Shown here: positions 1-32,575 of the stretch, piece after piece
How positions within the stretch are numbered: the first letter of the stretch is position 1
Layout of the letters: every line of letters begins with the position of its first letter
Assembly (NCBI GenBank): GCA_035498555.1
Contig: DATKAB010000013.1
Location: 1 to 32,575, forward strand
Length of the DNA: 32,575 bases
Reading direction: 5' to 3'
DNA from: Candidatus Sulfotelmatobacter sp.
GTDB taxonomy: Bacteria; Eisenbacteria; RBG-16-71-46
The notes under the pieces: model-generated
Told to the model about the DNA's origin: nothing
The model's input: the letters and a program-made list of their open reading frames with translations, nothing else
The model's database searches: none
Translations under genes and position numbers: made by a program

Positions 1-2200
1 GGTCGGCGCCCTCGCGCGTGGGCGCCGCCACCGCGAGCCAGCCCGAGTGATCCCGCTGGCGCTCCACGGTCAGGTCCGCCGCGCCGGCGTCGGAGAGCGA
101 CCATTGGATGCGTACCAGGCCGGCCTCAGCGTGCGCGTCCACCAGCGAAGCCTTCGCGGCCACCGGCTGATCCCAGTTGAGCGACCAGGTGTCTGAGTAG
201 AAGACGAGGCCGTCGCGCGCCCCGCCCCCGACCACGAGCCCGAAATGGATCGGATCGTAAACCGCCACGATCGCGTCGCGGGGGAGCGGCGGGCCGCCGG
301 TTGGCGAGAGCAGCGTCCAAGTTGGGGTACCCGACAACGAGAGCGAATAGACGTCGTTCAGAGCATCCGTTCCGCTCCAGCCCCCGAACACGACCAGCCG
401 ATCCCCGACCGGATCGAGAACGGCGGCGTGGATGATCCTTCCGGGAGGCGGAGTGCCGGCCGGAGCCAGGGTCGACCATGCCGGCGGGCTCGCGGCAAGG
501 TCCAGCGCGTACACATCGCTACCGGGCACATTCGAATTATCGCTCCCACCCATCACCAGCGCACGCTGTCGAGTGGGATCCGAAAGCATGACGAACCCCC
601 AGCGCCGCGAGGGTCCCGATCCGGTTGGAAAGAGCTGGTTCCACTTCAAGGCATTGGGTCCGGAAAGCGGAATTTCCCAAAGATCGCCGAGGCTCTGTCC
701 CATGGAATCAGGGTTGTACCCGCCGAAGATCAGCATTCGATCGCGCGGCGCGTCATACACCGCTCCACCGGCGAACCGCTTGACCGGTGGCGTTCCGGTC
801 GTGATGAGATGGTTCCAACTCGGCACGGGTCGCGGGTGGTATTCCCAGAGGTCATTGAGGAAGTCGAAATCGTACCCACTGAATAGCAGCATGCGGTCGC
901 GGACGGGATCCCAGATGGTTCGCGCGGCGTACCGTGGCGTCGGCGGCGCGCCGCTGGGGATTACGGTCTGCCAGTTGGCCGGGCCGCCAATCAGCGGGAG
1001 CATTCGCAAGTCGTTACCGAGTTGCACCGAAGCACCGATGACCTCTTCGCCGCCAAAGCTGAGCATCGCGTGCGCGATGGGATCGTACTCGGCGGAGTAG
1101 TTCCGAACCTCGAATGGCATCGTGATCAGATGCCAGGCCGGAGGTCCGCTCAACGACAGCGCCCAGCTATCGCTTCCCTGACCAGGATCTTCGAGTCCGC
1201 CGAAGATCACCATCTGCTGGCCAACCGCGTCGTAGATGGAGGAGTGCCCATATCGTGGCGCCGGCCCGGGCGCGGGCGACAGGGGTGTCCAGGTCGGGGC
1301 ACCCGCCGGCTGCAGCGCCCACACGTCCGAGCGGAGCGTGCCGTCGTTGCCGGCGAACAGCACGAGGCGGCCGTTCATCGGGTCCCAGATCATGGAAATC
1401 TCGCGCCGAGGAGGAGGCAGGGACGCGGGAGCGAGATGCGTCCAAACCGGCGTGCCGTTCAGGGTGAAGGCCCAGGTGTCGTTGCGGTAATTGTTGTTCC
1501 AGCCGCCGAACAAATAGAACGTTCCAGAAACGGGATCCACGGCCGATGCCGCGAGGCTGCGGGCGGGCGGGACATTGCTCTGCGGGAAGATCTGACTCCA
1601 CGCCGGAGAGCCCGAAAACGACAGCGCCCAGGTGTCCGACAGAAAATCGGTCCCATCCCACCCACCGAATACGATCATGCGATCGTTGCTGGCGTCGTAG
1701 CCGGCCACGTGAAAGCTGCGGCCAGGAGGCGGCGTACCCGAAGGCGTCAGTTGACTCCAGCCCGGCGTGCCCGAGAGCGAGAGCGCGAACACGCTCTGGA
1801 GCTGGTTGGTGCCGTCGAACCCGCCGAATACAACCACTCGGTCACGCGCCGAGTCGTAGATGGCGGTCGGGCCGTAGCATGGATTCGGCGGGTAGCCGGT
1901 CGGAGTCAACTGCGTCCACTGGCTGGTCGCGAGATCGAGTGCCCAGACGTCATTGAGATAGGTCGGGAATCCGCCGAACACGATCAGCCGCCGGCGCAGG
2001 CTGTCGTAGCAATAGCCCGCCGCTCGACGCCCGGAGGGAAACCCGCCGGTCAGGGAGTTCCAGGTGCCGTCTGAATTGAAGAGCTGCGATCCCGCGCCGG
2101 CCATCGCGGGGCCAAGCGCAGTGAAAACCGCCGTGAACCCGATGAACAGCAGGGTCGCCTTCGTGGCGAGCCGAGGAACCACGAGCCGTGGGCGAAACAT
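1..2200 (-). CDS. Secreted kelch-repeat beta-propeller protein (3' end outside window)
   Basis: The reading frame opens at an ATG whose first base is 2200, preceded by GGAGG about 6 bases upstream, and stays open to the window edge (733 codons). Residues 1-36 form a Sec signal peptide: basic start, hydrophobic core, and an A-M-A cleavage site near residue 34. From about residue 50 to 675 there are roughly twelve repeats of 50-60 residues. Each has a G-x-P-P turn, a Y/W-D-P/A-x-x-x-R segment, a V/I-F-G-G strand and a D-x-W-A-L strand, which is the kelch pattern. Twelve blades would suit two six-bladed propellers (inference). After residue 680 the sequence changes to a V-R-I-Q-W...T-V-E-R beta-type segment like the C-terminal domains of secreted proteins in Eisenbacteria-like lineages. 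Function is unknown; kelch propellers usually bind protein or carbohydrate. No catalytic residues of galactose oxidase were recognised. Confidence 0.85.
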   Translation of the reverse strand, partial: MFRPRLVVPRLATKATLLFIGFTAVFTALGPAMAGAGSQLFNSDGTWNSLTGGFPSGRRAAGYCYDSLRRRLIVFGGFPTYLNDVWALDLATSQWTQLTPTGYPPNPCYGPTAIYDSARDRVVVFGGFDGTNQLQSVFALSLSGTPGWSQLTPSGTPPPGRSFHVAGYDASNDRMIVFGGWDGTDFLSDTWALSFSGSPAWSQIFPQSNVPPARSLAASAVDPVSGTFYLFGGWNNNYRNDTWAFTLNGTPVWTHLAPASLPPPRREISMIWDPMNGRLVLFAGNDGTLRSDVWALQPAGAPTWTPLSPAPGPAPRYGHSSIYDAVGQQMVIFGGLEDPGQGSDSWALSLSGPPAWHLITMPFEVRNYSAEYDPIAHAMLSFGGEEVIGASVQLGNDLRMLPLIGGPANWQTVIPSGAPPTPRYAARTIWDPVRDRMLLFSGYDFDFLNDLWEYHPRPVPSWNHLITTGTPPVKRFAGGAVYDAPRDRMLIFGGYNPDSMGQSLGDLWEIPLSGPNALKWNQLFPTGSGPSRRWGFVMLSDPTRQRALVMGGSDNSNVPGSDVYALDLAASPPAWSTLAPAGTPPPGRIIHAAVLDPVGDRLVVFGGWSGTDALNDVYSLSLSGTPTWTLLSPTGGPPLPRDAIVAVYDPIHFGLVVGGGARDGLVFYSDTWSLNWDQPVAAKASLVDAHAEAGLVRIQWSLSDAGAADLTVERQRDHSGWLAVAAPTREGAD

Positions 2201-2320
2201 GCGGACCTCCATTCCCGATCGAAAGGGCCACGCGCCCAAGAACGCCCTCAGTCGATTTCGAGCCCTCTTGAGGAAGGATGTCGTGAAGGCTACCACCGGA
2301 CCGCGTCGCAGCAATGTTAC

Positions 2321-2352
2321 ATCTGTATGGCAGTTGCGCTGTGGATTTACAA
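2321..2352 (-). promoter_or_regulatory. Weak candidate promoter for the kelch gene
   Basis: On the minus strand a TTGTAA hexamer (2352-2347) is followed 19 bases later by TACAGAT (2327-2321), upstream of the kelch start at 2200. Both boxes are imperfect and the spacing is long. It is offered only because this 167-base gap is locally AT-richer than its surroundings and must hold a start site if the kelch gene is not cotranscribed with the aminotransferase. Confidence 0.22.
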
Positions 2353-2367
2353 ACGCGTCCAGAGTTT

Positions 2368-3660
2368 CTAGCCGCTGAACAGCTCCTCGAGCCGCTCCAT
2401 GCCCTGAGCGATCGTGCGCGGCGAGGTGGCCCCCACCGACAGCCGCACCCAGCCGTCTTCGTTGGGAAGGGCGAACGCCTGGAACGGCACCACCGCGATG
2501 CCGGCCTCTTCGAGCAGCAGCCGGCGGATGTCCTCGTTGGTCGCGATCGAGCGGCCTCGAATCGTGACGCCAAGAGGAAAACGCGCCGAGAGATAGAGCG
2601 TCCCCTCGGGCGCCACCGCATCCACCGGCACGCCGCGCTCCTTGAGGTGCACGAAGCCGCGATAGAGCAGTTCGAGCCGCTCGCGCAGTCGGCGCTCCAT
2701 CGCCGCGCGGTAGTCGCGAAACGCCTGCGCGTCCCGGAGGAACTCGGCGGTCGCCACCTGCTCGGGCTTGGGCGCCCAGGCGCCGACGTGGCCGAGCAGA
2801 TCCGAGAGCCGCGCGGTCACCGCCGGATGCGCCACCGCCCAGCCAACCCTGAGCCCGGTGGCGGCGAGCGACTTGGAGATCGCGTCGATCAGCACGGTGT
2901 ACGGCGCCACCTCGGGCACCAGTGCGTTCGGCGTCGCCGGGTCGGAAGAGTCGAAGGCGGTCGACCAGTAGACCTGGTCGTACATCAGGAACACCGGGCG
3001 TTGCCCGGCCGGTTCGCGCCGTTCGTTCTCGGCCACGATCAGCCGGCAGATCGAGGCCAGGGTCTCTCGCCTCATGCCGGTGCCCGTGGGATTGCTCGGC
3101 GAGCACAGCGCGATCAGACGCGCGCCCGGGAGCACCCCCGCGATCTGCTCGGGCGTCGGATGGAAACCGTTTTCGCGCCGGACCTCGAGCGGCAGGGCTC
3201 GCGCGCCGGTCAGGTAGGCGTAGTGGTTGTTGTTCCACGACGGCACCGGGAACACCGCGGTCTCGCCCGGATCCACCAGCGTGCGATAGGTCGCGTAGAT
3301 CAGCGGCCGCGCGCCTCCCGCCACCACCACCGAGTCGAGCGGAACGTCGAGCTTCAGCTCGCGCGCGTAGAATTCGACGATCGCTTTGCGCAGCTCGAGA
3401 ATGCCGTTCGAGGGCGGGTAGTTGGAATTGCCGCCATCCAGCGCGCGCTTGATGCCCTCGACCAGCGGCGCGGGCAGCGGGAACTCGCGCGGGTCGAAAT
3501 CGCCGACGGTGAGATTCAGGATCTCCTTCCCTGCTGCCTGAGCTGCGCGCACCTCGGCGGCGATGCGCAGCACTTCGGAGCCGATCATGCCCTGCGCGAG
3601 GCGCGACAGGGAGCGATCGCTGACGCCGCTGGAGCCGCGAGCCGGGCTGGTCGAAGTCAT
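2368..3660 (-). CDS. PLP-dependent class I/II aminotransferase
   Basis: This 430-residue protein has the length and motif order of fold-type I aspartate-like aminotransferases. Visible motifs are N-P-T-G at residues 190-193, Asp228 and Tyr231 in M-Y-D-Q-V-Y (pyridine nitrogen and O3' contacts), S-K-S with Lys263 as the Schiff-base lysine followed by G-L-R-V-G (Arg271, phosphate), and Arg406 in W-V-R-L-S, the usual alpha-carboxylate arginine. An upstream in-frame ATG at 3858 was rejected because it lies deep inside the methyltransferase gene. The ATG at 3660 overlaps the methyltransferase stop as ATGA, implying coupled translation. It is the last gene of the operon. A Glu/Asp-using transaminase beside a glutamate-synthase-like enzyme is metabolically coherent, but the keto-acid partner cannot be read from sequence. 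Confidence 0.9.
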   Translation of the reverse strand: MTSTSPARGSSGVSDRSLSRLAQGMIGSEVLRIAAEVRAAQAAGKEILNLTVGDFDPREFPLPAPLVEGIKRALDGGNSNYPPSNGILELRKAIVEFYARELKLDVPLDSVVVAGGARPLIYATYRTLVDPGETAVFPVPSWNNNHYAYLTGARALPLEVRRENGFHPTPEQIAGVLPGARLIALCSPSNPTGTGMRRETLASICRLIVAENERREPAGQRPVFLMYDQVYWSTAFDSSDPATPNALVPEVAPYTVLIDAISKSLAATGLRVGWAVAHPAVTARLSDLLGHVGAWAPKPEQVATAEFLRDAQAFRDYRAAMERRLRERLELLYRGFVHLKERGVPVDAVAPEGTLYLSARFPLGVTIRGRSIATNEDIRRLLLEEAGIAVVPFQAFALPNEDGWVRLSVGATSPRTIAQGMERLEELFSG

Positions 3661-4544
3661 GAGTTCGAGTTCGGGGGCGCGACCGCCGCGCCCACCTCCG
3701 CATAGACAATGCGGGCCGTGCCGCTCACGCGCAAGCCGTCGGAGCGGCCGCGGAAATAGCGCTGGTTGACGCACCGCTCGTCGCAGTCCTCGACCCGGCC
3801 AAAGCCTCTGCTCCGCAGAGTGCCTTCCAGCTCGCCGGGAACGAACGACAGGATCCACGGCTCGCCGGCCGCGCGCACGCGCGCCGCCATCAGCTCGTAG
3901 AACAAGCGGCGGATCGGGCTCAAGAGGCGCGGCGCGACCGAGTAGTCGAACGTGACCGCGCTTCCGCCCGGACGCGCGGCGATGAACGAAAGGGTCTCGT
4001 CGAACGCCGCGCGCGTGAGGTACATGGTGACGCCGAGCCAGGCGAAGAACGCGGGTGCGTCCGCGTCGAAGCCGGCCGCGCTCAATTCCGCCGGCAGCTT
4101 CTGGCGCTCGAAGTCCACGGGCACGAAGCGGACGTTGGGCGGAGTCGCGATGCCGCCCTCCCTCAGCCGCCCGCGCTTCATACGCTGGGTGGCTGGATGA
4201 TCCACCTCGAACGCTCGCAGGTCGCGATGCGCTGCGCCGAGACGGTGAGCCGAGGTGTCGAGGCCCGCGCCGAGCAGCACGTACTGCCGCACGCCGCGAG
4301 CGATCGCCGCGGCGAGATGTTCCTCGGAAAAGCGGCTGCGGGCGACGAGGAACGCGCGCAGGTAGCGGGAGAGCCAGCCGCGATCGAAGCTCCGGGGATT
4401 GGCCTCGAGCTGCCCCCGGCGTTCGGCACCGATGACGCGCAGCGCCAGCGGATCCTCGAACACCAGCGGCCGATCGAGCAATTGATGCGAGGCGCGGCGC
4501 AGCGCGACGCGTGCGGCGGTGAGGCTGGCGCGATCCTGCTTCAC
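3657..4544 (-). CDS. SAM-dependent methyltransferase, LCM/TIGR00027-like
   Basis: This 295-residue protein starts at a GTG that overlaps the upstream gene's stop (GTGA). An ATG 38 codons further upstream gives only shadow sequence and was rejected. The N-terminus (D-R-A-S-L-T-A) resembles the D-x-x-S-x-T-A opening of the leucine carboxymethyltransferase-like family (PF04072/TIGR00027). Next come V-L-L-G-A-G-L-D-T, the SAM-binding glycine motif, and F-E-V-D-H-P, the acidic loop with the family's D-x-P signature. A-F-F-A-W-L-G-V-T-M-Y-L follows, equivalent to the E-G-x-x-x-Y-L motif but with Leu-Gly where Glu-Gly is usual. Family members methylate carboxylates or hydroxyls, often of natural products or polyketides. 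The substrate here is unknown; operon context suggests an amino acid or keto acid made by its neighbours (inference). Confidence 0.82.
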   Translation of the reverse strand: MKQDRASLTAARVALRRASHQLLDRPLVFEDPLALRVIGAERRGQLEANPRSFDRGWLSRYLRAFLVARSRFSEEHLAAAIARGVRQYVLLGAGLDTSAHRLGAAHRDLRAFEVDHPATQRMKRGRLREGGIATPPNVRFVPVDFERQKLPAELSAAGFDADAPAFFAWLGVTMYLTRAAFDETLSFIAARPGGSAVTFDYSVAPRLLSPIRRLFYELMAARVRAAGEPWILSFVPGELEGTLRSRGFGRVEDCDERCVNQRYFRGRSDGLRVSGTARIVYAEVGAAVAPPNSNS

Positions 4545-7500
4545 TCCGCGACGATCTGCGCCAGCTGTGGCGCCACCACGCCCTGCTGCTGCGCCGCTTT
4601 CGCCACCTTGAGCGGGATCAGCTTCACGAACGCTTCGTCGTAGCGCCACCGCTTCCACTCGCCTTCGAGACGCAGGGTGAAATGCTCGCCCTCGAGGCGA
4701 ATCGGCAGTCCGCGGCGGCGCGCCTCACGCGAGAGCAGGGGTGTCAGCTCGCGTGACCATTCGTCGAGCGTGATCTGCGACACGACGTTGCCCGAGTACT
4801 GCGCGGGATCGAGCTTCACCAGCGGATCGAACACGAACACGCGACCGGCGGCGGCGCCCGACATGAAGAACTTTCCACCGTAGGGCTTGGCGCGCAGCGC
4901 GAGCTCCCCGCGCGCGTCCGGCTTCCTCAGCCCCATCACCACGTGCAGCGAGTTGTCGCCGCCCGACATCAGGTACTCGAACGCGTATTCGTTGGGTGAG
5001 CCCCAGTGAATGGACTTGAAGCCCTGGGCCGGCGTCCGGCCGTCGGCGAGGAACACCTTGTTCTGGCCGGCGGCGGCGAAGCGAGAGCCCGAGTCCCACA
5101 CGCTGAAACTCGCGCCGTGCGCGGCGTAGGCGCCGGTGTTGAGGATGTCCTGCAGCACGAACAGTTCGCCCGAATCGGCCTTCATTCCAAGATGGCTCTG
5201 ACCTTGTCCATAGACCCAGATGCTCGCCCCCTCGAGCAGCGCCCCGATGAAGTCGCCGAACTCACGCCCGTACAGCTCGATCGTCACTCCGCGGGCCGCG
5301 ACGCCACGCGCGTCGCCGAGATTGGTGCCCACGTAGCGCGGGCCGCCGATGAACCCGTAACCGATCAGGTTGCGCCAGCCGAGCTCGACGGCGCGCGACA
5401 CGAAACGCGAAGCCGAATCGAGCCGGAACGACTCGCCCTTGAAGCCCGCGAAGTCGATCACCAGGACGTCGCGGGCGGGATCGGCCGGCGGCGCCAGGTC
5501 GTCGCGCGTGCGCAGAGTGACACGCATGTAGCGCGTGCCGCGCACCGGTTGTTGCAGCACTTCGAAGAGCGCCGGGATCTGATCGAACAGCCGATAGAGC
5601 GCGCCCTCCGGTTGCCCGCCCGCGTCTCGGCCGCCGTCGAGCAGATACTCGACGCTGGAGAGCGCCTTGGCCCCGAGACTCGCAAACGCGACGCGCTTTC
5701 TCAGCTCGGTGAGAATGCGGATCGCGGCGGCGCGCGCCGCGTCCCCCCGCTTCGCGAACTCGGGCAGCGCCTGCTCGGCCAGCATCCGCAGATCGGCGAA
5801 CTCGAGCGTGGCCGCGCGCTCCAGCGTGCGCTCCACCAGCGCCGCTCCCGGCGCGGGCAACAGGTCCTCGGGGCCGAACAGCCGTCCCGCGCTCATGCCA
5901 CCGGCGCCCTCGAGCAGCCGGCCGAGCTGCTGGAGGTGCTCGTTCACCACGCTCACCCAGTCGGGATTCGCCCGTTTCACGGCTTCCGCCAGGTATTCGC
6001 TCAGGTCGAGCTTTCCGCCGGCCCGATCCACCGGCACTTCCTCACCGAACCGGTTGCGCAGGTCCATCGCCCCGCTGCCCGGCGCCGTGAACGCCTCGAA
6101 CACGCCGCCGAAGTCCCGCCGCGCCGGATTGCCGCCCGGGCGCATGCTGAATCGGAGGTCGGCCGCGGCGTCGCCGAGCACGCCCTGCTGGTGCAGCACG
6201 CGCAGCATCGAGTCGGCGATCTTGGCTTCGCTGCCATTGGCCACCGCGGTGACGCCTGCCGTGCCGCTCGCCCCACCCGCGGCGCGCCGGCCGGTGTCGC
6301 GGCTCACGATGATCTCGTGCGGGCGAAGGAACTTGATGTCCATGTTCTCGCGGAAGCCCACCACGCGTCGGGTGCGCGACGCGCCGTCGGCGCCGCCCGC
6401 CGGGCCGCCTGACACGCGCCGCGACTCCACGATCGTGAACTTGTAGGGGCCGGTCGGCGTGAGCTGCACGTAGTTGGTCATCAGCAGCTCGAGCTTCCTG
6501 CGGCGCGCCTCGTCCATCGCCTTCAGGTCGAGCCCGGTGATCGGCGAGATGATCTGCGAGGCTTCTTCGGTGGTGAGACCCAGCACGCGCCGGGTGAAGT
6601 CCACCAGGTAGGCGGCGTACTCGGTGTCGGTGAGCGCCTTGCGCTCGTAGATCGAGTCGCCCGCATAGAGCGCGTGGCTCTCGCCCATCGAAGGATCGGC
6701 ATGCACGTAGCCGAACTCGTTGAGGAACGGCGAGGTCGAGTCCACGCCCACCTGCTCGCCGTTGTGCATGAGCAGAACGTTGTAGGCCTTGAACGGATGC
6801 GCGCCGGCCGGATTGCCGCGGCCCTCGGCGTCGATCGCGGGCGAGTTGGTCGGATAGCGATGATGCATGCCCCAGGCACAGGCGCGCAGCTCGAGGGTCT
6901 TGAGCGGACGCCCCTTGAACGTGTATTCCACGCCGCCCGCGTCGCGCACGCCCGGGTAGCTCGACCAGAACTGGTCGAAATCGAAGTACTCGGGAATGGT
7001 GTGCGTCCAGCCCGACATCTTGATGGCGCCAAGATCCTCACCGATCGACACGACGAAGCCGCGCCGCTTGGCGGCGAACTTCCCCGCCGGTGCGTCGTCG
7101 GGCCGGTGCGTGCGGTAGTAACGCGAATCCAGCAGATGCGCGAGCGCCGAGAAATATTCCTCGCGTACGTCGGCGACGAAGGCATCGAGCCGGTCGCGCG
7201 CCTCCCATCCTCCGCGCGCCTGGGGCGCGCCGCGCGCGCCGCCCGCCTCGCCGGCCGACGCCAGCGCCGCGCTCAGCGCCTCGGCGCTCAGATCGCCGTA
7301 CTTGGTGCGGCGCTGCAGCCAGTGCTCGCTCGCGAGCAGCGTGGCTCCGTAGCGATGCAGCACCTCGCGCTCCAGCTCGACGAAGAACAGGTAGAAGTCG
7401 CCGGGGTTCTCGCGCAGATCGGCGTCGCGCCAGCCGCCTTCGTGTGCGTACTTGGCCCGCACCGGCACGCGAAACGCGTCGAGCTTCTCGATCACCTCGG

Positions 7501-10500
7501 CGCGCTTCACCTCGCGGCCGCGAACGTCGAAAAATCGGCAGCCCTCGAAGTGGCCGAGCATCTCGCGCATGGTGTCGACGCGATCGGGCCCGATGGTGTT
7601 GATGATGACGCAGGTCTTCTCGCGCAGCGGCGCGGGCGCGAAGCCCGCGAAATCGATGCCGCCGCCACGATTGTTGCCGCCGTTGAAGGACAGGCGCGCC
7701 GATTCCCAGATCGCGTGCACGTTGACCGGCTCGGTCACCGCCAGCGAGCCGACACGGCAGGAGTCGTGTTCGTCGGCCTGCGCCGGCCGCCTGGTCGCCT
7801 CGCCGTGCTCCGGCATCTCGAGCAGGTCGGTGCGGCCGCGCAACTGCCGGATGTCGCTGAAGAGTGCCTCGGCGTCCGAAACTTCCCCGTCGTCGTCGAT
7901 CGCGCCGCGCTCGAGATTCAAGGCGTCGATCAGCACCGCGAGCTTCACCATGTTCAGCACGGTCCAGTTGCGGAAGCGCTGGCGCATCAGTCCGCGGTCG
8001 TTCTGCATGGTGAGTTCGGCCTTGGTGGTGATGCCACCGCGCGGACAATCCAGATGACAGTTGCCGCACTGGTTGCAACCGAACGCCACCGCCTTGCCGA
8101 TGCTCGCTTCCATCAAGGCGTCGGCGCCGGCGATCAGCACCTTGAGCATGTCGACTTCGCCGCGCAGCCCGCCCGAGGCGAACAGCCGCGTGCCGCCCTT
8201 GGCCCCGAAGGGCGCGCCATTCAGATCGCGGATGCTCTGGAGCGTGCCGGTCTTCTCGAGGTCCACCTTTTCGCCAACCAGCGCATGGTGGGTGTGCAGG
8301 ATGGTGCGGAAGATGTCGGGCCAGCCGACGTGCGAGGAGTCGGCGTGGTAGTTGCCCGAGCCGCCGAGACCCGAATCCACCAGCAGGTAGTCGACCACGA
8401 AGTTCGACCACATGCCGGCCGCCACGTAGCGCGTGTAATTCGAGCCGGTGATCTTGATGCCGCAGTAGTTGTGGTAGAGGAGCCACAACCACACCTCGGC
8501 CGGCATGTCCTCGATCGAGTAGATGTCGTGCTTGGGATCGGGTGACAGCGCGTCCGTGCCAACTGGAATGTTGCGCGCGCGGCTCACGGTGGGCGTGACC
8601 TTGGCGCCCGAGAGCCGCCCGCCCTTGCCGGGCTTCGCGCCCTGATTGATCTTGATCTCGACGTCGCGCACGCGCCGCAGGTCGACAGCCTGGATGCCGA
8701 AATGGCCGCTCGCCGCCTGCATGCTCTCCCACTTCCAGTCCTGGTCCGCGCTCAGTCGAATCGGCCCGCCTTCGCCCGACGAGGTCATCGACAGCCCGCT
8801 GTTGCCCTCGACGCGCGCGGTCAGGAAATCCTCCGACGCCGCACCCAGCGAGATGCTCGAGTGATTGACCGGCCCGTGCCACACCGGCTCTCGGAATCCG
8901 AAGCCGCTCAGCTGGTAGCCGGCCGGAGCACCGGCCCGCAGCGAACGGCGCAGGGTGACGGTGCCGTCCCGCGAGGCGCGCACCAGCGACAGCCCGTGGC
9001 CGCCATGACCCCGCGCCAGAAGCTCGACGCGGGTTTCGTCACCCTCGGCATCCAGCGCCGAGATCCACAGCGAGGCCCCGCTCGCCAGGGTCGATTCGAG
9101 CTCGGGCGTGGAATCGAGCGACTGATCGAATCCGCCCTCGCCATCGGCGGTGAAGCTCGCAAAGGTGACGAACGCGATCGACGAGCCAGGCTCACCCTCG
9201 ATCTGCAGCGTGACCTCGGAGCCCGCCGGCACCGCGCCCGGCCGAAGGAAACCGCGCGGGACCGCCAGCGAGATGTAGTCGAGCGACGACGGGTCGCGGC
9301 GCAGTCGCGCCAGCGAGCGTTCGAGCGAGCGGCGCGACAGCTTGAGCCCGATTCCGTCCAGCGACAGCGGACCCATGTCACTCTCGATGAAGAAATCATC
9401 GGTTCGCGGGAGCTGCCCCGCCGCCATCTTGTAGATCACCTCGAGATGATCGGCGCCCAGATTGCGATTGGAATTCTCGAGATGGTAGTTCGCGTTCCGG
9501 TGCGCCAGGATGCGCGCCGCATGCACCAGTGGCAGCTCGGGCGTCAGCTCGCGGAGCAACGACGTCACCTTGAAGCGCTCGCGGACGCCGGCCGGCACCG
9601 GCTCCGCGGCGATGCGCTTCGCGTTCAGGTCCGCGTTCAGCGCCCCGAACTCGCGCGTCGCGAGGCGGTCCACCTCGCGCACCCATTCCTCGGTCATGGT
9701 GATGGCCATGGTGTTGCCCGAGGTCTTCTGGATGTCGTCGATGCCCATGCACGACAGAAAGTCGAGGATCGAGTGCTGCCAGCAGGTCAGGGTATTGACC
9801 GCCTGATCGCGCAGCTCGTCGGGCGGGCGCGTGGCCAGAGTACGGAGCGCCGCCTTCGGGTCCGCGCCGTGATAGGCGTCGATCAGCTCGGGGCAGAGCG
9901 CGAGACCGGCGAGGTGCGTCATCGAGCCGCCGTTGGCGCCGAGCAAGACGGATTCGTAGACGGTCGCCGCCGAGGACTGCGTGTCGGTGTTGCCGCCGGC
10001 GCTGATCAACTGCACACGCGCGCGCAGGAAGCGCGCCTTGAGGAAGGCGTCCACGCGGGGCGTGAGCCGGTAGGACTTCTCGGGGCCCGAGTGATAGTGA
10101 ATGGCCGCGACGCCGTCCTGGCGCGCCGCGGTCTCGATCGCGTGCCAGAAGGCCGCCGGGTCGCCGCCGATCGGCAGATAGACCGAGATCAGCAGCCTGG
10201 GATTGATGCCGAGCACGCGCTCGACGTCGCCCGCCAGATCGCCGCTCCACTCCAGCTCGACGATGCGCGACCGGCGCAGCGCCTCGCGCAGCGTGTCGAA
10301 GCGCTCGCCTTCGCCGTCCAGCCACTGCACCATGTCGGCCGGAATGCGCAACATCAGGTGTTCGCCGAATTCGGAGAGCGCAGCGATGTGATCGAGATAG
10401 CGCTCGGCCTCGACGATCAGGAGCGTCCGGGTATGAAGGTCCTCGCCGGGATCGGCGGCCTCGATCGCCTGAAGGTAGGCGCGCTCCATGGTCTCGCCGT

Positions 10501-11140
10501 CGCTCCACGGCAGCGGCCCCACCAGCATCGGCATGTCGAGATGGATCGAGGTCAGAGTGCTCTGCTCGACACCGCCGGCGGTGCGGAACAGCACCGCCGG
10601 GTGTTTGCGCACGATGTCCCACGCGGTCGAGAACTCCTCCCGCAGGCCGTCATTCGCCGGATGCGTGATCGCGGCGTGCGAGAAGTACGAGCGCCAGAAG
10701 CCGTAGTGCCAGGCCGCACCGAGGGTCAGCGGCTCGTGCCGGTAACGCTCCTTCAGCAGCTTGTCGAGGTCGAACGAGCTGATCTCGAGCTGCGGGATCT
10801 CGCGCGATACCCGTGAATAGCGGCTGAGGAACAGCCGGCCCCGCTTCCCGCGGCCGGTCATCCAGAATCGTGCCTCGTCGATTCCCGCGCGCTCGAGCAG
10901 GAACGACAGCAGCCGGCGCTTGCGCTCGCGGTCCGCGACGCGCGGATGGTCGGGATCCACCACCAGCGACAGCAGGTCCTCCCACAGCCCGAGCTGATCC
11001 CGGAACGCGTGCGCTTCGGCGGCCGCGTCCCGACGTTGCCGCTCGAAATCGGGCGTCGACTTGAACGCGCCATCGCCGTTGGTGTCGGCGCCACCGGTGC
11101 TGGTCAGCTCGTCACGCAACCGTTCGATGCCGATGCTCAC
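4541..11140 (-). CDS. Permuted glutamate-synthase-like multidomain protein (2199 aa)
   Basis: The GTG start at 11140 overlaps the upstream stop (GTGA) and has AGGGGAG about 9 bases before it. Domains in order: residues 1 to about 500, a degenerate barrel-like region with the tail pattern of a GltB FMN domain (A-G-G-N-T-D near 378, L-G-A-N-G-G, a C-P-E loop, M-G-I-D-D near 470) but no Fe-S cysteine motif; about 640-755, unassigned beta-rich sequence; about 755-1100, the real GltB FMN barrel (S-G-E-G-G, S-G-H-F-G-I, I-N-Q-G-A-K-P-G-K-G-G near 830) with Cys1022, 1025, 1028 and 1032 (C-x2-C-x2-C-x3-C) for an iron-sulfur cluster; about 1128-1580, class II glutaminase (Cys1128, H-R-Y-P-T-N from 1427, H-N-G-E from 1459); about 1850-2060, the GXGXG helix domain. 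The motifs match archaeal-type GltB, whose alpha2, alpha1 and alpha3 parts are normally separate proteins. Canonical GltB is about 1500 residues with glutaminase first. Role inferred: ammonia or glutamate chemistry in the cytoplasm. Confidence 0.85.
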   Translation of the reverse strand: MSIGIERLRDELTSTGGADTNGDGAFKSTPDFERQRRDAAAEAHAFRDQLGLWEDLLSLVVDPDHPRVADRERKRRLLSFLLERAGIDEARFWMTGRGKRGRLFLSRYSRVSREIPQLEISSFDLDKLLKERYRHEPLTLGAAWHYGFWRSYFSHAAITHPANDGLREEFSTAWDIVRKHPAVLFRTAGGVEQSTLTSIHLDMPMLVGPLPWSDGETMERAYLQAIEAADPGEDLHTRTLLIVEAERYLDHIAALSEFGEHLMLRIPADMVQWLDGEGERFDTLREALRRSRIVELEWSGDLAGDVERVLGINPRLLISVYLPIGGDPAAFWHAIETAARQDGVAAIHYHSGPEKSYRLTPRVDAFLKARFLRARVQLISAGGNTDTQSSAATVYESVLLGANGGSMTHLAGLALCPELIDAYHGADPKAALRTLATRPPDELRDQAVNTLTCWQHSILDFLSCMGIDDIQKTSGNTMAITMTEEWVREVDRLATREFGALNADLNAKRIAAEPVPAGVRERFKVTSLLRELTPELPLVHAARILAHRNANYHLENSNRNLGADHLEVIYKMAAGQLPRTDDFFIESDMGPLSLDGIGLKLSRRSLERSLARLRRDPSSLDYISLAVPRGFLRPGAVPAGSEVTLQIEGEPGSSIAFVTFASFTADGEGGFDQSLDSTPELESTLASGASLWISALDAEGDETRVELLARGHGGHGLSLVRASRDGTVTLRRSLRAGAPAGYQLSGFGFREPVWHGPVNHSSISLGAASEDFLTARVEGNSGLSMTSSGEGGPIRLSADQDWKWESMQAASGHFGIQAVDLRRVRDVEIKINQGAKPGKGGRLSGAKVTPTVSRARNIPVGTDALSPDPKHDIYSIEDMPAEVWLWLLYHNYCGIKITGSNYTRYVAAGMWSNFVVDYLLVDSGLGGSGNYHADSSHVGWPDIFRTILHTHHALVGEKVDLEKTGTLQSIRDLNGAPFGAKGGTRLFASGGLRGEVDMLKVLIAGADALMEASIGKAVAFGCNQCGNCHLDCPRGGITTKAELTMQNDRGLMRQRFRNWTVLNMVKLAVLIDALNLERGAIDDDGEVSDAEALFSDIRQLRGRTDLLEMPEHGEATRRPAQADEHDSCRVGSLAVTEPVNVHAIWESARLSFNGGNNRGGGIDFAGFAPAPLREKTCVIINTIGPDRVDTMREMLGHFEGCRFFDVRGREVKRAEVIEKLDAFRVPVRAKYAHEGGWRDADLRENPGDFYLFFVELEREVLHRYGATLLASEHWLQRRTKYGDLSAEALSAALASAGEAGGARGAPQARGGWEARDRLDAFVADVREEYFSALAHLLDSRYYRTHRPDDAPAGKFAAKRRGFVVSIGEDLGAIKMSGWTHTIPEYFDFDQFWSSYPGVRDAGGVEYTFKGRPLKTLELRACAWGMHHRYPTNSPAIDAEGRGNPAGAHPFKAYNVLLMHNGEQVGVDSTSPFLNEFGYVHADPSMGESHALYAGDSIYERKALTDTEYAAYLVDFTRRVLGLTTEEASQIISPITGLDLKAMDEARRRKLELLMTNYVQLTPTGPYKFTIVESRRVSGGPAGGADGASRTRRVVGFRENMDIKFLRPHEIIVSRDTGRRAAGGASGTAGVTAVANGSEAKIADSMLRVLHQQGVLGDAAADLRFSMRPGGNPARRDFGGVFEAFTAPGSGAMDLRNRFGEEVPVDRAGGKLDLSEYLAEAVKRANPDWVSVVNEHLQQLGRLLEGAGGMSAGRLFGPEDLLPAPGAALVERTLERAATLEFADLRMLAEQALPEFAKRGDAARAAAIRILTELRKRVAFASLGAKALSSVEYLLDGGRDAGGQPEGALYRLFDQIPALFEVLQQPVRGTRYMRVTLRTRDDLAPPADPARDVLVIDFAGFKGESFRLDSASRFVSRAVELGWRNLIGYGFIGGPRYVGTNLGDARGVAARGVTIELYGREFGDFIGALLEGASIWVYGQGQSHLGMKADSGELFVLQDILNTGAYAAHGASFSVWDSGSRFAAAGQNKVFLADGRTPAQGFKSIHWGSPNEYAFEYLMSGGDNSLHVVMGLRKPDARGELALRAKPYGGKFFMSGAAAGRVFVFDPLVKLDPAQYSGNVVSQITLDEWSRELTPLLSREARRRGLPIRLEGEHFTLRLEGEWKRWRYDEAFVKLIPLKVAKAAQQQGVVAPQLAQIVAE

Positions 11141-13830
11141 TTTGCCGCTCCCCTTTCGAACTCCTCGAGCGCGATGAACCAGTCGCGGGTCGGCGCCTCC
11201 ATCACGCGCAGCGTCTGGCCGCCGTTCGCCTGATTGGCCGGGCACACCTCGACGCACGTGCCGCAGCCCACGCAGCGTTCCTGCGCGGTGGTGATCCAGC
11301 GCGGGTCGGCGCCCTCGTACTCGCGATTGGCCTGGGTCGGGCAGACCGCCACGCACGCGCCGCAATGAATGCAGGTGGCGGCCGGGCCGGCGTCGTTCTC
11401 GGCGCGCATCAACATGTAGCGCGCCACCCCCGGCAGCGAGGCGGGCGCGCGCTTCACGTAGCCTCCCGGACGAACGTCGAGGAAGTCGCGGAGATAGTGC
11501 GACGAACTGCGCACCGCGGCGACGATCGCGGTGTGGCGCTCCTTGTCGGGCGGGCGCCGGTCGTCCGAGAGCGTCTGCAGCTGCTCGTAGAGCGGCAGAT
11601 GCGGGATGCCGGCCTGGCAGACTTCCTCGCAGTTGCCACAGCGCATGCAGAGATCGAGCAGGACGCTGCCGATCGGTGACACGCCCTTGCCGGCGTACGC
11701 CCCCTCGCCGACGTGCGTGAGCATCTGCGGCAGGCGGATCTTCGATTCGTTGAAGATCGGGCAGACGCTGTTGCACTCACCGCAATTCACGCAGTTGAGT
11801 GCGCGCGCCGCGGCCACCTGAGTCACCGCCATGACGTGGCCGTCGGCTTCCATCAGCCCGCCAGTGGCCGAGCTGGCGGCGAATTTCGCTCCGACCTTCG
11901 CCGGCTCCCCGCGACCACGCGCCGGACCCGGGAATCCGCTCAAGATCGCGCGCGCGATCCGCACCAACGGCGAAAGAATGGTCGAGCCATAGACACGGCT
12001 CAGCAACCCCACCCCGGGCGCGAACGTCGCCTGCACCAGGCCTCCGAGCGGGCCGTGCAGCCGGAATCGCAGCAGCACGCCGCGGTTGACCAGATCGGCC
12101 GAATCCACGCCGCGCTTGACGCGCGCGAGGCGCGACACCTCTTTGCCGCCGAACCGCTTCCGTGCCCACGCCGACTGCCACCGCCCGAGCACGTACGGCC
12201 GCCCGCGATGCGAACGCATCGCCAGGTCCACCAGCGCCGGCGCGATCATGAGGTCGACCGCGAAGGATCCGCGCCGGTGGTCGGTGAGGTAGCCGGCGAT
12301 CACCAGCGCGGTGCCGTCGGCGAGCACGTAGACCTCGGCGTCGAGATCGTTACCGGCGTTGCTCGCCAGTCGCGCCGCCTTTGGAATGAAACGCACCACC
12401 TGATCGAGCGGCAGCACGATCTCGGCCGCGAGCATGCCGGGTCCCAGACGCTTGATCTGCTGCGGTCGGAAGCGTTCGGCGGCGAAGCGCACGCTCTCCT
12501 TCTCGAGCGCGCGCGGCGATCCCGGCATCTCGCCGATCGCCGTGGCAAACACGCGCGCCGCGTCGAGATCGAAGAAGTCCACGAAGAGATAGCTTCCGGC
12601 CTGAGCGCTGTCGGCGCCGGTCGCGGCGCCCAGCTCGTTCGGACTGGCGATGCGCCTCCAGGGCAGCGTGGCACCGTCGCTCAGCCTGGAGCCGCGCTGG
12701 CGCCAGTCGCGGCTGTCCTCGTCCTTCCACACCTCGCGCAGGTGATGGAGGTGCGAAGCCGACATCGCCTTCACGTTGGCCGGGGCGCCAAACCGCGTCC
12801 CCGACACGCCCGCCACCCAGCGTGCGGCCTCGAACGCGCCCATCGGCAGCGGAAATGCGATGAGAAACGCGCCGATCTCGGGTCGCGGCTCCACCGACAC
12901 CGTCAGGTGCGTGAGCATCCCGAACACGCCTTCGCTGCCGGCGAGATCCGCCAGCGTGATCGGCTCGAGCCCGTGCGCGGAGAACCAGCCGGCGCTCTCC
13001 TCCTTCGAGAGCGTGTGCCGGTGGTGGCCTTCGCCGGGCACGTCGAGCCGGCCGTCGTCGTGGAAGCGAAGGTGCTCGCCGCCCGGCAGCACCAGGTCGG
13101 CGGAGCGGACCGAATCGAGCGCGCGCCCGCGGCCGAACGCGTTCATGCCGATGCCGCCGGTCACGAACCAGCCGGCCAGCGTGCCGCCGAGATTCGACGG
13201 ATAGGCGCGCAGCGCGAGCCCGCGCTCGCCCAGCTTCTGGTGCAGCGTGCGGAGCCGCGTTCCCGCGCCCACCACCGCCACGCCGTTGCCGGCCTCGATG
13301 TCGATCGAGTCGAGACGCGAAAGATCGAGCGTCAGTCCGCCATCGTTCGGCACCGCGCCGCCCATTGCCGTGGAGGCCGCGCCGCGGAGCGTCACCGGCA
13401 CCTGGTTCAGCCGCGCCCAGCGCAGCGAGGCCGCGGCCTCGGCGACCGAGACCGGCTGGAAGATCAGATCCGGAATTGCCCGGGTGAGCGTGCGCGTGAA
13501 CAGTTTGCCCAGGTAGACGTTCTGGTCGCGGTCCGCTTCCTCGCGAACGAATGCCTCGGTGACCAGGCGCTCGGCCAGCGTGGCGGCGCGCGCGCCGCTC
13601 CGCGCGGCCGGGCTGTCGTCGGCGATGTTCTCGAGCGCCGCGAACAACGACTGCGCCAGCTCGCGGGTACGCGCGGGAGCCTCGCGCTGATCGAGCGCGC
13701 GCCCGTCATCCAGGAACGCGTTGAGGTCGGAGACCGCTGCCCGGATGATGCCGCTGCGCTGGTCGGGGCTCAGCCGAACGAAGGATTCGAGCGGCTGCTT
13801 GATTCGGCTCTGGAGTATGGAGTCGGTCAT
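11137..13830 (-). CDS. GlcD-like FAD oxidoreductase fused to four 4Fe-4S motifs
   Basis: An 897-residue flavoprotein. Residues about 120-290 form a PCMH/FAD_binding_4 domain: V-T-L-R-G-A-A-S-T and N-D-G-G around the FAD pyrophosphate site, then V-G-A-G-T-R-L and S-N-L-G-G-T-L-A-G. A long substrate/cap region follows. The C-terminus carries four cysteine motifs, each C-x2-C-x2-C-x3-C, beginning at Cys680, Cys728, Cys820 and Cys853. The first pair resembles GlcF or heterodisulfide-reductase-like clusters and the second an ordinary 2[4Fe-4S] ferredoxin. Family members oxidise 2-hydroxyacids such as lactate, glycolate or 2-hydroxyglutarate and pass electrons on. It is first in the operon and overlaps the glutamate-synthase-like gene, so it is the natural electron donor to that protein's FMN/Fe-S centres (inference). 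No Shine-Dalgarno precedes the ATG; an in-frame stop 22 codons upstream limits other starts. Confidence 0.87.
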   Translation of the reverse strand: MTDSILQSRIKQPLESFVRLSPDQRSGIIRAAVSDLNAFLDDGRALDQREAPARTRELAQSLFAALENIADDSPAARSGARAATLAERLVTEAFVREEADRDQNVYLGKLFTRTLTRAIPDLIFQPVSVAEAAASLRWARLNQVPVTLRGAASTAMGGAVPNDGGLTLDLSRLDSIDIEAGNGVAVVGAGTRLRTLHQKLGERGLALRAYPSNLGGTLAGWFVTGGIGMNAFGRGRALDSVRSADLVLPGGEHLRFHDDGRLDVPGEGHHRHTLSKEESAGWFSAHGLEPITLADLAGSEGVFGMLTHLTVSVEPRPEIGAFLIAFPLPMGAFEAARWVAGVSGTRFGAPANVKAMSASHLHHLREVWKDEDSRDWRQRGSRLSDGATLPWRRIASPNELGAATGADSAQAGSYLFVDFFDLDAARVFATAIGEMPGSPRALEKESVRFAAERFRPQQIKRLGPGMLAAEIVLPLDQVVRFIPKAARLASNAGNDLDAEVYVLADGTALVIAGYLTDHRRGSFAVDLMIAPALVDLAMRSHRGRPYVLGRWQSAWARKRFGGKEVSRLARVKRGVDSADLVNRGVLLRFRLHGPLGGLVQATFAPGVGLLSRVYGSTILSPLVRIARAILSGFPGPARGRGEPAKVGAKFAASSATGGLMEADGHVMAVTQVAAARALNCVNCGECNSVCPIFNESKIRLPQMLTHVGEGAYAGKGVSPIGSVLLDLCMRCGNCEEVCQAGIPHLPLYEQLQTLSDDRRPPDKERHTAIVAAVRSSSHYLRDFLDVRPGGYVKRAPASLPGVARYMLMRAENDAGPAATCIHCGACVAVCPTQANREYEGADPRWITTAQERCVGCGTCVEVCPANQANGGQTLRVMEAPTRDWFIALEEFERGAAK

Positions 13831-13924
13831 CCCGGGAGGTTGGGGACGGCGCGAACCGCCGGACCGCCTCTCGGGGACGATCCCGTGCGGATTTCACCGG
13901 CGCTTGGCGCCCGCGAACCACGCG

Positions 13925-14001
13925 ACTATAGCAGAGGCCTTTGCCGCGGGGGTACCTGCCGCTGGCCGGTCCGGCGCCGCCGGACCGCGAGAGAGGCCTT
14001 T
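13925..14001 (-). promoter_or_regulatory. Candidate control region of the glutamate-synthase-like operon
   Basis: Reading the minus strand toward the operon, there is AAAGGCCTCT (14001-13992), a perfect 8-bp GC hairpin with a 3-base loop (13986-13968), a second copy of AAAGGCCTCT (13942-13933), and directly after it an extended -10 element TGCTATAGT (13933-13925). There is no good -35, as is typical of extended -10 promoters. The downstream repeat touches the -10, so a protein bound there could block or activate transcription. The hairpin lies after the rhomboid stop and may end that transcript, although no T-run follows it. The leader to the ATG at 13830 would be about 85-90 bases. Assignments are by eye. 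Confidence 0.35.
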
Positions 14002-14848
14002 ACTGGCTCAGCAGCAGCGTGGTCACTTTGACGAACGAGAGCGCGACACCGATGGCAGTGAGCGCGAGCAGGGCGAGCGCCAGCACCTGCACCGCAGGCG
14101 TTTCGCGCTTTTCGCCGAGCGGCTTCATGATCTGCGCGCAGATCCATCCGCCCGCGAAGCCGCCGGCGTGGGCGAAGTTGTTGACGCCCTGCATGAGGAA
14201 TCCGAACACGAACAGGATGATCGCCCACTGCCAGAGTTGCGCCCTCATCACCGAGGCGCCGGCGTGGCGCGAGTAGACGATGAGCGCGGCCAGCAGGCCG
14301 AAGATGCTGCCCGAGGCGCCGATGGTCGGACTGCCGGTGACCAGGTTGGAGACCAGGAATCCGGCCGCGCCGGCGATGCTGAAGATCACGAACGCGCGCG
14401 CCGGCCCGTAGACCTGGCTCACCACCGGGCCGAGATTTCGCACCCACATCATGTTGAAGAAGATGTGGAGCAGCGAGCCGTGCAGGTAGATCGCGGTGAG
14501 CAGCGTCCACCACCAGCCGGCGCGCCACGCCACGCCCCCGGTCATGCCGAGCTGGAACAGGGCGCGGGTGCTCGGCGCCAGCAGGTTGAACAGGTTGAAT
14601 CCGTTGGCGAACACCGCGCGCGGGTCGAGCGCCAGCGAAGTCGCGTAGAGCGCCACGCAGGCCGTCACGATCACCGAGATCAGGTCGATGTGATGGGCGG
14701 CGAAGAACCGCTGCAGCTTGGGCGCCGCGCCGAACATGCCGGGCCGCCACGCGCCGCAGAACGGGCAGCGTTCCTCCGACACCCCGATCAATCGGCCGCA
14801 CTGCGGGCAGAGCATCGAGCCTTCGGCGGGTGACATGGCGCGCAGCAT
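14000..14848 (-). CDS. Rhomboid-family intramembrane serine protease with N-terminal zinc ribbon
   Basis: A 282-residue polytopic membrane protein. The cytoplasmic N-terminus holds a zinc-ribbon pattern, C-P-Q-C (Cys14, Cys17) and C-P-F-C (Cys28, Cys31). About six or seven membrane helices follow. The rhomboid signature is complete: H-G-S-L-L-H-I-F-F-N-M in the HxxxN helix, G-A-S-G-S with catalytic Ser179, and N-N-F-A-H-A-G-G with catalytic His227. It should cleave transmembrane segments of unknown substrates. The start is uncertain: ATGs at 14848, 14836 and 14815 are all in frame, and none has a strong ribosome site; the last has GAAGG nearby but would remove little of the zinc ribbon. It lies upstream of the flavoprotein operon on the same strand, 169 bases away. 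Confidence 0.88.
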   Translation of the reverse strand: MLRAMSPAEGSMLCPQCGRLIGVSEERCPFCGAWRPGMFGAAPKLQRFFAAHHIDLISVIVTACVALYATSLALDPRAVFANGFNLFNLLAPSTRALFQLGMTGGVAWRAGWWWTLLTAIYLHGSLLHIFFNMMWVRNLGPVVSQVYGPARAFVIFSIAGAAGFLVSNLVTGSPTIGASGSIFGLLAALIVYSRHAGASVMRAQLWQWAIILFVFGFLMQGVNNFAHAGGFAGGWICAQIMKPLGEKRETPAVQVLALALLALTAIGVALSFVKVTTLLLSQ

Positions 14849-14928
14849 AAGCGAGGCGATGCGTCGAGGCGAGATGCGGGCGCGCGCCTCGACACTCGAT
14901 CGCTCGGCTGGGGTCTTGACGCTCGTGA

Positions 14929-15787
14929 GTGAGACGCGGATGCTCGCGCCGTGAAGACTCGCCGCCGCAAACGAAACGCCGCGCCGGGTGCCCCATCCGC
15001 CGCCGTTCGCGCCCGGCGCTGCTCGCCGCGATCGTCGGGCTCGGCGTGGTGCTCCGCTCGACGCTGCCGCCGGTGCGAATGTTCACGCCCGATGAGCAGA
15101 CCTACGCGACGCTGGCGGCCAGCTTCGCCTCGGCGGGATTCTCGCGCCACCCGCAGGTGATGCGCGACTACCGCGCCGATCCCGAATTGAGCGAGCTTCC
15201 ACCGCCGACGCGTGCCGGATACTTCGCGCTGGCGGCCGCCGCAATGCGCGCGACCGGGCAGAGCTCGCCGCTGACGCTGGCGCTGCTTTCGACGCTCGCC
15301 AGCATATTGATCCTCGCGCTGGCGGCATTCGCGACCTGGCGATGGTTCGGGGCGGGCGCGGCAGTGGTCGCCGCGCTGCTGCTCGCGGTCTCGCCACTCG
15401 ACCTCGCCATCGCGCGGCGCGGCTGGCAGGACGACGTGCTGGCGCTGTTCGCGATCGCGATGCTGATCGCGCTGCTGGCGCGCGGAGCGAGCGCTCGCGG
15501 TCTGGACCGGAGGCTTCGCGCTGGCGAGTGCCCTCTACCCGGTCAAGAATCTCCGCTTCCTGAGCCCGATCTACGCGCCTGCCGCGATGCTCGGGGGAAT
15601 CCTCGTGGCCACGATGCTTCGCGTGGCGCGTGTCAGGCTGTCGTCCGGCGGATATCGCGTCGCCCTGATCGCCAGCGCTGTCGCGCTGATGCTCGTCGCG
15701 ACGCTCGATCTCCGGCGCTTCTTCGAGCTGTTCGTCCTCCGCTCGATCCCCGATCTCGCGACACCGTGGTTCACGGCGGCGCGCTGA
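14929..15787 (+). pseudogene. Decayed GT-C (ArnT/PMT-like) membrane glycosyltransferase
   Basis: Two coding pieces lie in different frames. The first, in the frame of a GTG at 14929, reads membrane helices and the GT-C first-loop acidic motif F-T-P-D-E-Q-T-Y, then further helices up to about 15505. The second, one base out of frame, runs from about 15512 to a TGA at 15785-15787. It contains Y-P-V-K-N-L-R-F-L-S-P-I-Y, typical of the late helices of ArnT-like transferases. Together they give about 280 residues where 450-550 are usual, so roughly 200 central residues are missing and the frame is broken at the join. The start is unclear: a GTG at 14951 in another frame gives a plausible basic N-terminus, so a second frameshift near 15000 is possible. 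An assembly error in a metagenome could produce the same picture. Confidence 0.7.
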
Positions 15788-16113
15788 TCGCGCAACACGG
15801 TCACGAGGGGTGTACCAGGGATCACGAGGCGCTGGGCGCGCGTGCCACTCGAGATGCGCGTAGCAGGGATGCTGCGGCCGGCGCCCAGCGCAGGACTGGC
15901 AGATCCTTGCGTGGGGGTCGTCCGCTGATCAGGCTAGGTCCCGGCGCGTGGCGCGGCCAGTCAAGACTGTCGGCGGAGTGCCGAACGCGCCCGAAGTTGT
16001 ACGCGATCAAACCGGCAACAATGGCCGGTGGTGCGTGGAGGTTTCCCACAGCGCGATGCGAACGCCACGATCTGCCATGATCACACCGAGTTGAACGCGA
16101 GCCCCCGACCGTC
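15788..16113 (+). other. 326-base stretch with no recognisable gene
   Basis: This gap lies between the decayed glycosyltransferase and the intact membrane glycosyltransferase. Open frames are present on both strands, but none has a credible composition or recognisable motif. A minus-strand frame contains a short I-A-Y-N-F-G run faintly like the C-terminal L-A-Y-N of DDE transposases, but nothing around it supports that. It may be residue of the same deletion that broke the upstream gene, plus the promoter of the downstream one. No clear -35/-10 pair, terminator or repeat was found. Confidence 0.5.
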
Positions 16114-18171
16114 ATGACCACTCCGAGATGGTGGCGCTGGTACTTGAGCGGCCTGTTCGCGGCGGCGCTCGGCTGGCGGCTCGTGACGCTCTGGCGGCTG
16201 TCGCAGGGCCCTCTGCTGCGGCTGATCCGTGATGATTCCCGGGTCTACTGGAACTGGGCCACCGAGATCCGTGCCGGGCAGTGGCTCCCGACCCGGCCGT
16301 TCTTCTTCGGGCCTCTCTATCCGTATTTCCTGGCATTCCTGCGCACCATCGGGGGCGATCAGGCCATGCCCGTGTTCGTGTTTCAGGGCGTGATGGGAGC
16401 GATCGCCGTGGCCCTGCTCGCCGACGCGGGCCGACGCGTCTCCTCACCCATCGCCGGCGCGATCGTCGGGATCTTCCTCGCCGGTTACTCGATGTCGGTG
16501 TTCTTCGAGAACATGATCCTCGGCGAGAGCCTGCTCTTTCTGCTCGGCAGCGTGGCGCTCTGGCTGATGGTTCGAGACCACGGGCGCCCCGCCTGGTTGA
16601 TGGGCCTGCTCGTCGCGTTGATGTCGTTGGGGCGTCCGACCTTCATGCTGCTTCTGATTCCGCTCGCCGTGCTGATCTGGAAGACGCGCCCGGTGCAACC
16701 GCTTCCTTCGCTCGCGGCGCTCGTGGCTGCGCCGCTGATCGCGATTCTCGCCACCGGCTTCTACCACCAGCGCGTGATCGGCGCGTTCATTCCGCTCACC
16801 TACAGCGGCGGTTACAACCTCTACATCGGCAACGGCCCGCAGGCGACCGGCGCGTTCCAGATGTTCAGCGATGCCTCGGCGACGGTGTCGGGCGGCGACA
16901 CGCAGTCCGACGCGCTCGCCGCCTGGGACGGACGCGCGTACCTCTCGCATTCCGCGCGGCGCGAACTCGGGCCCGCGGCAAGCTCGCGCTACTGGCGCGA
17001 CCTGGCGCTCGACCACATGAAGTCGGACCCGATCAGCGCCGCCCGCCTGCTTCTCGGCAAGATCGCCTTGCTCTTCAATCATCGTGAAATCCCACAGTTC
17101 ATGGACCCCCGCGTTTCCGAGCGCGTCGCCGGGCCGCTGGGGTGGCCGCTGTCGCTCGAGTTCGCCTTCATCGCGATCCTGGGGCTGGCGGCCATCCCGC
17201 TCGCGTGGTCGCGCGGGCCGGAAGCACGAGCGGCCATCGGATACCTCACCTTGCTGGTGCTGGGGATTGCGGTCTTCTTCGTCGTGGACCGCTACCGGAT
17301 TCATCTCGTGCCTCCGCTTGCCGTGCTGAGCGCGATGTCGATCGCGGCGCTCGCGGGGTGGAAGACGATTCCCCGCCGGCGGCAGCTGGTCATGATCGCG
17401 ATCGCGGTCGCTGCCGGCGCGCTGGCGTTCGCGCCGCTGTTCGGCTCCACTCCGACCATCGACGAGTGGAACGACTCCGTCACGCTCGGTGACGCGTGGC
17501 TCACGGCCGGCGACGCGCAGAAGGCAATTCCGTGGTTCGAGCGCGCGGCCGCACTCGACCGCTCCGGCGCGCTCGCCGACACTTCTTCCCTGCCGATTCG
17601 ACTCGCGCGCGCGGCGTTCTATCAGAGTTTCGCGATCGCCGAGTCCCGCGCGGGTCACGATCGCGAGGCGCTGGCCGCCTTGACCACCGCCGTACGCCTC
17701 GCGCCCGAGTCCCGACCGCTGCGCGCCCGCTACGCCGAGCAGCTCGTACTTTGCGGCGAGCTGGACCGCGCGCGCGACGAATACCGGGCCGCCGGCGTTT
17801 CGGGACGCGCCGCCGCGGATCCGTTGCTCGAGGAGGCGGCGCGCCAGGACCGGCTCGGGCATGCCAAGACCACTCGTGACTGCCTCGAGGTCGCGATCAC
17901 GCTCGATCCCGGCAACGAACCCGCGACCGTCGCCCTGGTGCGTACTCACATCGTGGCCAACGAGCTCGAGGCGGCGCGCGACCTGCTGCGTGCCGGCGTC
18001 GCCGCAGGGCTCGACGCCAACGTCGCGCGCGCTCACCAGGCGTGGATCGCGCAAGCCGCGGGTGACACGGCGGCGGCGCGACGGATGATCGCGGCGATTC
18101 CGGAGTCGGTGCGCGTCTTCGATCCGCGCGTCGCCGGAACGCTGGCGCTCGCTTCGGCGCGACGGAAGTGA
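16114..18171 (+). CDS. GT-C-like membrane glycosyltransferase with C-terminal helical (TPR-like) repeats
   Basis: A 685-residue protein. Residues 1-440 hold about ten to eleven hydrophobic helices. After the first helix comes I-R-D-D-S-R-V-Y-W, matching the acidic first-loop motif of GT-C enzymes that use polyprenyl-phosphate sugars. G-P-L-Y-P-Y-F is the next conserved loop, and D-R-Y-R-I-H-L-V-P-P near 390 is the late-helix motif of the PMT/ArnT-like group. From about 450 to 685 the sequence is soluble and helical, with repeats such as D-A-W-L-T-A-G-D-A-Q-K-A and L-D-P-G-N-E-P-A-T that resemble TPR units. It should transfer sugars or act as a related membrane transferase at the periplasmic face, with the repeats offering a protein-binding tail. 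No strong Shine-Dalgarno precedes the ATG. The decayed homologue lies just upstream, so the pair may once have been a two-gene set. Confidence 0.78.
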   Translation: MTTPRWWRWYLSGLFAAALGWRLVTLWRLSQGPLLRLIRDDSRVYWNWATEIRAGQWLPTRPFFFGPLYPYFLAFLRTIGGDQAMPVFVFQGVMGAIAVALLADAGRRVSSPIAGAIVGIFLAGYSMSVFFENMILGESLLFLLGSVALWLMVRDHGRPAWLMGLLVALMSLGRPTFMLLLIPLAVLIWKTRPVQPLPSLAALVAAPLIAILATGFYHQRVIGAFIPLTYSGGYNLYIGNGPQATGAFQMFSDASATVSGGDTQSDALAAWDGRAYLSHSARRELGPAASSRYWRDLALDHMKSDPISAARLLLGKIALLFNHREIPQFMDPRVSERVAGPLGWPLSLEFAFIAILGLAAIPLAWSRGPEARAAIGYLTLLVLGIAVFFVVDRYRIHLVPPLAVLSAMSIAALAGWKTIPRRRQLVMIAIAVAAGALAFAPLFGSTPTIDEWNDSVTLGDAWLTAGDAQKAIPWFERAAALDRSGALADTSSLPIRLARAAFYQSFAIAESRAGHDREALAALTTAVRLAPESRPLRARYAEQLVLCGELDRARDEYRAAGVSGRAAADPLLEEAARQDRLGHAKTTRDCLEVAITLDPGNEPATVALVRTHIVANELEAARDLLRAGVAAGLDANVARAHQAWIAQAAGDTAAARRMIAAIPESVRVFDPRVAGTLALASARRK

Positions 18172-18273
18172 GCGCCAGGCGCCCGGCGAGAATCGCGCTT
18201 GCTTTCCCTCTCCCATTGCCGCATCTTTGCGCCCGTCCGCGCCCGGGCACCGACCGAAGGTTGGTCGGGCGCG

Positions 18274-18359
18274 CGTCGTTAGGGGTGGCCGGAGAAATCC
18301 CGGCCTGAGAGCACACCCTTCGAACCTGAACTGGTTGATACCAGCGTAGGGAAACGGCG
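18274..18359 (+). promoter_or_regulatory. TPP riboswitch (THI element)
   Basis: The conserved TPP aptamer blocks appear in order: AGGGGTG, GGCCTGAGA (the pyrimidine-sensing CUGAGA), ACCCTTCGAACCTGA, CTGG...ACCAGCGTAGGGAA. One position departs from the usual TAATACC (here TGATACC). P1 can be drawn as CGTCGTT (18274-18280) with AACGGCG (18353-18359), seven pairs with one wobble. The aptamer binds thiamin pyrophosphate and should lower expression of the two transport genes downstream when TPP is plentiful. The expression platform is the terminator at 18389-18415. Confidence 0.95.
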
Positions 18360-18388
18360 AAGACAAGCGAGCTCTCCGGTTGCCTTCC

Positions 18389-18415
18389 AGCCGTCCCTCA
18401 CGCGGGCGGCTTTTT
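18389..18415 (+). terminator. Intrinsic terminator of the TPP riboswitch
   Basis: AGCCGTCC (18389-18396) pairs with GGGCGGCT (18404-18411) around a 7-base loop, followed by TTTT and a further T-rich stretch. The 5' arm also complements aptamer sequence: GCCGTCCC (18390-18397) can pair with GGG-AA-ACGGC (18349-18358), forming an antiterminator. ACGGC is also part of P1, so TPP-bound P1 frees the terminator. This predicts transcriptional shut-off by TPP. Confidence 0.88.
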
Positions 18416-18485
18416 CGTTTCGCCGCGCGCGGCCACACGCCGCGCGACGTCGCGAGACCTCGATCCGCCCGCAGGGGATGCGCGC

Positions 18486-19880
18486 ATGTTCAGCCACAGT
18501 CCACTCGACTGGGGACTGGTCGCACTCTATTTCGCGTTTCTGGCGGCGGTCTGGCTGCGCCTGTTCGGCACCAGCAAGACGCCGCTCGAGTATCTGCTCG
18601 CGGGCCGCCGCGTCACGCTGCCGGCGTTCGTGGCCACGCTGGTCGTCACCTGGTACGGTGGCATCCTCGGCGTCGGCGAGTATTCGTACCGCTACGGGCT
18701 CGCCAACTGGGTGGTATTCGGCGTGCCCTACTACATCGGCGCGTTGCTGTTCGCGCTGTTGTTCGCGCGCCGGGCGCGCGAGGCCGCGCTGACCACCCTG
18801 CCCGATCTGCTGCTCAAGAGCTATGGGCGCGGCCCGGCCCTGATCGGCGCGACCGCCGTGTTCATCATCTCGGCGCCGGCCGCCTATGTGTTGATGCTCG
18901 GCACCTTGTTCGCCGCGATGTTCGGGCTGCCCCTGGTGCCGTGCATCGTCGCCTCGTCGCTGCTCTCGGTCTTCTACATCCATCGCGGCGGCCTGCGAAG
19001 CGTGGTCTTCACCGACCAGGTGCAGTTCGTGCTGATGTACCTCGGCTTCATCATCCTGCTCGCGGTGCTGGTGGCGAAGCAGGGCGGCCTGCCATTCCTC
19101 GAGCAGCGCCTGCCGCCCGAGCTGTTCACCTGGCGCGGGGGCAATCCCCCCGGCGCGATCCTGGTCTGGTACTTCATCGCGCTCTCGGCGCTGGTGGATC
19201 CGGGCTTCTGGCAGCGCGCCTACGCCGCGCGCGATCCCGAGATCGCGAAGCAGGGCGTGCTGTGGTCGATCGTATGCTGGGCGATCTTCGACTTCCTCAC
19301 CACCGCATGCGGGATGTACGCGCGCGCCCTGCTGCCGAATCTGGCGCAGCCGGTCTATGCGTTTCCCGAGATCGCCAACCTCACGCTGCCGCCGTTCGCG
19401 CTCGGCCTCTTCTACCTGGCGATGATCGCCACGGTGATGAGCACCATCGATTCCTACGGCTTCATCGCCGCCACCACCATTGGCCGCGACGTGATCTGGC
19501 GGTTGCAGCGCGGTGCGGACGAGGCGAAGGCGGTTTCGTATTCGAGATGGGGGCTGTGGATCGCGGCACTGTTCGCCACCGTGCTGGCGATCGCCAGGCA
19601 GAGCGTCATCGACCTGTGGCACGACCTGGGCTCGATCACCACGCCGGCGCTGCTGCTCCCGGTCGGCACTGCGCTGCTCGGGCGCGGCCGTCTTGGCCAC
19701 CACTGGACCACCGCCGCCATGGCGATTCCATTCTTGGTCTCATTCGGCTGGATCGTGGCCCGCATGCTTGACGTACGCGGGCGCAATCCCTTTTCCATCG
19801 AACCCATCTACGCCGGGCTCGGCGCCTCGCTGCTGATCTATGCGGCGGGCCACGCGCTCCAGCGAGGAGACCACTCGTGA
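18486..19880 (+). CDS. Sodium:solute symporter (SSS family), probable thiamin or precursor transporter
   Basis: A 464-residue inner-membrane protein with about 13 hydrophobic helices, the SSS/PF00474 length and topology. Near residues 38-70 it has the family's A-G-R-R-V-T-L-P...W-Y-G-G-I-L-G-V-G-E region on TM2, where sodium ligands sit in this family. The ATG is preceded by AGGGG 8-9 bases upstream. It is the first gene after the TPP riboswitch terminator, and its stop overlaps the receptor start (GTGA). SSS transporters under TPP control are known; comparative genomics named one such type ThiV and proposed hydroxymethylpyrimidine as substrate. By context this protein imports thiamin, a thiamin phosphate or a precursor moiety across the inner membrane. 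Which one cannot be decided from sequence. There is no biosynthetic thi gene in the window. Confidence 0.87.
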   Translation: MFSHSPLDWGLVALYFAFLAAVWLRLFGTSKTPLEYLLAGRRVTLPAFVATLVVTWYGGILGVGEYSYRYGLANWVVFGVPYYIGALLFALLFARRAREAALTTLPDLLLKSYGRGPALIGATAVFIISAPAAYVLMLGTLFAAMFGLPLVPCIVASSLLSVFYIHRGGLRSVVFTDQVQFVLMYLGFIILLAVLVAKQGGLPFLEQRLPPELFTWRGGNPPGAILVWYFIALSALVDPGFWQRAYAARDPEIAKQGVLWSIVCWAIFDFLTTACGMYARALLPNLAQPVYAFPEIANLTLPPFALGLFYLAMIATVMSTIDSYGFIAATTIGRDVIWRLQRGADEAKAVSYSRWGLWIAALFATVLAIARQSVIDLWHDLGSITTPALLLPVGTALLGRGRLGHHWTTAAMAIPFLVSFGWIVARMLDVRGRNPFSIEPIYAGLGASLLIYAAGHALQRGDHS

Positions 19881-22201
19881 ATTTCGGTGCGCGCTACTGC
19901 GTCGCCCTGTTCGCGGCAACACTGCTCATCCCGACGCCCGCCAACGCCGCCGCACCCGCCGACTCGGCCGCCGCCGACACCTTTTCCCGCGTGGTGACGT
20001 TGCCGGTGACCGAGGTGAGCACCACGCGATTCACCTCGACTTCGCCAATCGCCAGAACCACCCTGGATCGCAGGGAGGTTCTGTCGCGCACCTGGGGCCA
20101 GGACACGCCCATGGCGATCGCCTCGATGCCCGACGCCTACGCCTACTCCGACGCGGGAAACGGAGTGGGCTACTCGTATCTCTCGATCCGCGGATTTCCG
20201 CAGCGGCGAATCAGCGTGTTGATCGACGGCGTGCCGCTCAACGACCCCGAGTCGCACGAGGTTTACTGGATCGATCATCCCGACCTGCTGGCCTCGACCG
20301 CCGAGGTCACCATGCAGCGCGGCGTCGGCGCGGCGCTCTACGGCGCGGCGGCGGTGGGCGGTAGCGTCAACCTGACGACCTCCCCGTTCACGCATGCTCC
20401 CGAGCAGCGCCTCACCGTGGACTACGGCTCGTTCGAGACCAAGCGCCTCACCTTCGAGGGCAACTCCGGCGATCTCGACGGCGGCTGGAACCTCTACGGG
20501 CGATACTCGCGCATCAGCAGCTTCGGCTACCGCGATCAATCGTGGTCGAAGCTGTGGTCGTATCTGCTGGCGGCGAGAAAGCTGGTGGGCCGCCAATCCT
20601 TCCAGGTGAACCTGTTCGGCGGGCCGGAAGAGACTCACCTGGCCTACTACGGTCTGTCGCCCGAGGCCATGGCCGAGGACCGGCGTTTCAATCCGCTCAC
20701 CTTCCCCGACGAGCGCGATCATTTCTTCGAGCCGCACTACGTCCTGCTGCACAACTGGGCGCCGAGCGAGCGCCTTTCGATCAGCAACACCGTCTTCTAT
20801 TTCGACGGCAAGGGCTACTACGATGAGCAGCGCTTCGAGGAGCCCCTGGCCAGCTATCGCCTGGCGAGCTGGACCACGACCGACTCGACGCTGGCGCCGC
20901 GCGACTACTATCAGCAGGACGCCAGCGGCGCGCTCACCCAGGACGTCAACGGCAAGTTCACCATCATCAGCACCGACGTGGTGCGCCGGCGCACGATCGT
21001 GGATCAGCACTACGGCTGGCTGCCCAGGGCCTCGTGGCAGCAGCCCCACGGCACGCTGATCGTGGGCGGCGAGATGCGCTGGCACGACGGACATCACTAC
21101 GGCGCGATTCAGAGCGGCTCGAACTTGCCGCCCGGGACGGGGCCCAACCCGCTCTACTACGACTTCCATCCGCGCACGTTTTCGGGCGGGATCTTCGCGC
21201 GCGAGGAATGGAATCCGTCGGCCGCGTTCAGCGTCACCGCCGACGCGGCCTGGCGGTACCAGTCCTACGACATGCGCGGCGACAACTTCGACGGCGTCAA
21301 CTTCATCCAGAGCTATGATTTCTTCCTGCCGCGCCTGGGGCTGGCCTGGCAGCCGGGCAAACGCGCGGTCGCCCTGTTCGCGTCGTGGGCGCAGACCTCG
21401 CGCGAGCCCGCGCTCCAGAATCTCTACGATGGAGAGGACTATCCGAGCGCGCCGCTGTTCGCGCACCAGGATCCCGCCACCCATACCTGGACCGACCCGC
21501 TGATCCGCCCGGAGCGCGTCAACGACTTCGAGGCTGGCGCGGCCTGGTCGGGCGGCTCTTCACGGGCGCCCGGCGGCGCCAGCGGCCCGGCGGCCGCGCT
21601 CACCGTGAATCTCTTCCGCATGGACTTCCGCGACGAGCTGGTGGACGCCGGTCAGTTCAACACCGATCTCGGAGTGCCGGAGGTGGCCAATGCCGCGCGC
21701 TCGCTGCACGAAGGGGTGGAGCTGGCGGGAATGGCGGCGCGCTCGCTCGGCCGGACGTCGCGCGCGGTGCTCAACGGCAACGCCACCTTCAGTGACAACC
21801 ATTTCATCGATTACGTGGAGTATGACGATCTCGGGAACCCGTCCACCTTCAACGGCAACACCATCGGCCTGTTCCCCGATCTGCTCGTCAACCTCGAGCT
21901 GAGGGTCGAATCCACCCGCGGCTGGCTGGCGGCGGCGACGCACAGCGCCGGGCGCATGTACATGGACAACTCGCAGGAAAACTCGCGCAGCATCGACCCG
22001 CACACGGTGCTCGATCTGTCGGGCGGAACCGGATTCCGTCTCGGCGCCTCCCGCCTCGATCTCACGGTGCGACTGCTCAACGCCACCAATCTGTTCTACG
22101 ACGCGAGCGGCTACGGGTACACGTATCTGGGCGTCCGCTACGCCGAGTACATTCCGGCCGCGACGCGAAATTACATGGCGCAGGTGAGCATGAGGTTCTG
22201 A
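19877..22201 (+). CDS. TonB-dependent outer-membrane receptor, probable thiamin-compound receptor
   Basis: A 774-residue protein starting at GTG with AGGAG 7 bases upstream, overlapping the symporter stop. A signal peptide ends at A-N-A (near residue 24). A possible TonB box (T-L-P-V-T-E-V) lies near residue 40. The plug domain shows S-I-R-G-F-P-Q-R-R-I-S-V-L-I-D-G-V-P-L-N-D and the closing V-T-M-Q-R-G-V-G-A-A-L-Y-G-A-A-A-V-G-G-S. The rest is a barrel of amphipathic strands ending in M-R-F, with the C-terminal Phe needed for outer-membrane assembly. Sharing the TPP riboswitch with the symporter indicates uptake of a thiamin-related compound, as for the receptors under THI elements described in Bacteroidetes and Xanthomonas (Omr1 type). 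The gene ends 10 bases from the convergent deacetylase gene. Confidence 0.9.
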   Translation: MNFGARYCVALFAATLLIPTPANAAAPADSAAADTFSRVVTLPVTEVSTTRFTSTSPIARTTLDRREVLSRTWGQDTPMAIASMPDAYAYSDAGNGVGYSYLSIRGFPQRRISVLIDGVPLNDPESHEVYWIDHPDLLASTAEVTMQRGVGAALYGAAAVGGSVNLTTSPFTHAPEQRLTVDYGSFETKRLTFEGNSGDLDGGWNLYGRYSRISSFGYRDQSWSKLWSYLLAARKLVGRQSFQVNLFGGPEETHLAYYGLSPEAMAEDRRFNPLTFPDERDHFFEPHYVLLHNWAPSERLSISNTVFYFDGKGYYDEQRFEEPLASYRLASWTTTDSTLAPRDYYQQDASGALTQDVNGKFTIISTDVVRRRTIVDQHYGWLPRASWQQPHGTLIVGGEMRWHDGHHYGAIQSGSNLPPGTGPNPLYYDFHPRTFSGGIFAREEWNPSAAFSVTADAAWRYQSYDMRGDNFDGVNFIQSYDFFLPRLGLAWQPGKRAVALFASWAQTSREPALQNLYDGEDYPSAPLFAHQDPATHTWTDPLIRPERVNDFEAGAAWSGGSSRAPGGASGPAAALTVNLFRMDFRDELVDAGQFNTDLGVPEVANAARSLHEGVELAGMAARSLGRTSRAVLNGNATFSDNHFIDYVEYDDLGNPSTFNGNTIGLFPDLLVNLELRVESTRGWLAAATHSAGRMYMDNSQENSRSIDPHTVLDLSGGTGFRLGASRLDLTVRLLNATNLFYDASGYGYTYLGVRYAEYIPAATRNYMAQVSMRF

Positions 22202-22215
22202 GCGCGATCGCTCAG
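22198..22215. terminator. Perfect palindrome containing both convergent stop codons
   Basis: CTGAGCG (22198-22204) and CGCTCAG (22209-22215) form a perfect 7-bp stem around CGAT. The receptor's TGA (22199-22201) sits in one arm and the deacetylase's TGA (22212-22214 on the minus strand) in the other. It contains GCGATCGC. The hairpin would form in either transcript and could pause or stop polymerase from both sides, but there is no T-run, so terminator activity is unproven. Confidence 0.35.
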
Positions 22216-23684
22216 TCGGTCGCGGAATCCAATTCAAGTCGGCGATTTCGCTCGCGCCACCATTCGGCGATCTCGCCCACATTCGCGACCCAGGCGCCGC
22301 GCGCGACCAGGTGATCGAGCGCCGCGACGAAGCACGACCACCAGCCGGGAAACAGGCGTTCGGCAGCCGCATTGGGATGCCAGAGCAGGCCGGCGAGCCC
22401 GCCCACCCGCTCGACCGACTCGAGATGCTCGAGCGTGCGCCTCACCGCGGCCTCCGGCGAGAGCTGGAAGGAGCGGAACAGGGCGCCATCCATGAGCGTG
22501 AGCGGCACCTCGAGGAGCCGGTGGGCCTGGAGTGCTCCCGCGTTCCACGGATGAAAGGGGGCCGCGATCCCGGCGCGAAATCCGATCGCTTCGTTGTAGC
22601 CGAGGGTGGCGTCGGTGGTGAGGCCGGCGCCCTCCTGCGCGGCTAAGGTGCGGTCGATATCGAAGCGCAGATAGTGCTGGCGCGTGCTGGTGACCTCGCG
22701 CCCGGTCGCGCGCGCCACCCGTTCGCGCTCCGCTCTCAACACGCCGGCATCGCGCCACGAGCCATACGTGCCGTGGAGACCGATCTCGAAGCCACGCGCG
22801 CCAAGCGAACCGAACATCTGGCCGACCGACGTGGTTCGTCCTTCGAAGCTCAGCCGATCGGACAGAAGATAGGGAGCGTCGTACTCATGGGCGAGGCGCG
22901 TTTGTCCGAACACGAACCAGGTCGCTCTGAAGCCACGGTCGGCTTCTTGCTGCGCCCAACGCTCGAACTGCGAATAGGGATCGGAGCCGCTCGAAGCAAG
23001 CAGCGACCGCGACAACGCCGCGAGCCCGCCCCGGAACGCGTACGATTTCGGGGATCGTGAGAGGCTCAACAATCGCAACGATTGCGCCACCGAGCGCAGG
23101 CGCACGTCGTCGACGTCGTGGCTCAGGGCGACGGCGAAACGGGCGCCGTTCTTCCAGCGCGGCGTGCGCGGAAGCGACACGCCTCGTGAAGCGCACCACG
23201 CTTCGATCCGCGATCGCAACTGCTCGGCCGCCAGATTCACCCACGGGGTCTCGAGCAGCCCGATCCCGCCGAGCCGCGTGTACTCGCCGCTGTAGCATTG
23301 CCACTGGTCGCGCCGCGCGTCTTCGCGCTCTTCCTGTCGCGAGAGCACGTGCCACAACGATTGCAACCAGGCGCTGGGAAAATGGCCGGGCGAATCGGCC
23401 TTGGATGCTCCCGCGGGCGCCGCCAACGTGACGCCGTCGAACTTCACGCGCTCGAGCGTGGCCGCCTGCCATTCACGCCAGCCTTCGAATGCGATCACCG
23501 CGGCGGTATCGCGCGGCGCCGGCGCCTGCTGCCCGATCCAGACCACCGGCTGATCCGCCCGTGGTGTGTGATCGGGTGGATCCAGCCCCCACGGCGCGTC
23601 GAGCAGCGGCGCGATCGTGCTGATCGTCCAGCGCGTGCGCGGCTCCGCCCACGCCGGCCCGTCGAATCGGAACGAGATCCTCAT
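22212..23684 (-). CDS. Polysaccharide deacetylase-like protein
   Basis: A 490-residue protein starting at an ATG that overlaps the glycosyltransferase stop (ATGA); a much longer upstream frame is antisense-type shadow. Residues from about 180 carry the NodB-type core: A-L-S-H-D-V-D-D (Asp190, Asp192, Asp193 for general base and metal), F-R-A-T-W-F-V-F-G as the strand after it, and F-E-I-G-L-H-G-T-Y-G-S with metal-ligand His304. A late L-L-W-H-P-N segment could be the closing His motif. The N-terminal 180 residues are an additional domain seen in long deacetylase-like proteins of surface polysaccharide clusters. Likely role: removing acyl groups from a glycan, or a related hydrolase step. There is no signal peptide, so it is predicted cytoplasmic. 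It is the last gene of a four-gene operon. Confidence 0.8.
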   Translation of the reverse strand: MRISFRFDGPAWAEPRTRWTISTIAPLLDAPWGLDPPDHTPRADQPVVWIGQQAPAPRDTAAVIAFEGWREWQAATLERVKFDGVTLAAPAGASKADSPGHFPSAWLQSLWHVLSRQEEREDARRDQWQCYSGEYTRLGGIGLLETPWVNLAAEQLRSRIEAWCASRGVSLPRTPRWKNGARFAVALSHDVDDVRLRSVAQSLRLLSLSRSPKSYAFRGGLAALSRSLLASSGSDPYSQFERWAQQEADRGFRATWFVFGQTRLAHEYDAPYLLSDRLSFEGRTTSVGQMFGSLGARGFEIGLHGTYGSWRDAGVLRAERERVARATGREVTSTRQHYLRFDIDRTLAAQEGAGLTTDATLGYNEAIGFRAGIAAPFHPWNAGALQAHRLLEVPLTLMDGALFRSFQLSPEAAVRRTLEHLESVERVGGLAGLLWHPNAAAERLFPGWWSCFVAALDHLVARGAWVANVGEIAEWWRERNRRLELDSATD

Positions 23685-24835
23685 GCGCCAGGCTTCGCGC
23701 CGGCGGCTTCGAATCTGGACGCAGGCGTGCCACCCAGGATCGCCCGGTACTCCGCCAGGAGCCTCGCTCCCACCACCGGCAGGTCGTGGTGATGATCCAC
23801 GTAGCGCTGGCCGGCGACCCCCAGCATCGCGCGACGCGCGGGATCGCGCACCAGCTCGCGCAGCAAATCGGTGAGCGTGCCCGGCTCGGCGCTCTCGACC
23901 GGGCAGCCTTTCAATTGCGCCGAGAAGTCCTCGCGCAGGTAGGCGATCACGGTGCGGCCCATCGCCATCCCCTCGATCGCGAGCAGCCCGTACCAGCCCA
24001 TCATCAGCTGATCCACCAGGATGTCGCAGCCGGCGAGGAACTCCGGCATCGTCGCCCACGGGCGTCTTTCGATGAGCCGCAGCTCGACGTTCAATCCCTC
24101 GTCGCGCAGCTCCCGTGCCGCCGCCTCGACGTAGGCGGTGCCCTTGATCAACCGGTGGGTGGGCGCATGCGCGATCACCACCGGAGCGTGGACGCCGTCG
24201 CGGTGGCCGGCGTCGGGGAGAGCAAATTCGCGGGCGGCGCGCTTCCAGCGCTCGGCCTCGATCGCGAGCGGCAGCTGGACTCCGTTGGGCACCGACTCGG
24301 CGAGATCGAGCGTCGAGAAGAACACGCGATCGGCGTACCGCGCCGCCTGCTCGGCGAGCCACTGCTGGTGCCAGGGATGACAGAACGGGTTGCACTCGGT
24401 GCAGGTCGCGAGCCGATGCCGTGCGCGCATCAACTCGCGATTGCGGATCTCGCAGCCGTGAAAGTGGAACACGATGCGTTTGCCCATCCGCTTCAGCAGC
24501 GGCAGATCCCAGTGCCCGCGCAAGGCCTGCGGCTGCTCGCGCGGATGCACGTAGAAGAAGCTGGTGCCGAAGTGAAAGTGGAACACGTCGTAATGACCGG
24601 CCCAGCGCGCGAACGCGCCGGCCATGCCGACCAGCCGGCCGAGCCCGGTGCGATGGCGGTCGAGATCGACGATCAACTCGGGCCGCCGCCCGTCCCAGTC
24701 GACGCGATAGGCGAGCGAGTCGGACTCGCAGCCCAGATCCCGAAGCGCGCGCGCCAGCATCATGCCCTGGCCGGCCACTTCATAGGTGCCGTGCAGCACG
24801 CGCAGCGGCCGGCCGCGGTGGAGAGGCGCGCTCAT
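23681..24835 (-). CDS. Glycosyltransferase family 4-like protein
   Basis: A 384-residue GT-B protein. The N-terminal half opens with R-V-L-H-G-T-Y-E-V-A-G-Q-G, the glycine-rich acceptor-side loop, and D-V-F-H-F-H-F-G-T. The C-terminal half shows V-I-A-H-A-P-T-H-R-L-I-K-G-T at the donor domain entry and G-L-L-A-I-E-G-M-A-M-G-R-T-V-I-A-Y, the E-x-x-A-x-G region that contacts the nucleotide sugar. A C-T-E-C-N-P-F-C-H patch near residue 145 could bind metal, which is unusual for GT4 enzymes. The start at 24835 overlaps the PHP gene stop (ATGA); an upstream ATG at 24946 was rejected as it lies inside the PHP gene. Probable role: adding a sugar during cell-surface glycan assembly at the cytoplasmic face. 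Confidence 0.83.
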   Translation of the reverse strand: MSAPLHRGRPLRVLHGTYEVAGQGMMLARALRDLGCESDSLAYRVDWDGRRPELIVDLDRHRTGLGRLVGMAGAFARWAGHYDVFHFHFGTSFFYVHPREQPQALRGHWDLPLLKRMGKRIVFHFHGCEIRNRELMRARHRLATCTECNPFCHPWHQQWLAEQAARYADRVFFSTLDLAESVPNGVQLPLAIEAERWKRAAREFALPDAGHRDGVHAPVVIAHAPTHRLIKGTAYVEAAARELRDEGLNVELRLIERRPWATMPEFLAGCDILVDQLMMGWYGLLAIEGMAMGRTVIAYLREDFSAQLKGCPVESAEPGTLTDLLRELVRDPARRAMLGVAGQRYVDHHHDLPVVGARLLAEYRAILGGTPASRFEAAGAKPGA

Positions 24836-25554
24836 CCGCTCACGTATTCGCCGGGTTTCACCAGGCGTCTCAGTCCGCTGCGCACCAGCCAGAAGGCGTC
24901 GTGGAACGACGGCTGCCGCAGGAATTTCGCGCCCTGGCTCAACCATTCGTTCCAGATCGAGCCGGTGCCGAGATGAAACCGGCGCGGCGCGCTCTTGAGC
25001 GCCAGCTTCAAACCCTCGTCATCGGCGGGCCGATCCCCCTCGAACTCGACGCGTGCCAGGTTCAATTCGCCCAGCCGGTGCGCGTCGGGCCCCACCAACT
25101 CGGGCAGGCCGCGCCGGTGCGCGAGCTCGAGCGCGCGCGTGTTGTCCGCGCGTCCGGTGCGGGCGTTGTGCACCTCGATCAGGTCCACGCGCTTCAGCAG
25201 CTCCTCATCGAGACGGTGCCACTTGAACGCATGAGGCAGCAGCACCAGGCCGCCGTCCTCGTGAATCGCGTCGCAGAGCCGGGGTGCGCTCGACTCGCGC
25301 AGATCGCGGCGCAGGAACAGGGCGATCACGTCGCCCTGGTCGGTGGCCACTTCCGACGCGAGGATCACCATGAGCGGAAGGCCGAGCCTGGCCGCGGCTT
25401 CGCGGGTGTCGAGGGCGCCCCGCCAGGTGTCGTGGTCGGTCACCGCCAGCACGTCGATCTTGAGCGCCGCGGCATGCCGGGCGAGCGCGGTGGGATCGGT
25501 CAGGGAGTCGAAGCTGTGGCGCGTGTGCACGTGCCCGACGAACGTCCAGCTCAT
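24832..25554 (-). CDS. PHP-domain metal-dependent phosphoesterase
   Basis: A 240-residue protein with a clear PHP metal site: H-V-H-T-x-x-S-x-D at residues 8-16, V-T-D-H-D-T at 38-43, an acidic residue in L-A-S-E-V near 68, L-P-H-A-F-K-W, and G-P-D-A-H-R near 170. These are the ligands of a tri-metal centre in PHP phosphoesterases. The C-terminal 50 residues are specific to this protein. The ATG at 25554 overlaps the ATP-grasp stop (ATGA). Within a carbohydrate operon it probably removes a phosphate from a sugar or lipid intermediate, comparable in role to PHP-type phosphatases such as CpsB of capsule clusters, though the substrate is unknown. Confidence 0.85.
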   Translation of the reverse strand: MSWTFVGHVHTRHSFDSLTDPTALARHAAALKIDVLAVTDHDTWRGALDTREAAARLGLPLMVILASEVATDQGDVIALFLRRDLRESSAPRLCDAIHEDGGLVLLPHAFKWHRLDEELLKRVDLIEVHNARTGRADNTRALELAHRRGLPELVGPDAHRLGELNLARVEFEGDRPADDEGLKLALKSAPRRFHLGTGSIWNEWLSQGAKFLRQPSFHDAFWLVRSGLRRLVKPGEYVSG

Positions 25555-26726
25555 CGCAGCTCGCGCGCCTCGCGAAGCGCGCCCGGGAACGAGCGCGCCC
25601 ACTGCATCAGCTCGAACACGTGCGGCAGCGGATCGTCGAGCCGGTAGTTGTGCGCCACCGCCGGCGAGATCGCATCCCACAGCACGCGCGGCAGATCGGC
25701 GGGACGGAACAGCCCGTGCCACAGGTCGCCGCCCAGCGGCCAGGAGAAGCGGACGCGTTTCACCGGAGCCTGGGGGCCCAGTCGCTGGCCTTCCAGCAGC
25801 GCGACCAGATCGCCCGGAAAATCCACGCCCGCCGCGAGCGCGAGATCGTGCGACCCCCAGAACTTCGCGTTCACCTCCATCAGGGACAATTCCCCCGGCG
25901 CCAGCGCGCCCTTGAACTCCACCATCGCCACGCCATGCCACTGCAGAGCGTCGAGCAGCGCGGTGCCGGCACGTTCGAGCTCGGGCGCCTCGGGCAGGCT
26001 CTCGGCGCACGCGCTGGTGCCTCCGCTCGGTGGCCATTCGCGCAGGCGGCGATGCATGCAGTGTCGCATGCGGCGGCCGTTCCAGTAGAGCGCGCTGAAT
26101 CCGAAGCCATCGCCCTCGATGTAGCGCTGGGCAAGCAACGCTCCGCCGGTGAGCGTGCGGAGCGTGGCGAACGCTTCGGCCAGCTCGGATTCGGCACGCA
26201 CGTAGCGCAGCACCTTCCGGCCCTCTTCGCGCGCCGACTTGAGCACCAGCGGAAGCCCGAGCGCCCGAAGCGCGGCCAGGGCCTCGGCTTCGCTTCCGAC
26301 CAGGCGCTCGTCGGGCGTCGCGACCCCGATCGCCCGGGCCATGAGCGCGGCGCGGGCCTTCTCATTCGCCGCTTCGAACGATGCCGGCGGCGGAAGCGCC
26401 ACGTTCGCTCCGGCCGGGAAACGGCCGCGCAGGCGGTGCGCCGCGGCCATCGTGGCGCTTCCCACCGGCAACAGGCTCACGGGAGCCAGGGCGGACAGGA
26501 TCCCCATGAGCCAGTCGTCGTAGGCCGGGTCGCCAGGCGAGGGCCCCAGATGGCACTCGGCCACGGCGCGCGAATGCGCCGCCGGAGCGCGGCCGGAGCG
26601 GGCCAGCAGATGGACTTCGTGGCCGCGGAGAGCCAGCGCGCGGGCAATCCCGAGGGTGTGTTTGAACTCGCCATCCGTGACCAGGACGCGGGACTGGGAG
26701 CCGCCTCCATCCCTGGGGTGGGTCAT
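25551..26726 (-). CDS. ATP-grasp ligase (carbamoyl-phosphate-synthase-like)
   Basis: A 391-residue protein with the three ATP-grasp parts. The N-terminal Rossmann-like domain starts V-L-V-T-D-G-E-F-K-H-T-L-G-I-A-R. The central region has N-E-K-A-R-A-A-L-M-A-R-A-I-G-V-A-T-P and L-P-L-V-L-K-S-A, with the ATP-binding lysine. The C-terminal catalytic part has G-V-A-M-V-E-F-K and L-M-E-V-N-A-K-F-W-G-S, supplying Mg-binding Glu and Asn. Such enzymes join a carboxylate to an amine or thiol through an acylphosphate. It is the first gene of the four-gene operon, divergent from the efflux operon. In sugar clusters related ATP-grasp proteins attach amino acids to glycans or sugars, which is the likely role here. 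The ATG lacks an obvious Shine-Dalgarno. Confidence 0.85.
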   Translation of the reverse strand: MTHPRDGGGSQSRVLVTDGEFKHTLGIARALALRGHEVHLLARSGRAPAAHSRAVAECHLGPSPGDPAYDDWLMGILSALAPVSLLPVGSATMAAAHRLRGRFPAGANVALPPPASFEAANEKARAALMARAIGVATPDERLVGSEAEALAALRALGLPLVLKSAREEGRKVLRYVRAESELAEAFATLRTLTGGALLAQRYIEGDGFGFSALYWNGRRMRHCMHRRLREWPPSGGTSACAESLPEAPELERAGTALLDALQWHGVAMVEFKGALAPGELSLMEVNAKFWGSHDLALAAGVDFPGDLVALLEGQRLGPQAPVKRVRFSWPLGGDLWHGLFRPADLPRVLWDAISPAVAHNYRLDDPLPHVFELMQWARSFPGALREARELR

Positions 26727-26900
26727 GGCGCCAGCATACGCGACTTGCCGGTCATGCTCGGAAGATTGCGGTTGGCAGGACCCTGCTTATTGAACCGCAG
26801 GGAGAACTGGCTGCGCACGCTGCTACATCGGTAACTCATTGAAATCACTTTAAATATGTCACAAGACCGCAATCTTCTGAGCATGATGAAACCTTTGCGA

Positions 26901-26950
26901 GTTGGACTGCGTCTAACTTTGTGTTTAGTCCAATTACCTACTCAGTCCAA
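26901..26950 (+). promoter_or_regulatory. Candidate TetR operator cluster upstream of the efflux operon
   Basis: TTGGACT (26902-26908) occurs inverted as AGTCCAA at 26927-26933 and again at 26944-26950, 17 bases apart. The first copy is also half of an imperfect palindrome, GTTGGAC-TGC-GTCTAAC (26901-26917, six of seven pairs). TetR-family repressors bind short palindromes of this kind, usually next to their own gene, and the TetR start lies 25 bases downstream. This suggests autoregulation of the whole operon. Upstream, a separate hairpin, CCCTGC (26781-26786) with GCAGGG (26797-26802), sits in the same divergent gap. No convincing -10 was identified. Confidence 0.45.
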
Positions 26951-26975
26951 AGCTCCCGTTCCCGAGGTACCCACC

Positions 26976-27596
26976 ATGAGCGAACTCGAAATCTCTCGCC
27001 GCGAACGCAAGAAGGACGAAACGCGACAGCGCATCTTCCTTCACGCGATTCGCCTGTTCCGCGAGCGTGGCTTCGAGGCCACGACCGTGGACGAAATCAC
27101 GGAGCGCGCCGACGTCGCGCGCGGCACGTTTTTCAACTATTTCCCGAAAAAGGAAGCGGTTCTCGCCTACCTGTCCGAGCAGCGGCTCGCGGATGCCGAA
27201 GCCGCCGCCAACGAGGTGTTGGCCGCCGACAAGCCGGCGGCCGAAAAGCTGATCGAGATCTTCGCGCGCGCCGCGTCGGCGTTCGAGGAGGATCGCGAGC
27301 TCTCTCGCTACGTCCTGAGCGAGCTGCTCGAGCGCGCATTCGCGCCGGTCGAGGACATCGGCAGCCGCTGGGATCAGGTGATCTTCAAGGTCATCGAGCA
27401 GGGCCAGCGGAACGGCGAGCTACGCCGCGATCTCGATCCGCAGCGCGTGATCGGCGTGCTGACTGCCACTTATTACGGTCTCCTGTTTATGTGGGTCCAC
27501 TGTCCCGAGCAGACGCAGTTCAATCTTCAGGACGAGCTCTCCGCCCGCATCCGGCTGGTGGTCGACGGTCTGGCACCGAGAGGAACGAGGTCATGA
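26976..27596 (+). CDS. TetR/AcrR-family transcriptional regulator
   Basis: A 206-residue protein. The N-terminal helix-turn-helix reads T-R-Q-R-I-F-L-H-A-I-R-L-F-R-E-R-G-F, T-T-V-D-E-I-T-E-R-A-D-V-A-R-G-T-F-F-N-Y-F and K-K-E-A-V-L, the standard TetR DNA-binding fold. The C-terminal 140 residues are a variable ligand-binding helical domain. The start at 26976 was chosen over an in-frame ATG at 26856 because GAGGT lies about 9 bases upstream and the extra 40 residues look unlike protein. Its stop overlaps the next gene's ATG (ATGA), so it is transcribed with the pump it probably represses in the absence of a toxic ligand. Confidence 0.92.
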   Translation: MSELEISRRERKKDETRQRIFLHAIRLFRERGFEATTVDEITERADVARGTFFNYFPKKEAVLAYLSEQRLADAEAAANEVLAADKPAAEKLIEIFARAASAFEEDRELSRYVLSELLERAFAPVEDIGSRWDQVIFKVIEQGQRNGELRRDLDPQRVIGVLTATYYGLLFMWVHCPEQTQFNLQDELSARIRLVVDGLAPRGTRS

Positions 27597-29041
27597 GCGC
27601 GCGCCGCGGTACCCAGATGGCCGCCGCGGCCGCACTTCTGCTGCCCGTCGCGCTCGCGATCGTGCCGCGATTCGACGTCGCACTCGCCCGCGAGGTAGTT
27701 GCGGCGCCTTCGATCGCCGACACGCTGCGCCTGTCGGTGGACGAAGCCGTGGCCCGCGCGCTCTCGCAGGGCCAAGAGATCCACATCGCCAATTCGCAGG
27801 TGGATGTCGCCGACGCACAGGTGCGACAGGCGCTCTCCGAGGCGCTGCCGCAAATCAACGGCTCGCTGACCTACGGCCGGCAGTTCGCTTCGATCTACCA
27901 GAGTCTCGCCGGCGACACGAGCGGGATCGCGAGCCTGTTCAAGAACAGTCCGTTCGGTTCGCCCAACAGCTGGAATGCCGAGCTGACCGGATCCCAGCTG
28001 CTGTGGTCGGGCGGCCGTATCGCCGCGGGATTGTCGGCGGCGCGCGCCTACCGCGCCAGCAACCGCGCGGATCGCGATGAGACGGCCGCCAACATCCGCG
28101 CGCGCGTCCAGCGCGCGTATCTCGAGGCGGTGTACAGCCGCGAGGTGCTCGCGATTTCGCGAATGGGGCTCGATCAGGCCCGCGCGCATCTCACCGAGGT
28201 CGCCGAGTACCAGAAGGAAGGCTCGCGCTCCGAATACGATCTGATCCGGGCCCAGGTCGACGCCGCCAACGAGGAACCGCCGGTGGTGACCGCAAGCAAC
28301 GCCGTGGATCTCGCCATGTTCAATCTCAAGCGGCTCCTCAACGTGCCGCTCGAGCAGCCGCTCGAGCTGACTACCACGCTCACATTCCCCGACCGCATGG
28401 TCCCGGTGGTTGCCGACGAGAACAACGAGCCCACCGGCCGCGCGGCCTTGATTCGCGCCGACGCCGACGTCGAAGCGCGGAAGCAGCTCGTCCGGGTCCA
28501 GAAAGCGGGCTACTGGCCAAGCCTCACACTGTCGGGAACGCTCTCGCAGCAGGCATTTCCGCAGATCGAGCGGCCGACGCTCGACCAGTTCCATCGCAGC
28601 CTCACCGCGCAGCTCAGGCTCGACTTGCCGATCTTCACCGGCTTCAAGGTGTCGGGAGCGGTCGCACAGGCCAACGCCGAGCTGCGCCAGGCCGAATATC
28701 AACGTGATCAGGAACGGGAGAACGTCGAGATCGAGGTTGCCCAGGCGCGTCTCGAAGCGCGGCGCATGCTCGCCGAGCTGTTGGCGCGCGACGTCACCGC
28801 CGGGCTCGCGCAGCGCGCCCACTATCTGGCCGACGTGCGCTACAAGAACGGCCTGTCCACCCAGCTCGAGGTCTCCGACGCGAGGTTGCAGATGCAGACC
28901 GCCCAGATCAACGAAGCCGAAGCCACCAAGAACTATCGCCTCGCCCTGCTCGAACTGGAGCGCGCCCTCGGGCATCCGCTGCCGCTGGTGAAGCGCCCAC
29001 TCGACGAGCTGACCGCGGCCCAGACCGAAGAGGAGCGTTGA
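27593..29041 (+). CDS. TolC-family outer-membrane efflux channel
   Basis: A 482-residue protein with a signal peptide ending at A-L-A near residue 32. It then shows the two OEP (PF02321) repeats: L-S-V-D-E-A-V-A-R-A-L-S-Q-G begins the first, with long heptad helices and strand segments such as Q-I-N-G-S-L-T-Y-G-R-Q and L-L-W-S-G-G-R-I. The second has Y-W-P-S-L-T-L-S-G-T and P-I-F-T-G-F-K-V-S-G, the matching positions. This internal duplication builds the trimeric beta-barrel and periplasmic alpha-tunnel. It starts at the TetR stop and is followed 2 bases after its own stop by the adaptor ATG, giving an order of regulator, outer channel, adaptor, pump. Confidence 0.92.
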   Translation: MSARRGTQMAAAAALLLPVALAIVPRFDVALAREVVAAPSIADTLRLSVDEAVARALSQGQEIHIANSQVDVADAQVRQALSEALPQINGSLTYGRQFASIYQSLAGDTSGIASLFKNSPFGSPNSWNAELTGSQLLWSGGRIAAGLSAARAYRASNRADRDETAANIRARVQRAYLEAVYSREVLAISRMGLDQARAHLTEVAEYQKEGSRSEYDLIRAQVDAANEEPPVVTASNAVDLAMFNLKRLLNVPLEQPLELTTTLTFPDRMVPVVADENNEPTGRAALIRADADVEARKQLVRVQKAGYWPSLTLSGTLSQQAFPQIERPTLDQFHRSLTAQLRLDLPIFTGFKVSGAVAQANAELRQAEYQRDQERENVEIEVAQARLEARRMLAELLARDVTAGLAQRAHYLADVRYKNGLSTQLEVSDARLQMQTAQINEAEATKNYRLALLELERALGHPLPLVKRPLDELTAAQTEEER

Positions 29042-29043
29042 CC

Positions 29044-30114
29044 ATGAAGCGTGTGACGAAATTGTGGATGGGGGCGGCGCTGCTCGCGCTGGTCGCCGTG
29101 TACGGCTGTGGAGGCAAGTCGGGGGATTCGGCAGCCGCCGGCGTCGCGCAGAACGCCGCCTTGCTCGCGGCCAGTGACGTGGGCGTCGTGACGCGCACCG
29201 ATCTCACCTCGGGAGTGCCGGTCTCCGGCACGCTCACGCCCTCGGTGGACGTGAAGGTGACGGCGCCGATGGCCGAGCTGATCGAGCAGGTGCTAGTGCG
29301 TGAGGGCCAGGCAGTGAGCAAGGGACAGCTCCTGGCCCGTTTCCGTGGAGCCTCGTTCGAGGCCGCGGCCACCAGCGCCAGGGCCCAGCTGAAGATCGCC
29401 AGCGACGACTACGACCGGCAGCAGAACCTGTTCAAGGAAGGCGCGGTCTCGAAACACGACGTCGAGTCCGCCGAAGCCGCGTTCAAGATGGCGCAGGCCA
29501 ACGAAGCCCAGGCCAGCAAGAAGTGGGATGACGCCAACGTGCGCTCGCCCATCAACGGCGTGGTCTCGGTGCGCTCGGTCGAGAGCGGCGATCGTCCCGG
29601 CGACGGCGATCCGATGTTCGAGATCGTCAACACCGCCGAGTTCGAGTTCGAGGCCACGGTGCCGAGCGAGTTCATTCCCCACATCCGAGTGGGCTCGCCG
29701 GTGCGGCTCAACGTGTCAGGATTCCCGGCCGGCAGCGTGCAGGGCCACGTCGCGCGCGTGAACGCGGCGGTGGATGCGGCGACGCGCCAGGTCAAGGTCT
29801 ACGTCAACGTGCCGAATCCCGGCGGCAGGCTGGTGGGCGGACTGTTCGCCTCGGGCAGCATCGTCACCGAGGAGTCGCGCCAGGCGCTGGCCGCGCCGGC
29901 CAGCGGCGTGCGCGGTCAGGGTGACGCGACCTATGCGATGGTGGTCGAGAACGGCAAGCTCGCGAAACGCGCGATCAAGATTGGCGTTCGCGACGACGCG
30001 CGCGACCTGATCGAGATCCTGTCGGGCCTGAAGCCCGGCGACAGCGTGGTGACCGGCCCGATCGAGGGCCTGGTCGAAGGACAATCGGTGCAGATCGGCG
30101 GAAAGGAGAGCTGA
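29044..30114 (+). CDS. RND efflux periplasmic adaptor (HlyD/MFP family), lipoprotein
   Basis: A 356-residue protein with an N-terminal hydrophobic segment ending V-Y-G-C, a lipobox-like site with an unusual Tyr at -2; Cys22 would be lipidated. Then follow a lipoyl half (V-K-V-T-A-P-M-A-E-L-I-E-Q-V-L-V-R-E-G-Q), a short alpha-hairpin (about residues 100-160), the second lipoyl half (N-V-R-S-P-I-N-G-V-V), a beta-barrel domain and a membrane-proximal domain ending in P-G-D-S-V-V-T-G. It bridges the inner-membrane pump to the TolC-like channel. The ATG at 29044 has GAGGAG about 8 bases upstream; a TTG two codons earlier was not chosen. Confidence 0.91.
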   Translation: MKRVTKLWMGAALLALVAVYGCGGKSGDSAAAGVAQNAALLAASDVGVVTRTDLTSGVPVSGTLTPSVDVKVTAPMAELIEQVLVREGQAVSKGQLLARFRGASFEAAATSARAQLKIASDDYDRQQNLFKEGAVSKHDVESAEAAFKMAQANEAQASKKWDDANVRSPINGVVSVRSVESGDRPGDGDPMFEIVNTAEFEFEATVPSEFIPHIRVGSPVRLNVSGFPAGSVQGHVARVNAAVDAATRQVKVYVNVPNPGGRLVGGLFASGSIVTEESRQALAAPASGVRGQGDATYAMVVENGKLAKRAIKIGVRDDARDLIEILSGLKPGDSVVTGPIEGLVEGQSVQIGGKES

Positions 30115-30117
30115 TCC

Positions 30118-32575
30118 ATGTTTCTCAGCGATCTCTCGATTCGCCGGCCGGTGCTCGCCACCATGCTGATCGTGGCGCTGGTGACGCTTGGCATCTTCTC
30201 CTATCGACGGCTGGCGGTCGATCTGTGGCCCAAGGTGGATTTCCCGTTCGTCAGCATCACCACCAACTACTCGGGCGCTTCGCCCGAAGCGGTCGAACGC
30301 GAAGTCACCAAGAAGATCGAGGAGTCGGTCAACTCGGTCGAGGGCGTGAAGCGCATCTTCTCGTACTCAAACGAAGGCTTCAGCCAGGTCTTCATCGAGT
30401 TCCAGCTCAACACTCACATCATGGACGCGGTCGCCGACGTCCGCTCCAAGATGGACGGCATCCGCCAGGATCTGCCCAAGGACATCGATCCGCCGGTGAT
30501 CGCGCGCTTCGATCCGGCCTCGCAGCCGATCATGAGCTTCGCGGTCAACGGACCGGGCTGGGCGCTGCGCGATCTCACGCGGCTCGCCGAAGAAGACATC
30601 AGCCGGCGCATCCAGAACGTCTCGGGGGTCGGCAGTGTCACGGTGGTCGGGGGCGTGCGCCGCGAGATCCATGCCCTGCTGCTGCCCGATCGCATGAACG
30701 CGCTCGGCGTCTCGCCCGACCAGGTGACGACGGCGATCGAGCGCGAGAACTCCGACGTGCCGGCCGGCCGGGTCAAGCGTGGCGCACACGAGGACCTGGT
30801 GCGCATCCAGGGCCGCATCAAGGACCCGGCAGAATTCGCCAACATCGCGGTGTCGGTGCGCAACGGCAGCACCGTGCGCCTTGGCCAGGTTGCTCGTATC
30901 GAGGATGCGCAGGAGGAGGAGCGCGACGCGGCGTTCGTGAACGGCCAGCGCTCGGTGGCGATCGAGATCCGCAAGGTCTCGGGCGCCAACACCGTGGACA
31001 TCGCCGACGCCGTCAATCAGCGCGTCGCGGACCTCAACCGGACGCTGCCACGCGGCGCGCGGCTGTCGGTGATTCAGGACAACTCGGTGTGGATCCGCCA
31101 GTCGGTGGACGACGTCCAGAAGACGCTGGTCGAGGGCGCGATCCTCACGATTCTGATCGTGTTCATCTTCCTCAACTCGTGGCGTTCGACCGTCATCACC
31201 GGCCTCACTCTCCCGGTTTCGGTGATCTCGGCGTTCCTCGCCTTCTACGCCTTCGGCTTCACGCTCAACACCATGACGCTGATGGCGCTTTCGCTGGTGA
31301 TCGGCATCCTGATCGACGACGCCATCGTGGTGCGTGAGAATATCGTTCGCCATGTCGAGCGCGGCGAAGACCACATGACCGCCGCGCGCAACGGCACCGC
31401 CGAGATCGGCTTTGCGGTGCTCGCGACCTCGCTCTCGATCGTAGCGGTGTTCGTGCCGGTCGCATTCATGGGCGGCATCGTCGGCAAGTTCTTCTACCAG
31501 TTCGGTATCGTCATCGCGTTCGCGGTGCTGGTGTCGCTGTTCGTGTCGTTCACGCTCGACCCGATGCTGTCGTCGCGTTGGTACGACCCGCAGGCCGAAG
31601 GCGCGCCACCCAGGGGCCCGGTCGGAAAGCTGCTGCGCCGCTTCAACGACTGGTTCGACGAGGCCAGCCATCGCTATCGCGGCGTGATCCGGTGGGCATT
31701 GAAGCACCGTTTCATCACGCTCGGCATCGCCGCGGCTTCGTTCGTGGTCGCGATCGCGCTGCCGGTGGCGGGACTGGTGGGCGGGCAGTTCATGCCGAAG
31801 TCGGACGAGGAACAGACCATGGTGGCGTTCGAGACGCCGGTCGGCTCCTCGATCGACTACACCAAGGAGAAGGGCCTCGAGATCTCGCGCTACCTCAAGT
31901 CTCGCCCCGAGGTGGCGTATACCTATCTCTCGATTGGCGGCTCGTCGCAGAACAACGAGGTCAATCGCGGTTCGGTGTTCGTGAAGATGGTGCCGCGGCA
32001 CGAGCGCAAGCTGTCGCAGCAGGAGTTCGAGACCGACGTCAGGAAGGTCTTGCCGCGCTTCACCGGATCGAGCGCGCGCATCCTCCAGCTTGGCGCCGTG
32101 GGCGGTTCGCAGGCACCGATCGTGATCAACCTGAACGGCCCGGATCTCGCCAAGCTTCAAGAGCTGTCGGACCAGGCGATCGCGAAGATCAAGGACGTCC
32201 CCGGCCTGGTCGAGCTGAAATCCTCGCTCGAGGGCCGCAAGCCCGAATGGGCGGTCGACGTGAATCGCGATCTCGCCGCGCAGGTCGGACTCTCGATCGG
32301 CGAGATCGGGCAGTCGCTGCGCCCGATCCTCTCCGGCGAGAAGGCCGGCGACTGGGAGGATCCGAGCAGCGGACTCTCCTACGACGTCCGCGTGCGCATG
32401 GCGCCGGAGTACCGCCAGTCGGAAGCCGATCTGCTGCGTACGCCGATCGCCACCTCGCAGACCGACAAGAAGACCGGGATGCCGGTGATGGTGCCGCTCG
32501 ATCAGGTCGCCAGCCTGCGCCGCGGCGGCGCGCCCGCGCAAATCGACCGGCGTCAGCTCCAGCGCGTGGCCACCA
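30118..32575 (+). CDS. RND-family efflux transporter, inner-membrane (3' end outside window)
   Basis: The frame opens at an ATG with AAGGAG about 8-9 bases upstream and runs to the window edge, giving 819 codons of the roughly 1040 usual. The N-terminus [15 protein letters not shown] is typical of AcrB/MdtB-like pumps, followed by the first periplasmic porter loop. TM4 carries [13 protein letters not shown] with the paired Asp residues of the proton relay. The second large periplasmic loop begins with F-M-P-K-S-D-E-E-Q. Substrates could be hydrophobic toxins or drugs; the HAE-type motif pattern argues against a heavy-metal (CusA) pump, but this is not certain. It is the last visible gene of the TetR-controlled operon. 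Confidence 0.93.

Follow-up and report, generated by a model that had tools for sequence, protein, structure and literature searches.

The window analysed here, a 32,575-nucleotide stretch of DNA from an Eisenbacteria genome, carries on its reverse strand (−) a single stop-free open frame of 2,199 residues at 4541–11140. Its GTG start at 11140 is backed by homologues that start VSIGIE or MSIGIE. The features referred to below are, in window coordinates:

4541–11140 (−): 2199-residue glutamate synthase-like protein (barrel, FMN barrel, class II glutaminase, GXGXG), from the open frame, alignment and homologues in three phyla
9716–10666 (−): residues 159–475, first TIM barrel, degenerate, the counterpart of the N-barrel in split relatives (hhalign, tree, model)
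7967–8872 (−): residues 757–1058, FMN/synthase barrel (PF01645) with INQGAKPG (PF01645 match, hhalign)
8045–8077 (−): residues 1022–1032, four-Cys iron-sulphur site C-x2-C-x2-C-x3-C, invariant where covered
7760–7810 (−): residues 1111–1127, variable linker just before Cys1128 (lengths in homologues, alignment)
7757–7759 (−): Cys1128, predicted N-terminal nucleophile, invariant in nine fused and three split glutaminases
6221–7759 (−): residues 1128 to ~1640, class II (PurF-type) glutaminase with inserts; R1428, N1460, G1461 and D1505 conserved
4760–5488 (−): residues ~1885–2127, GXGXG/β-helix region (colinear hhalign match with split relatives)
11137–13830 (−): 897-residue FAD_binding_4 protein with four C-x2-C-x2-C-x3-C motifs, directly upstream, with a stop codon overlapping the large gene's GTG start

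From its N-terminus, the chain comprises a degenerate TIM barrel, an FMN/synthase barrel, a class II glutaminase and a GXGXG region. The sole Pfam match is Glu_synthase (PF01645, residues 757–1058, E 1.3e-44), at 153.3 bits against a curated cut-off of 20.4. The domain-profile search proposed in the original prediction thus recovered the FMN part only; the remaining domains were placed by profile–profile comparison with split relatives (in which the parts are encoded by separate genes) that Pfam does recognise. These comparisons bear out the central description in that prediction, of one 2199-residue chain ordered FMN barrel, glutaminase, GXGXG. More than 700 residues do lie in front, the degenerate TIM barrel among them, and the motifs are where they had been placed (INQGAKPG at 831, C-x2-C-x2-C-x3-C at 1022, HRYPTN at 1427, HNGE at 1459, and GYGFIGG at 1927 for a GXGXG region put at ~1925). 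The glutaminase, rather than being N-terminal, begins at residue 1128, behind the FMN barrel. The closest solved structures are GltB chains, with the match confined to the FMN barrel, and the GltB equivalog profile (PRK11750/NF008730) scores the window chain at 84.8 bits, below its cut-off of 1047.

A scan of the genome collection for the fused gene returned 11 loci, in Eisenbacteria, Actinomycetota (Thermoleophilia) and one Planctomycetota genome; in genome searches it was present in 7 of the 47 genomes of its own phylum, in 7 of the 299 from class Thermoleophilia and in 1 of the 199 from Planctomycetota. The carriers are uncultured bacteria of soils. These homologues include complete and partial sequences, the full-length ones sharing the architecture at ~62–71% identity and the divergent or partial ones being at least 59% identical. 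Recurrence of the same order in homologues, which the original prediction had looked to for support, is thus found in several genomes from three phyla; the domain order is therefore real, and the identical architecture rules out an assembly artefact. A chance open frame is ruled out by the 59–71% identity across phyla together with the codon-position GC pattern of a real gene. Near position 4730 of one Eisenbacteria locus (L018, genome G035), the fused gene has a frame change at about residues 1442–1479, possibly a sequencing error or a broken gene. No account of the 2,199-residue fused architecture was found in the open-access literature.

The FMN barrel is the best-conserved region of the protein. 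In hhalign comparisons it matches the FMN domain of E. coli GltB (probability 99.4) and those of the split systems (>99%), and it retains both the synthase motif INQGAKPG and the stretch SP-x-P-x-HDIYSIED. The first barrel matches the N-barrels of the split systems (probability 93.3, E 2.6e-7), in which the two barrels match each other at 99.8%. In a tree of the barrels, which carries a long-branch warning, first barrels of fused and split origin group together (100/96) to the exclusion of every FMN barrel, a pattern that one old duplication would give, and the fused FMN domains form their own deep branch, not nested within the split ones. The four-Cys motif is kept in the first barrel of one split system (L064) and lost from that of the fused protein, which is probably a non-FMN, central-domain-like barrel. 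An AlphaFold model of residues 1–1127 (pLDDT 55; alignment of 11 sequences) has a well-modelled region at ~180–460, with confident strands and helices, which resembles TIM barrels of many families; Foldseek matched it to TIM barrels at E about 0.003 or worse, with none below 0.001. The model supports only the assignment of the first barrel as a TIM barrel.

From Cys1128 to near its end, the C-terminal half of the window protein is colinear with the split glutaminase-GXGXG protein (hhalign probability 100, 821–826 columns). Alignment of nine fused and three split glutaminases, in which the window sequence is 26–30% identical to the split ones, gives 62 invariant columns of 520, including Cys1128, Arg1428 of HxRYPT, Asn-Gly 1460–1461 of HNG, and Asp1505 of TDTE. 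A split-glutaminase profile ranks all decoys and 120 shuffles below E. coli PurF (2.3e-6) and GlmS (1.5e-5). With the fused-glutaminase profile alone, PurF was not found by hmmsearch and reached only 46% in hhalign, and the class II assignment of the fused glutaminase therefore goes via the split relatives. Cys1128 aligns with Cys1 of the split relatives and, through them, with that of PurF; on this alignment the glutaminase start is Cys1128, well ahead of HRYPTN, a point overlooked in the original prediction. Loss of the nucleophile (Arg near 1364) had been considered; alignment of DSCRVGS at 1126 with the Cys of the split forms led to its rejection. For the GXGXG region, PF01493 gave no direct match on the window protein but matches the colinear L064 protein (E 3.6e-10), and hhalign of the fused glutaminase, first barrel and GXGXG region against single E. 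coli GltB domains gave nothing significant. The model of residues 690–1700 (FMN barrel plus glutaminase) has a pLDDT of 42.7, from an alignment of nine sequences, and gave no usable Foldseek match. An insert in the glutaminase at residues ~1169–1300 (window 7240–7640) is longer than in the split relatives and is the best-modelled part of the otherwise poor AlphaFold model.

Class II amidotransferases are Ntn hydrolases, in which self-cleavage makes the nucleophile the new N-terminus (PMC9140057). Cys1128 is internal in the gene product, and it is internal in every intact fused homologue. Because class II glutaminases need a Cys at a free N-terminus, cleavage is predicted between Ser1127 and Cys1128; the catalytic Cys can probably work only if the giant chain is cut beside it, and the predicted products are two chains of about 1,127 and 1,072 residues. 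Homologues have between 15 and 62 linker residues ahead of the conserved DS that precedes Cys1128, and DSC itself is fixed. Self-cleaving two-chain Ntn hydrolases such as glycosylasparaginase similarly have an internal nucleophile bared by cleavage of a precursor, as is predicted here (PMC9140057), but are stand-alone hydrolases, many with Thr or Ser nucleophiles, and not parts of flavoenzymes. The most informative new point on the fused enzyme is that its nucleophile lies in mid-chain, with the maturation that this implies; the original prediction had centred on a permutation of domains, and this more telling consequence was absent from it.

Three other genomes of the phylum have split systems (L063, 2528–7888; L064, 2068–9537; L065, 2712–8224). 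In L064 (genome G017) the gene order is FAD/Fe-S protein, double-barrel FMN protein (983 aa) and glutaminase-GXGXG protein (900-aa frame), and Pfam assigns two Glu_synthase stretches, a GXGXG domain and, below cut-off, GATase_6. In L065 a double barrel is followed by a glutaminase-GXGXG protein, and in L063 the two barrels are separate genes. The split operons resemble the fused chain in having two barrels and then a glutaminase-GXGXG protein, with the glutaminase Cys behind a leader; they differ in using at least two genes and in the length of this leader, which is short compared with ~1,127 residues in the fused form. The fused chain follows the split operons part for part, an arrangement that the joining of genes in operon order explains without shuffling inside a GltB; it is therefore better understood as such a fusion than as a true permutation. 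The fused FMN domains branch deeply outside the split ones, and these particular operons are thus not necessarily its source. The description of the chain as permuted therefore holds against canonical GltB and fails against the same-phylum split operons, where the barrel(s) likewise precede the glutaminase-GXGXG protein. The label archaeal-type is loose, the nearest relatives found being bacterial and the fused FMN domain being a deep branch of its own. Directly upstream of the split glutamate synthase in L065 are a response regulator with an ANTAR-like end (8100–8768) and a GAF sensor kinase (8678–10354), their domains named from reading the sequence, which suggests regulated expression of that split enzyme.

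Canonical GltB is ordered glutaminase (1–422), central, synthase and β-helix (PMC8097209, also for GltS chemistry; order also PMC5775586). The fused protein shares with it the PF01645 FMN barrel, the glutaminase and β-helix domain kinds, and a second degenerate barrel like the central domain. In contrast to GltB, its glutaminase is third rather than first, four cluster Cys are present instead of the three-Cys [3Fe-4S] site, and no gene for GltD, the NADPH/FAD β subunit that partners GltB, adjoins it at the locus. The GltS of Ignicoccus hospitalis (Igni408/Igni407), with a published unusual domain architecture (PMC2614490), is arranged GXGXG, ferredoxin, FMN with a separate GlxB glutaminase, whereas in the window protein the glutaminase is fused inside. 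The archaeal three-gene glutamate synthase, with separate glutaminase, FMN and GXGXG proteins, is set apart from this single frame by its gene layout.

The FAD/Fe-S gene is directly upstream in every fused locus that covers the DNA concerned, with 49–64% protein identity across loci where mostly covered, and is the sole neighbour of the fused gene kept across phyla. By sequence, the best solved relatives of its product are FAD-type lactate dehydrogenases. This FAD/4×[4Fe-4S] protein is likely to be the electron partner that replaces GltD, as a putative donor. Upstream of it lies a rhomboid protease-like gene (14000–14848, −), which is kept in three other Eisenbacteria loci. The genes downstream of the fused gene, encoding a class I/II aminotransferase (2368–3858, −) and a leucine carboxyl methyltransferase-like protein (3657–4658, −), are not kept in relatives.

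PF01645 is represented by the fused gene alone in seven of the phylum's 47 genomes and by the split type in three others; the remaining 37 have none. The fused gene is likewise the only PF01645 protein in five Actinobacteria carriers, and the Planctomycetota carrier has two further FMN-type proteins. All 47 encode an ELFV-dehydrogenase (Glu/Leu/Phe/Val) family protein, from the family of glutamate dehydrogenase. Glutamine synthetase (PF00120) is absent in all seven carriers (G000, G025 and G033–G037; G000 is given as 100% complete) compared with 3 of the 40 non-carriers, and a GSIII profile built from sister genomes found no synthetase in the seven; a match in G034 (1.7e-4) spans only 68 C-terminal positions and was not counted. 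Sister genomes without the fused gene have GSIII. Fisher's test for the association gives 1.9e-6, and 1.0e-4 within the family, for genomes that are related, and the association may reflect one or two events. G017, with its split system and FAD/Fe-S neighbour, is one of the three non-carriers without the synthetase. The synthetase is present in the Thermoleophilia and Planctomycetota carriers, so that the link depends on lineage, and a rule that carriers lack the synthetase was rejected on the Thermoleophilia. Within the seven Eisenbacteria carriers, its absence is odd and counts against a glutamine-consuming enzyme.

We consider it reasonably probable that the gene encodes a one-precursor glutamate synthase-type Fe-S flavoenzyme, cut at S1127/C1128, fed by glutamine and receiving electrons from the FAD/Fe-S protein. 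What the sequence itself shows is which parts are present, in what order, how well they are conserved, and that the FAD/Fe-S gene is linked. The single precursor would fold into the first barrel, the FMN barrel with its four-Cys Fe-S cluster, the class II glutaminase and the β-helix, and would be cut between Ser1127 and Cys1128, probably by itself, freeing the nucleophile; the two resulting chains would stay together. Cys1128 would hydrolyse glutamine, and the released ammonia would be channelled to the FMN site. There it would combine with a 2-oxo acid, most probably 2-oxoglutarate, and reduction would yield the amino acid. Electrons would pass from the upstream FAD/4×[4Fe-4S] protein to the Fe-S site at 1022–1032, and not from a GltD-type NADPH subunit. 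Glutaminase activity, cleavage, channelling, the 2-oxoglutarate acceptor and the direction of electron flow are taken in this scheme from knowledge of the family.

The chain could instead remain whole, with a glutaminase that is never freed and is inactive or structural, the enzyme using free ammonia. The internal position of the Cys in all intact fused homologues, for which a protease site is not known, would fit such an enzyme, as would the possible scarcity of glutamine in the Eisenbacteria carriers, which lack glutamine synthetase. However, all core class II residues are invariant across fused and split forms at 26–30% identity, which speaks against a dead domain, in which one or more losses would be anticipated, and we regard this reading as unlikely. 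That the Eisenbacteria carriers lack the synthetase, while close relatives lacking the fused gene have GSIII, also favours a different but related enzyme, a reductive aminase that uses some other amide donor or acceptor or runs in an unusual direction, over a glutamine:2-oxoglutarate enzyme. N-methylglutamate synthase is a relative of glutamate synthase with a different donor. Glutamate could be made otherwise given the ELFV-dehydrogenase in all 47 genomes, an FAD_binding_4/Fe-S partner stands in the place of GltD, and the FMN domain is a deep branch. Against this, a GS-GOGAT pairing is possible in the Thermoleophilia and Planctomycetota carriers, which have the synthetase, and INQGAKPG and SP-x-P-x-HDIYSIED are retained; we hold the reductive aminase to be decidedly doubtful.

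A narrower form of the idea appears quite improbable: that in Eisenbacteria without glutamine synthetase the protein may be a self-cleaving glutamate synthase relative working outside GS-GOGAT, with another amide donor or acceptor or in a redox-driven reaction that the FAD/4×[4Fe-4S] protein feeds or drains. Split relatives with the same part order, one of which also has the FAD/Fe-S neighbour, could imply an ordinary split bacterial glutamate synthase whose genes have fused, with nothing functionally new. The fused family is not nested in the split one in the FMN tree, however, and a nucleophile behind ~1,100 residues means that maturation must differ, at least in scale, which makes this reading very improbable.

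If the preferred reading of a glutamine-fed enzyme matured from one precursor is true, the parts of glutamate synthase work in another linear order, and the self-activating enzymes of the Ntn type would gain a flavoenzyme precursor of ~2,200 residues whose glutaminase is switched on by a cut in mid-chain. The same reading would also point to an enzyme of the GOGAT type that draws on an FAD/Fe-S oxidoreductase, not on NADPH. The duplicated-barrel clade bears on whether the central domain of GltB arose by duplication of an FMN barrel, and the fact that every Eisenbacteria carrier lacks glutamine synthetase raises a sharp, testable question about metabolism.
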